DNA of 64,000 nt from Natronosalvus rutilus (lineage in GTDB: Archaea > Halobacteriota > Halobacteria > Halobacteriales > Natrialbaceae). The stretch is taken from positions 3,639,451 through 3,703,450 of the forward strand of contig NZ_CP100355.1 of assembly GCF_024204665.1 (NCBI RefSeq). The letters run 5' to 3'. Positions 1 through 64,000 of the stretch are shown here, piece by piece (the stretch's first letter is position 1; each line of letters starts with the position of its first letter). Below the pieces are notes generated by a model, which did not search any database, was not told the origin of the DNA, and worked only from the letters and a program-made list of their open reading frames with translations. The translations under genes were made by a program, and so were the position numbers.

Positions 1-103
1 GAAGCCGAGGTCGAAGTCGAGTGCAAATCCCCGGTTTCGATAGCGTCCTGGATACCGTCGTCGAGCGAGAAGGGTATAACCGCAGAGGCGAGTCGAAAGC
101 CGA

Positions 104-1960
104 TCAGTAACTGCGAACCTTCGGCTCGTAGGTCTTGTCCTCGCCCTCGAGGATCGTGGGCCGGTACCAGATCGACGGCTTGCCGCCGTTCCAGGAGATC
201 AGCGTGTGCTTGAGCCAGTTCTCGTCGTCGCGGACCTGGTTCTCGAGGCGCCAGTGGGCGCCGCGGAACTCGTTGCGCACGAGCGCGCCCAGCGCGATCG
301 TCTCGGCGACGTCGATCAAGTTGCGCGTCTCGTAGGTCATCTGCAGGTCCGTGTTGAACGTTCGCGAAGGATCCTCCACGTAGACGTCCTGGTACAGTTC
401 GCGACACTCCTTGATCGCCTTCAGGGCGCGTTTGAGGCCCTCTTCTTCGCGGAAGACGTTCACGTCCCGAGTCATCGCCTTCTGCAGTTTCGCGCGGATG
501 TCGGCGTGTTTGACGCCGTCGTCGCGTCCCATCAGGTGCGCGACGCGGTCGCGTTCGACCTCGACGGCTCGCTCGAGGAGGCCGTCGGCGTCGGTCACCT
601 GGCCGGAGCCGTCGGCGGCGACGTCCTCGCTCTCGCTGGCACCGGCGGGATCGAGCCCCGCCTCGCCGGGCGTCACGGGGAGGTCGGCGTCGGTCTCGTC
701 CTCGACGTCGTCGCCGTAACCGGTCTGGATCTCGGCTTCGCCGAGGTCCGCGCCGGCGGCGTGGGCGCCCGCGCGCTTGCCGAAGACGATGAGTTCGGGC
801 AGCGCGTTCCCGCCCAGGCGGTTCGCACCGTGAACGGAGACGCAGGCGCACTCGCCGGCGGCGTAGAGGCCGTCGATGCACGTCTGGCCGTTCTCGTCGG
901 TCTCGATGCCGCCCATCTCGTAGTGCTGACCGGGCTTGACCGGCATCGGTTCGACGAGGCCGTCGACGCCCTCGAAGTCCTCAGCCAGGTGCAGAATGTT
1001 CTCGAGGCGGTCGAGGATGCGCTCCTCGCCGAGGTGACGCATGTCGAGGTGGACGTACTCGTCGTTGACGCCACGGCCCTCGTTGACCTCGGTCAACTCG
1101 GCGCGGGAGACGACGTCGCGGCTCGCGAGTTCGCCGGCGTTGTTCGCGTAGCCGTGTTCGAACATGAATCGCTCGCCGTCCTCGTTGTATAGGATACCGC
1201 CCTCGCCGCGGACCCCCTCGGAGATGAGGACGCCCGTGCTCGGGAGCGTCGTCGGGTGGAACTGGACGAACTCCATGTCCTCGAGCGGGACGCCCGCGCG
1301 GTAGGCGATCGCCTGGCCGTCACCCGTACAGGAGACGGCGTTGGTGGTGTGATCGAACGCCTGGCCGGGGCCGCCGGTCGCGAGGACGACGCCCTGGCGG
1401 GCCTTGAAGCCCTGGATCTCGCCGGACTGAACGTCGTAGGCGACGACGCCGTGGCAAGTCCGGTCGTTCGGGTCGGGTTCGTCGCTGACGGCGAGGTTCA
1501 TCACGAACCACTCGTCGTAGACCTGGATGCCGCGCTTGACGACCTGCTCGTACATCGTGTGGAGCAGGTGGTGGCCGGTCTCGGCGCCCGCGTAGGTCGT
1601 TCGCGGGAACGAGAGGCCGCCGAACGGCCGCTGGGAGACCGTGCCGTCGTCCTCGCGGGAGAAGGGCATCCCCCAGTGCTCGAGTTTGATCGTGTCCTCG
1701 GGGGCGTCTTTGGCGAGGGTCTCGATGGCCGGGGCGTCGCCCAGGTAGTCCGACCCCTTCATGGTGTCGTAGGCGTGGAGTTCCCAGTCGTCACCCTCCC
1801 GAAGGGCCGCGTTGATGCCACCTTCGGCCGCTCCGGTGTGGCTGCGGACCGGGTGGAGTTTCGTGACCATGGCCACGTCTGCTCCCGCCTCGTGCGCTGC
1901 GACCGCCGCTCGGAGGCCGGCACCGCCGGCGCCGACTACGATGACGTCGTGTTCGTACAT
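104..1960 (-). CDS. sdhA: Succinate dehydrogenase flavoprotein subunit SdhA
   Basis: Catalytic subunit of complex II, oxidising succinate to fumarate with FAD on the cytoplasmic face of the membrane. The 618 residues begin with a Rossmann dinucleotide motif (VGAGGAGLRAA, about residues 9-19). His41 in RSHTGAAEGG matches the family's covalent FAD attachment site, and the active-site HPTTLP and RGEGG motifs follow. An acidic Asp/Glu/Gly-rich insert lies at about residues 415-465, ahead of the helical C-terminal domain; it is probably a haloadaptive loop. Last gene of sdhC-D-B-A, 8 nt after sdhB. The 103 nt between its stop and the window edge hold nothing I can assign. Confidence 0.97.
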   Translation of the reverse strand: MYEHDVIVVGAGGAGLRAAVAAHEAGADVAMVTKLHPVRSHTGAAEGGINAALREGDDWELHAYDTMKGSDYLGDAPAIETLAKDAPEDTIKLEHWGMPFSREDDGTVSQRPFGGLSFPRTTYAGAETGHHLLHTMYEQVVKRGIQVYDEWFVMNLAVSDEPDPNDRTCHGVVAYDVQSGEIQGFKARQGVVLATGGPGQAFDHTTNAVSCTGDGQAIAYRAGVPLEDMEFVQFHPTTLPSTGVLISEGVRGEGGILYNEDGERFMFEHGYANNAGELASRDVVSRAELTEVNEGRGVNDEYVHLDMRHLGEERILDRLENILHLAEDFEGVDGLVEPMPVKPGQHYEMGGIETDENGQTCIDGLYAAGECACVSVHGANRLGGNALPELIVFGKRAGAHAAGADLGEAEIQTGYGDDVEDETDADLPVTPGEAGLDPAGASESEDVAADGSGQVTDADGLLERAVEVERDRVAHLMGRDDGVKHADIRAKLQKAMTRDVNVFREEEGLKRALKAIKECRELYQDVYVEDPSRTFNTDLQMTYETRNLIDVAETIALGALVRNEFRGAHWRLENQVRDDENWLKHTLISWNGGKPSIWYRPTILEGEDKTYEPKVRSY

Positions 1961-1968
1961 GATTTCGG

Positions 1969-2868
1969 TTACCAGAACTTCAGGTTCTTCTTGACCGCTT
2001 CACGCTTGAGCTCCTGAATGTGCTCGGTGAGCGGGATGTCCTTCGGGCACACCACCGTACAGGAGAACTGGGTCTGACAGCGCCAGACGCCGTGTTCCTG
2101 CTCGAGGATGCGCAGTCGGTGCTCCTTGATCTCCTCGTCCTCGCGGTCGTCCATCGCGAACTTGTAGGCCTTGTTGATGGCCGCGGGACCGAGGTACTGG
2201 TTGTCGCCGGCGGCGATGTTACACGAGGACATACACGCTGCACACCAGATGCACCGGCTGGACATCTTGATCTTTTCGCGGTTCTCGCGAGTCTGGCGTT
2301 GCTCCTCGAGGTCGCCGTCGGGCAGGTCCTCCTGCTGGAAGTACGGCTCGACGGCGTGCATCTGCTCGTAGAAGTGCTCCATCTCGACGACCAGGTCCTT
2401 GACGACCTCCTGGTGAGGGAGGGGTTCGACGCGAACCGGCTGCTCGAGCGCCGAGATCTGCGTCTTACACCCGAGGCGCTGGCGGCCGTTGACGAAGAAG
2501 GCGTCGGAACCACAGACCGCCTGGCGACAGGAGTGGCGGAACGTGAGCGAGGAGTCGAACTCGTCGCGCGCGTAAATGAGCGCGTCGAGGACGGTCATCC
2601 CCTTCGTGAAGGGGACGTGAAAGTCGTCGAAGCGCGGTTCCTGCTTGGCCTCGACTTCGGGGTCGTACCGGAACACCTTGAGGTGGACGGAGTCCTCCTC
2701 GAAGTCCTCGGTCTCGGCAGCCCGTTCGCGGTCGACTCGCGCAGAATCCTTGCGCTGGAGTCGCTGTTGTTGTGGCGAGGTCAGGCCGCTCATCTCCTGG
2801 TCGGCCGGTACCTCCTGTGTCTCCGGTTCGTCCGGTTCGCTCTGTTGTTCTTGCTGTTGCGTACTCAT
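1969..2868 (-). CDS. sdhB: Succinate dehydrogenase iron-sulfur subunit SdhB
   Basis: Carries electrons from SdhA to the membrane anchor. The 299-residue protein has an unusually long acidic, Gln-rich N-terminal extension (about 60 residues) before the plant-type ferredoxin fold. [2Fe-2S] ligands are C114, C119, an Asp at the third position (CGSD, as in E. coli SdhB) and C134. The C-terminal half has CIWCAACMSSC for the [4Fe-4S] centre and CQTQFSC...CPKDIP for the 3Fe-4S and 4Fe-4S ligands. It starts 1 nt from the sdhD stop, so translation is probably coupled within the operon. Confidence 0.96.
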   Translation of the reverse strand: MSTQQQEQQSEPDEPETQEVPADQEMSGLTSPQQQRLQRKDSARVDRERAAETEDFEEDSVHLKVFRYDPEVEAKQEPRFDDFHVPFTKGMTVLDALIYARDEFDSSLTFRHSCRQAVCGSDAFFVNGRQRLGCKTQISALEQPVRVEPLPHQEVVKDLVVEMEHFYEQMHAVEPYFQQEDLPDGDLEEQRQTRENREKIKMSSRCIWCAACMSSCNIAAGDNQYLGPAAINKAYKFAMDDREDEEIKEHRLRILEQEHGVWRCQTQFSCTVVCPKDIPLTEHIQELKREAVKKNLKFW

Positions 2869-2869
2869 G

Positions 2870-3235
2870 TTACATGAACCCCTGCATGACGAGTGCGACC
2901 CAGATTCCCTGGGCGATCAGTGCGCCCCCGGCGATCACGAGGATCGCGAGGACGACCTTCTTCGACGTGCCGGTCAGTCCTTGATTGACCAGCGCGTTGT
3001 AGACGCCGTTGACGCCGTGGAACGTGGCCGTGATCAGGAACAGGACCATCGTGAGGAAGTAGCCGACGTTCTCCATGCGCTGTTGGGTGCCGGCGAACTC
3101 AATCTCCCAGGCGTGGTTGACGAAGTGCAAGAGGAAGAAGTGAAAGGCTAACACGACGATCAGGAACGCCGCCGTGACGCGCTGGAGGAACCACGCGGTC
3201 CCGCCCGGCGCGAAGGAAGAGTAGCGTTCCGCCAT
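2870..3235 (-). CDS. sdhD: Succinate dehydrogenase membrane anchor SdhD
   Basis: Small hydrophobic anchor of 121 residues with three predicted membrane segments (about 16-38, 55-77 and 92-115). His residues in the first two segments (AFHFFLLHFVNH, ATFHGVNG) are candidate haem or quinone-site ligands. The start ATG overlaps the sdhC stop by one base (TAATG), the arrangement expected for coupled subunits. Assignment as SdhD rather than SdhC rests on gene order and on the sdhC neighbour carrying the classic HxxxGxR haem motif. Confidence 0.92.
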   Translation of the reverse strand: MAERYSSFAPGGTAWFLQRVTAAFLIVVLAFHFFLLHFVNHAWEIEFAGTQQRMENVGYFLTMVLFLITATFHGVNGVYNALVNQGLTGTSKKVVLAILVIAGGALIAQGIWVALVMQGFM

Positions 3236-3630
3236 TAGAAGCCCACCTCCGTCATGAACGTCGGGACGCTCGCGACCGTAATCGCGCCCGTGAGGAGCAA
3301 GGAAAGGTAGAACGTCTTGTCCTGGGCCTCGAGGCCGACGCCCAGGTCGACCATCAGCAGGCGGATCCCGTTGAGGATGTGGAAGACGGCGACCGCCAGC
3401 AGGCCGACCTCGAGCAATCGGACGAGGAACAGTGCTTCGAGTCCCTGGAGGGTGTTGTTGTACGCTTGTTCTCCCGAAATGGCGCTACTCAACACCGCGA
3501 TGTGGGTAAACAGGTAGCCGATCAGGATCCACCCGGTGAACTTGTGGAAGATCCACGCCCACATCCCAGCCGAGAACTCCTTCCAGCGACCGAAGTCCTC
3601 GATGAGGCCGCGATTGTAAGACTGACTCAT
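3235..3630 (-). CDS. sdhC: Succinate dehydrogenase cytochrome b556 subunit SdhC
   Basis: 131-residue membrane subunit binding haem b and forming the quinone pocket with SdhD. Three membrane helices are visible, and the family motif [15 protein letters not shown] carries the likely haem ligand His84. I chose the ATG at 3630 (MSQSYNRG) because it begins at the conserved N-terminus; an open frame runs further upstream but there it lies in another gene and resembles nothing. This is the first gene of the operon, with AT-rich promoter-like DNA upstream and a 20-bp direct repeat further up. Confidence 0.94.
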
Positions 3631-3656
3631 GCGCTCATCTCGAGGGTTGGACTGTG

Positions 3657-3683
3657 GGGCTATAGAAGTTACTTTTATCCTGC
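3657..3683 (-). promoter_or_regulatory. Candidate TATA elements of the sdhCDBA operon
   Basis: Read on the minus strand this AT-rich patch contains GGATAAAAG and TTCTATAG. Either could serve as TATA box: the nearer one is about 30 nt from the sdhC ATG (leaderless), the farther one would give a roughly 20-nt leader. No other AT-rich stretch lies between the two genes. Position-based inference only. Confidence 0.45.
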
Positions 3684-3744
3684 CGTGTCGCCCGCCGCGA
3701 GCGGCGGGTCGTCTGGCGCCATTCGCGCCGGTTCGATCGAGGGG

Positions 3745-3792
3745 CCGAATACGTTCGGGTGCGCTCGAGAAACCGAATACGTTCGGGTGCGC
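3745..3792. repeat. Two perfect copies of a 20-bp element upstream of sdhC
   Basis: The 20-mer CCGAATACGTTCGGGTGCGC occurs at 3745-3764 and again, without mismatch, at 3773-3792 (period 28). Each copy contains an inverted repeat CCGAA-tacg-TTCGG. The pair lies between the stop of the M14-family gene (3804) and the sdhC promoter, about 70-115 bp upstream of the latter's TATA. It could be a double operator for sdh or a double hairpin terminator for the gene to its right. No T-tract follows, which favours the operator reading weakly. Confidence 0.7.
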
Positions 3793-3803
3793 CCGAGCAG
3801 CGG

Positions 3804-4883
3804 CTACTCGAGGGTCTCTAAGAATGGGTCCTGTCGTTCGATTTCGCGCTCGAGGGCGTGCAAGATGGTGTCGTCTAGTTTGACGAGGTGACACAGCGGA
3901 TTGCCGGGGTAAACCACTGGATTCTCGAGGACGCCCACGAGCAGGCCCGTGAACGGCGCTTCGACCGTGACGATGACGTCTTCTTCCTTGAACGGGTTGG
4001 TGATCGCACAGATCGTCTCCCCTTCCCGGACAAGGTCGCCGCTCGAGTGTTTCATGTCGACGATGCCGCCGGCGTCGGCCCGGAGCCAGGTCTTCTCGCC
4101 CGCGTCGTCGATGATTACGCGCCAGCCGGGCCAGTGGACCGAAGAGTCGGGGTGGAGACCGAACTCCGCGAGCACGCTCGCGACGCCCGTGAGCGACCGG
4201 TCGATGAGCTGTCGCTGGAAGCGGTGAGCCTCCCCCATCTCGACGGTGATCGTCGGGACCCCGGCGTCGGTCGCCTCCCGGCGGAGGGTGCCGGACGGCC
4301 CCTGCCCGGCGATGATGACGTTGGAACTGAACGCCTTCGCGAGCCGTTCGACGTCGGCGTCGTCGATATTCGCCCGCACGTGGAGCATGTTCGTTCGGCC
4401 GCGGGTTGACGTGTGAAAGTCGATTCCGAGGTCGCAGGGCTCGATGAAATTTGTGAAAATCCGGTGAGCCATCCGCCGCGCGCTGGTGCTGTCCTCCCGG
4501 CCGGGAAACGACCGGTTCAGGTCCCGGTCGTAGATCGGCAGGTACCGCTCCTGGGCCAGGAAGCCCGGGACGTTCATCACGGGGAGACAGATCAGCGTCC
4601 CGTGGAGGTCGGCGTGGTTCCAATCGTGGGCCACCTCGCGGACGACCTCGATGCCGTTCAGTTCGTCGCCGTGGGCCGCCGCCGACAGGAAGACCGTCGG
4701 TCCCGGGTGGGTGCCGTTGATGACCGTCACGGGGATGCGGACCGGATCGCCGAGGTATGTCTCGCTGATTCCGTATCGAATGTTCGCCGACTCACCCGGG
4801 TCGACGCGTCCACCGTTGTAGGTGAACACGTCCTCGCCGGGCCCGCCGTCGGCCGAACTCGAGTCGGCGCGATCCTCGCTCAT
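3804..4883 (-). CDS. Succinylglutamate desuccinylase/aspartoacylase-family (M14) metallohydrolase
   Basis: Zinc amidohydrolase of the AstE/AspA branch of M14, 359 residues. The zinc signature HGDELNG (His71, Glu74) is followed by an NxNRxFPGR-type substrate loop ([11 protein letters not shown]) and the third ligand in DFHTS; a C-terminal beta domain (about residues 260-359) resembles the biotinyl-like barrel of this family. The real substrate cannot be read from sequence; members annotated as succinylglutamate desuccinylase in archaea often lack an arginine succinyltransferase pathway, and none is in this window. Start chosen at ATG 4883, which has a TATA-like GTTATACC about 26 nt upstream; an in-frame TTG lies at 4892. 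Confidence 0.85.
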
Positions 4884-5055
4884 AGTCGGCAAGAAGAGGG
4901 GGATCGGTATAACTGGTGTGACCTACTTCGGCCCGCGGCGATCGCGTCTATTGACGAACCGATCTCCAAATTCCTAGTGTCGGACCGCTCTCCAACACCT
5001 TCGCGCGCCGTCACTCGAGCAAGAAGTTTTCTAGGAGGCCGTGGTAGCGGCGGGT

Positions 5056-5805
5056 ATGGACCTACGCGAAGCCACGTCCGCGGACAGCGACATAATCCGG
5101 TCGGTCGCACAGCACTCGCTCGCCGAGTCCTACACCCACTTTCTGGACGACGAAACTATCGACGAGGCCGTCGGGAACTGGTACGGCGACGACCTCGAGG
5201 ACGCGGTCGAACGCGAACACGAGGTGTACGTCGTCGCGGAGGACGACGGCGAGACCGTGGGGTTCTCCCAGAGCGAACTCGTCGGCGAGAATCACAGCGT
5301 CGGGCGCATCGAGTGGATTCACGTCGATCCGGACCACCGCGGGAGCGGAATCGGCCCGCGGCTGCTGGCTCGCACGCGCGAGGCCCTCCTCGACGCCGGG
5401 GCGGAACAGATTCAGGGCGTCGTCCTGGAAGCGAACGAAGTCGGCAACGAGTTCTACGCCACCCACGGGTTCGATCGAGTTGGCTCCCGCGAACTCGAGG
5501 TCGGGGACGAGACCCACACCGAGAACGTCTACGTCGAGAGCGACCACGACGACGACACCTGGCGCGCGCTCGAGACGATCGATGACGACGGGCAGACGCG
5601 CTACGTGAGCTACGGGGAACCGGCGCGCGGATCGAAGGCACCCTTCTACACGGTGTATGCGAACGAGACGGCGAGCAAGCGATACGGCTGGTTCTGTGGC
5701 AACTGTGACTCGCTGGACAATGCGATGGATTCGATGGGACGGATCATCTGTAACAGCTGTGACAATCGGCGGAAGGCGACGCGCTGGGACGCGTCGTATC
5801 TCTGA
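5056..5805 (+). CDS. GNAT N-acetyltransferase fused to a C-terminal zinc ribbon
   Basis: 249 residues. The N-terminal ~150 residues are a GNAT fold with the acetyl-CoA loop HRGSGIGPRLL preceded by the beta-strand IEWIHVDPD, and a C-terminal EFYATHGFDRVG segment typical of the family. The last ~60 residues are a distinct four-cysteine ribbon (WFCGNC ... IICNSC) resembling, from memory, the haloarchaeal DUF5816 domain. The acceptor substrate is unknown; the ribbon could bind a protein or nucleic-acid partner. Start chosen at ATG 5056 because a GTG 15 nt upstream adds nothing conserved. Converges on the large regulator at 5998. Confidence 0.85.
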   Translation: MDLREATSADSDIIRSVAQHSLAESYTHFLDDETIDEAVGNWYGDDLEDAVEREHEVYVVAEDDGETVGFSQSELVGENHSVGRIEWIHVDPDHRGSGIGPRLLARTREALLDAGAEQIQGVVLEANEVGNEFYATHGFDRVGSRELEVGDETHTENVYVESDHDDDTWRALETIDDDGQTRYVSYGEPARGSKAPFYTVYANETASKRYGWFCGNCDSLDNAMDSMGRIICNSCDNRRKATRWDASYL

Positions 5806-5877
5806 TCAAGTCCGTGTTTTCGTTCTCGTTCTTGCTCTGGTTCTGACTCTCGTTCTGGCTCGAGCGCAGTCGTCGTG

Positions 5878-5946
5878 TATACCAGCGACGGGCGGTCGTG
5901 TATTCCGGTGGTTGGCCGCCGAGTATTCCGGCAACCGGCCGCTGTT
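5878..5946. repeat. Three tandem 23-bp imperfect repeats between convergent genes
   Basis: Units begin at 5878, 5901 and 5924, giving a constant 23-bp period. All start TATWCC; units 2 and 3 share TATTCCGG and GGCCGC in register. The preceding 5820-5863 is a degenerate TTCTSG pyrimidine-rich tract. The array sits in the 192-nt gap between two genes that end toward each other, so a role in termination is possible but not shown. Confidence 0.6.
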
Positions 5947-5997
5947 TCACTCGAACCCATCGACCCGCTCGCGGCTCCACACTCCTCTCGAGGTCGG

Positions 5998-8900
5998 TTA
6001 CCCTTCGGCCTGCACCTCGTTCGAGAACAGCGAATCGAGCACTTTCCGTTCGGCCTTTCGGAGGTGCTGATGGAAAGTCGGGGGCGCCACGTCCAGCGAC
6101 GCCGCGACGTCTTCGCCCGACGATTCGCGCGGCCACTCGAAGTAGCCCGCGTGATAGGCGGCGTTCAGGGCGGCGCGCTGTCGGTCGGTGAGGTCCGCGA
6201 CGAGCTGGCGCTGGATACGCTGCGGGTCGTCGTGAGGTCGGGTAATCTGTCTCCTTCTGACCATTTCGACGTTCGGGTAGGACGCCTCGACGGCGTCGAT
6301 CACCCGTCGCACGTCGACGGTCGGGGCGAGGTGGATTGTCATCCGATAGTCGCCGTCTTCGATGACGACCCGTTCGACGACACCGCCGAGGGAGGCGACC
6401 ACCGAGAGCACCGGTGGGCTAGACAAGCGGAGCACGAATCCCGTCGGAGAGCCCGCCGAGCGGAAGGTTACGTCCTTCCAGTGGGGGATGGCTTCGGTGA
6501 GGCCGGCCACGCCGTCGACTGCGTCCGGCGTCGCGGTGCCGTAGACGAGGTACTCGTCGTCTTCGATCTGAACCGCCTGGTCGAGCGTGATCGTTCCCGC
6601 CGTCTCGACGGGTGCCTCGACCGTCGCGAAGATGTCCTGAATCCGGAACTCGAGTTCGACGAGTTCGTCGCTCATGAGGGCCTGTTTCCGATCGGCAGCG
6701 GCAATCGCGTGTCCGACGATTTCGCCGAGTTGGCCGATCAGCGCGCACTCCTGGCCCTCGAACGCATTCGCTCGTTCCGCGTAGACGTTCAGGACGCCGT
6801 ACACCGTTCCCTCGTGAACGATCGGGACGACCGCTGACGATCGGAAACCGTAGGGCTCGACGCGGTCACGCCAGGGGTCGTAGCGAGCGTCGGTATCGAT
6901 GTCCTGCGTCGTCTGGATCTCGCCCGTTCGGAGGGCCCGACCGGTGGGCCCCTCGCTCCGGTCGTCGTCGGCATCGACGGTGATCGTGACGCCGTCGAGG
7001 TACCCGTCGACGCCGGCTTCGGTCCGCAGGTTCACCGTCTGAGTGGTGTCGACGTCGCCGATCCAAGCGAACAGATACGAGTCGGATTCGGCGAGGTGCT
7101 CACAGACCGTCGCCTCGATCTCTTCGCGCGTGGATTGGTCGATGACGGCGTCGGTGATCTCCCTGACGACCTCGTTGAGGCTGTTCAGGGCCGCGAGTTG
7201 CTCGTGTTGGCGCTTGAGCGCGCGTTCGTTGTTCACCCGCTCGTAGGCCGCCTCGGCGTTTGTCGCCAGTAACGCCACCAGCCGACGAGTGCTCGCATCG
7301 AGCCCGTCGACCTCTCGCGAGCCGGCGATGAGCACCCCCTCCGATCCAAGCGGGACGAAGAGACCGGCGCGCATCTCGGTTTCCTCGGGTGATACCTGCA
7401 GGAACGGCGACTCGAGGACGTTCTCGTAATAGCGGTTCTCGCCGCAATCGAACACGTGACCCGTGAGGCTCCTCTCGTCGAGCGAAACGACCGGAAAGTC
7501 GTCACGCATGAACCCGGATTCGGCGGAGGAACCACCAGGAACGAGTCGGTTGCGGTCGTCGTCGTAGTCGTAGACCACGATACCGGGGAGATCGAGGACC
7601 TCCTGGGCCGTTTCAGTCAGAGTTTTACCAATGGCCGACGCCGTGTCGGCGGTGAGGAACCTGCGCGAGGATTCGTACAGCGCCTCGAGCCGATTCTCGT
7701 GGCGCTTTCGCTCCGTGATGTCCTGGGACATTCCCATGGCAGCGAACACGTCGCCGTCGGCGTCTCGAACGGGCGCGAAGAAAAACTGATAGACGCGGTC
7801 GTCTACCGTCTCCTCGAACGTGGCGCCTTCGCCCTCGAGTGCGGCCTCGTAGCGGGGGACGACGACCTCGGCGATCTGCTCGGGAAGTGCGTCCTCGAGC
7901 AGATCGCCTTCGAGGGCGCCTCTGGTCACGTCCGTCGTTCCTTCTGGCGTCCCGCCGAAGGTGACGTAGCGGAGGTCCTCGTCGACGAGGGCGACTGCAC
8001 CGTTGGGGAAGTGGTCGACGAGCGTCCGGTAGCGACGGCGCACTTCCTCGAGTTCCCGTTCGCGTTCGACGCGCTCGCTGATGTCTCGAACGGTCCCCAC
8101 GCGTCCGGTCGACCCGTCGTCGAACTCGAACACCTCGAATCGGCTCTCGACGTCTATCGAGGTGCCATCGGCCCGGTGGATAACCTCCTCGAGGACGGCG
8201 AACTCCCGATCGCCCGACTCCAGTTCGGTCTGTTTCTCGTCCGCCAGGTCGACGGACTCCGGACTGAAGACGGTTTCGGCGGGTTCTCCGACGAGTTTCC
8301 CCCGGTCGTACCCCGTCATCGACAAGAACCCGTCGTTCACCATCTTGACCCGGTGGTCGTCGTCGAGGATGTAGACGCCATCGTCGATCGTTTCGACGGC
8401 GCGTTCGTACTGCTCGAGTTCCCGCTCGCGCTCCTTTCGATCCGTGACGTCGGCGACGACGCCGACCGCGCGAACCGGGTCGCCGTCCTCGAAGAAAAAC
8501 TCGCCGCGAGCCCTGATCCAGCGCAGTTCGCCGTCCGCACCGAGGATGCGACACTCGAACGACCACTCGCCGCTCTCGAACGCGGCCTCGAACTGTCGTT
8601 CGACGCGGTCGCGGTCGGCCGGGTGAACGTGCTCGAGGAAACGCTCGAAGCTCCAATCGTCGACGGGGTCCTCGTAGCCGAAGATGCGGTCGTGGCGAGG
8701 CGACCGCTCGGGGGAGGCTTCGGTCTGCAGGTCGAGTTCCCAGGCGCCCAGTTCGCCAGCCTCGAGCGCGAGACGGAGGCGTTCTTCGCTGTCACGGAGC
8801 GCCGTTTCGGCCTCCTTTCGCTCCGTGATGTCCTGGAAGTAGATCGACAGTCCCGATTCGGACGGGTAGGCGACGTCGCGGTACCAGGCATCGAATGGCG

Positions 8901-10203
8901 GATAATAGGCATCAACGACGGTCGGTTCCTGCGTTTCCATCGCCTCGCGGTAGGCGACTTCGAAGTCGGTCCCGGAGAGGCCGGGGAGCGCCTCCCATAT
9001 CGGTTCGCCGAGGAGGCCCTCCTCGTTCCGGTCGAACATGGCTGCCGCAGTGTCGTTGAGGTAGGTCAACTCCCACCGCTCGTCGACCGCCATGAACCCG
9101 TCGCTAATCCGTTCGAACACCTCGTCGAGTTCGGTTCGCAACTCCTCGTGCTGGCGCTCGAGCTGGCGTTGCTTTCGTCTGAGACGCGAGACGTCCCGCC
9201 CGGCGATCACGACCCGTTCAACGATCCCTTCTTCGAGCAGTGGCGTAGCCGTGACCGAAATCCACCGCCGCGTTCCATCCGAGCCCTCGCGCGTCACGAG
9301 ACGATCAGAAACCGATTCGCCGGTCTCGACCGCCCGCGATACCGGATTGTCCGTGGCCGTAAGCGGATTGCCGTCGAGGCCTGCGACGTCGAAGTCGTCG
9401 ACGGTGAGTCTCGAGACCTCGGTGGTCTCGACGTCGAGGTGGTTTCTCGCTCGAGTGTTGATCCGTTCGACCGTCCCATCCGCTTGAGCGACCGCGAGGC
9501 CGACCGGCGCCGTCTCGAGGAGCCGCTCCGTGAGGTCACGCTCCTGGCGCAGCTCTCGTTCGCGCTTGCGGCGGTCGGTAATGTCGTGGACGACCGCCGC
9601 GTACCCCCGGAGCGAACCGTCGTCCCGAACGGCCTCGAGTTTGACGGCCGCCCAGAATCGCGACCCGTCCGCACAGACGCGCCACCCCTCGTCCCGAATC
9701 AAGCCGCGTTCGGACGTCCGCTTCAGGTGACGGTCCGGAACGCCCGCCTCGCGGTCGTCGTCGGTGTGGAGTACCGAGAGATGCTCGCCGATGATCGCGT
9801 CGGGTTCGTATCCGAAAGTGCGCTCGGCGCCCGACGTCCAGAACCGGACCGCACCGTCGACGCTGAGGGCGAAGACGGCGGTCTCCTCGACCGATTCGAG
9901 GAGCGTCTCGATCGCGTCAGGGCTATCGCTCGGCCAGTCGGTGAGCGTCTCGTCGGTGGCAGACGTCCGCGTCGGCCGCCACCACACACGGGCATTCGCA
10001 CCGACCTTCTTCGTCTCGAGGCAGTCTCGCTCCACGAGCCGTTCGAGTCTGGCGTACGTACTTCGCCGACCGAGATCGAGCACCGCAGCGACCTCGGGGG
10101 TCGTCCACGGCTCGTCCGACCCGTCGAAGACGGCGAGCGTCTCGCGAAGGCTGTCGGTCAGCGGCTCCGGCTGCATGCAACCGGTTACCAGCGTGACGTG
10201 CAT
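5998..10203 (-). CDS. Multi-sensor PAS/GAF bacterio-opsin-activator-like transcription regulator
   Basis: A 1401-residue one-component sensor-regulator. In order: an N-terminal winged helix (about 15-78, TTPEVAAVLDLGRRSTYARLERL, ending in the typical KKVGANARVWWRP); six PAS domains at roughly 98-215, 225-345, 360-475, 485-605, 612-730 and 745-855, most closed by a D[IV](T/S)(D/E)R linker; two GAF domains (about 870-1010 and 1030-1175); a bacterio-opsin-activator sensor domain (about 1185-1330); and a C-terminal HTH_10 (LTDRQRAALNAAYHAGYF). No histidine-kinase or receiver domain is seen, so it should bind DNA directly in response to ligands, redox or light. Start uncertain: ATG 10203 was chosen, ATG 10176 is also possible. 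Target genes unknown. Confidence 0.9.
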   Translation of the reverse strand: MHVTLVTGCMQPEPLTDSLRETLAVFDGSDEPWTTPEVAAVLDLGRRSTYARLERLVERDCLETKKVGANARVWWRPTRTSATDETLTDWPSDSPDAIETLLESVEETAVFALSVDGAVRFWTSGAERTFGYEPDAIIGEHLSVLHTDDDREAGVPDRHLKRTSERGLIRDEGWRVCADGSRFWAAVKLEAVRDDGSLRGYAAVVHDITDRRKRERELRQERDLTERLLETAPVGLAVAQADGTVERINTRARNHLDVETTEVSRLTVDDFDVAGLDGNPLTATDNPVSRAVETGESVSDRLVTREGSDGTRRWISVTATPLLEEGIVERVVIAGRDVSRLRRKQRQLERQHEELRTELDEVFERISDGFMAVDERWELTYLNDTAAAMFDRNEEGLLGEPIWEALPGLSGTDFEVAYREAMETQEPTVVDAYYPPFDAWYRDVAYPSESGLSIYFQDITERKEAETALRDSEERLRLALEAGELGAWELDLQTEASPERSPRHDRIFGYEDPVDDWSFERFLEHVHPADRDRVERQFEAAFESGEWSFECRILGADGELRWIRARGEFFFEDGDPVRAVGVVADVTDRKERERELEQYERAVETIDDGVYILDDDHRVKMVNDGFLSMTGYDRGKLVGEPAETVFSPESVDLADEKQTELESGDREFAVLEEVIHRADGTSIDVESRFEVFEFDDGSTGRVGTVRDISERVERERELEEVRRRYRTLVDHFPNGAVALVDEDLRYVTFGGTPEGTTDVTRGALEGDLLEDALPEQIAEVVVPRYEAALEGEGATFEETVDDRVYQFFFAPVRDADGDVFAAMGMSQDITERKRHENRLEALYESSRRFLTADTASAIGKTLTETAQEVLDLPGIVVYDYDDDRNRLVPGGSSAESGFMRDDFPVVSLDERSLTGHVFDCGENRYYENVLESPFLQVSPEETEMRAGLFVPLGSEGVLIAGSREVDGLDASTRRLVALLATNAEAAYERVNNERALKRQHEQLAALNSLNEVVREITDAVIDQSTREEIEATVCEHLAESDSYLFAWIGDVDTTQTVNLRTEAGVDGYLDGVTITVDADDDRSEGPTGRALRTGEIQTTQDIDTDARYDPWRDRVEPYGFRSSAVVPIVHEGTVYGVLNVYAERANAFEGQECALIGQLGEIVGHAIAAADRKQALMSDELVELEFRIQDIFATVEAPVETAGTITLDQAVQIEDDEYLVYGTATPDAVDGVAGLTEAIPHWKDVTFRSAGSPTGFVLRLSSPPVLSVVASLGGVVERVVIEDGDYRMTIHLAPTVDVRRVIDAVEASYPNVEMVRRRQITRPHDDPQRIQRQLVADLTDRQRAALNAAYHAGYFEWPRESSGEDVAASLDVAPPTFHQHLRKAERKVLDSLFSNEVQAEG

Positions 10204-10326
10204 CAATGTTCCGTCGATGGAGTCTCCCTCGTCACCGGCAACCAACTGCGGGGAGTGGTGATTCCGACTGTAACGTTCACCTCGAGAAGAGAGACGCCAC
10301 TCGCGCCCCCGGTGCGGAGACCTAAT

Positions 10327-10337
10327 CACTTATAGTG
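10327..10337. promoter_or_regulatory. Dyad CACTTATAGTG in the divergent promoter region
   Basis: An 11-bp near-palindrome (CACT-tat-AGTG) in the space between the PAS/GAF regulator and the divergent winged-helix gene. Read either way it offers a TATA-like core (ACTATAAGTG on the minus strand), so both genes may share it. Both start codons are 75-125 nt away, so transcripts would be leadered. Confidence 0.4.
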
Positions 10338-10412
10338 TGACCTTACAGCCGTCGGTACCGTCAGCCCTACAAGTGCTGGCAAACTGCGCTGCTGGCCGGC
10401 CGGAGCGAATCA

Positions 10413-10763
10413 ATGTCACAGCCAAATATGATGGACGAACGTGCGCGCTCAATTGATCTCACCACGAGCGATCGCCATCGATTGCTTGCCGACGACAGAC
10501 GACGGCTGGTGCTCGACATTCTCGCCGGAACGACTACGCCAGTCGATCTCGAGGAGCTGGCCGCCGGTATTGCAGCTCGCGAGGATGGAGTCAACACACC
10601 CGACGAGGGGGGCGCCGACCGCGTTGCGACTACCCTCCACCACCATCACCTCCCCAAGATGGCCGATATGTACGTGCTCGAGTACGATCCGAAGACGAAC
10701 GTGATTCGGCCATCGGGGGTTTCGCTCGACGACGTCCGTCCTGGCGACATTGACATCGAGTAA
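10413..10763 (+). CDS. Small winged-helix protein, DUF7344-like
   Basis: 116 residues. The segment RLLADDRRRLVLDIL near the N-terminus, a central helical part and the closing strand HHLPKMADMYVLEYD match the pattern of the haloarchaeal winged-helix family now called DUF7344, from memory. Such proteins are presumed DNA-binding regulators without an effector domain. It is transcribed divergently from the PAS/GAF regulator, a common arrangement for a regulator and its partner or target, but no functional link is proven. Confidence 0.75.
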   Translation: MSQPNMMDERARSIDLTTSDRHRLLADDRRRLVLDILAGTTTPVDLEELAAGIAAREDGVNTPDEGGADRVATTLHHHHLPKMADMYVLEYDPKTNVIRPSGVSLDDVRPGDIDIE

Positions 10764-11192
10764 TCGATCCTCTCGGGTTCTCGCGACGATCAGTCACCGG
10801 ACAGTCGTCGCGCTCGTCGGCGTCGCCGCGTAGGGTCTGCTTACTGGCCACTGCTCGAGTTCGTACGTCGGTTTTGAGCCCACCCACTGACGGCCAAAGG
10901 CGTTCTCGAACCTGCCGTCGGTAGCCCGTTCGTTCGAGGTCGAACGGACCGCATTACAAACCACTATTCAGGCATTGGACTCGAGCGACCGGTGGGTTCG
11001 ACGCCGACTGTCGACCGCTGGGCCGCCTCGTGTCGGTGGCCGTCGACCGCCACAAACCAGAATCGACCAGTCGCACGGACGACGGCCGCCTCGCGATGCC
11101 GCCGTCTGCCCGCTGTCACGACCCATATATCGTCTCCCACCCACTGTCACGACCCACACATCGTCTCCATCCACTATCACGACTTTCATACA
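10764..11192. other. Intergenic region, no supported gene
   Basis: 429 bases. Open frames continue in from the flippase side but translate to Arg/Ser/His-rich low-complexity peptide with no family resemblance. The only structure is the tandem repeat at 11113-11190 described separately. Confidence 0.6.
11113..11190. repeat. 30/31-bp tandem repeat directly upstream of the flippase start
   Basis: Units begin at 11113, 11144 and 11174 (periods 31 and 30). The first two share CTGTCACGACCCA and ATCGTCTCC; the third starts CTATCACGAC and runs straight into the flippase ATG at 11193. The first unit contains a TATA-like CATATAT. No spacers, so not a CRISPR. It may be a repeated operator or a leader element. 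Confidence 0.65.
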
Positions 11193-12683
11193 ATGAGTTC
11201 ACGCACGCTGAATCACATCGTACGCGGCTTCAAGGCTATGCTCGTCGCTCGAGCGATCTACATGGGCTCGAGCGCGGTGCTGATGGTCGTTCTGGCGCGA
11301 TTCCTCCTCGATCCCGACGGCTACGGCACGCTGTTCTGGGCGATCGGCGTGCTGAGCGTCGTCCAGTTGATCGCCGGCGGTGGCCTCGGGAAGTCCGCCG
11401 CGCGCTACCTCGCCGAGTATCGGGAGAAGGCCCCCGGCCAGATTCCTCGCGTCCTCGAGTTGACCGTCGCCGTGCAGGTGCTCTGCATCGCGGTCGTCTC
11501 GGTCATCCTGCTCTTTGGCCACGATCGGATCGCCGCGGTACTCGGCGACGGGGCCGTCGCGCCGTTTCTCGCTGCCGGGGCCGTCTACGTCCTGGCCATG
11601 TCGTTCCACGGCCTCGCTATCATCACTTTCCAGGGGTTCAACATGCTCGGGTACAGCGCCGCCGTCCAGGCGATCGGCGGCGTCTCGCGGCTCCTGTTCG
11701 CCGTCGCGTTCGTCGTCGCCGGCTTCGGCGCGCTCGGGGCCTTCTTCGGCTACGTCGTTGGCTACGCCATCGCCGCCGTCTTCGGGATTACCGTCCTCTA
11801 CCTCCAGTGTTATCGCGCCTTCGAGCGAGCGTCGTCGTTCGAACCGGGGCTCCCCCGCCGGGTGCTCGAGTACAGCGTACCCCTCACTGCGACCCGGGGG
11901 GCGAACGTCATCGACAAACAGATCGACATCGTCCTCGTTGGGTTCTTCCTCAACCCGGTAGCCGTCGCCTTCTACACCCTCGCGAAGCAGGTCGTCGATT
12001 TCGTCCTCGCGCCAGCGGATTCCCTCGGGTTCACCATCTCGCCCAACTTCGGCGAACAGAAGGCCGCTGGCGACATCGAGTACGCCCGAACGCTCTACGA
12101 GACGGCGCTGACGAACACGCTGTTGCTCTACGTCCCCGCGGCCGTCGGCCTGGCCATCGTCGCCGAGCCGTTCGTGACCCTCGTCTTTGGCGGCGACTAC
12201 GCCGGCGCCATCCCCGTGTTGCAGGTGCTCTGTGTCTTCGTCGTCCTGCAGGCGATTACGAACCTCACGAGCGACAGCTTAGATTACCTCGGACGCGCTC
12301 GCGCTCGAGCGATGGCCAAAGGCGGAACCGCCCTCGCCAACTTCGGGCTCAACGTCGTCCTGATCCCGACCATCGGCGTCGTCGGCGCAGCCATCGCGAC
12401 GGTCGCCACCCACTCGATTTACGTCGGCGTGAACCTCTACGTCGTCCACGCCGAACTCTCCTTGTGCCTCGAGGAACTCGCGGCGACGGTCGGGAAAATC
12501 GTCGCTATCACCGGCGTCATGGGGCTGCTGGTCGTCGTCCTCGCGCCCTTCATCTCGAGCCTGGGCATGCTGTTCGCGAGCATCGCCGTCGGCGTGGCCG
12601 TCTGGGCCGGACTCGCCTTCGCCAGTGGGTTGATCGATCCGCAGGACGTGCGAACGGTGCTGGGCTCGGGGAGCGACGTCTGA
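11193..12683 (+). CDS. Polysaccharide/oligosaccharide flippase (Wzx/MOP superfamily)
   Basis: 496-residue integral membrane protein with about 14 hydrophobic segments. The N-terminal part (KAMLVARAIYMGSSAVLMVVLARFLLDPDGYGTLFW) is typical of the polysaccharide_synt family: conserved small residues, then xGYGxLF after helix 1. Likely flips a lipid-linked glycan to the outside, as in S-layer glycoprotein N-glycosylation or exopolysaccharide export. No glycosyltransferase sits next to it, so the substrate is not indicated. Start chosen at ATG 11193 (MSSRTLNH); the in-frame extension upstream lies in the tandem repeat. Confidence 0.85.
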   Translation: MSSRTLNHIVRGFKAMLVARAIYMGSSAVLMVVLARFLLDPDGYGTLFWAIGVLSVVQLIAGGGLGKSAARYLAEYREKAPGQIPRVLELTVAVQVLCIAVVSVILLFGHDRIAAVLGDGAVAPFLAAGAVYVLAMSFHGLAIITFQGFNMLGYSAAVQAIGGVSRLLFAVAFVVAGFGALGAFFGYVVGYAIAAVFGITVLYLQCYRAFERASSFEPGLPRRVLEYSVPLTATRGANVIDKQIDIVLVGFFLNPVAVAFYTLAKQVVDFVLAPADSLGFTISPNFGEQKAAGDIEYARTLYETALTNTLLLYVPAAVGLAIVAEPFVTLVFGGDYAGAIPVLQVLCVFVVLQAITNLTSDSLDYLGRARARAMAKGGTALANFGLNVVLIPTIGVVGAAIATVATHSIYVGVNLYVVHAELSLCLEELAATVGKIVAITGVMGLLVVVLAPFISSLGMLFASIAVGVAVWAGLAFASGLIDPQDVRTVLGSGSDV

Positions 12684-12714
12684 CTAGAAAATCCGTGTCG
12701 ATGCGGCGAGCGGG

Positions 12715-13860
12715 TCAGATCCGCGGTTCGAGCAACTCGTCTTCGTCCTCGATCTGACGATTGTGCAGCGCCTGCCCGCTCGAGCGATCGAACAGGTGAA
12801 TCGCCGACTCCGGGAGCCGCGCCGCGTACCGCTCGCCGTCGCGCATGAGGCGCATCCCCTCGGTGATCGCGTTGATCGACAGGTCGGTCTCCGCGAACGT
12901 CGCCAGCAGGTTGTTCTCGTTGCCCATCGGCTCGACGACGTCGACCTCGACCGGGAAGTCGTGAACGCTGCCGCCCGACTCGAGCAGTTCGACGTCCTCC
13001 GGACGAATTCCGAGGATGAGGTCGGTCGTATCGCCGAGGTCCTCGCGGACCGTCGACGAGAGTGGGTACTCGAGGGAGGTGCCCTCTAGAAGGAGTCGAT
13101 CCTCCTCGAGCGTCACGTCGAAGAAGTTCATCGCCGGCTCCCCGATGAAGCCCGCGACGAAGAGATTCTTCGGACGGTGATAGCACTCGAGGGGCGTCGC
13201 GACCTGCTGGAGTTTTCCGTCGTCCAGGATGGCGATTCGATCACCCATCGTCATCGCCTCGGTCTGGTCGTGGGTGACGTAGACGGTCGTCACGCCCAGG
13301 TCGTTCTGCAGGCGCTGGAGTTCCATGCGCATCCCCGACCGAAGTTTGGCGTCGAGATTCGAGAGCGGTTCGTCCATCAGGAAGACGGCGGGATCGCGAA
13401 CGATCGCTCGGCCCAGCGCGACGCGCTGTTGCTGCCCGCCGGAGAGTTCGCTGGGTTTACGATCGAGCAGGTCGGCAATCTCGAGCAGTTCCGCGGTCTC
13501 CTCGACGGCGGCGTTCATCGCCGTCTTGTCGAGGTCCGTGGACTCCTCGAGGCCGAAGCGCATGTTCTCCCGGACGGTCATGTGCGGGTACAGCGCGTAG
13601 CTCTGGAACACCATCGCGATGTCCCGCTGCTGGGCCGGGACGTGGTTGATCCGTTCGCCGTCGATCGAAATCGTGCCGTCGGAGACGGTCTCGAGGCCGG
13701 CGATCATCCGGAGCGTGGTGGATTTCCCGCAGCCGGATGGGCCGACGAGGACGAGGAACTCGCCGTCGTCGATGTCGATCGAGACGTCGTCGACCGCGAC
13801 GATCTGGTCGTCGCCGTCGTCGAAGCGTTTCGTTACGTTGTCGAGTGTGAGGTTGGCCAT
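12715..13860 (-). CDS. Sugar ABC transporter ATP-binding protein (MalK/UgpC type)
   Basis: 381-residue CUT1-class ATPase that energises the two permeases encoded just upstream. Walker A GPSGCGKST (about 39-47), Q-loop in VFQSYALYPH, signature LSGGQQQRVALGRAI, Walker B FLMDEPLSNLD and the H-loop VYVTHDQTEAMT are intact. The C-terminal ~140 residues are the MalK regulatory (TOBE/OB) domain, ending in an acidic tail. Last gene of the four-gene transporter operon, 25 nt after the MalG-like permease. The sugar cannot be inferred from the ATPase. Confidence 0.94.
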   Translation of the reverse strand: MANLTLDNVTKRFDDGDDQIVAVDDVSIDIDDGEFLVLVGPSGCGKSTTLRMIAGLETVSDGTISIDGERINHVPAQQRDIAMVFQSYALYPHMTVRENMRFGLEESTDLDKTAMNAAVEETAELLEIADLLDRKPSELSGGQQQRVALGRAIVRDPAVFLMDEPLSNLDAKLRSGMRMELQRLQNDLGVTTVYVTHDQTEAMTMGDRIAILDDGKLQQVATPLECYHRPKNLFVAGFIGEPAMNFFDVTLEEDRLLLEGTSLEYPLSSTVREDLGDTTDLILGIRPEDVELLESGGSVHDFPVEVDVVEPMGNENNLLATFAETDLSINAITEGMRLMRDGERYAARLPESAIHLFDRSSGQALHNRQIEDEDELLEPRI

Positions 13861-13885
13861 TGGTTAGTGTGGTTGGTGTAGTCGG

Positions 13886-14791
13886 TTACGATGCACCCGT
13901 GATTCCCTGGGCGAACTGGCGGCCGAAGATCACGTAGATGAGAATCGTCGGCAACGCGGCGATGAACGCGCCGGCCATCTGAATGTTGTACTCCTGGGCC
14001 AGCGATCCCTGCAGTTCGTTCAACGATTGGGTAACGACGTAGTTCGAGCGCGAACTGACGAGGACGAGCGCGAACAGCAGGTCGTTCCAGACCTGGGTGA
14101 ACTGGTAGATGAGCGTCACCGCGAACATTGGCAGCGACAGCGGGAAGACGATCCGCTTGTAGATACCGAACGCGTTCGCACCGTCGATCTTCGCCGCTTC
14201 GATCATATCGTCGTCCATCCCCTTGTAGTACGATCGAAACAGGATCGTACAGATCGGAATTCCGTAGGCGGTGTGCGTGATCGTCAGTTCGATCAGGTCC
14301 ACCCGCTCGGCGAGGAAGGGCGCAAACGAGAGCAGGTCGGCGAGACCGACCATCGACCAGAACTGCCGGAGCGGCACCAGTACGGACTGATACGGCAGGA
14401 AGACCCCCGCGAGGAAGATTACGAGGACGCCGACCTGGCCGCGCCAGGAGAGCTTCGTCAGGCCGTACGCGGCGAGGCTGCCGAACAGCGCCGACAGGAC
14501 CGTCGCCGGAACGACGAACGTGACGCTGTTGAGGAGTCCGCCCTGCAATCGGCCGAACGCCTCCTGCCACGGCGCGAGAGTGAACCACTCGGGAGTTGGC
14601 GGGATCAGCGGCGTCGTCTGGACGAAACCGGCGTCGGTCTTGAACGCGGTCGTCATCCCGCCCCACAGCGGTGAGAGGTAGAACGCGATCAAGCCGACCA
14701 GGACCACGTAGAGCGCGATTCGCTGGGTGTCGAGGCGCTCGAGCGTTCCGTCGGGCGTTTCGTCGGCCGTTTCGGATTCGACGAGTGCCAT
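13886..14791 (-). CDS. Carbohydrate ABC transporter permease (MalG type)
   Basis: 301-residue inner-membrane permease with six predicted helices and the EAA loop EAAKIDGANAFGIYKRIVFPLSLP (about 205-228) that docks on the ATPase. Its start codon overlaps the stop of the MalF-like gene (TAATG), indicating coupled synthesis of the heterodimer. The C-terminus ends FGRQFAQGITGAS, the normal end of CUT1 MalG proteins (QGITxGAxKG), slightly shortened. Confidence 0.93.
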   Translation of the reverse strand: MALVESETADETPDGTLERLDTQRIALYVVLVGLIAFYLSPLWGGMTTAFKTDAGFVQTTPLIPPTPEWFTLAPWQEAFGRLQGGLLNSVTFVVPATVLSALFGSLAAYGLTKLSWRGQVGVLVIFLAGVFLPYQSVLVPLRQFWSMVGLADLLSFAPFLAERVDLIELTITHTAYGIPICTILFRSYYKGMDDDMIEAAKIDGANAFGIYKRIVFPLSLPMFAVTLIYQFTQVWNDLLFALVLVSSRSNYVVTQSLNELQGSLAQEYNIQMAGAFIAALPTILIYVIFGRQFAQGITGAS

Positions 14792-15831
14792 TACAGATCA
14801 CCTCGTTTATACTGCAGATACAGGTACGGACCGACGACCGTCAGCGCTAGCAGGAAGAGGACGGTCGCAACGGCCGCGCCGTACGCCCACTGAGTCCGTG
14901 AGAAGGCCACCCGGAACATCATCACTGCGAGGATGTCCGCGGATCGACCGGGATTGTCCCCGAACATGACGTAGATGAAGTCGAACGCTTTCAGCGCGAA
15001 CACCATCAACACGACTGCCGCGGACGTCGTCGCCGCGCTCAACTGGGGGACGATGACGCGCAAGTACATGCGGAACGTGCTGGCTCCGTCGACTTTCGCC
15101 GCCTCGTAGTGGGCGTCCGGAATCGCGCGAAGCCCGGCCAGGTAGACGACCATCGCGTAGCCGCTGAACTGCCAGGTCAGCGCGAAGATGATCGCCGCGA
15201 GCCTGGTGTCCGGGTTGCCGATCCAGTTTCTCGTGAGGAAATCGAGCCCGAGCCCCCGGAGGACGACGTTGATCGTCCCCGTCGTTGGGTTGTACATCCA
15301 CGCCCAGAAGATGGCCGTGACGACGAACGACAGCGCCATCGGCAGCAGGTAAATCGTCCGGAACGTGTTCTCGAATCGGATGTTCTGGTCGACGAGAATC
15401 GCCAGAACGAGCCCGATCGCGAGTGAAACGCCCGTAAACGCGACCAGCAGGACGACCGTGTTCCGGAACGCTGCCCTGAACGATTTATCGTCCGGCATCT
15501 GGCGGTACATATCGAGCGACAGGTCCGTGTAATCGGGCTGGAGCAGACTGCTCCAGTCGGTAAGCGAGATGAGCAGGTTCCAGCTGATCGCCCCGTAGAC
15601 GAACAGGCCCATCAGTAGCGCCGGCGGGAGCCAGAACGGGATCGCCTGGACCGCCTCGCTGTGACGGAGTCGGGTCCAGCGACTGGTGCGCCCGCTCGCG
15701 CTTGTACTCGTGCTCGAGGCGCCGCCGTCGGTTCGGACGGGTCGCTCGTCGGTTCGTTCCTCCTCGGAATCCGCCGCTTCACGACGCCCGCGAGCGAGAC
15801 GCGTCAGTGTTCGACGTATGTCAAAGTCCAT
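14791..15831 (-). CDS. Sugar ABC transporter permease (MalF type)
   Basis: 346 residues. A ~60-residue Ser/Thr/Arg-rich cytoplasmic N-terminus precedes six membrane segments beginning at AIPFWLPPALLMGLFVYG. The EAA loop is EAAKVDGASTFRMYLRVIVPQL (about 243-264). It forms the translocation pore with the MalG partner, whose start overlaps its stop. The binding-protein gene lies 20 nt upstream, so the operon reads SBP-MalF-MalG-MalK. Confidence 0.93.
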   Translation of the reverse strand: MDFDIRRTLTRLARGRREAADSEEERTDERPVRTDGGASSTSTSASGRTSRWTRLRHSEAVQAIPFWLPPALLMGLFVYGAISWNLLISLTDWSSLLQPDYTDLSLDMYRQMPDDKSFRAAFRNTVVLLVAFTGVSLAIGLVLAILVDQNIRFENTFRTIYLLPMALSFVVTAIFWAWMYNPTTGTINVVLRGLGLDFLTRNWIGNPDTRLAAIIFALTWQFSGYAMVVYLAGLRAIPDAHYEAAKVDGASTFRMYLRVIVPQLSAATTSAAVVLMVFALKAFDFIYVMFGDNPGRSADILAVMMFRVAFSRTQWAYGAAVATVLFLLALTVVGPYLYLQYKRGDL

Positions 15832-15851
15832 GAACTAGATTCAGTGAGTTC

Positions 15852-17168
15852 TCAGAAGATGTCGATCAGTTCCTGGGTCGTCTCGTCCGGGTCCCAGTTG
15901 TCGGTGAAGACCGCGAACGCCTCCTGAACCTCACTCGCCTGGGCTGGCTGGAGCCCGCTCCCGTGAGCAATCGACGTGACCTGCTCGTCGGAGTCCTGGA
16001 AGGCCGACATCTGGTCCTGCAGGAACGGCGGGAACTCGTCGGTCGGCACGTCGGTTCGCGGCGGGATCGAACCCTTCGGGGGGTTGAACCGCTCCTGGGC
16101 GTCGGCCGTCGAACAGTACTCGATCCACGCCTCGGTCGCGTCCGGGGTGGGGTTGTTCGCCGGCATGACGAACGAGTCCATCACGAGCGTGTAGACGCCC
16201 TCGGTGCCGGGGAAGGCGGCGTAGTCCCAGCCTTCGCCGTACTCGAAGTCCTCCGCGGTCTGGTACTCGCCGGCCGCCCAGTCGCCGTTGTGGTGGAACG
16301 CCGCGTCGCCGGTGATCACGGCGTTGTTGGCCTCGTCCCACGAGACCGTACCTGCGTCTTCGTTGAAGTACTCGCTGTAGTCGGCGACCAGCGACAGCGA
16401 GTCGTTGATTTCGCTCTCGAGGTCGGACGCGTTGCCGTCGAGGAACTGCTGGAACGTGTCGACGCCGTGCTGGCCGGTGAAGACGACCTCCCACAGCTGG
16501 AGGGTGCCCCATGGCTCCTGGGTCTGCTGGGCCATGCCGACGTACCCCGCGCTATCGACCGTCTCGAACGCCTCGAGTAGCCCCTCGGGGCCGTCGATGC
16601 TCTCGACGTCGACGCCGGCGTCGTCGAGCACCTCGACGTTGTAGAAGACGTTGTTCAGTCGGTGGATGTTGATCGGGACCGAGACGACGTCGCCGTCGAT
16701 GGTGGCCGCCTCCACGACGCTGTCGAGGTAGGCGTCCTGGGCGCCGTCTTCGTACAGTTCGCCGACCGGCTCGAGCGCGTCGGCTTCCGTGTACGTCCTG
16801 AGCGCCTCGCCAGGCCAGATCTGGAACGTTCCCGGTGGCTCTTCGTCGATCACGCGAGCCTGGATCGTCTGGTCGATCCCCGAGCCAGCGCCGCCAGGAG
16901 CCGGGTTGGGGCCAGCGGTGAAGTCCGTGTTCTCCTCGTACCCGTCGACGAGTGCGTTGAACGCTTCCTGTTCGCCGCCGGCGGTCCACCAGTGGACGAT
17001 CTCGAGGTCGCCGTCGCCACCACCGTTCCCGTTCCCATTCCCGTTCCCAGTCGCGTTCCCGTTTCCATTACCCTCCTCATCGTCCGCACAACCGGCGAGG
17101 GCAGCGGTACCGATTGCCCCGGTCGTCAACAGATACCGTCGGCGGGTAACTCCGTTATGGTCTCCCAT
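15852..17168 (-). CDS. Sugar-binding lipoprotein of the ABC transporter (family 1)
   Basis: 438-residue extracellular binding protein. The N-terminus has a twin-arginine signal (TRRRYLLTTGAIGTAALAGC), with the lipobox Cys at about residue 27, so it is expected to be exported folded and lipid-anchored. A Gly/Asn linker (residues ~32-54) precedes the mature fold, which starts LEIVHWWTAGGE as in glucose/maltose-type SBP_bac_1 proteins. First gene of the transporter operon, with a TATA box about 27 nt upstream and a palindrome beyond it. Ligand probably a mono- or disaccharide; the isomerase and dehydrogenase nearby argue for an aldose. Confidence 0.92.
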   Translation of the reverse strand: MGDHNGVTRRRYLLTTGAIGTAALAGCADDEEGNGNGNATGNGNGNGNGGGDGDLEIVHWWTAGGEQEAFNALVDGYEENTDFTAGPNPAPGGAGSGIDQTIQARVIDEEPPGTFQIWPGEALRTYTEADALEPVGELYEDGAQDAYLDSVVEAATIDGDVVSVPINIHRLNNVFYNVEVLDDAGVDVESIDGPEGLLEAFETVDSAGYVGMAQQTQEPWGTLQLWEVVFTGQHGVDTFQQFLDGNASDLESEINDSLSLVADYSEYFNEDAGTVSWDEANNAVITGDAAFHHNGDWAAGEYQTAEDFEYGEGWDYAAFPGTEGVYTLVMDSFVMPANNPTPDATEAWIEYCSTADAQERFNPPKGSIPPRTDVPTDEFPPFLQDQMSAFQDSDEQVTSIAHGSGLQPAQASEVQEAFAVFTDNWDPDETTQELIDIF

Positions 17169-17188
17169 GCTAGCGGGAACTGTGCTAA

Positions 17189-17227
17189 ACAGGTTAATAA
17201 ATGTGTGTATCTTTCACTCGATAGTGA
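17189..17227 (-). promoter_or_regulatory. Promoter and 14-bp palindrome of the sugar ABC operon
   Basis: On the minus strand, TTTATTAACC (17189-17198) sits about 27 nt upstream of the binding-protein ATG, fitting a leaderless TATA box. A palindrome TCACT-cgat-AGTGA (17214-17227) lies 16-38 bp further upstream, where haloarchaeal activators and sugar regulators (TrmB-like or GlpR-like) commonly bind. The regulator itself is not identifiable here. Confidence 0.6.
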
Positions 17228-17329
17228 GTTTATTTTGCAGATGTCCGTTTCGCGGGGGGTACGACCGGACGCAGTGGACGTCCGTCGGCTCTCGGAAGAG
17301 GTAAAGCCCGGCGAACGGGACTGACGAGC

Positions 17330-17965
17330 ATGGACGATGCGCTCGCGTATCCGTTCCGCGGCGACCACGCCGAGACGTCCCTGGTCGCCGCCTGGCTCTG
17401 CGTCCTCGTCCACGTGCTGGTCGTCCCCGTTCTCCCGCTCGTGGCGCTCCTCGGGTACGTCGTTTCGGTGCTCGTTCTCGGTTCCGAACGCGACCCACCG
17501 CCGTTTCTCGAGCGCACCGTTCTTCGCCAGGCGCTAGGCGCCGTCGGAATCACGATCGCCTACGGGGCGATCCCCCTCGTGATCGCGCTCTCGACGGTTC
17601 GATTGCTCACCGAGTCAGGCGAGGTGCCGACCGGTGGCGGGACGTTCGCCGTCCTCGTGGGCTCGACGGCGGTACTCGCGATTCTCGGTATCGCCGCCTA
17701 CCTCCTGCCGATCGCCCTCGCGAACTACGGGCGAACCGGATCGCTGCGCGCCGGGTTCGCAGATATCGTCTCGGTCGCCAGTCACGGCGCGTACTTCGTC
17801 GGCTGGGCCTCGGGGATCACGCTTTTGCTCGTCGGACTCGCGCTCTCGAGCGCGCTGGTCTCTCGCGACGGTGTCGCCCTCGTCGCCGGCACTCTGATCG
17901 GCGCCTACGCGGTGCTCGTCTCGAGTCGGCGGATCGGCCGCGGGTATGCCGCGGGTCGGCAGTAG
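17330..17965 (+). CDS. DUF4013-type membrane protein
   Basis: 211 residues with about six hydrophobic segments. The opening ALAYPFRGDHAETSLVAAW matches the 'PFRGDDW..t' start typical of DUF4013 proteins, a family of unknown function common in methanogens and haloarchaea. It is divergent from the sugar transporter and converges on the AGE isomerase, ending 8 nt before it, so a direct role in the sugar module is not implied. Confidence 0.75.
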   Translation: MDDALAYPFRGDHAETSLVAAWLCVLVHVLVVPVLPLVALLGYVVSVLVLGSERDPPPFLERTVLRQALGAVGITIAYGAIPLVIALSTVRLLTESGEVPTGGGTFAVLVGSTAVLAILGIAAYLLPIALANYGRTGSLRAGFADIVSVASHGAYFVGWASGITLLLVGLALSSALVSRDGVALVAGTLIGAYAVLVSSRRIGRGYAAGRQ

Positions 17966-17973
17966 TCGGGCCT

Positions 17974-19176
17974 TCAACTGGTACCGAACGCCGGCGGCTC
18001 GTCCTCGAGCGCCCGCATCGCGAGCCAGCAGTTCGTCAGCGGGTGGTAGCCCGGTTCGACCGCCGGCCCACGGTTCGGACCGTCGCGCTCGTGGGCGCGC
18101 GTGAGTCGAGCGTACCAGTTGCCGTACTTCGGATTGATCAGGTGCTCGCGCGAGTACGCCCAGAGGCGATCGTACCACTCGGCGTAGGCGTCGTCGAACC
18201 GGCTCAGCAACGCGCTCGCGCCGATGGCCTCGATGTGCACCCAACCGTACTTGTCCGCGACAATCGGCTCGCCGTCGTCCTGGACCGTGTAGTAGAGCCC
18301 GCCGTGCTCGTCGTCCCAGCCGAAGTCGACGGCAGCGTCGAACAGTTCTCGGGCACGCTCGAGGAGCCAGCCCTCCGATCGATGGTCGGCGAGCAGCGCG
18401 AGCAACTTCGCCCACTCGGCGTGGTGCCCCGGCTGGTAGCCGGGGGGCCGGAACTGGTGGGCCGGCTGATCCTCGTTGTACGCGAGATCCGGTTCCCACT
18501 CCTCTGTGTAGTGCTCCCAGAGCAGACCGTCGGTCGCACTCGTCACCTCGCGGGTGAACCGATCGGCGACGGTGTACGCCCGCTCGAGGAACCGCTCCTC
18601 GTCGGTCGCCTCGTAGGCCGCGAGCAGCGCCTCGCAGGCGTGCATGTTCGCGTTCTGGCCGCGGTAGGGCGAGAGCGAGTCCCAGTCGGGCGTTGCTCGG
18701 TCGGCGTACAACCCGTGTTCGGTCTCGTAGAATCGCTCCTCGAGCACGTCGAACGCGCGCTCGAGTTCCGCGCGGCCACCGGGGATGCCGGCCTCGTGGG
18801 CCCGCGCCCCGGCGAGCAGGACGAACGCGTGCCCGTAACAGTAACGGGTGCGGTCGGTCGGCTCGCGACAGTCGAGCTGCCAGTCGTACCCCTCGCGCTC
18901 GTCGTCCCAGTGGACGCTCGACAGGAACTGGAGGCCGTGTTCGGCGGCGTAGCGACACCAGTCGGGTCCATTCTCGAGGACGCCCAGGCTGAAGTTGTGG
19001 ACGCCGCGGGCCGCGGCCACGAGGTGTCTCGTCCGCGCGTCGTAGACGTAGCCGTCCCGCTCGTCGACCTGAGCGGCGTACCCGCCCACCACGGTGTCGA
19101 TCATCGCGGGATAGTAGAACTGCAAGACGTCCCGGAACTGGTGGAACAGGCCGGCTCGAGTGCGGTAGACGTTCAT
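17974..19176 (-). CDS. AGE-family sugar isomerase/epimerase
   Basis: 400-residue (alpha/alpha)6-barrel enzyme of the N-acylglucosamine 2-epimerase superfamily. The segment QPGHHAEWAKLL (about 250-262) is the catalytic-His region in the form seen in mannose and sulfoquinovose isomerases, PGHxxEWxxLL, rather than in true AGEs. Further family residues are GHAFVLLAG (about 125) and PGYHPLTNCWLAMRAL near the C-terminus. It most likely interconverts an aldose and a ketose such as mannose and fructose (inference). Start chosen at ATG 19176 (MNVYRTRAG). Between the sugar ABC operon and a Gfo/Idh dehydrogenase. Confidence 0.85.
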   Translation of the reverse strand: MNVYRTRAGLFHQFRDVLQFYYPAMIDTVVGGYAAQVDERDGYVYDARTRHLVAAARGVHNFSLGVLENGPDWCRYAAEHGLQFLSSVHWDDEREGYDWQLDCREPTDRTRYCYGHAFVLLAGARAHEAGIPGGRAELERAFDVLEERFYETEHGLYADRATPDWDSLSPYRGQNANMHACEALLAAYEATDEERFLERAYTVADRFTREVTSATDGLLWEHYTEEWEPDLAYNEDQPAHQFRPPGYQPGHHAEWAKLLALLADHRSEGWLLERARELFDAAVDFGWDDEHGGLYYTVQDDGEPIVADKYGWVHIEAIGASALLSRFDDAYAEWYDRLWAYSREHLINPKYGNWYARLTRAHERDGPNRGPAVEPGYHPLTNCWLAMRALEDEPPAFGTS

Positions 19177-19220
19177 GGCGGAGCCTACCGGGCACGGTGA
19201 CATAGTGATTCGGTCTCGTG

Positions 19221-19258
19221 TCCTAGCGGTGTTCGGAAGAGAATTGAACGGTGAGGCG
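19221..19258. repeat. Direct repeat A flanking the RDD gene
   Basis: TCCTAG-CGGTGTTCGGA then GAGaATTGAACGG and GAGG: matches 19753-19790 over ~37 positions with about five substitutions and one 1-base gap. The two copies bracket the RDD gene and lie 532 bp apart, in the same orientation. Confidence 0.65.
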
Positions 19259-19283
19259 GAGCGTTTCGTGCGACCTCTGTCAG

Positions 19284-19712
19284 TTAGTTTCGAACGACCA
19301 TCGTGTTGGCCATCATATCCCCGAGACGCTGGTTGTCCTCCGACGAGACAATGAGGAGGATAGCAACGATGACCGCCAAAAGCGTCCCTGAGCCGAGGAG
19401 CTTCGTGATATTCCGTATGACGGCCTCTCCAGGTGAACACCGCTCGCCGTGTCGGTTGACTACTCGCAAACCAATAACCATCTTTCCGCCTGTTGCACCC
19501 CACTTTGCTTCAGTCCCCACGTAGTACACGGCACTTCCAACGATCCCGACGAAACCTGCCAGCGCTTCAGCCGATTCCGGGGATTCGGGCTGGAAGACGA
19601 ATATCAGTGGGAGTAAGACTGCAAGCAGGAGCATGAACGTAATGAGACCATCGAGGAGCAATGCAAGACCGCGCTCGAGAACGCCTGCATAATTAAAGTT
19701 CTTTCGTCCCAT
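19284..19712 (-). CDS. RDD-family membrane protein
   Basis: 142-residue protein with three membrane segments. The RDD signature is RGLALLLDGLITFMLLL near the N-terminus; the loop KWGATGGKMVIGLRVVN is the family's conserved central part. RDD proteins are proposed Na+/H+ antiporters or transport accessory proteins. Start at ATG 19712 is preferred: the box ATTTAT at 19735-19742 is about 27 nt upstream, whereas the longer start at 19736 overlaps that box. Base composition is clearly less G+C-rich than its neighbours and it lies between direct repeats, suggesting it arrived by transfer into the sugar cluster. Confidence 0.85.
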   Translation of the reverse strand: MGRKNFNYAGVLERGLALLLDGLITFMLLLAVLLPLIFVFQPESPESAEALAGFVGIVGSAVYYVGTEAKWGATGGKMVIGLRVVNRHGERCSPGEAVIRNITKLLGSGTLLAVIVAILLIVSSEDNQRLGDMMANTMVVRN

Positions 19713-19734
19713 AAGTGAATTCCAGAACCGTTCC

Positions 19735-19742
19735 ATAAATAA
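19735..19742 (-). promoter_or_regulatory. TATA box of the RDD gene
   Basis: ATTATTTAT on the minus strand, about 27 nt upstream of ATG 19712. It decides the start in favour of the shorter protein. Confidence 0.5.
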
Positions 19743-19752
19743 TTGTTGGACT

Positions 19753-19790
19753 TCCTAGACGGTGTTCGGATGAGGATTGAACGGAGAGGT
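19753..19790. repeat. Direct repeat B flanking the RDD gene; gene-free stretch to 20031
   Basis: TCCTAGaCGGTGTTCGGAtGAGgATTGAACGG, partner of the copy at 19221-19258. The remaining 240 bases up to the Gfo/Idh start contain only short frames without family resemblance and are less G+C-rich than the genome average. Confidence 0.65.
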
Positions 19791-20031
19791 AGATTACTTT
19801 CCGAGTGCCGCTGTCGGAAAACGCTAGCCCCATCGGATCAATCGCCATTTCGAGGTCGATTTTGGGGAACGAAGAGCGACACCAGAGCGGCCGATGAAAC
19901 CCAGTCATTAACTCCATCTCGGTGGATTCTCGCTTTCGAGTACTATCTCGAAGATCCGATCAGTATCCGTGACCCTTCCGTTCGTCACCGCATCCGCTGG
20001 CTTTTTGCGCCTTCCCGGCGGCGATTCGCGT

Positions 20032-21006
20032 ATGGAATTTGGCGTGCTGTCGACGGCCGGAATCGCGCAGAAGGCGCTGCTGCCGGCGATCGACTCGAGC
20101 GAGCACCGCGTCGGCGCCATCGCCTCCCGCGACGCCGAACGGGCCGAGTCGGTCGCCGAGGAGTACGGTATCCCGCGGTCGTGCGGCTCGTACGACGACC
20201 TGCTCGGCGATTCGGACCTGGACGCAGTCTACGTCCCCCTGCCCAACGCACTCCACGGCGAGTGGACGAAGCGCGCGGCCGATGCGGGGCTCCACGTCCT
20301 GTGTGAGAAACCGCTCGCCGTCGATGCCGACGAAGCGCGCGAGGTCGTCGCCCACTGTGACGACCGGGACGTCGTCCTGATGGAGGCGTTCATGTACCGC
20401 TACCACCCGCGAACCGAGCGGGCGATTGAACTCGCGCGGGAGGCGCTCAAGGACGTGCGCTCGGTCGCCGCGTCGTTCACCTTCTCCCTGCGCGGCGACC
20501 CCGACGACGTCCGGCTGAATCCGAACCTCGCTGGTGGGTCGCTCATGGACGTCGGCTGTTATCCCATCTCGGCCGCTCGACAGTTCCTCGGCGAACCCGA
20601 CCGCGTTTACGCTCACGCCCACGACTCGCGAGAGGCGGGCGTCGACACCGCCCTCACCGGCGTCCTCGAGTACGACGACGGGGCGACGGCGCGAATCGCC
20701 TCCGGGTTCGACACGCCGAAACACCAGCGCTACCGCGTCGAGGCGACGAACGGCTGGCTCGAGGTCGACGACGCCTTCGACGTGCCCGACGGCGCCCTCG
20801 AACTCGAGTACGAGATTGACGGTGAGCACGGCGTCGAGACGTTTGAACCGGTCGACCAGTACCGACTCGAGGTCGAGCACTTCGCCCGCTGCATCGAGAC
20901 GGGGACCCGGCCGCGAACCGACGGCGACGAAGCGGTCGCGAACATGCACGTGATCGACGCGCTGTACGAGAGTGCCGCGCTCGAGGCGCCAGTGTCCGTG
21001 GAGTGA
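20032..21006 (+). CDS. Gfo/Idh/MocA-family oxidoreductase (xylose/dihydrodiol dehydrogenase type)
   Basis: 324-residue NAD(P)-dependent sugar dehydrogenase. N-terminal Rossmann domain to about residue 120 with the signature HVLCEKPLAVDADEA (Lys of EKP is catalytic in the family). C-terminal alpha/beta domain contains MDVGCYPISAARQFLG, the form seen in D-xylose 1-dehydrogenases and dimeric dihydrodiol dehydrogenases. In haloarchaea a member of this family oxidises xylose; here glucose or xylose is equally possible. ATG 20032 (MEFGVLST) chosen because the Rossmann strand starts there. Probably oxidises the sugar imported by the neighbouring ABC system (inference from proximity). Confidence 0.88.
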   Translation: MEFGVLSTAGIAQKALLPAIDSSEHRVGAIASRDAERAESVAEEYGIPRSCGSYDDLLGDSDLDAVYVPLPNALHGEWTKRAADAGLHVLCEKPLAVDADEAREVVAHCDDRDVVLMEAFMYRYHPRTERAIELAREALKDVRSVAASFTFSLRGDPDDVRLNPNLAGGSLMDVGCYPISAARQFLGEPDRVYAHAHDSREAGVDTALTGVLEYDDGATARIASGFDTPKHQRYRVEATNGWLEVDDAFDVPDGALELEYEIDGEHGVETFEPVDQYRLEVEHFARCIETGTRPRTDGDEAVANMHVIDALYESAALEAPVSVE

Positions 21007-21132
21007 GTCCGGGGGCTGGGAAACGAGAACCGGTGATAGTCCCGACCTGGAGACGTTGCTGAAAGCCGCTCGATACGCTGGACAAAGATAGCGACTGCCG
21101 CTACTCGAATTGCGCTTTCGTTCAGGAGAACG

Positions 21133-21140
21133 TATTTAAA
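21133..21140 (+). promoter_or_regulatory. TATA box for the lipoprotein gene at 21163
   Basis: TATTTAAA centred 26 nt upstream of ATG 21163, a near-consensus haloarchaeal box; the transcript would be leaderless. Confidence 0.6.
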
Positions 21141-21162
21141 CAGCGTAGATTATTTCACTGTA

Positions 21163-21702
21163 ATGAACAGACGTTCCCTCCTCGCTGGCGTGGGACTGTC
21201 CGCCTCGAGTGCTATCGTCGGGTGTCTCGACGAGTCCGACGAGGAGATCCGCCGTCGCGCCTGTTCGCACGCCCCCGACGAAGCCGACCAGGTGAGCCAC
21301 AACGTTACCCAGACCAGGTTTCATTTCCTTCGTGAGCAACACGCGCCGCTTACCCTCGTTACCGAACACGACCAGATAGCGCCGAGAATCGATCCTGGAC
21401 AGCGGGAACACGGAGACGTCGACGCACTCTTCGAGGGCGTATCGTTCGACGAGCACGCGATTCTCGTCTGGGAGGCAACCGAACACATCACCACTGACAA
21501 CGTCGAGTTCCTCGGCGTTACCAGACCCACCGACCAGGAGCTTCTGGCGTACGGCTGTGACTACAGACTCGGAGGAGGTGGACAGGAGGAAACCAATTAT
21601 TCGTTCGTCATCACCGTTCGTGTCGACGAGACGCCCCGGCAAGCGGAACTCCGTATTCAAAACGAGGGCGGAGAAACGAGGACACTCACCACAGCGCACT
21701 GA
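21163..21702 (+). CDS. Uncharacterised small Tat lipoprotein
   Basis: 179 residues. The N-terminus MNRRSLLAGVGLSASSAIVGC is a twin-arginine signal with a lipobox ending at Cys20. The mature part has three further Cys-poor beta-rich stretches (LVWEATEHITTDNVEFLGV, YSFVITVRV) but no family I recognise. Length and layout resemble many haloarchaeal surface lipoproteins of unknown role. It stands alone, with its own TATA box, between a dehydrogenase and a convergent hypothetical gene. Confidence 0.7.
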   Translation: MNRRSLLAGVGLSASSAIVGCLDESDEEIRRRACSHAPDEADQVSHNVTQTRFHFLREQHAPLTLVTEHDQIAPRIDPGQREHGDVDALFEGVSFDEHAILVWEATEHITTDNVEFLGVTRPTDQELLAYGCDYRLGGGGQEETNYSFVITVRVDETPRQAELRIQNEGGETRTLTTAH

Positions 21703-21866
21703 GACGAACTGACTGAGATGGTCCAGACGGATTCTTCGATACCCGAGGTGAAGCAATGCTACGTCACGAGCATACGTGCCGTCCGGAGGATGGCTGAAAC
21801 TTACCCACTCCACCCGGGTCAATCAAGTCTGATCAATCCTGACGCGTACTGCCCGCTGATCCGTGA

Positions 21867-21880
21867 GCTATCGCGATAGC
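21867..21880. repeat. 14-bp perfect palindrome GCTATCGCGATAGC
   Basis: Perfect dyad in the 223-nt gap between two convergent genes. It could fold as a short hairpin in either transcript or be a binding site. No adjacent T-run. Confidence 0.45.
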
Positions 21881-21925
21881 GAGAATCGACGGTCGCTGAG
21901 AACGCCGAGTCGAACAAAACGGCGG

Positions 21926-22531
21926 TCAGACCGCGTACCCTTCGTTTCGCAGCGCGAGCTCAACCGCTTCGTTGAACTCCTTTCGCAGATCGTCTTCGAA
22001 ACCCTCGATCCGTTTCTCCGATTTGGCCAACTCAAGGCGGCGTTCGTCGCCGCCCTCATCGACGTCGATGTGACGGTACGATTGAGTGAATTTTCGGCCG
22101 TCATTCCCGTATGCGGTCACGGTCACGAGTTGCTCGTCCGACCGTCGATCGTCCCGGTCCGCCGGACGGGATCCCCCGACGTTTACTCGTTCGAAATCGG
22201 TGAGGTTGGTGGAGAGGCTGCCGATCGCGAGTTTCTGTTCGAGCGACTCCCGATCCCATTCGCGCCGTTCGTCCGTCTCTCGATCCGTCCCGATGACTGT
22301 CTCCGGTCCGATCGTATCTACCGTCCATTTTCTAAGGGAGTCGGATGCGAGTTCTTCTTCCGTTCGCGAGCGGGCGTCTCCTTCCTGAATCACGTCGCCC
22401 TCCTCGACGCGGATGTAGCGCGGATTCGCGGCTGGCACGTCGATAAAAACCTCGCCGGATTCCGTGCTAACCAGCGCTTCCACTCCCTCGATGGTACGGG
22501 ATGTCAGATTTCGTTCGCTGACGTTAGACAT
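21926..22531 (-). CDS. Hypothetical acidic protein
   Basis: 201 residues, no signal peptide or membrane segment, rich in Glu, Asp, Arg and Ser. An N-terminal beta-rich part (EALVSTESGEVFIDV, NPRYIRVEEGDVIQEGD) is followed by a strand (LVTVTAYGNDGRKFTQSYRH) and a C-terminal helix (KSEKRIEGFEDDLRKEFNEAVELAL). I do not recognise a family. Codon use looks like the rest of the window, supporting a real gene; the upstream 22532-22620 is AT-rich and probably holds its promoter. Confidence 0.55.
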   Translation of the reverse strand: MSNVSERNLTSRTIEGVEALVSTESGEVFIDVPAANPRYIRVEEGDVIQEGDARSRTEEELASDSLRKWTVDTIGPETVIGTDRETDERREWDRESLEQKLAIGSLSTNLTDFERVNVGGSRPADRDDRRSDEQLVTVTAYGNDGRKFTQSYRHIDVDEGGDERRLELAKSEKRIEGFEDDLRKEFNEAVELALRNEGYAV

Positions 22532-22877
22532 GGTTTTCGGTCACACGCGTAATTGGCTTCAGATCTATCTAAGACTGCCGCCAGATTCATAATAAAATCG
22601 GAATAAAGACCGCTAATTTCGCATTTATTTCGTTTTATACGGCATATTTGCCGACCGCGTGCGGATATCGAAACGATTGGCGGTGAACGAGCGAACCCGC
22701 GGCGGGCGATCGGTTTCAGGCCGCGTGCGGAAACCGCTGTTCCGAGCGCCGCTGGCGGAGGGAGGACGGCCCGCTCGAGTCGGCATTCAGGTTTCACTAC
22801 AAAGGGTATAGTGCGTACGGTCGCTTGGCATCACCGTATGGCCGCTGCTTCGAACGCCACAGTAGCGCCTTCTCGGG
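22532..22877. other. Intergenic region, AT-rich left half
   Basis: 346 bases. The left ~100 bases (TAATAAAATCGGAATAAAG, CATTTATTTCGTTTTATAC) are strikingly AT-rich for this genome and presumably contain the promoter of the hypothetical gene to the left. No coding frame, RNA or repeat is convincing. Confidence 0.5.
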
Positions 22878-23543
22878 CTACTGGTCGGCCGCGTCGTCGA
22901 CAATATCACGGACGACCTCGAGTTCGTCCTCGATGATCGTGTGGCCCATCCCCTCGTAAATTCGTTCGGTGACGTCGGCTCCGAGCCCTTCGTAGACCTC
23001 GACGGACTCGTGCACCCGCTCGAGCGGGATGTGGGGGTCCTGGTCGCTACACCCGAAGAACGCGGGCGTGCCCTCGAGCGAGCCGTCGTACTCCCGTGGG
23101 GTTCCCTCGGGGCCGATCAGCCCGCCGGAGAAGGCGACGACCCCGCCGTAGTCGCGGGCGTTCCGGGCGGCGAACTCACTGGCGAGACAGCCCCCCTGTG
23201 AGAAGCCGGCCAGGATCGTCCGCTCGGCCGGGAACGACTCGTTCGCGGTCTCGAGCGTCGACTCGAGCAGGTCGAGCGCCGAGGTCAGGTACGGCTCGTT
23301 GGCCTCGATCGGGGCGAGAAACGACTGGGGATACCAGGTCCCGCGGACGGCCTGGGGCGCGAGGTAGGCCACGTCGTCGCGGTCGAACTGGGCGGCCATC
23401 TCGAGCATGCCCGAGGCGCGGGCGCCGCGACCGTGGACGAGGATCATCGCGGCGTTGGCGTCCTCGAGGTTAGCACCGGCGCGCTCGACGGGTTGGTCGC
23501 CGTGCGGGTCGTCGCCGGAGTTTGGGGTCGGCGTTCCACTCAT
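22878..23543 (-). CDS. Phospholipase/carboxylesterase-type alpha/beta hydrolase
   Basis: 221-residue serine esterase. Oxyanion region MILVHGRGA (about 34-42), nucleophile elbow GFSQGG (Ser at about residue 117), the acid in CSDQDPHIPL and the catalytic His in GMGHTI (about 204) complete the triad. This matches the dienelactone hydrolase-like carboxylesterase family that cleaves short-chain esters or acyl groups. An acidic ~30-residue N-terminal leader is present. The natural substrate is not indicated by the neighbours. Confidence 0.86.
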   Translation of the reverse strand: MSGTPTPNSGDDPHGDQPVERAGANLEDANAAMILVHGRGARASGMLEMAAQFDRDDVAYLAPQAVRGTWYPQSFLAPIEANEPYLTSALDLLESTLETANESFPAERTILAGFSQGGCLASEFAARNARDYGGVVAFSGGLIGPEGTPREYDGSLEGTPAFFGCSDQDPHIPLERVHESVEVYEGLGADVTERIYEGMGHTIIEDELEVVRDIVDDAADQ

Positions 23544-23659
23544 AGGTGAACGAACGGCCTCGAGCGTGAAAGGCGTTCTCGAGGCGGCGAACTTGGGCGC
23601 ACTCGAGCGCGCCTTCGGACGGGCGTCCTGGGGGTCCCACCGCGAGATGGACCGGTCGA

Positions 23660-23998
23660 TCAGAACAGCGACAGCTCGCCCGTCACCCGGTCGACCAGCT
23701 CCTCGTCGCCAGGGCCAACGGCCAGCGTCGTCACCGTTCCGGGCTCGAGCTGGGTGTGGCCCGCGTCGCGGACGATCGCGTTCGGCAGCCCCTCCTGGTC
23801 GGCGATGGCCGCGAGTTCGTGAAGTTCGCGCTCGCCCGATCCTTTGAGGACGATCTTCTTCTGGCCGCCGTTCTTCCAGCGCCGACGCGACCGGTCGTCG
23901 GCTTTCTCGTAGGCCGACAGCGAGGCGTGTGCCACCTGTGCGGCGAGTTTTCCCGTTCCCATGCCGATGTCCGTTCGGGCGACGATGGCCTGTTTCAT
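23660..23998 (-). CDS. pth2: Peptidyl-tRNA hydrolase, archaeal type (Pth2)
   Basis: 112 residues, full length for Pth2. Recycles peptidyl-tRNA released from stalled ribosomes. The signature [14 protein letters not shown] is at about residues 14-27, and the C-terminal half has the conserved [22 protein letters not shown] 23998 ([10 protein letters not shown]) is the conserved N-terminus; an upstream in-frame extension is not similar to Pth2. Confidence 0.95.
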
Positions 23999-24101
23999 GC
24001 AGACGACGAGGTGGACGACCGGTAAAACGCCCGCGGTTACGCTCGAGCTACAGGATGGCGACTGCGACACCTATTTGCGCGCGGACTCGATACGATGGAC
24101 C

Positions 24102-24800
24102 ATGAACGTGACGCGACGACGCTTCGCCGCACTCGCCGCCGGATCGGCGGTCGCCGGCGCTGGCTGTCTCGGTGGCGGTGATGCGGAGGGCGACGGGAAC
24201 GGAAACGGCGACGGCGACGAGAAGGGAAATGGCAACGGCAACGGCGACGGGTCTGACTCCGGCGTCGACGAGGACGACCTTCTCGAGATACCCGTCATCG
24301 GCGACCCGGACGCAGACGTTACGGTCACCGTCTTCGAGGACTTCGGCTGTGGCCACTGCGCCATCTACCACACGGAGATGTTCCCGGACATCAAGGACGC
24401 GTACGTCGACGGGGAACAGATTCGCTACGAACACCGGGACTTTCCCATCCCCGTCCAGGATGAGTGGTCCTACGCCGTCGCGAGCGCAGCCCGCTCGGTC
24501 CAGGATCAGGAGGGCAACGAGGCGTTCTTCGAGTTCACTGGCGAAATCTTCAACCACTGGGATGACGGGTACTCCTACGACCTCATCGAACAGGTCGCGA
24601 GCGACTTCGGCTTCGACGCAGAGCAGGTTCGGGCGGACGCCGAGAGCGTGACCTACCGGGACGGCCTCGAGGCCGAGCGTGCTCACGGGATGGAGCTCGG
24701 CATCGAGGGAACGCCCTGGATCGTCGTCGACGGCGACCGAGTCGAGCCTGACACGGCGGCGATTGTCGGGGCGATCGACGAGGCGCTCGCAGACGACTGA
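24102..24800 (+). CDS. DsbA-like thioredoxin-fold lipoprotein
   Basis: 232 residues. The N-terminus is a twin-arginine lipoprotein signal (TRRRFAALAAGSAVAGAGC), followed by a Gly/Asn/Asp linker built of near-hexanucleotide repeats (about residues 26-55). The mature part is a DsbA/thioredoxin_4 domain: FEDFGCGHCAIYHTE has the redox CGHC, and GTPWIVVDG has the cis-Pro. A helical insert sits between. It should form or shuffle disulfides in extracellular proteins. Start ATG 24102 chosen because the signal begins there; TATA-like CCTATTTG about 28 nt upstream. Confidence 0.88.
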   Translation: MNVTRRRFAALAAGSAVAGAGCLGGGDAEGDGNGNGDGDEKGNGNGNGDGSDSGVDEDDLLEIPVIGDPDADVTVTVFEDFGCGHCAIYHTEMFPDIKDAYVDGEQIRYEHRDFPIPVQDEWSYAVASAARSVQDQEGNEAFFEFTGEIFNHWDDGYSYDLIEQVASDFGFDAEQVRADAESVTYRDGLEAERAHGMELGIEGTPWIVVDGDRVEPDTAAIVGAIDEALADD

Positions 24801-24912
24801 GGCGTCAGCCGAGGGATAGACGCGGTTCTGGCCATTGTCGCCACCACCAGCCTAGCCACGAAAGCGCCCGCGGATCCGAACCATTTACCACGCCGCACGC
24901 GAGTCCCCGTAC

Positions 24913-25518
24913 ATGATCCTCTCGGACGCGGACATCCTCGACCGACTCGAGGCGGGCGACCTCGTGGTCGAACCGATCGACGACTACGACCTGCAGATCC
25001 AGCCGGCGAGCGTCGACCTTCGGCTGGGGAGTCGATTCCTCGAGTTTCAGCGCACGAACATCCCCTGCATCCACCCGAACGAGGAGCGCGAGGTCGACGA
25101 CTACGTCACCGAGACCGTCGTCGAGGACGGCGAGGACTTCATCCTCCACCCCGGCGACTTCGTGCTGGGGACGACCCACGAGCGCGTCGAGATTCCGGCG
25201 GACCTGATCGCTCACGTCGAGGGCCGCTCTTCGCTGGGGCGGCTTGCCGTGGTCGTCCACGCGACCGCAGGTCTGTGCGACCCGGGGTATCGAGGCCAGA
25301 TCACCCTCGAGCTGTCGAATCTCGGAAGTGCCCCCGTCGCCCTCTCGCCGGGAATGCGGATCTCACAGCTCACCTTCACGGAGCTGAAGACGCCGGCCGA
25401 TCGGCCCTACGGGAGCGAGCGTGGTTCGAAGTACCAGGACCAGGACGGCCCGCAGGCCTCCCGGATCCAGCGCGACGACGAGTTCGGCGGCGACCAACTC
25501 GACCGTCGCGAGGAGTAG
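24913..25518 (+). CDS. dcd: dCTP deaminase
   Basis: 201 residues; converts dCTP to dUTP (or to dUMP in the bifunctional form) to supply dTMP synthesis and limit dCTP. The trimeric dUTPase-like fold is seen in [13 protein letters not shown] (about 30-42), [18 protein letters not shown] (about 107-124) and GQITLELSN, which carries the catalytic Glu. A C-terminal arm ([12 protein letters not shown]) closes over the substrate. Which of the two reactions it performs cannot be settled by eye. Confidence 0.95.
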
Positions 25519-25619
25519 ACCGAACCGCGCGCCTCGAGCGACGGGTGCCGCGAGCCGCGGGGAGTGACGGCCAGGACGATCCCCACAGTTATTGTACGCG
25601 GTCCCCTACGTCCGGGCAG

Positions 25620-26519
25620 ATGAAATTCGTCGAAGAGATCGTCGTCGAGGAGTTCCTGCCGACGATCCGCTCACAGCTCGCGGGAGAGCTTCGCGAGCGG
25701 GGATTGACCCAGAGCGAGGTCGCCGAGGTGCTCGGCATCAGCCAGAGCGCCGTCTCGAAGTACGCCCACGGCGACGTCGCCACGAACGATCGCATCGCCG
25801 ACGACGACCGCGTCCAGGAACTCGTGACTCGACTCGGCGAGGGGCTCTCGAGCGGCGATATGTCGCCGGTCCAGGCGCTCGTCGAGATCGAGGTGCTCGT
25901 GCGCGACCTCGAGAGTCCCGGCGACCTGCTGGCGACGCTCCACGAGACGTCCGTCCCGCAGCTGGCCGAACACGACGCGAGCTTTCGCGTTCACGACCCC
26001 GAGAGTGCTGTCCGCTCGAGCGAGCGGGTTCGGTCCTCGCTCCGACGCGGGCTGCGCATCCTCGAGAACGCGAGCGGCTTCGCCGGGCTGATCCCGGCGG
26101 TGGGGTCGAACCTCGTCGCCTGCGTCCCCGACGCCGAGGACGTCGACGACGTAGCCGGCGTCCCCGGGCGCATCTTCGACGTCAAGGGGCGAGCGACGGT
26201 CCCTGGAGAGCCCGAGTTCGGCGTCTCCGAACACGTGGCCACGGTACTCCTCGCCGCGCGACGCCACGGCAGCGACGCGGCGGCCGCCGTGAACGTCCGG
26301 TACGATCCCGCGCTCCTCGACGAGTTGGCCGAGCGCGGCCACGACCTCGCGGAGTTCGACGAATCGGGCGACGTCGCCTCGAGCGTCGGGGCGGCCGTCG
26401 AGGACACCCCGACGGCGACCGTCCTCTACCAGACCGGCGGCGAAGGCATCGAACCCCTCACCTACGTGCTGGGTCCGGACGCGGAGGCGGTCGCGAGGAC
26501 GATCCGCGAGCTGCTATGA
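25620..26519 (+). CDS. thiR: ThiN-domain transcription regulator of thiamine metabolism (ThiR-like)
   Basis: 299 residues. N-terminal ~110 residues: a lambda-repressor-like HTH (LTQSEVAEVLGISQSAVSKYAHG). C-terminal ~180 residues: a ThiN (thiamine-phosphate synthase-like) domain, with GFAGLIPAVGSNLVAC and PTATVLYQTGGEGIEPLTYVLG. In archaea this HTH-ThiN fusion acts as a thiamine-phosphate-sensing repressor of thiamine genes. No thiamine biosynthesis genes occur in the window, so its targets are elsewhere. Its TGA overlaps the ATG of the next gene (ATGA), so the two are co-translated. Confidence 0.88.
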   Translation: MKFVEEIVVEEFLPTIRSQLAGELRERGLTQSEVAEVLGISQSAVSKYAHGDVATNDRIADDDRVQELVTRLGEGLSSGDMSPVQALVEIEVLVRDLESPGDLLATLHETSVPQLAEHDASFRVHDPESAVRSSERVRSSLRRGLRILENASGFAGLIPAVGSNLVACVPDAEDVDDVAGVPGRIFDVKGRATVPGEPEFGVSEHVATVLLAARRHGSDAAAAVNVRYDPALLDELAERGHDLAEFDESGDVASSVGAAVEDTPTATVLYQTGGEGIEPLTYVLGPDAEAVARTIRELL

Positions 26520-27184
26520 CCGAAGACGCCCAGGCGTTCTACGGCCGCTGGGCGCGCCTGTACGACCTGCTGGCCACGCGAACGCCCGGTATCGTCACCC
26601 TCAGACGCCAGGCCGCCCTCGCCTGCCGACTCGAGCCAGGCGACACCGTGGTCGAGATGGGCTGTGGAACCGGCGCCAACCTGCCGTACCTGCGCGAGCA
26701 GGTCGGTCCCGAGGGCACCGTGATCGGGCTCGACTTCACCCGGGGCGTCCTCGAGCGAGCGCGCGTAGCGACGGCCGAGTACGACAACGTCCACGTCGTC
26801 CGGGCGGACGCGACGCAGCCGCCGATTCCCGACGAGGACGGGGTCGATGCAATTCTCGCCACCTTCGTCGTCGGCATGCTCGCCGAGCCGGCGCGGGCAG
26901 TCGACCAGTGGTGTGACGCGCTCGCGCCCGGGGGCCACCTCGTCCTCGTCAACGCCGGTCGGAGCGAGCGCTGGTACGCGCCGCCCGTCAACGCGCTCTT
27001 CCGGGGCGTCGTCGCCCTGTCGACGCCGCCGACGACGCGGCTTCGCTACGACCGGGACCTCTCCGGCCAGCTCGATCGAAAGGTGCGAGACGCCCACGAC
27101 CGGCTCCGGGCGCGGGCGAGCGCGGTCGCCCACGAGACCCATGCTGGCGGTGTGGTTCGGCTGACTGGCGGGCGAATCGAGTGA
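26516..27184 (+). CDS. Class I SAM-dependent methyltransferase
   Basis: 222 residues. SAM-binding motif VVEMGCGTGANLPYL (about 43-57), acidic end of strand beta-2 in VIGLDFTRGVLERA, motif II region EDGVDAILATFVVGML and GGHLVLVNAG. The shape (N-terminal FYGRWARLYDLLA, UbiE/COQ5-like) suits methylation of a small molecule or lipid. Overlaps the ThiR-like gene by 4 nt, so it may be part of the thiamine regulon, but the substrate is unknown. Confidence 0.83.
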   Translation: MTEDAQAFYGRWARLYDLLATRTPGIVTLRRQAALACRLEPGDTVVEMGCGTGANLPYLREQVGPEGTVIGLDFTRGVLERARVATAEYDNVHVVRADATQPPIPDEDGVDAILATFVVGMLAEPARAVDQWCDALAPGGHLVLVNAGRSERWYAPPVNALFRGVVALSTPPTTRLRYDRDLSGQLDRKVRDAHDRLRARASAVAHETHAGGVVRLTGGRIE

Positions 27185-27212
27185 CCCGACGCCCCATCGT
27201 TCGAACGAACCG

Positions 27213-27632
27213 TTATTCCTCGAGCCCCTCGTACTCGACGATCCGCTGACGCAACGAGTCCGGCATCGGAATCGACGATCGCGTCTCGACGTCGACGCAC
27301 ACGAGCGTCGTCTCCGCGGTCGCCGCGCGGGTCTCGTCGGCGTATATTTCGTAACTCATCGTCCAGCTCGAGGTGCCCAGTTCGGTGGTTCCCGTCGCGA
27401 CGACGACGTCCTGGCCCATCGTGATCGAGCGCTCGTAGGTAATCTCGAGGTTGGCGACGACAAACCCGTAGTCCTCGACGGCGAGGTCGGCGACGGCCTC
27501 GAGGTACGCGGCTCGGGCCGACTCGAGGTAGGTGACGTAGACGGCGTTGTTGACGTGGCTGAAGGTGTCGAGGTCGCGATAGCGGATCGGGACGTCGACG
27601 GTGAACGGGAGGTCGGTCGCGAGATCAGTCAT
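27213..27632 (-). CDS. Acyl-CoA thioesterase (4HBT hotdog family)
   Basis: 139 residues forming one hotdog domain. The segment IRYRDLDTFSHVNNAVYVTYLESAR (about 16-40) has the conserved Asp/His-Asn-Asn-Y of 4-hydroxybenzoyl-CoA thioesterase and YbgC-type enzymes that hydrolyse acyl-CoA. Start chosen at ATG 27632 (MTDLATDL); the open frame continues upstream in unrelated sequence. Divergent from the methylmalonyl-CoA mutase genes, 100 nt away. Confidence 0.88.
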   Translation of the reverse strand: MTDLATDLPFTVDVPIRYRDLDTFSHVNNAVYVTYLESARAAYLEAVADLAVEDYGFVVANLEITYERSITMGQDVVVATGTTELGTSSWTMSYEIYADETRAATAETTLVCVDVETRSSIPMPDSLRQRIVEYEGLEE

Positions 27633-27732
27633 TGACGGTGAGTCGTGCGCCGGCGATTTGTGCGCGTCGATTGGCGCACGAACCCCACGAACTTCCGTTA
27701 GAGTCAAACCGACCGGCGGAAAAGGAACGGGC

Positions 27733-28146
27733 ATGAGCGAACAGGAAACGCGATCGATCCGGTGTCTCGTGGCGAAGGTCGGCCTCGACGGCCACGACCG
27801 CGGGGCCCACGTCATCGCTCGAGCGTTCCGCGACGCCGGCTTCGAGGTCATCTACTCCGGACTGCACAAGGCGCCCGCCGAGATCGTCCAGGCGGCCGTC
27901 CAGGAGGACGTCGACGTCCTCGGCATCTCGATCCTCTCGGGAGCCCACAAGACGCTGGTCCCGAAGATCATGGACGGCCTCGAGGAGTACGACGCCGCCG
28001 AGGACACCCTCGTCCTGGTCGGGGGCGTGATCCCCGAGGAGGACAAGGCGGCCCTGCGAGCGGAAGGCGTCGCCGCCGTCTTCGGACCTGGCACGTCGAT
28101 CGAGGAGACCGTCGAGTTCGTCCGCGAGAACGCCCCCGAGCGATGA
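27733..28146 (+). CDS. Methylmalonyl-CoA mutase, cobalamin-binding (C-terminal) subunit
   Basis: 137 residues, a free-standing B12-binding domain. The motif GLDGHDRGAHVIARAF carries DxHxxG, whose His ligates cobalt in the base-off form; SILSGAH (SxL) and GGVIPEED (GG) complete the triad of B12 signatures. It works with a separate catalytic large subunit, not in this window, to interconvert methylmalonyl- and succinyl-CoA. Its TGA overlaps the ATG of meaB (ATGA), coupling the mutase subunit to its chaperone. Confidence 0.93.
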   Translation: MSEQETRSIRCLVAKVGLDGHDRGAHVIARAFRDAGFEVIYSGLHKAPAEIVQAAVQEDVDVLGISILSGAHKTLVPKIMDGLEEYDAAEDTLVLVGGVIPEEDKAALRAEGVAAVFGPGTSIEETVEFVRENAPER

Positions 28147-29276
28147 GCGGCGACGACGACCTGCTCGAGGACCTCCTGGCCGGAAAACACCGGGCGCTCG
28201 CGCGCGTCATCTCGAAGATCGAAAACCGGGCGCCGGGCTACCGTGAACTGGTTTCCGACCTGTACGCCCACACCGGCAACGCCGAAATCGTCGGCATCAC
28301 GGGCAGTCCGGGCGCTGGCAAGTCCACGCTGGTCGACAAACTGGCCGAGACCTACCGGGAGCGCGGCGAGACCGTCGGCGTGATCGCCATCGACCCCTCC
28401 TCGCCTTTCACCGGCGGGGCCGTACTGGGTGACCGCATCCGCATGGCCTCGACGGTCGGCGACATGGACGTCTTCGTGCGCTCGATGAGCGCCCGGGGAA
28501 CCCTCGGCGGGCTCTCGACGGCGACCGCTGACGCCGTCAAGGCGATGGATGCCTTCGGCAAGGACCGAATCATCATCGAGACCGTTGGCGCCGGGCAAAA
28601 CGAAATCGACATCGTCCGGACCGCGGACACCGTCGCCGTGCTCGTCCCGCCAGGCTCCGGCGACTCCATCCAGACGCTCAAGGCCGGCATCCTCGAGATC
28701 GCCGACGTCTTCGTCGTGAACAAGGCCGATCGGCCAGGTGCCGACCGGACGGTCCAGGAACTCCTCGAGATGATCGAACTGGGCGACGGGAGCAGCGGCT
28801 TTTCGAGTTCGGGAGGCGGCCACCACGGTATGGACGCGATGAGCGAGAGTGGCTCGAGTCCTCACTCGAGCGAGGACGGCGGTGAGGGGGAACCAGACGA
28901 ACCAGCCCAACCAGACGAGTCAGCCGAACCCGAGACCTGGGTCCCACCCGTCGTCGAAACCGTCGCCACCGACGGAACCGGCGTCGACGACCTGATCGAC
29001 GACCTGGAACACCACCGCCACTACCTCGAGCGCTCCGGGACCCTCGCCGAGCGCACCCGTCGACGCTACGGCGAGGAGATCCGAACCCTGCTCCGGGAGG
29101 ACGTCCACGACCTGCTCCAGGGCGAACTCGAGCGCGCCGGCAGCGTCGACGCGCTCGCGGAGGCGGTCCGGACGGGCGAGACTGACCCGTACACGATCGC
29201 CGACGAGGCGCTCGCTCCGCTCGAGCGGTGCCTCGAGGAGCTGGAGGGCGAACGCCTCGAGTCGGTTTCGCGGTAG
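28143..29276 (+). CDS. meaB: Methylmalonyl-CoA mutase-associated GTPase MeaB (ArgK family)
   Basis: 377 residues. G-domain motifs: Walker A GSPGAGKST (about 58-66), switch ETVGAGQNEIDIVRTADT and NKADRPGAD (base recognition). It protects methylmalonyl-CoA mutase and gates B12 loading using GTP. Between the base motif and the C-terminal helical dimerisation region sits an acidic, Ser/Gly/Pro-rich insert of roughly 60 residues (about 222-280) that bacterial MeaB lacks; it is probably disordered. Translationally coupled to the B12 subunit. Confidence 0.94.
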   Translation: MSGDDDLLEDLLAGKHRALARVISKIENRAPGYRELVSDLYAHTGNAEIVGITGSPGAGKSTLVDKLAETYRERGETVGVIAIDPSSPFTGGAVLGDRIRMASTVGDMDVFVRSMSARGTLGGLSTATADAVKAMDAFGKDRIIIETVGAGQNEIDIVRTADTVAVLVPPGSGDSIQTLKAGILEIADVFVVNKADRPGADRTVQELLEMIELGDGSSGFSSSGGGHHGMDAMSESGSSPHSSEDGGEGEPDEPAQPDESAEPETWVPPVVETVATDGTGVDDLIDDLEHHRHYLERSGTLAERTRRRYGEEIRTLLREDVHDLLQGELERAGSVDALAEAVRTGETDPYTIADEALAPLERCLEELEGERLESVSR

Positions 29277-29345
29277 AGCCAGCTCGCCTTTGATTTTTGA
29301 ACGCGCGTGGAAGGGTTCTAGTAGGTGGCTCTCCGAGCGAAGCGT

Positions 29346-30008
29346 ATGACCGCGGACGACGGTGACGCCGACGGTGAACTGTCGACTGACCCCGAGCAAG
29401 ACGCCGAACACATGGATGGCCTCGAGGTGACGGGCTGTACGCGCTGTGGCGACCTGGTCGAGTCGCGGAGTCAGATTGTCAACGGAGCCGGACCCGAGGA
29501 CGCCGACCTCCTGTTCGTCGGGGAGGGGCCCGGCGCGACCGAGGACCGCGAAGGGGAGCCCTTCGTCGGCAGGAGCGGATCGGTTCTCGACGACCACCTC
29601 CGGGACGTGGGCCTCCTCCGCGAGGACGTCCGCATCACGAACTGCGTGCGCTGTCGGCCACCCGAGAACCGCGATCCCAAGAAGGCGGAACTCGCAAACT
29701 GTCGGGGCTACCTCGAGACCGAAATCGTCCGACTCGACCCAGAGGTGATCGTCACGCTCGGGAAGGTGCCGAGCGAGCACTTGCTCGAACGGTCGGTCGC
29801 GGTGACGAAGGAAGCCGGAACCGTCGAGGACGCCCGCATCGGCGACACCGCGAGACGCGTCCTGATCTGTCTCCACCCGGCCGCGACGCTGTACGACCGG
29901 AGCCAGACCGATACGTTCGCAGAGACGCTCGAGACGGCAGCCGAGTTGGCGGGACTCGACGGTGGTGGCGAGGGGAGCGGGCAAGCACGACTCGACGGGT
30001 TCGACTAG
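29346..30008 (+). CDS. Uracil-DNA glycosylase, Fe-S type (family 4/5-like)
   Basis: 220 residues; removes uracil from DNA after cytosine deamination. Motif A is GEGPGATEDREGEPFVGRSG (Ala/Gly variation from the usual GEAPG), with a CTRC pair upstream and CVRC and a later Cys downstream as candidate [4Fe-4S] ligands; motif B is CLHPAATLY. Family 4 and 5 cannot be separated with certainty. ATG 29346 gives a ~25-residue acidic leader; ATG 29412 (MDGLEVTGC) is also possible. Confidence 0.88.
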   Translation: MTADDGDADGELSTDPEQDAEHMDGLEVTGCTRCGDLVESRSQIVNGAGPEDADLLFVGEGPGATEDREGEPFVGRSGSVLDDHLRDVGLLREDVRITNCVRCRPPENRDPKKAELANCRGYLETEIVRLDPEVIVTLGKVPSEHLLERSVAVTKEAGTVEDARIGDTARRVLICLHPAATLYDRSQTDTFAETLETAAELAGLDGGGEGSGQARLDGFD

Positions 30009-30313
30009 CCGTTTCGACCAGTGGTTGCTGACGGTCGCGTTCTCTCTCGTTCTCCCTCGAGGCTTGATCGGTGATTCACATATGCGTGAAAAACTCGTAT
30101 TTCGTTCGGGAAGATCACATTTCGCTCGAGCAAGCACCACAGAAAACCGACGGAATTTTTCAGTGTTCGTTTGTTTAATAATAGTTCAAAGGGGGCAAAA
30201 TAGCGGATAAACTCGGCGTGTTTGTGTACAAAGCACGGCTCTAATGGGATACCGATGGATGAGTATGTAGGCGACATAGAAACTCCTAAATGGTGGCGTT
30301 CATAGTGTCATCC
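30009..30313. other. Intergenic region upstream of phnD
   Basis: 305 bases, AT-rich from 30160 on. It contains an inverted repeat TTCAC-atatgc-GTGAA at 30075-30090 and a TATA-like CCTAAAT centred about 27 nt upstream of the phnD ATG 30314. No gene is supported. Confidence 0.5.
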
Positions 30314-31297
30314 ATGTCCGATCAGACACGGTGGACAAACAAGCGGCGAACGTTCCTCAAAGGTGCAGGTGTGACTGCGACAGCGGGGCTGGCAGGTTGT
30401 CTGGGAGACCTCTCGGGCGACGGTGGCGACGACGACGAGGTTCGGATGGTGCTGAACCCCGCCGAGGGTGACGTCGACATGATGAAACAGTACGAACCGC
30501 TGTTCAACTACCTCGAGGACGAGACCGGGGCCACGATCGACGCGACCGAGACCAGCAGTTACACGGCGACGGTCGACGCGATTCGGAACGATCAGGCCGA
30601 AATCGCAGACATCTCGCCGACGGGCGTGATCGCGGCACCCGACTCTATGGACGTCCTCGGTGTCCGCATCGCCTACGGTGCAGAACAGTACTTCTCGCTG
30701 ATCGCGACGACACCGGACAGCGGAATCGAAGAACTGGCCGACCTCGAGGGCACCGACGTGTCGCTCAGCGACCCGCTCTCGGTCTCCGGGAGCCTCTTCC
30801 CACTGTACATGCTCTCGGAAGCCGGACTCGACGTCGGTGACGCGCCCGACGGCAGCCCGGAAGACTTCAACACGCGTCACTCGGATCACTCGACCGCCCG
30901 TGACGAACTCCTCCAGCAGGACGAAGTCATGGCCGCCGGCGCAGGCGCGTTCGTGCTCGCGCCGCACATCCCGGAGGACCAGTTCTCGGATCAATTCCTG
31001 GAGATCTCGGCCGAGGCCGACAGCGTCGGAAGCGCGGACGAGGAAATGCGACTCCTCTCCGAATCCGACCCCATTCCGCGAGCGCCGATCGTCGCCCGTT
31101 CGAACTGGGACTCCTCGCTGAAAGGCGACATCGAGGAGGCGTTGCTGAACGCGACCGAGGAGGATCTCATCGACGAGGACTCCGAGGAGCAACTGTGGTT
31201 CACCGGCGTGGAGGAAGGATCGATCGAGGACTACGACCCGATCAAGAACGTTATGGACGCACTCGGCCTCGAGTTCGCCGACCTCGCCGGCGAGTAA
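30314..31297 (+). CDS. phnD: Phosphate/phosphonate ABC transporter binding lipoprotein PhnD
   Basis: 327 residues. N-terminal twin-arginine signal NKRRTFLKGAGVTATAGLAGC with lipobox Cys at about 29. The mature protein is a PhnD/type-2 periplasmic fold: VRMVLNPAEGDVDMMKQYEPLFNYLE, the domain switch DLEGTDVSLSDPLSVSG and VAGAGAF-like AAGAGAFVLAP. Binds phosphonate, phosphite or phosphate; no C-P lyase is in the window, so the substrate is open. Start chosen at ATG 30314 (MSDQTRW). Confidence 0.9.
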   Translation: MSDQTRWTNKRRTFLKGAGVTATAGLAGCLGDLSGDGGDDDEVRMVLNPAEGDVDMMKQYEPLFNYLEDETGATIDATETSSYTATVDAIRNDQAEIADISPTGVIAAPDSMDVLGVRIAYGAEQYFSLIATTPDSGIEELADLEGTDVSLSDPLSVSGSLFPLYMLSEAGLDVGDAPDGSPEDFNTRHSDHSTARDELLQQDEVMAAGAGAFVLAPHIPEDQFSDQFLEISAEADSVGSADEEMRLLSESDPIPRAPIVARSNWDSSLKGDIEEALLNATEEDLIDEDSEEQLWFTGVEEGSIEDYDPIKNVMDALGLEFADLAGE

Positions 31298-31348
31298 CGC
31301 TCGGACCAATCCAAACGATTCTTACGGTATACTCTACAACACCATTCA

Positions 31349-32125
31349 ATGTCATATATCAGTGTCGAGGGGGTGAGCAAACGATTTGGCGATACGCAGG
31401 CGTTGAAAGACGTCTCGTTCGAGGTCCCACAGGGCGAGTTCGTCGTGGTACTCGGAGCGTCCGGATCGGGGAAATCTACCCTTCTGCGTTGTATGAACGG
31501 GCTGACGAAGCCCACGTCCGGGACGATCACGATAAACGATACCGACATCACGGAACCGCACCCTGAGATCGCGATGATCTTCCAGCAGCACAACATCATC
31601 GGGCAGATGAGCGCCTACTCGAACGCGCTCACCGGAACGTTACAGCGAAGCGGCGTGCTCGAGAGTGTGCTCCAGTCTCACGACCGCAAAGAGAAACTCG
31701 AGGCGCTACGAGCCCTCGAGACCGTCGGACTGCTCGACGAGGCGGGCCAGCGAGCGAACCAGATGAGCGGCGGCCAGCAACAGCGCGTCGGGATCGCCCG
31801 AGCGCTGGTACAGAAGCCGATGACGTTACTCGCCGACGAACCGGTCGCCAGCCTCGACCCCGGCAGCGCACAGAAAGTGATGACGTATCTACTGCGAGCG
31901 GCGGAGAATCGACAGTTGACGACCGTCGTAAGCTTGCATCAGGTGAACCTCGCCCGCCAGTTCGGCGAGAGATTCATCGGCCTGAAACATGGCGAAGTCG
32001 TCTTCGACGGCTACGCCGAAGACTTCGACCTCGACGTGATCGACCGAATCTACGATTCGCCCTCGACCGACGGAACCGATTTGGGTGATCTCATTAGCGA
32101 CGAAACGGAGGCGACCGCACAGTGA
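31349..32125 (+). CDS. phnC: Phosphonate ABC transporter ATP-binding protein PhnC
   Basis: 258 residues with Walker A GASGSGKST (about 37-45), signature MSGGQQQRVGIARAL and Walker B LLADEPVASLD; the family-typical LHQVNLARQFGER follows. It drives uptake through PhnE. Lies 51 nt after phnD, and its TGA overlaps the GTG of phnE by 4 nt. Confidence 0.93.
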   Translation: MSYISVEGVSKRFGDTQALKDVSFEVPQGEFVVVLGASGSGKSTLLRCMNGLTKPTSGTITINDTDITEPHPEIAMIFQQHNIIGQMSAYSNALTGTLQRSGVLESVLQSHDRKEKLEALRALETVGLLDEAGQRANQMSGGQQQRVGIARALVQKPMTLLADEPVASLDPGSAQKVMTYLLRAAENRQLTTVVSLHQVNLARQFGERFIGLKHGEVVFDGYAEDFDLDVIDRIYDSPSTDGTDLGDLISDETEATAQ

Positions 32126-33060
32126 GCCAACAAACGTTCTCGCCGGAGGTAAAGCAACGCTACAAGGAGATTCGACGTGCACGTCGAATCCGGGCCGTAA
32201 TTGGCGGACTCCTCTTTCTGGTTGTCATGGCGCTCTTCTACCGGGCGCTGATCGCTGTCGAGATGACCGTCGCCCAGTACATTCGCTACGGGCCGCAGTT
32301 CATCGGGGCGCTCGAGCAGTACTTCCCGGTCACGAATGTCAATGGCGTTCCGGTTCTCGACGTGGGCCAGTACTGGGAGTTCATCGTCGATCGGAACCTC
32401 TTCGGGCAGGCGGGGATCACCCTCGCAATGGGCTTTGCCGGGACGATTATGGGCTTCCCGCTCGCGCTGCTGTTCAGCGTCCTTGGCTCGGGCCGCGTCA
32501 CGCCGTTCCCGTTCAACTTCCTCTTCCGGGGGATCATGTCCTCGATTCGGGCCATTCCAGCGCTCGTCTGGGCGCTGATTTACGTCCCGCTTGGCGGCGT
32601 GACACCGTTTACCGCAACGCTCGCGATCGCCACCGACACGATCGGGAACCTGGGTCGCCTGTTCACGGACGAACTGGAGGAAATCGAATCGGGACCGATC
32701 GAGGCGATTCAGACGACCGGTGCGGGCCGCGTCCAGGTGATCGTCTTCGGAATGCTCTCGCAGGTAACCACGCCGTTCATCGCGTGGACGCTCTACATTC
32801 TGGAGATCAACATCCGAATCGCGGTCAGCCTGGGGATCATCGGCGGCGGTGGGATTGGCTACACGCTCGCCGTCCAGCAGCGCCTGTTCGAGTACACGAA
32901 CATGATGGCGACCATCCTCGTCATCCTGGTACTGATCATCTCCGTCGAGATGTTCAGCCAGCGCGTTCGGTCCTACATCCGCGCCGAAGAGGAGCCAATG
33001 GGACTGTGGGAACTGCTGAAGGGCTTCCCCAAGCGGATGGCCGAGTCGCTCGCGAAATAA
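32122..33060 (+). CDS. phnE: Phosphonate ABC transporter permease PhnE
   Basis: 312 residues with a GTG start at 32122, supported by the GTGA overlap with phnC. Six membrane segments; the EAA loop is GPIEAIQTTGAGRVQVIVFGMLSQV (about 192-216). The C-terminal RSYIRAEEEPMG suggests a short cytoplasmic tail. Completes the phnD-C-E operon; no phn catabolic genes follow, so it may serve phosphate or phosphite uptake under phosphorus limitation. Confidence 0.93.
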   Translation: MSQQTFSPEVKQRYKEIRRARRIRAVIGGLLFLVVMALFYRALIAVEMTVAQYIRYGPQFIGALEQYFPVTNVNGVPVLDVGQYWEFIVDRNLFGQAGITLAMGFAGTIMGFPLALLFSVLGSGRVTPFPFNFLFRGIMSSIRAIPALVWALIYVPLGGVTPFTATLAIATDTIGNLGRLFTDELEEIESGPIEAIQTTGAGRVQVIVFGMLSQVTTPFIAWTLYILEINIRIAVSLGIIGGGGIGYTLAVQQRLFEYTNMMATILVILVLIISVEMFSQRVRSYIRAEEEPMGLWELLKGFPKRMAESLAK

Positions 33061-33128
33061 GCCGACTCCGGGAGGGGATTCTTTCTCGAAGGGCAACGCA
33101 CTTGCTCGCTCGTCGCCGACCCGTACGT

Positions 33129-33806
33129 ATGACCAAGAGCACGCTATCGTCCCCGGCGGAGAGCGAGGAGACCCTCGCCGACGTCGCCATCGTCGACTAC
33201 GGCCTGGGAAACCTCCGGAGCGTCACGCGCGGCCTCGAGCGGGCAGGCGCCGCCGTCGAAATCACCGACGACCCGGCCGACTTCGAGGACGCCGACGGCG
33301 TCGTCCTCCCGGGCGTCGGCGCGTTCCGCGAGGGCGTCGAGAACGCCGATCCGCTCCGGGAGGACCTGCTGGCGGTCGCTGACCGCGGCCAGCCGCTCTT
33401 CGGGATCTGTCTCGGCATGCAGATGCTCCTGACCTCGAGCGAGGAGGGCGAGACCGACGGCGAGTCGGCCGTCAGTGGCCTGGACCTGATCCCGGGAACC
33501 AACGTCCGCTTCGCCGAAGGGCAAAAGATCCCCCACATGGGCTGGAACGAACTCGCCGTCGAACGAGAACACCCGCTCATCGAGGGCGTCGACGGGCGCT
33601 ACGCCTACTTCGTCCACTCCTACTACGCCGTCCCCAACGACGAGTCGGCGACGGTCGCGACTACCGACTACGAACGGCGGTTCCCCTCAATCGTCGCGAA
33701 CGAGGCGGACAACGTCTTCGGCACCCAGTTCCACCCGGAGAAGAGTGGCGAGACTGGGCTCCAGATCCTGCGGAACTTCGTCGGCATCTGTGCGGATCGC
33801 GGGTGA
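33129..33806 (+). CDS. hisH: Imidazole glycerol phosphate synthase glutaminase subunit HisH
   Basis: 225 residues. Class I glutamine amidotransferase supplying ammonia to HisF in histidine synthesis. Signatures: VDYGLGNLRSV (oxyanion strand), PGVGAFREG, the nucleophile in FGICLGMQMLL and the His-Glu pair in GTQFHPEKSG. A 17-residue acidic leader precedes the core. Other his genes are not in the window, the usual scattered arrangement in haloarchaea. Confidence 0.95.
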   Translation: MTKSTLSSPAESEETLADVAIVDYGLGNLRSVTRGLERAGAAVEITDDPADFEDADGVVLPGVGAFREGVENADPLREDLLAVADRGQPLFGICLGMQMLLTSSEEGETDGESAVSGLDLIPGTNVRFAEGQKIPHMGWNELAVEREHPLIEGVDGRYAYFVHSYYAVPNDESATVATTDYERRFPSIVANEADNVFGTQFHPEKSGETGLQILRNFVGICADRG

Positions 33807-33859
33807 AGACGTTCAGCGTGAGGTCGTCGAGGTCGGGAGTGGCGATTGCGCCCCAGGTG

Positions 33860-34162
33860 CTACGTCTCGTCGTCGTCCTGCGCCACTGGTTTCTGATACT
33901 CGATGCAGGCCTCCCGGGCACGAGCGATCCGCTCGCCGGCCTCACCCGACGCCTCGGACTCGAGGCCGTCGAGTGTTTCGATGAGTTCGGCAATCCGGTC
34001 TGTCTTCGGGCCGGGTTCGTCCTGTGTGCGGTGGCCCTCGAGTTCCTCGTCTAGCCCTTCCTGAATCGAATCGGCCTGCTCCTGGACGGTTCGGTCGGCG
34101 GCGTCGCTCGCGCGTCGAAGGTGCTCGCGAGCACGCTCGAAGTGTGTCGTTTCGGTGGTCAC
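33860..34162 (-). CDS. Small helical acidic protein, DUF7553-like
   Basis: 100 residues from GTG 34162 (VTTETTHFERAREHLRRASDAADRT). The whole protein is predicted helical and acidic: helix-1 pattern HFERAREHLRRASDA and RIAELIETLDGLESEA. This resembles, from memory, the haloarchaeal family DUF7553, of unknown function. An in-frame ATG at 34216 would add 18 residues without family resemblance, so the GTG is preferred, though not certain. Divergent from the acidic membrane protein at 34279. Confidence 0.6.
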   Translation of the reverse strand: MTTETTHFERAREHLRRASDAADRTVQEQADSIQEGLDEELEGHRTQDEPGPKTDRIAELIETLDGLESEASGEAGERIARAREACIEYQKPVAQDDDET

Positions 34163-34278
34163 GTCTCCGGTATCGGGCGCCGTTCCCACCAATCGTCGGC
34201 CGGCGAGCGACGGCATCGAGTATGGATTGGTATGCCGGGCTAAGATTCACTTGCGTCGACGGTGTAGCTCCCGATCCA

Positions 34279-35082
34279 ATGGTCGACACAGGAGACGGCG
34301 GGAATCAGACGGGCGATCTGACCGAACGAGCGCTCGAGTCGGACGCGCCGCTCGAAGGCGGGTCGACGATTGATCGGGCGCTGTCGCTGGCCAAACGGGG
34401 TGCGAGCGACGGGTCGCTCGCGATGGCGACTGGCGCCCTGGTCCTCTGGCGAGGGCTCCGATCGATTCGACGGGGTCGGGTACGCGGCATCATTCCGGCC
34501 GCCATCGGCATAGCGGCCGTCGGTACCGGCGTCAAGCGACGCCGCGCGGGTACCGAGGAGACGGATAAATCCACGTCGGACGAGGCTCACGCGGCAGCAC
34601 AGCGAGAGGACCAGGGTCGCGAAACCGGGCTCGATGCCTCGAGCGACGAGTTCGACTGGCAAGACGACGAGACGTCCTCGCTCGAGCCGGCCGTCGACGA
34701 CGAATCGGCCGAAGAGGCGCCGTCAGAGGCCGATCCACGGCTGGACGAGGACGACGCTGAGGAGGCCGACCTCTCGGATACCGCAGTCGCGGATGAAGTG
34801 AGCGAGGCGACCGGCCCGTCGGCCGAACAGGCACAACCGACGATGTCGATCGATAGCGAGGTCGACCCCGAAACCGGTGGACCGAGACCCGGTGCCCTGG
34901 ACGGCGACGACTCGAGTGAGGACGACTCGAGCGTAGCCGACGCTGACGAAGACAGCGAGGGCGAAGCCGACACGGGCGACGCAATGCGTCAGGACGAGAC
35001 CGACCCGGACGCGTCGCAGGCGGGCGACGAGGGCGATGTCGATGGCAGCGACGAGAGTGACGGCGTCGAGCAGGAGGAGTGA
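34279..35082 (+). CDS. Membrane-associated protein with long acidic tail
   Basis: 267 residues. After a short leader comes ALSLAKRGASDGSLAMATGALVLWRGL, a basic loop and a second hydrophobic segment GIIPAAIGIAAVGTG (about 72-86), then a tail of ~170 residues almost entirely Asp, Glu, Ser, Ala and Gly. The tail is probably disordered and lies in cytoplasm or outside depending on topology. No family recognised. ATG 34279 starts the conserved-looking part; the upstream frame has no likely domain. Confidence 0.55.
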   Translation: MVDTGDGGNQTGDLTERALESDAPLEGGSTIDRALSLAKRGASDGSLAMATGALVLWRGLRSIRRGRVRGIIPAAIGIAAVGTGVKRRRAGTEETDKSTSDEAHAAAQREDQGRETGLDASSDEFDWQDDETSSLEPAVDDESAEEAPSEADPRLDEDDAEEADLSDTAVADEVSEATGPSAEQAQPTMSIDSEVDPETGGPRPGALDGDDSSEDDSSVADADEDSEGEADTGDAMRQDETDPDASQAGDEGDVDGSDESDGVEQEE

Positions 35083-35205
35083 CGTCTCGATCCCTCGATC
35101 CGTCTCTCGGGCGCAGCACCCGTTCGGCTCAGGTGACGACGAGCAGTCGGCGAGTCGATTCACTCGAGACGCCCTATCGAGTCCCGGTGAAATTAGCGCC
35201 CGTGG

Positions 35206-35607
35206 TTACTCCCTCGAGTGAGGATCGAGACGCTCGGGAAGCGGCCAGGCCGCGGCGAGGTCCCCGTCGCGAACGAGTACGACGAGTCGATCGCGCTCCT
35301 CGACGGTCGGGAGACGATCGCGGGGAACGACGAGCTGATCGACGGTTCGCCCGTCCTCCTCGAGCAGGATGACGACGTGTTCGCCGTCGACGATTCGGTC
35401 GACGGTCGCGACGAACGTTTCGAACGGGAGCCCCGAGCTCGAGGTGAGAGCCGTTGACTGAGTTCGCAACGCTGGAACGTCGGCGGGCCCGTCCTGTGAC
35501 GGGCTCTCGTCGTCGCTCCCGCTAACGCTTCCCGCACTGGCACCCATGGCGAGGCCAGCGATCGCTCCGAGTACGGTGCGGCGAGTTCGAGTGGGCTGTC
35601 GAGCCAT
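35206..35607 (-). CDS. DUF3006-domain protein with a Tat-like signal
   Basis: 133 residues. N-terminus RQPTRTRRTVLGAIAGLAMGASAG resembles a twin-arginine signal without a lipobox, so it may be secreted. The C-terminal part is a DUF3006 barrel: ATVDRIVDGEHVVILLEEDG and VVPRDRLPTVEERDRLVVLV. DUF3006 proteins are often beside ComEC-like hydrolases (a second one is at 46474); this copy is alone. TATA box GTTTATATAC at about 27 nt from the ATG supports start 35607. Confidence 0.78.
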   Translation of the reverse strand: MARQPTRTRRTVLGAIAGLAMGASAGSVSGSDDESPSQDGPADVPALRTQSTALTSSSGLPFETFVATVDRIVDGEHVVILLEEDGRTVDQLVVPRDRLPTVEERDRLVVLVRDGDLAAAWPLPERLDPHSRE

Positions 35608-35629
35608 GGGCGGTCTGGCCGCCCGATCG

Positions 35630-35639
35630 TATATAAACT
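35630..35639 (-). promoter_or_regulatory. TATA box of the DUF3006 gene
   Basis: GTTTATATAC on the minus strand, centred about 27 nt upstream of ATG 35607; one of the clearest boxes in the window. Confidence 0.65.
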
Positions 35640-35663
35640 GGAGAAGGGCCACGACGGGTGCTC

Positions 35664-35753
35664 GAGGCCCGATTGAAACCCGGTCGAGACCCGATCAGGA
35701 TTACGCTAGAGACCTGATCAAGATCCCATCGAGACCAAATCGAGACTCCCCGC
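35664..35753. repeat. Four-unit 22/23-bp degenerate tandem repeat in a divergent promoter
   Basis: Units begin at 35664, 35686, 35709 and 35731 (periods 22, 23, 22). Each opens GAGRCC and continues with YGAT in three of four (GAGGCCCGATTG, GAGACCCGATCAGG, GAGACCTGATCAAG, GAGACCAAATCGAG). The period of two helical turns puts all units on one face of the DNA, as expected for repeated protein binding. It sits between the DUF3006 gene and the aldo/keto reductase. Confidence 0.65.
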
Positions 35754-35807
35754 AGACCACTTGCCGCTTCCCCGACACTCGAGTACTCGGCGCTCGTGCG
35801 GTCCCGT

Positions 35808-36608
35808 ATGAGCGAGACACCCGTTCCACAACCCGGCTTCGGAACGTCGGGTCACGAGGGAGCGACCTGCACCGAGAGCGTCGCGCGAGCGCTCGAGGCC
35901 GGCTACCGCCACGTCGACACCGCCCAGATGTACGACAACGAGGCCGCAGTCGGGGCCGCGCTCGAGCGAAGCGACGTCGACCGCGAGGACGTGTTCCTGG
36001 CGACGAAAATCCACCCCTCGAACCTCGCCCACGACGACGTCCTCGAGACGACCGAGGAGAGCCTCGACCGGCTCGGCGTCGATACGGTCGACCTGCTGTA
36101 CGTCCACTGGCCGACCGACGCCTACGACCCCGAGGAGACACTACCCGCGATGGACGAGGTCCGCGACCGGGGATGGACGCGAAACGTCGGCGTGAGCAAC
36201 TTCACCGTCGAGTTGCTCGAGGAGGCCCACGAGATCCTCGAGTCGCCAATCGTGGCCAACCAGGTCGAACTGCACCCGTTCCTCCAGCAGGACGACCTGG
36301 TCGAGTACGGACGCGAGCATGACGTGACGACCGTTGCCTACTGCCCGATCGCAAAGGGCGACGTCGCCGGGAACGACACGCTCGAGTCGATCGCCGACGC
36401 CCACGACGCCACACCCGTCCAGGTGACGCTCGCGTGGCATTACGCCCGCGAGGGCGTGGTTCCCATCCCGAAGGCGACCGGCGACCACGTCGAGGAGAAC
36501 TACGCGGCGCTCGACCTCTCGTTGAGCGACGACGAACTGGATCGAATCGCCGAACTCGACCGTGGCGAGCGACTGGTCGATCCGGACGCGGCCGCGTGGA
36601 ATCGCTGA
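35808..36608 (+). CDS. Aldo/keto reductase
   Basis: 266-residue NADPH-dependent (beta/alpha)8 carbonyl reductase. The catalytic tetrad is visible: Asp and Tyr in GYRHVDTAQMYDNE, Lys in LATKIHP and His in YVHWPTD. The cofactor-binding C-terminal part has PIPKATGDHVEEN. Close to prokaryotic 2,5-diketo-gluconate reductase-like members; the physiological substrate is not known. ATG 35808 begins the domain; a GTG 12 nt upstream adds only four residues. Confidence 0.92.
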   Translation: MSETPVPQPGFGTSGHEGATCTESVARALEAGYRHVDTAQMYDNEAAVGAALERSDVDREDVFLATKIHPSNLAHDDVLETTEESLDRLGVDTVDLLYVHWPTDAYDPEETLPAMDEVRDRGWTRNVGVSNFTVELLEEAHEILESPIVANQVELHPFLQQDDLVEYGREHDVTTVAYCPIAKGDVAGNDTLESIADAHDATPVQVTLAWHYAREGVVPIPKATGDHVEENYAALDLSLSDDELDRIAELDRGERLVDPDAAAWNR

Positions 36609-36725
36609 TCGAGGACTGTTCGGAGAATCTACGTCGGTGCTCGTTCTAACATTCGTGTCGATGGCTGCTCGAGCCAATCGACTCGACGACCGTTCGAAGG
36701 ATTCGCGACACGACTCGAGACGCTG

Positions 36726-37568
36726 CTACCGTTCTCCATCCAGAACGCGCCGGAACCCAGCGAGCGCGAGGAGCGCCACGAGCAGAGAGACGGCCGTGAA
36801 CCCGGGTACCGAATCAGCGTCGTCCGCTTCGCGGGGCTCGTCGCTGCCCGATTCGTTCGCCGATCCCGAGGTGTTCTCGTCTGCGTCGTCACTGGAGTCG
36901 CTCGAGTCCGTATCGTCCCCAGTTCCGGATCGATCCGAGTCGTCGGCAGACTCGTTTGCCATCGCCTCGAGCGCGTCACGATCATGCGGATCGGGATGAT
37001 CGAACGGCTCGTGCGGTTCCTCCCCACCGTCGATCGAAATCGTCACCTCCCGGTCGTGAACTGCGAGCGGGAACTCGCGCTCGAGGTAGACTTCGGAGTT
37101 GCCAAAGGAGAGCGTCGTCTGTGCCGCCGGCGCGTCCGCCGCGACCTCTATCGTGATCGTGGCGACGCGAGCCTGCCCCGTCGCCCCGCCAGCCACGGGA
37201 TCACGCCGCTGCTCGAGGATTGCCGTTCCGGCCTCGTTAGCAATTACCTGTTCCTCGCTGATCTCGGATTCCTCGCCCTGCTCGAGCCAGTCGCCTGCCT
37301 CGACGTCCGTGACTTCGAGGTAGTCGGGGTGGTACTGGGCGATCAGCTCGTAGGAGGTGACGCCCTCGCCGTGAGCGCCCTGGCTGCGCATGATGACGTC
37401 GATCTCGATCTCCTCACCGGGTTGGGCCTCGACCTCGTAGGGCGTCGGCGATATGGTGGCGACGGCGTCGCCGGCGGTAACCGTCCCGACCCCGAAACCG
37501 GCCAGTGCGACGGTAGACGTCACCAGTGCCAGCGCGAGCGTCGCGACGAGGAGCCGTCGTCCGGTCAT
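36726..37568 (-). CDS. Cohesin-domain surface protein with PGF-CTERM tail
   Basis: 280 residues: Sec-type signal (RLLVATLALALVTSTVALAG), a cohesin-like beta-sandwich (about 40-180: ISPTPYEVEAQPGEEIEIDVIM ... VTISIDG), an Asp/Ser-rich spacer and a C-terminus VPGFTAVSLLVALLALAGFRR. That end is the PGF motif, hydrophobic helix and basic stop of archaeosortase A substrates, so it should be processed and lipid-anchored. Its start overlaps the upstream P19-like gene by 4 nt (ATGA), implying they work together. No dockerin partner seen. Confidence 0.85.
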   Translation of the reverse strand: MTGRRLLVATLALALVTSTVALAGFGVGTVTAGDAVATISPTPYEVEAQPGEEIEIDVIMRSQGAHGEGVTSYELIAQYHPDYLEVTDVEAGDWLEQGEESEISEEQVIANEAGTAILEQRRDPVAGGATGQARVATITIEVAADAPAAQTTLSFGNSEVYLEREFPLAVHDREVTISIDGGEEPHEPFDHPDPHDRDALEAMANESADDSDRSGTGDDTDSSDSSDDADENTSGSANESGSDEPREADDADSVPGFTAVSLLVALLALAGFRRVLDGER

Positions 37569-38803
37569 AGCGAAATCACTGTCGACGCCGACGGCATCTC
37601 GAGGAAGGCCGTCTCGTAGCCCCGGTGTCTCGAGACCTGTGGTGGCGTTTGCACCTCGAGTTCGAGGGTCGCCTCGTTCGGATCGGTCGCCAGCGCCGTC
37701 CCATAGTGGAGACCGAGTTCGTGGTCGAGGGTTTCGGTCAGTCGCCTGGAGTCGCCGTCGACGGTCGCCTCAAGGCCCATCAGCGGGAGGACGCAGTGGT
37801 TGTAGGGGGTCCGCGGGGAGACCGCGAGGTAGTGGTCGTCGCCGCCCGCTTCGGGATCAGCGTTGACAAACCTGGAACCCGGTTCGAAGGTTGTGATCTC
37901 GAAGACGGCGTCGCCGCTCTCGAGCGGTTCCTGACGAGACCCCGGGAGGTCTCTCGCCGGCGGTGCGCTCGAGTACGGGATGGCGTGGCTGTCGTGATCG
38001 GATCCGGAATTGTCGTGATCGGAGTCGCCGTCCCCACCTTCGCGATCGGCACCGTCGCTTCCGCCGTCTCCGTGGCCCATCGGCTCGAGCGCTCCGCGCT
38101 CGCCCCACTCGTCCTTGGGGAAGTACTCGACCTCGGTCGCGAGTCGGCGAAGGTCGTCGTCGAAGTCGAACGCGAATTCGAACGAGACGCGCTCCTCGAG
38201 TCGGTCCGCGAACGCGCCAGTTTTTCGGATCGAGACCGGGCTCAATCGGCCCTCGACGCGATAGGTGCCGTCGCCCTCGAGGGAGAGGTTGTCCCCGAAG
38301 TGAAAGCCCATCTGCTGGGAGAGCATGAGCCACGGGCGAACCTCGCGGACGAACTCGCCGTCCTGGGAGAGCTCGAGAACGGGACTCGAGTCGACGGGAA
38401 CCACCTGTTCGGTCTCGCGGTCCCAGGCGGTGACCATCAGGTGGACGTCGTCGCGGTCGGGTTCGACCTTCTTGACGCCGCTCCCGTCGACGAGCCAGAA
38501 CGGGTGCGGGTAGGTGACCATCCCGGCGACGCGGTGGTCGCCGGCGTCGACGGGCTCGAGCATCCGCATCCGCTCGCGGTGGGTCGGGCGGTACACCGCG
38601 TCCGGCGGGTCCTCGATTTCGGGGAACGCGAGCAGGTCGTCGGAGTCGTTGGTGTCGTTCGACCCGTTCGGCTCGGCGTCTCCGTTCGATTCCGGGGTGT
38701 CGTCCTCACCGCGCTCGAGACAGCCGGCGATGGCGAGTGTGCCGGCCCCGGCAGTTGCTCGCTGGAGGAGGCGGCGTCGCGTAAGCGGGGACGTTCCGCG
38801 CAT
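37565..38803 (-). CDS. P19/Tp34-like metal-binding Tat lipoprotein
   Basis: 412 residues. Twin-arginine lipoprotein signal (TRRRLLQRATAGAGTLAIAGC, Cys about 28), then an acidic Asn/Asp linker. The core has VHLMVTAWDRETEQVV, SQQMGFHFGDN and LEGDGTYRVEGRLSP, which match the strand pattern of P19/Tp34 (Fe2+/Pb2+/Cu) proteins, whose conserved His and Met bind metal. A His/Asp-rich stretch (HGDGGSDGAD ... DHDNSGSDHDSH, about 240-275) could bind metal too. The C-terminal half may be a second similar domain. It is followed immediately by the cohesin/PGF-CTERM gene. Role in iron or copper handling is inference. Confidence 0.7.
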   Translation of the reverse strand: MRGTSPLTRRRLLQRATAGAGTLAIAGCLERGEDDTPESNGDAEPNGSNDTNDSDDLLAFPEIEDPPDAVYRPTHRERMRMLEPVDAGDHRVAGMVTYPHPFWLVDGSGVKKVEPDRDDVHLMVTAWDRETEQVVPVDSSPVLELSQDGEFVREVRPWLMLSQQMGFHFGDNLSLEGDGTYRVEGRLSPVSIRKTGAFADRLEERVSFEFAFDFDDDLRRLATEVEYFPKDEWGERGALEPMGHGDGGSDGADREGGDGDSDHDNSGSDHDSHAIPYSSAPPARDLPGSRQEPLESGDAVFEITTFEPGSRFVNADPEAGGDDHYLAVSPRTPYNHCVLPLMGLEATVDGDSRRLTETLDHELGLHYGTALATDPNEATLELEVQTPPQVSRHRGYETAFLEMPSASTVISL

Positions 38804-38844
38804 CTGTAGGGAACTTAGGCGGAGAGCGATTTACGGTTTGTCCT

Positions 38845-41073
38845 TCAGGCCCGGTCAGATTCCTCGTCGTCCGCGCCGCGAACGCGGGAGTAGAGGTAGG
38901 TCCCGCCTGCGCCGCCGGCAAGAGCGGCTAACGGACCGAATCCGGGCATACCGTCCTCCTCCTTTTCGCTGCTTACGTCGGTATCCTCGTCGTCGCCGTC
39001 CTGGTTCTCGCCGTCGTCCTGGTCGCCGTTCTGATCCTCACCGTCGCCGTCTCCACCGTCACCGTTCTGGCCGTCGTCATCGTCCGCACCTTCGCCGGAC
39101 TCGAGCACGGCCGCCGCGTCGACACTCGACTTCAATTTGAAGTAGTCGTAGCCGCTCGAGGTGGGCAACTCGAAGCCATAGCCCCAGTACTCCTCGTCCG
39201 GATCGTAGCCGCCGAAGACCCGCAGGACGGGATTCTCGACGCTCGAGACGAGTTCGCACAGCGCCTCGGCGTCGAAGACGACTTCGACGGTATCGTCGCC
39301 CTCGGCGACGGACTCGACCGCGAGGTCATCGCCGGTGCGGATCACGGCCCGGAAGGAGTCCTCGACGACGGCGGTGCCGCTCTCCGGGAAGGGGGCGGTG
39401 ATCGTGATTTTGCCGTCTTCCCGTGCGACCGACCCCGCACCGACGTCCTCGTCGACGCGGATCATCCGGTTCTCGCGCTCTGGAGCCACGGTACCCCACT
39501 CCTCGAGCACGTCGAGCACGTAGGGCCCCTGGAACTGGCCCGACTCGAGGACAGTCTCGGCTTGGCTCAGGATATCGTCGTTGCCGACGACATAGTCGTT
39601 GTTCGCCATGTAGTAGGTCTCCTCCGGATCGACCGGCTCGCCGCCGACGAACACGTTGTCGATCCACGTCTCGTCGTCGTGGCCCCACCACTCGTAGGAG
39701 ACGCCCGAGACCTGGATCGCCGGCTGCGTGCCGTAGTCTTCGCTCGGGTGCGGGCGAATCGCTCCTTCGAGATAGTCGACGAGTTGCTGACCGGTGAGCT
39801 CGACGACCTCGATTTCGTTCGGGAACGGGAGCGTCTCCATGACCTGTGCGCCGGTGATCGGCCCGGCCTCGTAGTAGCCGCCCCGAATGCCGCCGCCGTT
39901 CTGGACGGCGACGTCGACCTCGACGTCGGCGGTGTCGCCGATGGTCGCCATCGCGTCGGTGATGAGGTTGCCGAAGCCGGTTTCGACCGCGTAGTTGTCG
40001 AACGTGCCGTTGAGGTCCGTCTCGCTCTCGAAGAACGGCTGGCCGAGGCGCTCGTCGAGTTCGCCCTGCCATTTTTCGGTCAGGTCCACGAGCGTGGGAT
40101 CTTCCTCGATGTCGGCCGTCTCGCGGGCCGTGATCTGCTCGTACTCGTCGACCGCGTCGGTCGGACTCCAGTTCTCGGGGATCAGGTCGACCCGACGCCA
40201 GTCGACGAGGTCGCCGTCGGCGTCGAGCGTGATCGACCCGACGTGGGCGAACTCGTCGCCGAACTCGCTGACGACCGTCCCGTCGACGATTTCGGGTTCG
40301 TCGTACGCGATGCCCGAGTGCGACCCGACGATGGCGTCCAGTCCGTCGACCTCCGCGGCCAGCGTGTCGTGGACGCCCGTGCTGACGTGAGAGGCACAGA
40401 CGACGACGTCGGCCCCGTCCGCTCGCAGGGCGTCGACGGCCTCCTGGGCACCTTCCACGTAGCCGAGTACCTGCCACTCCGCTGGGTAGTCCGTCAGCGA
40501 GTGGAAGTTCGTCGAGACCAGGCCGAAGACGCCGACCGTAAGCCCGCCCGCCTCGAGCGTGGTCCAGCGCTCGGTCCCCGGGACCGGGGCACCAGTGTCG
40601 TCGAGCAGGTTCGCGACGAGCCACGGGAACCCGCTCTCCTCGAAGCGCGTCGTCGCAACGTCGGCCCCGAAGTCGTACTCGTGGTTGCCGACGCCAACCG
40701 CGTCGACGTCCATGTAGTTGAGCGCCTCGATCATGTGCTCGCCCTCGTACTCAAGGCCGAGCATCGAGGGAGCGATGTCGTCGCCGTTGCCCAGGAAGAG
40801 CGAGTTCTCGGTGTCGTCCAGAACGTCCTCGACGACGGTGTAGTAGCGAGCGATGTTGAGGTCATACTCCTGTGCGTTGCGAAACCGCCCGTGGAAGTGC
40901 GTGTCGTGGACGATCGTCACCGTCTCGCCGCTCGCCGCGACGCTCGCACTGGCGGGAACCAGAGCGGCGAGCGAGGCACCGGCAGTCGCCCCGAGAAAGC
41001 GACGGCGGCTTCGGTCGACCGAGGAATCGGATACGGACGACGAACAATTCTTTTCCCGTGAGTGTTTTGCCAT
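38845..41073 (-). CDS. UshA-like 5'-nucleotidase/cyclic phosphodiesterase with PGF-CTERM tail
   Basis: 742 residues, exported by a Tat signal (SRRRFLGATAGASLAALVP). N-terminal metallophosphoesterase domain with IVHDTHFHGRF (DxH), GNGDDIAPS (GDxx), GVGNHEYDFG and VCASHVSTGVH metal-binding motifs. C-terminal 5'-nucleotidase domain starts about residue 345 with NGGGIRGG (substrate loop) and an FDNYAVETGFGNLITDAM segment. An Asp/Gly/Asn-rich spacer leads to GMPGFGPLAALAGGAGG...YSRVRG, a PGF-CTERM-like tail with a weaker hydrophobic part. It would hydrolyse extracellular nucleotides, for phosphate or nucleoside supply. Confidence 0.88.
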   Translation of the reverse strand: MAKHSREKNCSSSVSDSSVDRSRRRFLGATAGASLAALVPASASVAASGETVTIVHDTHFHGRFRNAQEYDLNIARYYTVVEDVLDDTENSLFLGNGDDIAPSMLGLEYEGEHMIEALNYMDVDAVGVGNHEYDFGADVATTRFEESGFPWLVANLLDDTGAPVPGTERWTTLEAGGLTVGVFGLVSTNFHSLTDYPAEWQVLGYVEGAQEAVDALRADGADVVVCASHVSTGVHDTLAAEVDGLDAIVGSHSGIAYDEPEIVDGTVVSEFGDEFAHVGSITLDADGDLVDWRRVDLIPENWSPTDAVDEYEQITARETADIEEDPTLVDLTEKWQGELDERLGQPFFESETDLNGTFDNYAVETGFGNLITDAMATIGDTADVEVDVAVQNGGGIRGGYYEAGPITGAQVMETLPFPNEIEVVELTGQQLVDYLEGAIRPHPSEDYGTQPAIQVSGVSYEWWGHDDETWIDNVFVGGEPVDPEETYYMANNDYVVGNDDILSQAETVLESGQFQGPYVLDVLEEWGTVAPERENRMIRVDEDVGAGSVAREDGKITITAPFPESGTAVVEDSFRAVIRTGDDLAVESVAEGDDTVEVVFDAEALCELVSSVENPVLRVFGGYDPDEEYWGYGFELPTSSGYDYFKLKSSVDAAAVLESGEGADDDDGQNGDGGDGDGEDQNGDQDDGENQDGDDEDTDVSSEKEEDGMPGFGPLAALAGGAGGTYLYSRVRGADDEESDRA

Positions 41074-41452
41074 GGATGCAACCTTCGAAACGGGTAACTA
41101 ATACCTTTCTAAGTTCCGTCACGACATCTCACTCGACGTCGGGAGGACTTCGGAGAGCGATGGACGCGTACTGACAGATTCGAGCGCCAAACCCAAGCCA
41201 TTACTATAATTAGTATAGTATAGGCAGTATATATATAATTATATATATATCTGATAAAAGTCGTCGTCAAAGCGACACCGAACCCGCCACTCGAGTCCGA
41301 ACGACCCCGTCTAGGCGAAAGTAACCTAACATAGTTCCCCGGTTGTCACGAGTCGGAGACGCTACTGATTTTCCGAATCTTTCCTCGAGACGGCCGCTCG
41401 AGGCCATCTTGCAACCATCCGGTTTTTCCGTTTCGATACCCTACTGTTTCGT
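41074..41452. other. Intergenic region with AT-rich core
   Basis: 379 bases between divergent genes. 41200-41260 is almost pure A+T, centred on the palindrome at 41228-41249; the rest is of ordinary composition. The promoter of the UshA-like gene is probably near 41090-41110 (TATTAGTTA on the minus strand). No gene is supported. Confidence 0.55.
41228..41249. repeat. 22-bp perfect AT palindrome
   Basis: TATATATATA-ATT... symmetry about 41238/41239 (central AATT), perfect for 11 bp on each side, in an A+T-only island. It could extrude as a cruciform, melt easily or act as a strong bidirectional TATA. No ORB-like origin repeats are seen nearby. Confidence 0.6.
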
Positions 41453-41818
41453 ATGCTCCTCATACGCGGCCGAGCCGGCGGGACCGAGCTCACCGGGACG
41501 CTGTACGAGCGCGGTGAGCAGTCGCCCTCGTTCCGTGGCGCGCCAGACGAAGGCGCTCCATACGTCTGGATCTGTGACGAGTTCTACGAGGTCGATAGCG
41601 GCGGCACCGCGCAACTCATCGACGGCCGCGAGGTACACATCGCCTTCGAATCGCCGATGCCGCGCGGATTCGACACCCGCGAACAGGCGCTCGAGGCCGC
41701 GACCGAGCACATCCAGACCCAGTTCGCCCGCATCGGCGTCGACCGCGAGGCCGTCGACCTCGAGATCGAGAAGGACGAACTCGACGCCGCCGACGTGCTC
41801 GAACGGGACGCAACCTGA
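41453..41818 (+). CDS. Uncharacterised haloarchaeal protein
   Basis: 121 residues, soluble and acidic, no signal. It opens with a small barrel-like region (LLIRGRAGGTELTGTLYERG), continues EGAPYVWICDEFYEVDSGG and ends in helical REQALEAATEHIQTQFARIGVD and an acidic tail. The length and compact pattern suit one of the short haloarchaeal DUF families, but I do not recognise which. Ends 2 nt before the convergent nurA. Confidence 0.6.
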   Translation: MLLIRGRAGGTELTGTLYERGEQSPSFRGAPDEGAPYVWICDEFYEVDSGGTAQLIDGREVHIAFESPMPRGFDTREQALEAATEHIQTQFARIGVDREAVDLEIEKDELDAADVLERDAT

Positions 41819-41820
41819 CC

Positions 41821-43095
41821 TCAGGCGAACTCCTCGCCCCACCGCTTGTCGTCGTACGTTCGCCGCTCGACCGTCTCGAACTGCGTCTCGAGCGCCTCCC
41901 GAAGCGAGCGTTTCTCGGACGCGCTGATCCTGGCGAGTTCGTCGGCCTTCTCGATGGTCTGTGGCGGCCCGCCCGCGACGGCTACGTCCTGGAGCAACTG
42001 CCGGGTGAGTCGTTCCCGGCGCTCCTCGTCGCGAACGACTCCGTACGGCGCTTCCACCCGATAGACCAGGTCGTCCCGCGGATCGTAGATCACGAAGAAC
42101 GTCACCTCATAGGTCTCCAGGTCGAGTTTCCGGTCGACGCCGAGTGCGTCGCCCTCGGGCGAGAGGGGCCTGTCGACGCCACCCCGTGAACGGAACCAGC
42201 CCGTGTAGGTCAGGCTCTCGGTGTCGCGTTCCCAGCGCTCCCCGTCGACGTCCGAGACGTACTCGCCGCGCTCGAGGATCCGGGTGAAGAACGTTCCGTC
42301 GTCGCCCCACGGCGCCTCGATGTCCTTCGACTGGACCGCGCGCGTGATCGCCCGCGTCGCCGGGTTCTTGACGAAGCCGACGAGCGGGACGTCCCGCTCG
42401 AGGAACGTCTCGACCAGTCGAACGTAGTTCTGGACGACCTGTTTCGGGCGGGCGTTCTCCTCGAGGAAGGTCGCGAGGTCGGGGTGCTGATCCGACCACC
42501 GGAGGAGCCCTCGCGGGTAGAGTGGGCCGTCGAGGATCAGCAGGTCCGAGACGTCCTCGGCGTGATCGCGGGCGTGTTCGCTCTCAGCGAGGTAGAGCGC
42601 CAGCGCGTGGACGATGCCCTCGGCGAACCGCGGCAGTCGCTGCTGGACCTTGATCGCCCGCGAGCGGCTGTAGTCGTCGTCGAATTCATCCCACGTCTCG
42701 TCGACGTGGGCCGTCTGATCGCTCGAGTGGACCGTCGCGATCATCGTCCGCGAGCGGTGGAGGTCGAGCGAGGAGGGCGTCGCGCTCATCGCCGCCTGAG
42801 CGATGTCGATCACGAGGCCGTTCTTGAACACCGTTGGGTTGATCGTCCCGGCGTCCAGTCCGTGTTCGGTCGCGAACGGCTGGTCACAGAGGGCGATGGC
42901 TTCCCGGTCGACGAGGTGCTTCGAGACGGTGTCGAGCGGCTCGAGGACGAATCGGCCGTCGCCGTCGATCAGCGGGTCGAGAAAGTCCGCCCAGACCGTC
43001 TCGGCGAGCGCTCGATGGTCGCGCTCGTCGGCCCCGTGATCGATCCGTCGCGCGAGTCGCGCGATGCCGTCGAAGTGAACCGGATCGAGTGTCAT
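41821..43095 (-). CDS. nurA: DNA double-strand-break repair nuclease NurA
   Basis: 424 residues with a NurA domain across most of the length: DLLILDGPLYPRGLLRWSDQ carries the Asp that coordinates Mn2+ in the family, and the C-terminal part has VTFFVIYDPRDDLVYRVEAPYG. NurA partners the HerA ATPase for 5' end resection with Mre11-Rad50; no herA is beside it here. Start chosen at ATG 43095 (MTLDPVHFDGI); an open frame upstream adds 9 residues without homology. Confidence 0.85.
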   Translation of the reverse strand: MTLDPVHFDGIARLARRIDHGADERDHRALAETVWADFLDPLIDGDGRFVLEPLDTVSKHLVDREAIALCDQPFATEHGLDAGTINPTVFKNGLVIDIAQAAMSATPSSLDLHRSRTMIATVHSSDQTAHVDETWDEFDDDYSRSRAIKVQQRLPRFAEGIVHALALYLAESEHARDHAEDVSDLLILDGPLYPRGLLRWSDQHPDLATFLEENARPKQVVQNYVRLVETFLERDVPLVGFVKNPATRAITRAVQSKDIEAPWGDDGTFFTRILERGEYVSDVDGERWERDTESLTYTGWFRSRGGVDRPLSPEGDALGVDRKLDLETYEVTFFVIYDPRDDLVYRVEAPYGVVRDEERRERLTRQLLQDVAVAGGPPQTIEKADELARISASEKRSLREALETQFETVERRTYDDKRWGEEFA

Positions 43096-43597
43096 ACTCG
43101 ACTCCACCGAGGCAATCGGCAAAAAGCCAGTGGTCGCTCGAGCGCGAGTACGGTGCGGGTCGACGACGGCGGACAGCGGTAGCGGGACACGAATCGCGTC
43201 GTCGAATCCGGTGCTGGTACTCGTCTCTTGAGACCCCCTCGTCGCGTCCGAATCGGTAGCGGAGGTGGACGAATTCGATGTCGGCGTTCACCGAGCCTCT
43301 CTGCTGTCGAGGGCTCTCCGCCTCTCGTTCAGCCACTCGCGAGGTTTGGCTTCGATCCCGAACCGCCTACCAGTGCCATCGGCAGCAGTTCGGCACGTGT
43401 CAGGAAAGTAGCTATGAACGGTGCTAGAGAGGTCGGTCACGTCGTCTCGAGGAGGGCGGTACTTTCCAGCCCGTACGTTACACACCTATCCGTGTAACGC
43501 TCGAGCCACGACCGACCACCGTCGACGACACTAGTCCGGATACTAATCGGACGCGACGTCCGTTGGAGCGCGGTTTCGAACTAGCACCCCGGAAAAG
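43096..43597. other. Intergenic region with inverted repeats, no supported gene
   Basis: 502 bases between the starts and stops of two leftward genes. A 270-nt open frame in it encodes Arg/Pro/Ser-rich peptide without resemblance to anything. Inverted repeats occur at 43476-43499 and GTCCG-9 nt-CGGAC at 43534-43552. Confidence 0.5.
43476..43499. repeat. 8-bp inverted repeat CGTTACAC-8-GTGTAACG
   Basis: Perfect 8-bp arms with an 8-bp spacer. Lies about 100 bp past the stop of the SMC-like gene and 380 bp upstream of nurA, so it may be a hairpin at the 3' end of the former or an operator of the latter. Confidence 0.5.
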
Positions 43598-45544
43598 CTA
43601 GATCGACGTGATCCGCGTGTACTCTTCGTCCAGGGCGGCCGCATCCTCCGGAAGCAACGCCGTCACGAGCGTCTCCGCGTACTCGCTGAAGTAACCGACG
43701 AGTCGGGCGATCCGATTCGAGTCGATGGCCTCGAGTGAGTCCAACAGCATGAACGGCACCTCGTCGTACACCTCGTGGACCAGGTAGCCAGCCAGCGCGA
43801 ACACGAGCCCCGTCACTTCTCGCTCGCTCTCGCTCAGGTGATCGATCGTGTCCTCGTAGGTCCGCCCGTCGTCGGCCTGGCGGACGATGTGTAACTCGAA
43901 GACCGGACGGTCGACGCGCCGCCGTCCCTCCTTGACCGTCTGTTCGGTCCGTTCGATCCAGATGCGCTCGAGGTTCTCGTACTCGAGGACGTCGAGTACC
44001 GAGGCCATGTGCTCGTTGAACGCCTCGACCGACTCCCGCTCGATGCGATCGATCCGGGTCCGGAGGTCGGTGAGTCGCTCGGATGCTTGCTCTCGCTGTG
44101 CTCGCAGATCGTCGATGCGACCGATCTCGGTCTCGGCTTCCTCGATTTCGTCCTCGACGTCTGCGAGGTCGTCCTCCAGGCGGCCGACCTGGAACTCGAG
44201 TTCGGTCACCTCCTTCTGGTGATCGAGCGTTTCGCTCTCGCTCTCTTCCTCGAGTTCGTCGACCGTCGTCTCCAGGTCGTCGATCCCCTCCTGAAGTTCG
44301 GCCTCGCGCTCGTCGAGCGTCTCGAGCCGGTCGCGGCGTTGCTCGAGTTCGTTCTCCGTGCTCTCGATTCGCTGCGTCAGCGTCTGTCGGCGCTGGTTCG
44401 TCTCCCGTGCCTCCCGCAACGTCGCCTTCCGGTCGTCGATCTGGCGCCGGAGTTCGTTGCGTTCCTGGACGTGCTCCTGCCGGAGGGAGCGAAGGCGCTC
44501 GATCGTCGACTCGATCTGGTCGGTTTCGACCGTGGACCCGCACGTCCAGCAGATGGCCGTGTCGTCCTCGAGCAACTGTTCGGTCACCGCACCACCGTCG
44601 GTCTCGGACTGTTCGCCCTGTAACGCCTGCGTGATCCGCTGGTTCGTCCCCTCGAGCATCTCCTCGTTGAACTGGATGATGCTCTGCAACTGGTTCGTAC
44701 TCGAATCGAGCGTCGACCGCTGGTCGCGAAGCGTCTCGAGTTCCTGCTCGAGCGCGTCGGGATCCGTTTCGAAGCCGTCGGGAAGCTCCTCGAGTTCGTC
44801 CTGCATCTCCTCGAGTTCGGACTCGAGGGTCTCGATGCTCTGTTGTTCGGTCTCGCGCTGGAACTGGACGTCCTCCAGGTCGTTGCGCGCCGACTGGAGT
44901 TCGTCGAGTTTGGCCTCGAGTTCGTCGTCGTCGGTCTCGGATTCGTCCGCGCGCGAGGCCTCGAGGTCCGCGCGTCGTTCCTCGAGTTCGGCCTCCGTTT
45001 CCTCGATCTCCTTTCGGAGCGACTGGCGACGTTCCTCGAGCGAGGGAAGCGACGATTTGAGCGACGTGAGACGGTCGATTTCGTCGTCGAGGCGTCGTTT
45101 GTCCGCTTCGGCCTGGGAGATTTCGGCCTCGATCTCCTCGACGTCGACCGGCCGCATGATGACCTCGCGGAGGTCATCCTGCTGGCTGACGGCCTGGCGC
45201 GCGGTGTTCGACTCGAGCAGGAACGCGAAGAGGTTCGCCAGCGTCGGGTCCTCGAGATAGGGATCGCCCGAACTAACGATCCCCCCTTCTCGCCGTTCGA
45301 AGTGGCGCTCGTACGTTTCGCCCTCGAGCTCGAGCGTCACCGAGCCGTGGTCGGCGTCCGCCTTGAGGGAGACGCGGTCGCTTCCGAGTGCGCCCATGAT
45401 GGATCGAAGGAAGGAGGTTCGGTTCGTCGCGTTTCGCCCCGTGAGGACGTTCACGCCAGTCGTCAGTTCTACCGTCGTCGAGTCGATTCCGCCGATGTTT
45501 TCGACGGACACTCGTGGCTGTCCAGTCGTCTCGCCTGCGCTCAT
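43598..45544 (-). CDS. Archaea-specific SMC/Rad50-related ATPase (Sph3-like)
   Basis: 648 residues. N-terminal half-ATPase: GVNVLTGRNATNRTSFLRSI, at the Walker A place, reads GRNATNRTS instead of GxxxxGKST. Two long coiled-coil arms (about 165-330 and 350-545) surround a central CWTCG, a CxxC that looks like a Rad50 zinc hook. C-terminal half: LSESEREVTGLVFAL (signature) and FMLLDSLEAID (Walker B, with Ser replacing the catalytic Glu). It resembles the haloarchaeal protein encoded next to rdfA (Sph3, from memory). Role: chromosome or membrane organisation linked to cell shape, inferred. ATG 45544 follows the TATA box; a start at 45580 would lie beyond it. Confidence 0.85.
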   Translation of the reverse strand: MSAGETTGQPRVSVENIGGIDSTTVELTTGVNVLTGRNATNRTSFLRSIMGALGSDRVSLKADADHGSVTLELEGETYERHFERREGGIVSSGDPYLEDPTLANLFAFLLESNTARQAVSQQDDLREVIMRPVDVEEIEAEISQAEADKRRLDDEIDRLTSLKSSLPSLEERRQSLRKEIEETEAELEERRADLEASRADESETDDDELEAKLDELQSARNDLEDVQFQRETEQQSIETLESELEEMQDELEELPDGFETDPDALEQELETLRDQRSTLDSSTNQLQSIIQFNEEMLEGTNQRITQALQGEQSETDGGAVTEQLLEDDTAICWTCGSTVETDQIESTIERLRSLRQEHVQERNELRRQIDDRKATLREARETNQRRQTLTQRIESTENELEQRRDRLETLDEREAELQEGIDDLETTVDELEEESESETLDHQKEVTELEFQVGRLEDDLADVEDEIEEAETEIGRIDDLRAQREQASERLTDLRTRIDRIERESVEAFNEHMASVLDVLEYENLERIWIERTEQTVKEGRRRVDRPVFELHIVRQADDGRTYEDTIDHLSESEREVTGLVFALAGYLVHEVYDEVPFMLLDSLEAIDSNRIARLVGYFSEYAETLVTALLPEDAAALDEEYTRITSI

Positions 45545-45546
45545 TG

Positions 45547-45575
45547 GCCCCACTTGGGGCACCACGTATTTATAT
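45547..45575 (-). promoter_or_regulatory. Promoter and inverted repeat of the SMC-like gene
   Basis: On the minus strand, CATATAAATAC (45567-45577) is a strong TATA box 27 nt upstream of ATG 45544. Between it and the start lies GCCCCA-ag-TGGGGC (45547-45560), overlapping the transcription start, a repressor-type operator position. The box shows the gene has its own promoter despite following rdfA. Confidence 0.6.
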
Positions 45576-45674
45576 GCCATCGTCTATCGCCCGCGTCGGG
45601 CGACCAGCGGTCGTTGGCTCTGGGTCCTGGTCACTCGGAGGGGCCGGTCGACCACACGTGACAGAACCGGTCGA

Positions 45675-46271
45675 TCACTCGCGACAGCGACAGCCGCCGC
45701 GCTCGAGGAACGTCGCGACGTCGTACTGCTCCCCGCACTCCTCACAGAGGACGTTCACGTCGACGAGCACCGACACGGAACCGCTCTCGAGGAGGTCCGT
45801 CTCCCGATATCGCTTCACGGTGTCCTCCGTGACCGCGGTCAACCGACTCGAGAGTCGCTGGATGGACGCCGCATCCCGCTCGAGACGGTCCCCCGGACTC
45901 GTCTGGCTCGAGGGCCCTTCGAGTTCCCGGTCGCTCGTCAGGTAGGTGTGAATCGCCTGGTGGGAGACGAACTCCCGGCGAAGCGCGTCGACGTCGATGC
46001 CGGCTCGCTCGAGTTCGCGTTCGGCCTGGGTTCGCATTCCGGCGCTCACGTCGTCGTCGGTGAGAAGTCGGTACGTGTTCTCGACTTCGCCGTCGAGTGG
46101 CGACAGACCGGCGCGAGCCATCCGTTCGCCGAGGAGACGTTCGTTGAATCGCGTGGCCAGCGTGCGAAGGCTCTCCCGTTCGTATCCCTTTCCGAGCCAG
46201 CGCTGCTCGAGTTCGAGTCCGAGGCTTTCGAGGTCGTAGGTCTCGAGCAGACGAGCGACCTTAGTCGGCAT
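45675..46271 (-). CDS. rdfA: Rod-determining factor RdfA
   Basis: 198 residues, soluble. N-terminal ~100 residues are helical (KVARLLETYDLESLGLELEQRW, GYERESLRTLATRFNERLL), and the C-terminus has a zinc-finger-like VLCEECGEQYDV...GGCRCRE (CxxC...CxC). This is the layout of RdfA, described in Haloferax volcanii as needed for rod-shaped cells and encoded beside an SMC-like gene, as here. A purine-rich AGGAGG lies ~8 nt upstream of the ATG. Molecular action unknown. Confidence 0.85.
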   Translation of the reverse strand: MPTKVARLLETYDLESLGLELEQRWLGKGYERESLRTLATRFNERLLGERMARAGLSPLDGEVENTYRLLTDDDVSAGMRTQAERELERAGIDVDALRREFVSHQAIHTYLTSDRELEGPSSQTSPGDRLERDAASIQRLSSRLTAVTEDTVKRYRETDLLESGSVSVLVDVNVLCEECGEQYDVATFLERGGCRCRE

Positions 46272-46345
46272 GCGTTCTCCGCCTCCTGACGGGTCGGTCG
46301 ATCATTACCGGGTATGGGTGTGTCCGGTACGTGAAAGTATCGGCT

Positions 46346-46401
46346 GGGACGTGGTCAGCGAAGTCGCGTGGCCGAGACGTGGTTAGTGAGATCGTGTATC
46401 G
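46346..46401. repeat. Two imperfect 28-bp tandem repeats
   Basis: 46346-46373 and 46374-46401 share about 19 of 28 positions, notably GACGTGGTxAGxGA. They lie between rdfA (start at 46271) and the end of the DUF3006 gene, about 75 bp upstream of the rdfA start. Confidence 0.4.
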
Positions 46402-46473
46402 AAGCCAGGAGCCTTCCAGGCAGAGACGTGTGAAAAAGTAGAGACGAGTGTCGAACGAGGCGATTTTTGATAG

Positions 46474-46815
46474 TTAGTCCCGATCCGGGAGCCGATCGGA
46501 GAGCCGGTCGAAGCGATCCCGCAGTCGATCGCGACGGTCGGCCTCCTCGTCCGGCCGATACCGCATCTCGCGTACTGCTCCGTCCCCGAGAACGACCTCG
46601 AAGACGGCCCCCTCGTGGCGACCGTCCTCGGGGAGTGACTCGAGGTCGAGTTCGAGCTGTCGGCGTTTGATTTCGTCTTCGCCGTGCTCGTCGTCATCGT
46701 CTACGTATTCACCTTCGCCTTCGTCGCCGGCCTCGGACTCGGACTCGAGCAGCACTACGGCAACCGAATCGTCGATGATGCGGTCGAGCACGGCGGTGAC
46801 AGTAGAGGTGGTCAT
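46474..46815 (-). CDS. DUF3006-domain protein beside a ComEC-type hydrolase
   Basis: 113 residues, acidic. Starts TVTAVLDRIIDDSVAVVLLESESE, the DUF3006 core, interrupted by an Asp/Glu insert (about 28-48), then ends in an Arg/Asp-rich helix. Its ATG overlaps the stop of the hydrolase gene (ATGA), the standard neighbour of DUF3006 in many bacteria and archaea. Function of the domain is unknown; it may modulate the hydrolase. Confidence 0.8.
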   Translation of the reverse strand: MTTSTVTAVLDRIIDDSVAVVLLESESEAGDEGEGEYVDDDDEHGEDEIKRRQLELDLESLPEDGRHEGAVFEVVLGDGAVREMRYRPDEEADRRDRLRDRFDRLSDRLPDRD

Positions 46816-47912
46816 GGCAGTGCTACCGCCTCCGTCGGGAATCCGCTTACGCGTCGCGGTAATCGCTCGGTTTCCCTCGTTTCCTCGGTCGCTTCCTCCT
46901 CGCTCGAGAACTCCTCGAGGAGAACGTACCCATCCGTTGGACCTGAACGCTGCGCCTGGACCACGACCGACTCGCCGTCCGTGGTGACGACCACGTGTCC
47001 GTGAACGCCCGTCCAGTAGGTCTCGATTCCGCGCTCGCCGAACGCCGCGAGCACCTCGTCGTGTGGGTGACCGTACTGGCTCTCGAGGGGAGCCGAGACG
47101 ACCGTCACGTCGGGACCGACCACGTCGAGAAACGCCGACGACGAACTGGTCGACGACCCGTGGTGACCCGTCTGGTAAATCTCCGCTTCGAGGTCGTCAC
47201 CGTGGCGCTCGACCAGACGCGACTCGACCGAGCGCTCGGCGTCGCCGGTCGTCAGGTAGGAGACGTCGCCGTAGGTCACTGTCAGGACGACGCTATTGTC
47301 GTTAAGTCCGTCGCCGTCGTCCGGACCCTCGGCCGGCGGGTTGTAGAACTCGATTTCCGCCTCACCGAAGTCGACGGCGTCCCCTTCCCGAACCTGAAAG
47401 AGGTCGACGTCGTGTTCCTCGACGGCGTCCAGGTAGCGCTCGTAGGTCCCGCTCGTCGAGACGACGCCGGAGTCGTAGATGGCGCCGACGCCGTCACCGT
47501 TCGTCTCGAAGTGCTCGATCACCGCGGCGTGGCCGCCGATGTGGTCGGCGTGGGCGTGGGTCGCCACGAGGTGGTCGACGCGGTCGATTCCCTGCTCCTC
47601 GAGGTAGGCGATGACCTGCTCGCCGTCGTCCCGCCAGTCACCGCTGTCGACGAGCATCGTCTCCCCCGAGGGCTCGATCAGCAGGGTCGCGTCGGCCTGT
47701 CCGACGTCGATGTGGTGGATCTCGAGTGTGCCCGCCTTCCGCTCCGATTCGTCATCGTTGGAGTGATCGTCGCCGTCGTCGAGTTCGCCGCCGTCGTCAC
47801 CGCCTCCACCATCGACGTCTCGAGGGCCCGTCGATGTCTCGAAATCGAGACAACCGCCGGTAACGAGCACGACGACGACGAGCATCAAAAGCAGGAGACG
47901 AACAGGTCGCAC
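46812..47912 (-). CDS. ComEC/Rec2-type metallo-beta-lactamase-fold lipoprotein
   Basis: 366 residues. Starts with a hydrophobic signal and lipobox (LLLMLVVVVLVTGGC, Cys about 21) and a Gly/Asp-rich linker. The core is an MBL domain like the C-terminal part of ComEC: HHIDVGQADATLLIEP, the metal ligands VATHAHADHIGGH, and VVLTVTYGDVSYLTTGDAE and TGHHGSSTSSSSAF. Free-standing ComEC-MBL lipoproteins probably cleave extracellular nucleic acid or another phosphodiester. No ComEC channel domain is fused. Paired with DUF3006. Confidence 0.88.
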   Translation of the reverse strand: MRPVRLLLLMLVVVVLVTGGCLDFETSTGPRDVDGGGGDDGGELDDGDDHSNDDESERKAGTLEIHHIDVGQADATLLIEPSGETMLVDSGDWRDDGEQVIAYLEEQGIDRVDHLVATHAHADHIGGHAAVIEHFETNGDGVGAIYDSGVVSTSGTYERYLDAVEEHDVDLFQVREGDAVDFGEAEIEFYNPPAEGPDDGDGLNDNSVVLTVTYGDVSYLTTGDAERSVESRLVERHGDDLEAEIYQTGHHGSSTSSSSAFLDVVGPDVTVVSAPLESQYGHPHDEVLAAFGERGIETYWTGVHGHVVVTTDGESVVVQAQRSGPTDGYVLLEEFSSEEEATEETRETERLPRRVSGFPTEAVALP

Positions 47913-47974
47913 GCGTCATCCTTCGATTCGAACGCATATGGACCTTGTCGTCACCGCAGGACGGTTCCGCGGTG

Positions 47975-48346
47975 CTACCAGTCGACGCTCAGCGTGCCGT
48001 CGCCGTGTGGATCCGGCGCAATCTCTTCGTCCGTCCGGCGATCGATCACGTGGATACAGCCCTGGTCTTTCTTCGCCGGGCAGATCTCTGCGGCGCGGAC
48101 GTTGTCCTCGAGGTCGTCCTCGCCGATGAAGTACGAATTCGGCCGCGCGAGACTCGTCTGGAGGTCCATCTCCCAGTTGTCGCTTACCTCGGCGCACTTG
48201 CCCGCGCCGAAGCACTTGTTCGCCTCGAAGATGATCTTGTAGGGCTTGTCCTCGATTGGCGGCCCGTCGCTCGAGCCGACGTCGCTGGGGCGAGGCCGTC
48301 CATCGGTCCCATCGGTTTCAGCGGTCTCGTCGGGTGCGTCGCTCAT
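47975..48346 (-). CDS. Ferredoxin-like iron-sulfur protein
   Basis: 123 residues. After a ~38-residue acidic leader the fold starts PYKIIFEANKCFGAGKCAEV, followed by AAEICPAKKDQGCIHVID. The four Cys (CxxxxxC, CPxxxxxxC) suit a single [4Fe-4S] or [3Fe-4S] cluster in the Fer4_13/15 style, rather than the plant-type [2Fe-2S] ferredoxin dominant in haloarchaea. The redox partner is unknown. ATG 48346 chosen because the upstream frame is Arg-rich and unlike a leader. Confidence 0.82.
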   Translation of the reverse strand: MSDAPDETAETDGTDGRPRPSDVGSSDGPPIEDKPYKIIFEANKCFGAGKCAEVSDNWEMDLQTSLARPNSYFIGEDDLEDNVRAAEICPAKKDQGCIHVIDRRTDEEIAPDPHGDGTLSVDW

Positions 48347-48469
48347 ATCGTCACCTCGGGAGGGGACGGTCTTTCGCGTTACGGTTGTCCGGTGCTGTTC
48401 GGTGTCGCTCGGTGCCCGGCGCCGCTCGGTGTCCAGTGGCGGCACGGGTGCCCGATGTGGAAACCGAAT

Positions 48470-48985
48470 TTAGCGGTCGACGGACACCGACTCGAGAACG
48501 ATGTCGCGTTTTGGTTTGTCGTTCCCGTCGGTTTCCACGGAACCGATCTCGCGAACGACATCCATCCCGTCGGTCACTTCGCCGAAGACCGAGTGGCGAC
48601 CGTCGAGGTGTGGCGTCGCGTCGAGGGTGATGAAGAACTGCGAGCCGTTCGTGTTCGGCCCGGCGTTGGCCATCGAGAGGGTGCCGGGGCCGTCGTGGGT
48701 GAGGTCGTCGTGGAACTCGTCGTCGAAGGTGTAGCCGGGGCCGCCGCGACCGGTGCCGGTCGGGTCGCCGCCCTGGATCATGAACCCCTCGATGACGCGG
48801 TGGAACGGCACGTCGTCGTACAGCGGTTCGTCGGTGACGCGCTCGTCGGTCTCCGGATCGGTCCACTCGCGCTCGCCCGTCGCGAGGCCGATGAAGTTCC
48901 CGACCGTTCGGGGCGCTCGCTCTTCGAACAGTTCGACGGTGATGTCGCCCTCGCTCGTGTGAAGCGTCGCTGTTGGATTTGCCAT
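48470..48985 (-). CDS. Cyclophilin-type peptidyl-prolyl isomerase
   Basis: 171 residues, full length for an archaeal cyclophilin. Catalytic-site residues are seen in [29 protein letters not shown] (Phe-His-Arg and Gln-Gly-Gly-Asp) and [25 protein letters not shown]. It speeds proline isomerisation during folding in the cytoplasm (no signal peptide). Start ATG 48985 ([10 protein letters not shown]) follows the family; an open frame upstream has no resemblance. Confidence 0.95.
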
Positions 48986-49078
48986 ACCACGGCCGACGAG
49001 GGGCGTGGTGAAAACAGTGGTGGTCTCGAGGCGACGGGCGCGCAGTATTCGCGCGTAGTCCCGTCGATCCACGGGAGG

Positions 49079-49151
49079 TCAGAACGCGCACAACTCCTCG
49101 AGCACGGCCGCCGCGCGCCCATCATCGACGACCGCGCGGACGGGCGCGCTC
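49079..49151 (-). pseudogene. Displaced copy of the 3' end of the TrpD2-like gene
   Basis: Minus strand reads ...RAVVDDGRAAAVLEELCAF-stop, matching the last ~20 codons of the gene at 49777-50841 (RAVIDDGSAAAVLEELRAF). DNA matches 49777-49845 with about five substitutions and a 4-base insertion in 73 positions. There is no gene body attached; to its right begins the truncated antitoxin. Confidence 0.8.
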
Positions 49152-49283
49152 TCGTTCGGCAAAGCGAGAGAACTCGCCGGACGCTCGCCGGACGACTTTG
49201 CCGCCCTGCTCGGCGATCGCGGCGTCGAGCGCCACTACACCGACGCCGAACTCGAAGAGGATCTTTCGTATGGCCTCGAGTGA
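49152..49283 (+). pseudogene. Truncated UPF0175-family antitoxin
   Basis: In frame up to TGA 49281 the strand encodes LSFGKARELAGRSPDDFAALLGDRG followed by HYTDAELEEDLSYGLE, the C-terminal half of a UPF0175 antitoxin. The N-terminal half is absent: the coding similarity stops where the TrpD2-like tail begins, at ~49152. The toxin start overlaps its last 14 nt in the normal way. Without its N-terminal DNA-binding part it is unlikely to autoregulate. Confidence 0.75.
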
Positions 49284-49773
49284 GGTCGTCGTCGCAGATA
49301 CTTCGCCGATTCTCAATCTGGAGCTCATCGATCGAACGGCGTGTCTCCGTCGACAGTTCGAGGCGATCACGATCCCATCTGCTGTACGCGACGAACTGCT
49401 GGTTGGACAGCGAAAACGTGAACAACTCGAGACGGTCCTCGAATCGTCGTTCGTCACCGTCGAGTCGGCCAGGCGGACCGATCTGGTCAGAGAGTTTCGA
49501 GCCGAACTCGACCGGGGCGAATCGGAGGCACTCGCACTCGCAATCGATCGGGAAGCTGATCTCGTGCTGATCGATGAACGCGACGGACGTCAGGTAGCCC
49601 GTCGCCACGACCTTCGCGTGACCGGTGTCGTGGGGTTGCTGATTCGAGCCGCACGAAGCGACCGCCTCTCGATCGAGACCGCGCTTGCGTCGCTTCGCGA
49701 GGTAGGCTTCTGGATCGACGACGACCTCGTTCAGCGAGTGATTGACGCCGTCGAGGCCGAAACAGGTTACTAG
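49270..49773 (+). CDS. DUF3368/PIN-domain toxin (VapC-like)
   Basis: 167 residues. The PIN core starts VVVADTSPILNLELID (first Asp), has the conserved Glu in LDRGESEALALA, and LVLIDERDGRQVA supplies further acidic residues that bind Mg2+. DUF3368 proteins pair with UPF0175 antitoxins and are thought to be ribonucleases. Here only the antitoxin's C-terminal half remains, so the toxin either is inactive, is silent or is controlled by another antitoxin. ATG 49270. Flanked by two copies of the TrpD2-like 3' end. Confidence 0.85.
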   Translation: MASSEVVVADTSPILNLELIDRTACLRRQFEAITIPSAVRDELLVGQRKREQLETVLESSFVTVESARRTDLVREFRAELDRGESEALALAIDREADLVLIDERDGRQVARRHDLRVTGVVGLLIRAARSDRLSIETALASLREVGFWIDDDLVQRVIDAVEAETGY

Positions 49774-49776
49774 AAT

Positions 49777-50841
49777 TCAGAACGCGCGCAACTCCTCGAG
49801 CACGGCCGCCGCGCTCCCGTCGTCGATGACCGCGCGGGCGCGCTCGAGGCCGTCCTCAAGGCCGTCCACGTCGTCGCGGGCGAACATCCGGAACGCGGCG
49901 TTGAGCGCGACGGCGTCGGCGAAGTGGTCGTCACGCTCGCCAGCGAGGACCGCCTCGGTGATCGCCGCGGAGTCGGCGTCGACGTCGTCGACGGCGAGGT
50001 CGTCGTTCTCCATCTCCATGCCGTACTCGGCGGTTTCGATTTCGAAGTCGTCGAACTCGCCGGCTCGCCAGTCGGCGACTTTCGTGTACCCGGGGCGGAT
50101 GTCGTCGTAGCCCTCCATTCCCTGGAACATGACGACGCGGGAGAACTCGAGCGCCTCGCTCTCGGCGACCAGGTCGCACGTCTTCTTCGCGAACGCCAGG
50201 TGGTAGAACGAGCCGAGGTGGACGTCGGCGTTGGCCGGGTTGGCGACGGTCTCGATGGTGTTGACGAACGTTCGAACGCCCATCTGATCGCGACGGTCGT
50301 ACAGCGCGTGGACGCCGGGGTTGAAGGCTGGCTGGTAGTAGAAGCCGAAGCCGGTCTCGTCGACCATGTCGGCCGACTCGTCGGACTCGAGGTCCGTCCG
50401 GACGCCAAGTTTGTCGAGGACGTGCTTGTACGCCGTCGCCTTCTGGGTGGGGACGCGGTCGCCGGAGTGGGTCACGACCGGGGTTCCCGCGGCGGCGGCG
50501 ACGATGCCAGCGGCCACGCCGAGCACGGCCGTGGTGTGCTTGCCGTCGTAGTTCGCTCCGCAGTCGACGGGGGCGCAGTCGGGTTCGGCCGTCACGACGC
50601 TCTCCTCGCGCATGACGTCGGTGAAGGCCGCCAGCTCCTCGGGCGTGTTCTTCTTCCAGCGATTCGCCAGCCAGAACGCCCCCAGCGTGGTCGGGTCGGG
50701 TTCGTCGGCGAGAATCCGCCGGAACGCCTCTCGAGCCTGCTCGCGGGTCATGTCGTCGGCGGATTTGGGTCCGGAGCCGACGATTTCGGTCATCAGGCGC
50801 TTCAGCGGCCACTCGCCGAAGTCCTGGGTAGCCTGGGCCAT
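49777..50841 (-). CDS. TrpD2-like glycosyltransferase-fold protein (anthranilate phosphoribosyltransferase family)
   Basis: 354 residues. The helical N-domain (LKRLMTEIVGSGPKSADDMTREQAREAFRRIL) and the C-domain topology (GIVAAAAGTPVVTHSGDRVPTQKATAYKHVLDKLG) match the TrpD superfamily. But the phosphoribosyl-pyrophosphate loop GTGGDxxxTFNxS of true TrpD is replaced by VDCGANYDGKHTTAV, as in the TrpD2/YbiB branch, which binds DNA or RNA instead of making tryptophan. Annotating it as TrpD would be risky. Its 3' end is duplicated at 49079-49151. Confidence 0.75.
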   Translation of the reverse strand: MAQATQDFGEWPLKRLMTEIVGSGPKSADDMTREQAREAFRRILADEPDPTTLGAFWLANRWKKNTPEELAAFTDVMREESVVTAEPDCAPVDCGANYDGKHTTAVLGVAAGIVAAAAGTPVVTHSGDRVPTQKATAYKHVLDKLGVRTDLESDESADMVDETGFGFYYQPAFNPGVHALYDRRDQMGVRTFVNTIETVANPANADVHLGSFYHLAFAKKTCDLVAESEALEFSRVVMFQGMEGYDDIRPGYTKVADWRAGEFDDFEIETAEYGMEMENDDLAVDDVDADSAAITEAVLAGERDDHFADAVALNAAFRMFARDDVDGLEDGLERARAVIDDGSAAAVLEELRAF

Positions 50842-50943
50842 GGCTCGAGGTTGGGATGGGTCGGGGAAAAACCTCCCGTTTGGTCCGGTCGAAGCGGAAT
50901 CGTCACCGAACGGAAACGCCGGCGGCGAACGACCCGAAACTGC

Positions 50944-51390
50944 TCACGGCGCCGTGCTCGACTCCCGACGACCCGTGAACGCCGTCGGCTCGAGGCGACA
51001 GAACGCGAAGTCGATCTCTCGAGGATGGCTCCCGAAGATATCGATTAGCGGAATCTCGACGCGCTCGAGGCCCTCGAGAGCGTCGGTGCCGACGTCGTCG
51101 CGTTCGATGTCCTCGAGGCGACCCTTGGCAACCACGCTCCACCACTCGTCGTTGGCGTCGTAGGTGACGAACGAGACGGCGTGTCCGTCGAACGTCTCGG
51201 GCGGGTGCTCCGGTGAGGTCGCCAGCCGGAAGTAAAAGGTCGACTGGACGGGGTCGTATCCGTACGAGACTGGGACGGTGCGTGGCGGTTCGTCGCCCTC
51301 GGTCGAAAACGACAGCACGCCCGTACCGCCGGTGCCGAGCACGGATGTCCGTTCGGCCTCCTCGAGTTCGGCGACTTCGATGCGAGACAT
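50944..51390 (-). CDS. Pyridoxamine 5'-phosphate oxidase-like flavin-binding protein
   Basis: 148 residues; a split-barrel FMN-binding fold. Typical segments are SVLGTGGTGVLSFSTEGDEPPRTVPVSYGYD and STFYFRLATSPEH, with VVAKGRLEDIE at the dimer interface. Members reduce F420-like or nitro/haem-related compounds or just bind flavin; the reaction is not determined. ATG 51390 starts the domain, about 90 bp from the divergent siroheme decarboxylase upstream region. Confidence 0.83.
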   Translation of the reverse strand: MSRIEVAELEEAERTSVLGTGGTGVLSFSTEGDEPPRTVPVSYGYDPVQSTFYFRLATSPEHPPETFDGHAVSFVTYDANDEWWSVVAKGRLEDIERDDVGTDALEGLERVEIPLIDIFGSHPREIDFAFCRLEPTAFTGRRESSTAP

Positions 51391-51544
51391 ACATCGTATT
51401 CGCGCTCCGAAGGGATAATTCCCGTGTGGCCAGGGTGACTCGCTCGACCGCGGGACTGGTTCGGAGGACCCTCCCCCGAGGGCATGAAACTCCGCGCTCG
51501 AGAGACCCGAAAGCGATAGGTGTGGGTCGTCCCTACTCCGACCA

Positions 51545-52615
51545 ATGAGTTCCACTCGATCGGCCGCGGACGACTGGCGCGAGACGATCGACGAGACGGA
51601 CGCCGCGATCATCGACGGCTACCAGAGCGGGTTTCCGATCGCCGAGCGCCCCTTCCGCGTCGTCGGCGACGCCCTGGAGATCAGCGAGGACGAGACCCTC
51701 GAGCGCGTCCGACGCCTGCGCGAGGCGGGCATCTTCCGTCGTTTCGGCGCCGTCCTCAACCCACCCGTGATCGGCTCCTCGACGCTCGCAGCCGTCAAGG
51801 CGCCCGAGGATCGGTTCGACGAAATTGCCGAGGTGATCAACGGCTATCGACAGGTCAACCACAACTACGCCCGCGAGCACGAGTGGAACATGTGGTTCGT
51901 CGTCACCGCCGGCTCTCGGGAGACGCGGGACCGCATCCTGGAGGAGATCGAGGAGCGAACCGGCTGCACTGTGTTAGTGCTCCCGATGCTAACGGACTAC
52001 TACATCGACCTCGAGTTTCCCGTGGTAAACGCCGACAGTTTCGCACGCGAGAGCCTCGAGGACGGCACCGACGCCACCGCCACTCGTATCAGCGAGGACG
52101 CCGCGGGCGACCTCTCGGCGTTCGACGCCGCGCTCTTGCTCGCGATCCAGGACGGGTTCCCGCTCTCGAGGACGCCCTACGGTGATATCGCAGCCGAACT
52201 CGAGACCGACCTCGAACGCGAGGTCCCCGTCGAGGAGGTGCTCGAAGCGGTCGAACGGCTGCAGGACGAGGGCTGCATCAAGCGGATCGGCTGCATCGTC
52301 AACCACGTCGTCACCGGCTTCGACGCCAATTGCATGGTCGTCTGGGACATCCCCGACGACCGGCTGGACGAGTGGGGCGAGCGCGCCGGTTCGCTCCCCT
52401 ACGTGACGCTGTGTTACCACCGACCACGGCGGCCCGACCTCGAGTGGCCCTACAACCTGTTCACGATGATCCACGGGCGGGATCAGTCGGCGGTGGATGC
52501 CAAAATCGACGAACTCGCCGGGGAATACCTGCCGGTCACCCACGAGTGCCTGTACTCGACGGAGACGTTGAAACAGACGGGGGCGCAGTACGAGGCGCTA
52601 GTCGAGACGTCCTGA
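51545..52615 (+). CDS. ahbAB: Fused siroheme decarboxylase (AhbA-AhbB)
   Basis: 356 residues made of two Lrp/AsnC-like halves: the first about 15-165 (DAAIIDGYQSGFPIAERPFRVVG ... NHNYAREHEWNMWFVV), the second about 190-350 (DAALLLAIQDGFPLSRTPYGDIA ... CYHRPRRPDLEWPYNLFTMIHG). AhbA and AhbB are separate in many organisms and convert siroheme to didecarboxysiroheme for the alternative haem pathway. The His/Tyr-rich (HNYAREHEWN, CYHRPRRPDLEWPYN) segments are the catalytic-site signatures. Despite the HTH parts it is an enzyme, not a regulator. Confidence 0.9.
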   Translation: MSSTRSAADDWRETIDETDAAIIDGYQSGFPIAERPFRVVGDALEISEDETLERVRRLREAGIFRRFGAVLNPPVIGSSTLAAVKAPEDRFDEIAEVINGYRQVNHNYAREHEWNMWFVVTAGSRETRDRILEEIEERTGCTVLVLPMLTDYYIDLEFPVVNADSFARESLEDGTDATATRISEDAAGDLSAFDAALLLAIQDGFPLSRTPYGDIAAELETDLEREVPVEEVLEAVERLQDEGCIKRIGCIVNHVVTGFDANCMVVWDIPDDRLDEWGERAGSLPYVTLCYHRPRRPDLEWPYNLFTMIHGRDQSAVDAKIDELAGEYLPVTHECLYSTETLKQTGAQYEALVETS

Positions 52616-52696
52616 GCGAAACTCTCCGTCTGGAAACCGTGGTTTCGAAGAGGGCCATTTCCCTCTCATCGAGCATCACCAGCCCTCGAGCGACGT

Positions 52697-53890
52697 TCAG
52701 ACGCCCTGGCCCATCAGGTGACTGCGCAGCACGTCGGCGTCCTTGTTTCCGGCCCCCGTGTTGAGGATTACGACCGTCGCGTCGTCGTCGAACGCTCCAC
52801 GCTCGCCCAGCTCCCAGGCTCCGCTGGCCGCCGCCGCACAGGTCGGCGCCATCTCGAGGCCCTCGCCCTTCGCGACGGCGACGGCCGCCTCGAGGATATC
52901 GTCGTCGTCAGTCGCGACCGCACCGCCGCCGCTCTCGCGCAGGGCCTCCAGGATCCACGGGCTGGCGCCGGGGTCGGGGATCTCGATGCCGCCGCAGATG
53001 GTGTCGGGGTACTCGACGGGGTCGTGCCGCTCCCGGCCGTCCTCGAACGCCTCGACGATCGGCTGACAGCCCGTCGCCTGGGCGGCGTACAGCGCCGGTA
53101 CGTCGTCGATGAGCCCCAGGTCGCGGAACTCCTCGGCCGCCTTGTACATTCCCACGAGGCCGACGCCGCCGCCGGTCGGGTAGACGATGGCGTCGGGGAC
53201 CGCCCACTCGAGTTGCTCGACGATCTCGTACAGCATCGTCTTCTTGCCCTCGTGGCGGTAGGGCGTCACGAACGTCTTCACAGAGTACCAGTCGTCGTGC
53301 TCGGCCATCGCGTCGGCGTAGGCCGCGCCCGCGTCGCCGATTCGCCCGCCGACGACGGTCATGTCGCCGCCGTGGACGTTCACCATCGCCTTGGTCGTGA
53401 AGCCCGCTCGAGACGGGAGGAACACATGGGAATCGATGTCGGCGCGGCCGGCGTAGGCCGCGGCGGCCTGGCCGGCGTTGCCCGCCGACGCCAGCGCGAC
53501 GTCGCTCGCGCCGTGCTGGTTCGCGGCCGTCATCGCGAGCGTCTGACCGCGGTCCTTGAACGTCCCCGTCGGGTTCCGACCCTCGTCCTTGATCAGGACG
53601 CGCCCGACACCGAGTTCGTCGGCGAGTTTTTCACACTCGACCAGCGGCGTCGCGCCCTCGTCCATCGTCACCGCCGACGCCCGGGTGAAGGGGAGCAGTT
53701 CCTCGTAGCGCCACATCGAGTCGAACGGGCGAGCCTCGAGGGTCTCCCGGTCGAGGTCGACCGCGTCGTAGTCGTAGGCCGGGTCGAGAACGCCGTCGCA
53801 GTCGGGACAGCGGTGGGTGCCGGTTTCGGCGTCGAACGACGCCCCACAGCCGATGCACTCGAGGCCGACGAACGCGTCCGTGGTGTCCAT
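52697..53890 (-). CDS. thrC: Threonine synthase
   Basis: 397 residues; PLP enzyme converting O-phosphohomoserine to threonine. N-terminal zinc ribbon (ECIGCG...HRCPDC), PLP Lys in NPTGTFKDRG (about residue 104), substrate loop ASAGNAGQAAAAYAG and phosphate-binding TGGGVGLVGMYKA. This is the archaeal/plant-like form with the N-terminal ribbon. Lone gene between the siroheme decarboxylase and the convergent FAD protein region. Confidence 0.94.
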   Translation of the reverse strand: MDTTDAFVGLECIGCGASFDAETGTHRCPDCDGVLDPAYDYDAVDLDRETLEARPFDSMWRYEELLPFTRASAVTMDEGATPLVECEKLADELGVGRVLIKDEGRNPTGTFKDRGQTLAMTAANQHGASDVALASAGNAGQAAAAYAGRADIDSHVFLPSRAGFTTKAMVNVHGGDMTVVGGRIGDAGAAYADAMAEHDDWYSVKTFVTPYRHEGKKTMLYEIVEQLEWAVPDAIVYPTGGGVGLVGMYKAAEEFRDLGLIDDVPALYAAQATGCQPIVEAFEDGRERHDPVEYPDTICGGIEIPDPGASPWILEALRESGGGAVATDDDDILEAAVAVAKGEGLEMAPTCAAAASGAWELGERGAFDDDATVVILNTGAGNKDADVLRSHLMGQGV

Positions 53891-54007
53891 ACCGGCCCTT
53901 GTGACGGCGAGACCAAATCCCTGTTCATCGCCTTGAGTGCGGTCTCCGAGGGTCGGCCCTTTACCGTAGGGACGACGACTTAGTATCTCGCCCCCGAACG
54001 ATTCCGT

Positions 54008-55306
54008 ATGACACGAACGGCGTCGGTGACGGTCGTCGGCGGCGGCCTCGCCGGCCTCGTCACGGCGCGAACGCTTGCGAGAGACGGCTTCGACGTGACG
54101 CTGTACGAGCGCCGCGACGATGTCGGCGGTCGCGTTCGAACGACTGAACGCGACGGCTACCGACTCGACCGCGGCTTCCAGGTGCTCTTTACCGCCTACC
54201 CCGCCGTCCGTGCGGAACTCGACCTGCCCGCCCTGGACCTTCGCGAGTTCGCCCCCGGCGCGGTCATCGCTCGAGACGGCCGTCGATCGGCGCTTTCGGA
54301 CCCGTTTCGCGACCCCGAAGGATTACCCGAGACACTGTGTAACTCCGACGTCGCGCTCACAGACAAACTGGGGATCTTCCGACTCCGCCACCAGTTCGCC
54401 GGGCGAGATCCCGACCGAATTTTCGAGGGGCCCGACGCGACCATCGGTCAGTACCTGCGGGACCAGGGGTTCTCGGATCGGTTCATCGACAACTTCGCCG
54501 CCCCGTTCTACGGCGGAATCACCCTCGATCGAAGCCTCTCGACCTCGAAGCGAATCTTCGAGTACACCTTCCGGGCCCTCGCAGTGGGATCGATCGCAGT
54601 TCCCGCTAAGGGAATGGGCCGGATTCCGTCCCAGCTCGCCGCGAGTGCCGAGTCCGAGGGAGTAGTGATCGAAACGGGTGTCACCGTGACCGAAATCGAT
54701 ACCGGAGACGACGAGGTTACCTGCACGCTCGAGACCGTGGGGAACACCGGCGACAAAATCGTCGAGGCCGACGCGGTGGTCGTCGCGACGGATCCGCCGA
54801 CCGCTCGAGAACTGACGGGCGTCGAGTCGATTCCCACGACCGCCAAGGGCTGTGTCACCCAGTACTACACGCTCCCTGGGTGGACGGACCTCGAGATCGG
54901 CAGACGGTTGCTCCTCAACGCCGACGGGGGTTCGGGACCGAACCACGTCGTTCCCCACAGCGCGGTCGCACCCGCCTACGCCCCCGACGGCTCGACACTG
55001 CTGAGCGCGACCTACCTCGGTCATCCCGAACCCGACGACGAGACGCTCGCCGATCGAACCCAACGGGCCCTCGAGTCGTGGTACCCCGACCGTCGCTTCG
55101 ACGACCTCGAGACGGTCCACACTGAACGGATCCCCTTCGCGCAGTTCGCCCAGCCGCCGGGAATCCACGAGAGCCTGCCGGGACCGCGAGCACCCGAGGG
55201 AGCCTGCTACCTGGCCGGCGAGTACACCAGGTGGTCGTCGATCCAGGGGGCGCTCGAGAGCGGACGACGGGCCGCGCTCGCGGTTCGAGTAGACATCGAG
55301 TCCTGA
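54008..55306 (+). CDS. FAD-dependent amine-oxidase-fold oxidoreductase (protoporphyrinogen oxidase/phytoene desaturase type)
   Basis: 432 residues. N-terminal dinucleotide-binding motif VVGGGLAGLVTARTLARDGFDVTLYERRDDVGGRVRT, and the family end YLAGEYTRWSSIQGALESGRRAA places FAD beneath the substrate. The central part (ERPFAAPFYGGITLDRSLSTSKR-like region around residue 165-185) resembles protoporphyrinogen and carotenoid/sterol oxidases. Given a siroheme decarboxylase ~1.4 kb away a haem-pathway role is conceivable, but the substrate is not determined. Confidence 0.86.
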   Translation: MTRTASVTVVGGGLAGLVTARTLARDGFDVTLYERRDDVGGRVRTTERDGYRLDRGFQVLFTAYPAVRAELDLPALDLREFAPGAVIARDGRRSALSDPFRDPEGLPETLCNSDVALTDKLGIFRLRHQFAGRDPDRIFEGPDATIGQYLRDQGFSDRFIDNFAAPFYGGITLDRSLSTSKRIFEYTFRALAVGSIAVPAKGMGRIPSQLAASAESEGVVIETGVTVTEIDTGDDEVTCTLETVGNTGDKIVEADAVVVATDPPTARELTGVESIPTTAKGCVTQYYTLPGWTDLEIGRRLLLNADGGSGPNHVVPHSAVAPAYAPDGSTLLSATYLGHPEPDDETLADRTQRALESWYPDRRFDDLETVHTERIPFAQFAQPPGIHESLPGPRAPEGACYLAGEYTRWSSIQGALESGRRAALAVRVDIES

Positions 55307-55320
55307 GCATCATCGACTCG

Positions 55321-56100
55321 CTACAGCAGGTGCCGACACGCCTCGATCGGCGGGAACCAGCGCGTTTCGCCGGCACTATCGTCGCGAATCACGGGGTGGA
55401 ACGGCTCGAGCGACCGAACCATGGGCGACTGCAAGTCGATTCCTCGGGCCCGGTTGATCGTCACGCCCGACGCGCTCCGGGTGAACGCCGGGAGCATCAG
55501 CACGTCGAGTCCGCGCCAGGCGTCGCGCGCGTAGAGAAAGCAGGGGAGCTTTCGCCCGCCGACCGAGAGCGCGGGGTGGTCGTGGCCGACGACGACTCGC
55601 TCGAGGTTCGAGCCCTCGTAGTTCTCGAATTCCGTCTCGGATTCCGCATACACTCGCTCCAGGTCAGGTTGCTCGTGCCCGTGACAAACCAGCGTCTCGC
55701 CATCGGCCAGCATGTACGCGTCGGGAGCGTGTCCGTCGTAGACTGCCTCGAGCATCCCGTCGTGATTTCCGGGGGTGACTACGAACTCGGCGCCCGCATC
55801 GGCAACGATCCGCTCAAGGCGGGTGACGGTCCAGTCGGCCCCACGGGGCACGGTCGAAAACGAGTGCAAGAGGTCGCCAGCGACGACGACCGTTTCGGCG
55901 TCGACGCACCCGAGCAGGCGCTCGAGGCGGTCGATCACGTCGCTGCCGTCGTCGATCGGTGCCTCGACTCGAGAAGCCGCTGCCTTCCCGACGTGGAGGT
56001 CCGAGAGGACGAGCGCGTTGGCTCCCGGGACGAAGACGGCGCGCTCGAGGAACTCGACGGGGACGTCCACTCGAGCGGAGTCGGGAAAAGTGCCGGCCAT
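55321..56100 (-). CDS. Metallophosphoesterase (MJ0037/SbcD-related)
   Basis: 259 residues. The five phosphoesterase motifs are present: LSDLHVGK, VAGDLLHSFS, TPGNHDGML, VCHGHEQPD and VVVGHDHPALS, giving a dinuclear metal site. It is a stand-alone member of the small archaeal family related to the SbcD/Mre11 nuclease catalytic domain. Substrate unknown; a phosphodiesterase or nuclease is likely. Stop lies 4 nt from the artA end, so it may share its transcript. Confidence 0.87.
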   Translation of the reverse strand: MAGTFPDSARVDVPVEFLERAVFVPGANALVLSDLHVGKAAASRVEAPIDDGSDVIDRLERLLGCVDAETVVVAGDLLHSFSTVPRGADWTVTRLERIVADAGAEFVVTPGNHDGMLEAVYDGHAPDAYMLADGETLVCHGHEQPDLERVYAESETEFENYEGSNLERVVVGHDHPALSVGGRKLPCFLYARDAWRGLDVLMLPAFTRSASGVTINRARGIDLQSPMVRSLEPFHPVIRDDSAGETRWFPPIEACRHLL

Positions 56101-56104
56101 CGCC

Positions 56105-57076
56105 TCAATCGTCGTTCGAGTGCGTGAGCTGCTCGCCCGCGGGGTCGGGCTTGCCGAGGGCGTCGGCGAGGTCGTACTCGGTCCCGGTGAGTACGAACAG
56201 CGCCTCCTCGAGCGGTTCCATGACCTCCGGGAGAATACGGATCACGAGGTACGTGATCCCGACGAGGGCGACGATCGACAGCGACTGAGCGACGAAGTTG
56301 TGGGCGACGAGGAACGACGTCCGGTCGGCGGGCGATCCCATGTACGTCGTCGTAATGTAGATCAGCGGATCGTACTGGAACCAGCCGAATGGCGAAGCGA
56401 GGCCGATGAAGACGTTCCGGATCAGGTTCAGGAACCAGATGACGCCGATGGCGAGTGCGAACGCGGTGGCCTTTCGCCGGAGCGGCGCCTTCACGGCGGC
56501 GATCAACCCGCCGAAGATTGCCATACTGCCGATGCCGGTACACGCGAGGACGATGTAGGTCGTCCGCCCCGTCACCGTCTCGTCGGGGTCGAAGTCGAAG
56601 CGACTCTCGTAGCCGTTCGCACCTTCGTTGAGGCCTGGGCTATGGCCAAGCAGTTCCATGCCGTAGTGGGTCTGGGCGGCCGTCGTCTCGATCAGCCAGG
56701 TCCTGGCGAACGGAATCGTTTCGACGGGGAGATAGATGATCCCCATGATGGCGACTGCCTTCGTGAGCAAGAGCAGAGACGTTCGGCCCTGTAACAGGAG
56801 ATATCCCGTGTACGCACACAGCGGGAGGGCAGCGAGGCTCAACACCGTCTGGATCGGGCTCTGGGCCTCGCCGTAGTAGTAGGGGACCATCGTCAGCCAG
56901 AAGACGCCGAAGACGACCCAGGCGCCGGCGGCCAGGTAGCGGGCAGCCGCTTCGCGAGACTGCCACTGGAGGAGCAGTGCGAGAACGAAGGCGCCGATTG
57001 CGACCCACGCCAGCGCGTCGGTGGCGCCGAACGACCCTACGGCCGCTGACAGGACCGATACGGGCGGGGAGGACAT
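56105..57076 (-). CDS. artA: Archaeosortase A
   Basis: 323 residues with about eight membrane segments. It shows the exosortase/archaeosortase catalytic set: Cys in VLACTGIGSMAIFGG (about 180), Arg in LNLIRNVFIG (about 220) and His in LVAHNFVAQSL (about 262). ArtA cleaves near the PGF motif of surface proteins and attaches archaetidyl lipid, as for the S-layer glycoprotein. Two candidate substrates lie 18-20 kb away at 36726 and 38845. ATG 57076 chosen; the next upstream codon is GTG. Confidence 0.93.
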   Translation of the reverse strand: MSSPPVSVLSAAVGSFGATDALAWVAIGAFVLALLLQWQSREAAARYLAAGAWVVFGVFWLTMVPYYYGEAQSPIQTVLSLAALPLCAYTGYLLLQGRTSLLLLTKAVAIMGIIYLPVETIPFARTWLIETTAAQTHYGMELLGHSPGLNEGANGYESRFDFDPDETVTGRTTYIVLACTGIGSMAIFGGLIAAVKAPLRRKATAFALAIGVIWFLNLIRNVFIGLASPFGWFQYDPLIYITTTYMGSPADRTSFLVAHNFVAQSLSIVALVGITYLVIRILPEVMEPLEEALFVLTGTEYDLADALGKPDPAGEQLTHSNDD

Positions 57077-57225
57077 TGTCACGCGAATTGATGGACTCGA
57101 GCGCTATCAACCTGACGCTGTGTGTCGGTCGGACACAACCGCAGTACCTGAGGCCAGATCCCACCCGCAGAAACGAGCGCCTGAGAGACCGCGCCATTTT
57201 TGGCCGTGTCGTGAGAAGCGGACAT

Positions 57226-58005
57226 ATGGTCGACGTTCTCGACAACAAACGCGCCGCGACGCGGTTTCGAATCCTCGTCGAGATCGCCGAACGACAACCG
57301 GCCGTCAGCCAGGGCGAGATCGCCGAGGAAGTCGGCGTCACCAGCCAGGCCGTCAGCGAGTACATCCGCGACCTCGTCGAGGACGGCTTCGTCGAGAAGG
57401 AGGGGCGCTCTCGTTACCGCGTCACGAACGAGGGCGTCGACTGGCTCTTCCAGGCCGCCGGCGACGTCCGCCGGTTCGCCGATCACGTCACCGAGGACGT
57501 CCTCGGCGCCATGGGCGAGGACGCCGCCATCGCGAGTGCCGACCTCGAGGCCGGCGATCCCGTCTCGCTCACCGTCGAAGATGGCCTCCTCCACGCGGCC
57601 CCTGGCGAGGCCGGCCCCGCAACCGGCGTCGCGACCACCGACGCCGCCGCCGGATCGGACGTCGGCGTCACGAGTTTCGAGGGCGTCATCGACCTCGAGC
57701 CCGGTTCCGTGACGGTCTGGCAGGTCCCGCCAGTCCGAGCAGGCGGCAGCCAGTCGGCGACCCTTGAGGCCATCGCGGACGGCTGTGCCGAGGCTGACCT
57801 GGTGCTGGCGACGGGCGTCGAAGCCATCGTGGCTCTCCGCGAGGCCGACGTCGAACCGGCGACCACGTTCGCCGTCGGGACCGTCGCCGCCGACGCCGCC
57901 GAACGCGGCCTCGACACCGCCGTCGTCGCCACCACCGACGCCGTCGGGCGCGTCACCGACGTGCTCAGAGACGGCGACGTGGCCTACGAAGTGCTCGAGG
58001 GGTGA
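57226..58005 (+). CDS. Winged-helix transcription regulator with ligand-binding-like C-domain (DUF7839-type)
   Basis: 259 residues. N-terminal MarR/Lrp-like winged helix: PAVSQGEIAEEVGVTSQAVSEYIRDLVEDGFVEKEGRSRYRVT. The C-terminal ~190 residues form an Ala/Val/Gly-rich alpha/beta region (about 70-259) that resembles a small-ligand-binding domain. From memory such proteins are called DUF7839. Divergent from artA, with 149 nt between start codons, so it may regulate artA or itself. ATG 57226 starts the HTH. Confidence 0.75.
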   Translation: MVDVLDNKRAATRFRILVEIAERQPAVSQGEIAEEVGVTSQAVSEYIRDLVEDGFVEKEGRSRYRVTNEGVDWLFQAAGDVRRFADHVTEDVLGAMGEDAAIASADLEAGDPVSLTVEDGLLHAAPGEAGPATGVATTDAAAGSDVGVTSFEGVIDLEPGSVTVWQVPPVRAGGSQSATLEAIADGCAEADLVLATGVEAIVALREADVEPATTFAVGTVAADAAERGLDTAVVATTDAVGRVTDVLRDGDVAYEVLEG

Positions 58006-58064
58006 GGAAGTCGTCGGCACGAAACCGGGGCGTTAGTACGCTTTCAGTCGTCGTTAGGACAGCA

Positions 58065-58724
58065 CTAGTCGGCGTGTTCTCGCACCGTCGCATACGCCTC
58101 CTGGACCCGCTGGAACGATTCCTCGTCGCCGCCGTGGTCGGGGTGAACGGCTTTGACCCGCTCGCGGTAGGCCTCGCGGATCGCCTCCGCGTCCGCCGTC
58201 GTCGAAACGCCGAGGGCCTCGTAGGCCCGCTTCAGGCGGTCCTCGACGGTAACCGTCCCGTACTCGTGCTCGCGCTCGAGCGGCGGCACCTCGAACGGGA
58301 GTCGATCAGCCAGGTGAATGCCGGGCATCTCGTGTTCGGCCAGGATGAGGTGCGTGTCGGTGTGCGCCTGGAGCCGAACGAACGCCTCCGCGTCGAAGGT
58401 AACGGCAACGTCACGGTCGGGCAAATAGAACGCCACCGTCTCCCCCGCGTCCTCGAGTTCCCACTCCTCGAGGTAGCGTTCGTCGATCGCCTGCAGATAC
58501 GTCCGAATCTCGCCGCGGCGTCGTCGCTCACTCGAGTACGTGTTCTCGCTGGTGGCGACGCGACTCGGGAACAACCGCTCGCCGACGACGAAGAGCGTCG
58601 CGGCGATCCCGGTGAAAATTCCGCCGAGGACGAGCCCCCACAGAATCGCCGGCGGGATCGCCTCGAGGACGTTCGTTGGCACGGGCCACCGTAGTCGCCG
58701 GAGGATAAAGAACCACTCGCTCAC
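58065..58724 (-). CDS. Membrane-anchored J-domain protein
   Basis: 219 residues from GTG 58724 (VSEWFFILRRL). One N-terminal membrane helix (AILWGLVLGGIFTGIAATLFVVG, about 25-47), a middle soluble domain and a C-terminal J domain (AYEALGVSTTADAEAIREAYRERVKAVHPDHGGD) with the HPD motif. It probably brings Hsp70 (DnaK) to the membrane. No dnaK or grpE nearby. The frame continues upstream as an Arg/Ser-rich string, so the start is set at the GTG. Confidence 0.82.
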   Translation of the reverse strand: MSEWFFILRRLRWPVPTNVLEAIPPAILWGLVLGGIFTGIAATLFVVGERLFPSRVATSENTYSSERRRRGEIRTYLQAIDERYLEEWELEDAGETVAFYLPDRDVAVTFDAEAFVRLQAHTDTHLILAEHEMPGIHLADRLPFEVPPLEREHEYGTVTVEDRLKRAYEALGVSTTADAEAIREAYRERVKAVHPDHGGDEESFQRVQEAYATVREHAD

Positions 58725-58812
58725 GAGTGTCGGAAGCGGCCCGGACGGCGGCGTCAGCGAGGCAGACGCGACGGGGACGATTCCGGCACAGGACGGCGTG
58801 ACGGAGAGAGTC

Positions 58813-58878
58813 TCAGCCGAAGTACCGCAGCCAGGGCGTGGGCGGAGAGGACCTAGGGCCTCAGCCGAAGTACCGCAG
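58813..58878. repeat. 18-bp duplicate of the PAC2-like gene's 3' end
   Basis: TCAGCCGAAGTACCGCAG occurs at 58813-58830 and perfectly at 58861-58878, 48 bp apart. The right copy is the stop and last codons (LRYFG-stop) of the chaperone gene on the minus strand; the left copy is outside any gene. Confidence 0.65.
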
Positions 58879-59631
58879 GTCGTCGTCGTTCGGGACGTCC
58901 ATCGCCTGCTGTTGCTGTTCCATCTCCTGGATCTTGCCGATGACCTCCTCCATCTCGTCGGCGCGCTCGTCCAAGGGGTCGTAGTCGACGTCGAACCCGA
59001 GTCGCGCCTCGAGCACCTCGAGGACGGCGCGAGCGCTCTTGGGGTCGACGAGGTAGCCGCTGGTCTCGCCCATGAGACACGTCGCCTCGAACCCGCGGCG
59101 TTCCCCGAGGCCGAGCAACAGCCCGGAGACGCCGACGATGCCACCCGCGGGTTCGTCCTCGCGGAACTCGACGCCGACGTCCTCGAGCGGTTCGATCAGG
59201 GACTCGTCGGTGACCGCACCGAGGACGGCGTACTCGTCGATGAGTTCGCCCGTCGGGACGCCGCCGAGGGCGTACAGCTCCGTCGCGTCGAACTCCTCGG
59301 CGACGTCGAGAAACGCGTCCGTGAGGACGTAGTGGCCCGCGTTGGTCTGGGCCTGGTGATCGCCCGTCAGGACGAGCACGTCTCGGCCCTCCTCGGGCGT
59401 CACCGCGTGGACCTCCGCGCAGGTCAGACTGGTGACGCCGTCTTCGACCGTCACCTGTGGCGGGAACTCCTGGGAGTAGATCCGCCGAACGAGAGTACTC
59501 TCGGCCTCGAGTTCCTCGAGCAGGTGGTCGGCGACGAGTTTCCCGACGTGGCCGACGCCGGGAAGTCCCTCGATCAACACCGGTTCGTCGAGTGTCGTCT
59601 CGGCGACCGCCTCGATATCGAGTTCGTCCAT
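58861..59631 (-). CDS. Proteasome assembly chaperone PAC2-family protein
   Basis: 256 residues. The PAC2-like fold is seen in EPVLIEGLPGVGHVGKLVADHLLEEL (about 16-41), DVLVLTGDHQAQTNAGHY and YALGGVPTGELIDEYAVLG. The C-terminal EEVIGKIQEMEQQQQAMD is a coiled-coil-like helix, ending in an exposed RYFG, a pattern like proteasome-activating HbYX tails but not identical. It could help assemble the 20S core. Fifth gene in the rpl44e-rps27e-aif2a-nop10 cluster, 6 nt after nop10. Confidence 0.85.
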   Translation of the reverse strand: MDELDIEAVAETTLDEPVLIEGLPGVGHVGKLVADHLLEELEAESTLVRRIYSQEFPPQVTVEDGVTSLTCAEVHAVTPEEGRDVLVLTGDHQAQTNAGHYVLTDAFLDVAEEFDATELYALGGVPTGELIDEYAVLGAVTDESLIEPLEDVGVEFREDEPAGGIVGVSGLLLGLGERRGFEATCLMGETSGYLVDPKSARAVLEVLEARLGFDVDYDPLDERADEMEEVIGKIQEMEQQQQAMDVPNDDDLRYFG

Positions 59632-59637
59632 ACCGTA

Positions 59638-59817
59638 TCAGCGGACGCGACGTTTAAGAGCACGTCGGTACTCGCCGTGTCGGTCCTCGGGATCGAACGG
59701 CGCGGGCGCGCTGTTGACGGCGTCGGCGCCACAGTCGGGACAGGAATCGGACAGTGTATAGACTGGTCGGTCGTGAACGTCCTCCCACGCCGAACAGATG
59801 CGGATGTCGGATTTCAT
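59638..59817 (-). CDS. nop10: H/ACA RNA-protein complex component Nop10
   Basis: 59 residues. It opens KSDIRICSAW, has VYTLSDSCPDCG, the middle motif of Nop10, with zinc-type Cys at positions 8, 27 and 30, and ends RRALKRRVR. Nop10 bridges Cbf5 and the guide RNA in archaeal H/ACA pseudouridylation particles. It is short and was found by reading the gap between aIF2-alpha and the chaperone gene. Confidence 0.94.
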   Translation of the reverse strand: MKSDIRICSAWEDVHDRPVYTLSDSCPDCGADAVNSAPAPFDPEDRHGEYRRALKRRVR

Positions 59818-59836
59818 CGTCGAAAAACGAAAACGG

Positions 59837-60637
59837 CTACTCGTCGTCAGTTCGGCGCTCGCGGTGGTATTCGCCCTCTCCGCCCTCGACTTCGATCGCG
59901 CCGATCGCTCGCTCGGCGCTGGCCTCGAGGACGCTCTCGGCGGTCTTGTAGTTCGGCGCGCGAACCTTGATCCGGTACTCGGGGGCCCCGACGTAGGTCA
60001 CGTCGAGTTCGACACCATCGGGGATTTCGCCGTTCCCCTCGGCGGCCTCGAGCGCGGATCGAATCCCGTCGACGCCGCTCGGAGAGGGGTTCTCGAGGTC
60101 GACGTAGCCGGTGACGTTGACGTACGGCACCGAGACGTTCTCGCGGGCCGTCTCCACGATGGCGTCGCGCTCGTCGTCGTCGAGGTCGGTGTCCTCGAGG
60201 GCCTCGTCGCCGTGGATGGCCGCCTGTTTGAACCCGTCGTAGAGCGTGCCGTAGGCGCCGAGGAGTTCGTTGGCGATGCCGATGTACTCCTCGTCGGCGA
60301 TGTCCTCGCCGAAGGCGATTTCCATCCAGTTGTCGGCCTTCTGCTCGTTTTTCCACTCCTGGATCTTGTCGGAGCGCTGGTGGTCGTTGACGTCCTTGAG
60401 CGAGAGGTCGATCTGCTCGTGGGACTCGTCGACGTCGAGGACCTTGCAGACGGCGATCTGGCCCTCGCGAACGTGATCGCGCACGTTCTTGATCCAGCCG
60501 CTGGCGACCTCCGAGATGTGGATCAGGCCGCGCTTGTCCTGGTACTCCTCGAGGTCGACGAAGACGCCGAAGTCCTCGATCTCGTCGATTTTGCCGACGA
60601 CGAGTTCGCCCGGTTCGGGCCAGCCGCTGTACTTCAT
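59837..60637 (-). CDS. aif2A: Translation initiation factor aIF2 alpha subunit
   Basis: 266 residues. N-terminal S1 domain: [21 protein letters not shown]...[24 protein letters not shown] (about 10-60), helical middle domain and C-terminal alpha/beta domain ([35 protein letters not shown]). Forms the aIF2 trimer that delivers initiator Met-tRNA. The initiator tRNA gene is at 61983, 1.3 kb away. Start overlaps the rps27e stop by 4 nt, giving a coupled operon. Confidence 0.96.
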
Positions 60638-60807
60638 CGTGACTCGACGGTTTCGAGGATTTCGTGATCGATCTCGGCCTTCCCGCCGGTGGGGACGGCG
60701 AGCGTGGTCCCACAGACGGCGCAGGCGACCTCCGAGGATGCCTTGCCGAAGACGATCTGTTCGTTCTCACAGTCACTGCAACGGACGCGGTAGTAGCTTC
60801 CTGCCAT
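60634..60807 (-). CDS. rps27e: 30S ribosomal protein S27e
   Basis: 57 residues with a C4 zinc ribbon: VRCSDCENE and [11 protein letters not shown] (Cys 10, 13, 29 and 32). ATG 60807 ([10 protein letters not shown]) is the conserved start; an in-frame extension upstream is not conserved. Its stop overlaps aif2A and it starts 5 nt after rpl44e, so it is in the middle of the translation operon. Confidence 0.95.
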
Positions 60808-60812
60808 CGAAA

Positions 60813-61097
60813 TCACTCCTGGAACTCGAGTCGGCCGGCGCGCCATCCCTCGCGGAGGTGGGCCTTGCCGCACTCGTTGCATCGGTACTTGAGGTCGGTC
60901 TTCTTCGTCGGCTTGTCGCCGCTGGGTACCTTCGAGAACTTCCCGGAGTTCCCGATGGACGAAAGCTGGCGGGCGCGCTGTCGGTCGGCCACCTGCTTCA
61001 TGCCGGTCTGGCGGCCGGTTCGGACCTTCTCAACCTCGTGTTGGTGGTGGGATTTGCAGTACGGGCAGTACGTATTGAAACGGCGTGGCATCTGCAT
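60813..61097 (-). CDS. rpl44e: 50S ribosomal protein L44e
   Basis: 94 residues, the expected length for the archaeal protein. Two zinc-binding pairs: TYCPYCKSH (Cys 11 and 14) and [10 protein letters not shown] (about 72-75); between them a basic [11 protein letters not shown] segment contacts 23S rRNA. First gene of the cluster. ATG 61097 ([11 protein letters not shown]) matches other haloarchaeal L44e proteins; ATG 61091 is also in frame. Confidence 0.96.
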
Positions 61098-61267
61098 GGG
61101 TTAACTCACTTGGAGTGGGCTAAGAGAGCCCCGTTTAAAACCCGTTTGGTTCGCCGTCGACGCACCGTACTCGTCTCGCGGCCAGCCGACGCCAATCGAG
61201 ACGTCGCGGGACGAGAGCCAGGGGGTGCTTCGAAGCGCTTAATTCCCCATCGTGCGAACCGCCGGGC

Positions 61268-61534
61268 ATGAAGCGGCTCATCATCCACGGGGACCCCGGC
61301 ATTCGAAAGGGCGCGGTCGTCGAACACGACGGGGAGGAACTGGTGTGTTTCGGCATCAGTCGCAACGGCGAGTGGCACGGACCCGATCGGGTCCAGCTCT
61401 GGTGCACCGTCGGCGAGGAAGGCGAATACGAGGACTTCCAGCGCCGCAACTTCACCCCCCACTGGCTCGAGGTCATCCGCGCGGACGCGAGCGAGATTAC
61501 GGTTCTCGAGCCGAAAGGCGACCTGTTCGTCTGA
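61268..61534 (+). CDS. Small conserved haloarchaeal protein (HAH_0734-like)
   Basis: 88 residues. A compact beta protein: MKRLIIHGDPGIRKGAVVEHDGEELVCFGIS, WCTVGEEGEYEDFQRRNF and ITVLEPKGDLFV. From memory this is the 'HAH_0734 family', of unknown function. A TATA-like GCTTAATT about 27 nt upstream suggests a leaderless transcript, divergent from rpl44e. Confidence 0.75.
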   Translation: MKRLIIHGDPGIRKGAVVEHDGEELVCFGISRNGEWHGPDRVQLWCTVGEEGEYEDFQRRNFTPHWLEVIRADASEITVLEPKGDLFV

Positions 61535-61982
61535 GCAGTTGAACTCGAGCGACAGAGACACACTGACTCCGTCACCGCTTCGATTGTGTGGCTATAGACG
61601 CCGTCAGTTTCGCTACCGATCTGAGTCCTCCTTCGCCCGTGCGTAATGGTGCATAGTTACGAGTGGCGCAGTGTGCAGATAGTGTCGTATGGTGATAGCG
61701 ATCGGCTGCATCGCGGTCGTCTCACTCGAATCGAGCGACGTCACCGTTCGACGTCTCGTACGGCTCCACACGTGGGTCCTGGTGACATTCACGATGTCGT
61801 CTAGCTGATTGTCGGACTGGTTTCTGTCACAGTGGACAACTCGCGTCCGTTCGCGCTCGCGAAGAACCGTGTGGTAATCTCGAAGGATTGGCAGTAGCCT
61901 CCCGACTCGAGTCGGGCGATAGAAACCCACACAGGGCGTCCGAATCACAACCCTTAACTATCGTACCGGGTTATCATGAGCC
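61535..61982. other. Gene-poor region upstream of the initiator tRNA
   Basis: 448 bases. A 111-codon minus-strand frame contains VVHCDRNQSDNQLDDIVNV, a faint echo of an HNH endonuclease core, but no HNH His or the second zinc ribbon is seen, so I do not call a gene. Otherwise nothing visible. Confidence 0.4.
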
Positions 61983-62057
61983 AGCGGGATGGGATAGCCA
62001 GGAGATTCCGGCGGGCTCATAACCCGCAGATCGGTAGTTCAAATCTACCTCCCGCTA
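61983..62057 (+). tRNA. Initiator tRNA-Met (anticodon CAT)
   Basis: 75 nt. Acceptor AGCGGGA pairs with TCCCGCT before discriminator A; the anticodon loop CTCATAA has three consecutive G-C pairs (GGG/CCC) in its stem, the initiator signature; the T arm is GGTAGTTCAAATCTACC. Its first base pair is A-T, the initiator type. No intron and no encoded CCA. Confidence 0.92.
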
Positions 62058-62612
62058 TGTTTTGTCGCGAGCAAATTCGCGAGCGGCGGAAATAACACAA
62101 GTAGTTTGATCAAGGGAACGACTTCGTCGCGATTGAGGTTCAATTCTCTCTCCACGTTTCGACTTGATCCGATCGTGAGCAACAGGGTAGCGAGTAACGC
62201 AAACGAGTGACGATAGCGAGAGGGCGGCGAGCCATCTTCGCGTCGACCATGTCTCGCTTCGTTCAGAAAGCCACCTGGAGGCGGCCCAATTTCGAGCGAA
62301 GCCGTCACGACGTGAGGTGGAATTCTTCGGGTACAGGTGAGTTGACGGCGAAGATACGGCGGGTAGTAACTGTATTTTTAGAGAGTGAAAAACCAGTGAA
62401 TCGCTTCCGGTCGAGAATTTGTGAACCGGCAACGTTAGCCATTTGATTGAAAGCCAATACCACGTCAGTTTCCAACATGTATCAAAAGTAATGTTCATGA
62501 GGAATGGACGCTTGTCCAATGAGTCGGACTAAATTCACAACTATGATTGAGAAATAGTCAACGAAGGAAACAGTCGGAATCTATTTATGTAATTAGTATC
62601 TGTACTCTTACT
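62058..62612. other. Low-G+C spacer downstream of the tRNA
   Basis: 555 bases of lower G+C than the genome. Open frames of 79-154 codons exist on both strands but look like Arg/Ser/Trp-rich junk without domain resemblance. A tRNA 3' end followed by such DNA is a normal site for integrated elements, but no repeat of the tRNA end nor an integrase is visible before the window ends. Confidence 0.45.
62581..62590 (+). promoter_or_regulatory. TATA box of the family-5 binding-protein gene
   Basis: CTATTTATGT centred about 27 nt before ATG 62613; transcript probably leaderless. Confidence 0.55.
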
Positions 62613-64000
62613 ATGCCTCATAAAGACTTGAAGGCACCCGGCGCCCATCGCCGGGAGGTGCTACTGCTTGCAGGTGCTGCTGGTGCTGCTGGACTTGCAG
62701 GCTGTATGAGCGGTGACGATAACGGCAACGGCAACGGGAATACTAGCGGTAACGGCAACGGCAACGGCGACGATGACGATGTCAGCGACGACATCGACGA
62801 TCAGGCCGACGTAAGCAATCGAGAAATCCAGCCAAACTGGATCTCACCCTCCGCGTCCGAGGCCCAGGAACTGAACCCGCTTCGAATCAACGACACGACG
62901 TCGTCCGCACGGTTAGCGCCCCTGCTCGACGGCCCGTACGGCCTCGACGAGAACGACGAGTTCTACGGCTACTGGTTCGAGGACTACGAGACTGAGGACA
63001 ACCAGACGTGGACCTTCCACCTCCGCGACAACCTCCAATGGGGTGGTGACTACGGCCAGATGACGACCGAAGACTGGGTGTTCCACGTCGAGAACATCGC
63101 CCAGAACGAAGATAACTGGACAGCACACGTCAACCAGTCGAACTGGGACGACGTCGAGAGCGTCACGGCAGTCGATGACACGACCCTCGAGGTCGAAATT
63201 GCCGACCCGGACCCGCTGTTCGTTCGGCAGCCGACGTTCTGGGGGACGTACATCCTGCCGAAGGCGCTCGTCGAGCCGTACTTCCAGGACTATCAGGATG
63301 GAAACGAGAACGCTGGCGAGGAACTCAACGGTTCCGACGCCGTCCAGCAGCTGCAGTACACGGGGAACCTCGGACCGTATACGTTCGAGAGCCGCGACAT
63401 CGAGGACCGCTTCGTCGCCGTTCGAAACGAGGACTACTACAAGCGCGGCGACGACGAGGACTGGGAGGACGCCCCGTACTTCGAACAGTACACGATCAAC
63501 ATCCTCGAGGAGGAGAGCACCCGACTCGCGGAGTTCGAGACGGGCGGGCTCTCCTCGATAACCATCCCTGCCGACCAGGTCCAGAACTATCAGGGCGAAG
63601 ACGACTACACGATCGTCGAATCTGCGACGCCGTACTGTAGCATCCTCGCGTACAACCAGCGCGCGAACGGCTGGGAAGAACTTCGCAAACGCGAGGTTCG
63701 ACGTGCCCTCGCGATGGCCATCGACAAGGAGACGGTCGCCAACGACATCTACCGTGGGTTCGCGAAGCCGGCCCAGACGTTCCAGCCGGAGTATTCCGAC
63801 TTCTACAACGACGATCAGGTCGAGCCCGTTGGCGTCGGAGACAGCTACAACGTGGACGAAGCCCGGTCGCTGCTCGAGGAGAACCTGAGCGACGACTACA
63901 GTTACGACGGCGACACGCTCGTCGACGCCGACGGGAACCAGGTCGTGCTGTCGTTCGTCTACTCAAACGGTGCCTCGCTCACCGAGGACTCCGCCCGATA
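62613..64000 (+). CDS. Oligopeptide/nickel-type ABC binding lipoprotein (family 5), partial
   Basis: 462 codons, cut by the window end. N-terminus: HRREVLLLAGAAGAAGLAGC with a twin-Arg and lipobox (Cys about 31), then a Gly/Asn/Asp linker of hexanucleotide-like repeats. The SBP_bac_5 core includes WTFHLRDNLQWGGDYGQMTTEDWVFHVENI, the hinge VESVTAVDDTTLEVEIAD and REVRRALAMAIDKETVANDIYRG. Ligand unknown (peptide, nickel or sugar acid are all possible). The downstream permeases should lie to the right of the window. Confidence 0.9.
   Translation, partial: MPHKDLKAPGAHRREVLLLAGAAGAAGLAGCMSGDDNGNGNGNTSGNGNGNGDDDDVSDDIDDQADVSNREIQPNWISPSASEAQELNPLRINDTTSSARLAPLLDGPYGLDENDEFYGYWFEDYETEDNQTWTFHLRDNLQWGGDYGQMTTEDWVFHVENIAQNEDNWTAHVNQSNWDDVESVTAVDDTTLEVEIADPDPLFVRQPTFWGTYILPKALVEPYFQDYQDGNENAGEELNGSDAVQQLQYTGNLGPYTFESRDIEDRFVAVRNEDYYKRGDDEDWEDAPYFEQYTINILEEESTRLAEFETGGLSSITIPADQVQNYQGEDDYTIVESATPYCSILAYNQRANGWEELRKREVRRALAMAIDKETVANDIYRGFAKPAQTFQPEYSDFYNDDQVEPVGVGDSYNVDEARSLLEENLSDDYSYDGDTLVDADGNQVVLSFVYSNGASLTEDSAR

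Follow-up and report, generated by a model that had tools for sequence, protein, structure and literature searches.

An RdfA-paired, zinc-hook ASRP of haloarchaea with altered ATPase motifs

In Haloferax, an SMC-like gene (sph3) lies beside rdfA, and the deletion of either gene gives cells that form disks only, with rods and motility abolished (PMC10869688). A different paper states that Sph3 promotes plates, which conflicts with the primary data (PMC13286277). In H. volcanii, deletions of sph2 and sph4 cannot be combined and the loss of sph2 favours rods; gene conversion is impaired in each of the four sph mutants, which suggests a role on DNA (PMC11276520). The Sph proteins of Halobacterium and coalescin (ClsN) of Sulfolobus belong to one family, ASRP, with a head-coil-hook-coil-head layout. 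In those sections of the ASRP paper that were available (PMC9389158), Walker A and Walker B are described as present, the haloarchaeal substitutions considered below are unmentioned, and no consensus in the flanking genes is reported.

The window analysed here is a stretch of 64,000 nucleotides from Natronosalvus rutilus. An intact ASRP reading frame is found on its minus strand (Table 1), with rdfA 130 bp upstream. A reading of this DNA from sequence alone (the sequence-only reading) had linked the family to cell shape in Haloferax, as is published; the likeness to the Haloferax sph3-rdfA pair is one of family and genetics. A close comparison is with Sph1 of Halobacterium salinarum, encoded on pNRC200 with rdfA directly upstream: it is also an ASRP with a hook (CFVC) and an RdfA partner, and it too has lost the Walker B Glu (ILLDG). 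However, Sph1 keeps GKSS in Walker A and belongs to another haloarchaeal clade. The gene pair and its link to rod shape are known; a change of the ATPase core throughout a clade, and an older origin of the pair, are new. No report of the substitutions was found in the literature covered, and since subscription papers and the Halobacterium papers of 1997-2002 were outside its scope, priority is not firm.

Table 1. Features of the ASRP-rdfA locus, in window coordinates.
Feature	Position	Strand	Basis
ASRP/Sph (Sph2-4 type) coding sequence, 648 aa, SMC/Rad50-like	43598..45544	-	NF045487, AF2/Foldseek, tree
Walker B / D-loop MLLDSLEAID, Ser for catalytic Glu	43721..43750	-	alignments
Signature (C-loop) motif LSESEREVTG	43808..43837	-	alignments; LS-x-SE general in ASRPs
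Zinc hook CWTCG, coiled-coil tip	44537..44551	-	89/89 relatives; beta hairpin in model
Altered Walker A GRNATNRTS, Asn-Arg for Gly-Lys	45413..45439	-	ORF translation, alignments
TATA box TATAAATA, the ASRP gene's own, probably leaderless, promoter	45567..45574	-	22 nt before ATG
rdfA, 198 aa: helical domain, long helix, C-terminal zinc ribbon	45675..46271	-	PF21811; AF2 pLDDT 90
RdfA C-terminal zinc ribbon, Cys176/179/194/196	45684..45746	-	alignment, model

Where does the ASRP gene begin? The alternative start at 45580, which gives a 660-aa frame, is upstream of the promoter, and boxes similar to TATAAATA precede the ATG in relatives; the position of the TATA box makes the 648-aa start the right one, as had been proposed. 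Because the gene has its own TATA box, rdfA and ASRP are neighbours but not necessarily one transcript. A second rdfA-ASRP pair is present on another replicon of the same genome, in convergent orientation. Downstream of the window ASRP gene lies a gene for a NurA-domain nuclease (PF09376; 41824-43122, minus strand), which among the loci examined is kept in only one genome of the same genus (L033), a result that speaks against NurA as a conserved partner.

The window protein scores 687.6 bits against the ASRP profile NF045487 (cut-off 300; residues 28-645 over profile positions 1-593), and only 44 bits against the Rad50 profile, whose cut-off is 1087. It is thus a separate family from Rad50 by profile, and it also differs in its motifs from the GxxGxGKST, LSGGE and DE of Rad50. 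In architecture the two are alike: both have a zinc hook, and the AlphaFold2 model, made with 53 aligned relatives (mean pLDDT 84), shows a split head, a coiled coil, a hook hairpin, a second coiled coil and the rest of the head. The top solved match of this model in Foldseek is ATP-gamma-S-bound Rad50 (E 4.7e-15), followed by Smc5/6, MukB, SMC and Lamassu proteins. The hook itself, CWTC, occupies residues 344-347 of the 660-aa frame, between the two coiled coils. The SMC/Rad50 geometry with a hook that had been read from the letters is therefore borne out. A sequence search for solved relatives of ASRP or RdfA found none.

All of the unusual motifs that had been read are in place: GRNATNRTS, CWTCG and LLDSLEAID, with Ser at the position of the catalytic Glu, and a signature reading LSESE instead of LSGGE. 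They are not peculiar to one genome. Walker A reads GxNATNRTS in the clade, as seen in 89 relatives and then in 128 distinct sequences. In these 128, the Gly position is Asn in 126 and His in two, the Lys position is Arg in 126 and Lys in two, and the catalytic Glu of LLDS is Ser in 126, Ala in two and Glu in none. All six Arg codons (CGA, CGG, CGC, CGT, AGA and AGG) are in use at the Walker A Arg; a residue that stays fixed while its codon drifts argues for selection, not error or decay. Conservation as high as that of Walker A is reached by 8 of 632 windows of the protein, and as high as that of the hook by 3 of 636. The altered pocket residues are thus, by these alignments, under strong purifying selection, and to call them degenerate, as the sequence-only reading did, is misleading. 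Sequencing error or a pseudogene is ruled out by motifs that are fixed over the 128 sequences and found on both replicons. Salt adaptation is ruled out as well: Rad50, encoded in the same genome and exposed to the same salty cytoplasm, has the canonical GVNGSGKST, LSGGE and ILDEP, and the N-terminal part of SMC also carries a canonical Walker A (GPNGSGKSN).

Canonical motifs in other RdfA-linked members would have pointed to an error in this sequence. In the window's own clade there are none: NR replaces GK and DS replaces DE throughout. Further out they are present, with GK[TS]S in methanogen-type and Sph1-type proteins and DE in the methanogen-type. The window clade is nevertheless a variant within ASRP, with equivalent motifs in place and a position inside the family by phylogeny.

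When did the motifs change? In a tree of ASRPs built without the motif columns, four proteins (group f9) are sister to all haloarchaeal ASRPs (support 99/95, 100/96). They are here called methanogen-type from their sister place to haloarchaea within the phylum, which is also the place of the Methanosarcina-group ASRPs in PMC9389158. All four have PNA(S/T)GKTS in Walker A and LDELT in Walker B. Haloarchaeal ASRPs, for which the Haloferax and Halobacterium anchor sequences were taken from plasmids other than those of H. volcanii, form two clades. The Sph1-type clade (18 rows, H. salinarum Sph1 included) keeps GKSS and replaces the Glu with G, R, Q or S, except for one row with E (L252), which may be a regain. 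In the other clade (40 rows, window included), Gly has become N, or H once, the Lys position is R or K, and Glu is S or A. ASNK is paired with Ala in Walker B in five of these rows, which lie at two points of the tree, and NR is paired with Ser; the two motifs therefore tend to change together, with one exception in which NK is paired with Ser (L238). Since the methanogen-type sisters keep GK and DE, the change is derived and haloarchaeal. From the aligned sequences, Glu is lost in nearly all haloarchaeal ASRPs, and GK is also lost only in the Sph2-4-type clade. More distant ASRPs have GK, and E, D or N in Walker B, so that Glu has been lost elsewhere too. By contrast, LS-x-SE is ancestral for ASRPs (Sph1-type rows show LSEGE); being general in the family, it lies outside the haloarchaeal change, which rules out LSESE as haloarchaeal decay.

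The pairing with rdfA is borne out. Among 97 genomes of the class, 81 have both families, 15 neither, one RdfA alone and none ASRP alone (Fisher p 1e-16, with kinship ignored; the genomes that lack both belong to about ten genera). The only sampled genome of the class with RdfA-like genes and no ASRP over the limit (G339) has two such genes in tandem, divergent in sequence. In the larger clade, rdfA lies within 301 bp of at least 96 of 115 ASRPs; the 96 adjacent RdfAs are upstream on the same strand in 55 cases, downstream on the same strand in 14, convergent in 19 and divergent in eight. That adjacency survives inversions argues for a working pair. Three of the 19 remaining ASRPs (in genomes G128 and G178) adjoin an RdfA of divergent sequence, and some NR/S ASRPs have no neighbouring rdfA. 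One more of the 19, in a genome of the same genus, is explained by a transposon-like insertion; its TnpB-like frames lie between ASRP and rdfA (L033, 3605-4845). Published counts agree (42 of 54 RdfA, 42 of 50 SMC-like; PMC10869688). ASRP genes occur in 113 plasmid records from haloarchaea, which is notable given the family's link to cell shape.

Has the pair a history beyond haloarchaea? The RdfA tree splits in the same way as the ASRP tree, with all 18 partners of Sph1-type proteins in one clade (100/99) and the methanogen-type proteins in another. A full-length RdfA homologue lies directly downstream of the canonical ASRP in all four methanogen-type loci. Two of these proteins pass the PF21811 cut-off of 27, with 35 and 53 bits, and hhalign gives 98% over 190 columns. 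On this sequence evidence RdfA is not restricted to haloarchaea. Its presence beside canonical ASRPs means that the pair arose before the motifs changed, and rules out RdfA as a simple cause of motif loss. By its sequences, RdfA-ASRP is an old, co-diversifying module.

In the four methanogen-type loci, the RdfA homologue is followed by a winged-helix gene, for which no counterpart was found in the six haloarchaeal genomes searched. The layout of this set recalls SMC-kleisin-KITE operons, a likeness of gene order. Distant ASRPs without RdfA have a conserved AAA+ ATPase gene upstream, with one small gene between, in six loci; three of the six also have in common zinc-ribbon proteins and a ferredoxin-domain protein resembling PAPS reductase, for which the best PADLOC match is BrxP.

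The window RdfA scores 256.8 bits against PF21811 over its whole length (1-195 of 195; gathering cut-off 27), and it is the immediate upstream neighbour with a CxxC/CxC end that had been described, reading C-x2-C-x14-C-x-C. Its model (pLDDT 90) has no match in the PDB with E of 0.001 or below, and so no fold match that would make RdfA kleisin-like. A search for RdfA in phages found none, and a comparison with the zinc-ribbon partner of distant ASRPs, in which only 10 columns aligned, gave no support for kinship. Could zinc join RdfA to the hook, as was suggested? Four candidate ligands of its own (CxxC..CxC or CxxC..CxxC/H) are present in 154 of 170 RdfA sequences, and CxxC is wholly absent in nine. 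The ASRP partners of four RdfAs without an intact CxxC ribbon keep their CxxC hooks. With a full set of ligands in RdfA, and hooks kept where the ribbon is gone, a shared zinc is unlikely; RdfA and the ASRP hook each probably hold their own.

What, then, might the altered pocket do? The account we favour, with moderate confidence, is that the Sph2-4-type ASRP is a zinc-hook dimer with Rad50/SMC-like heads that lack a hydrolysis cycle, and that it is an RdfA-paired, dose-controlled scaffold. Loss of ATP hydrolysis is likely from the motifs. The sequence-only reading had added the possibility that ATP is still bound; absence of binding is as compatible with the sequences, because both of the lost residues, Lys and Gly, take part in binding. 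A possible but rather unlikely alternative, in line with that reading, is a switch that binds without splitting: ATP or another nucleotide would lock the heads as a clamp, and RdfA or turnover would drive release. The first nucleotide-binding domain of CFTR has Ser in place of its catalytic Glu, and the ASRP clade keeps the first Gly, the Asn and the Thr-Ser of the P-loop, the Walker B Asp, the signature Ser and the D-loop Asp. Arg retains the positive charge and can still permit nucleotide binding in Walker A, and Lys is retained in some members (NK). However, the Gly before the Lys, which touches phosphate through its backbone, is replaced by Asn or His in every member of the clade, and the parallel differs in that CFTR retains its Walker A Lys.

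Unusual catalytic residues do serve in some P-loop NTPases, and a pocket that is conserved as in working enzymes, with NR/S and NK/A states that covary, could be that of an unorthodox active ATPase in which binding and catalysis have passed to Arg and other conserved residues. We regard this as improbable: no acidic residue stands beside the Walker B Asp in place of Glu, and the range of residues at the Glu position across haloarchaeal ASRPs (G, R, Q, S or A) is more in keeping with loss than with replacement. Least credible is a relic, with ATPase activity lost by relaxed selection in an accessory plasmid and chromosome family. The family is indeed patchy (it is missing from 16 of the 97 class genomes) and common on plasmids, but near-invariant residues with synonymous change already contradict this reading, and the Haloferax deletion phenotypes also speak against it.

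If the favoured scaffold reading is right, ASRP would be predicted to dimerise through the zinc hook, with its heads in one functional state, either nucleotide-free or holding an unsplit nucleotide, and the altered pocket may be a structural or docking site. RdfA, not an ATP cycle, would then set whether the heads engage each other, DNA or the envelope, and would thereby control assembly of the scaffold or clamp. A pair that acts as a dose-controlled scaffold would fit the rod loss in both single Haloferax deletions; on a cytoskeletal coiled-coil scaffold, the literature covered offers genetics. The need for Sph proteins in gene conversion, and the NR/S ASRPs that have no rdfA beside them, speak against this reading. 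RdfA would not simply be a substitute for ATP, because it also pairs with the canonical methanogen-type ASRPs. More tentatively, and as something short of probable, the whole archaeal class may have made from an ATPase of the SMC/Rad50 type a scaffold that does not hydrolyse ATP and in which RdfA sets the state of the heads, an SMC-like machine that would serve cell shape and recombination with no ATP cycle.

Sph and ASRP proteins are called SMC-related ATPases in the literature covered, a name that should not be given to the Sph2-4 type on the motifs seen here. The RdfA module predates haloarchaea and their switch between rods and disks. Should the haloarchaeal ASRPs be unable to split ATP, they would have to support rod formation and gene conversion as a static scaffold or clamp, a rare case in nature of SMC architecture parted from its motor. 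The methanogen-type pairs, whose motifs are intact, provide a matched natural control, which makes the question directly testable.
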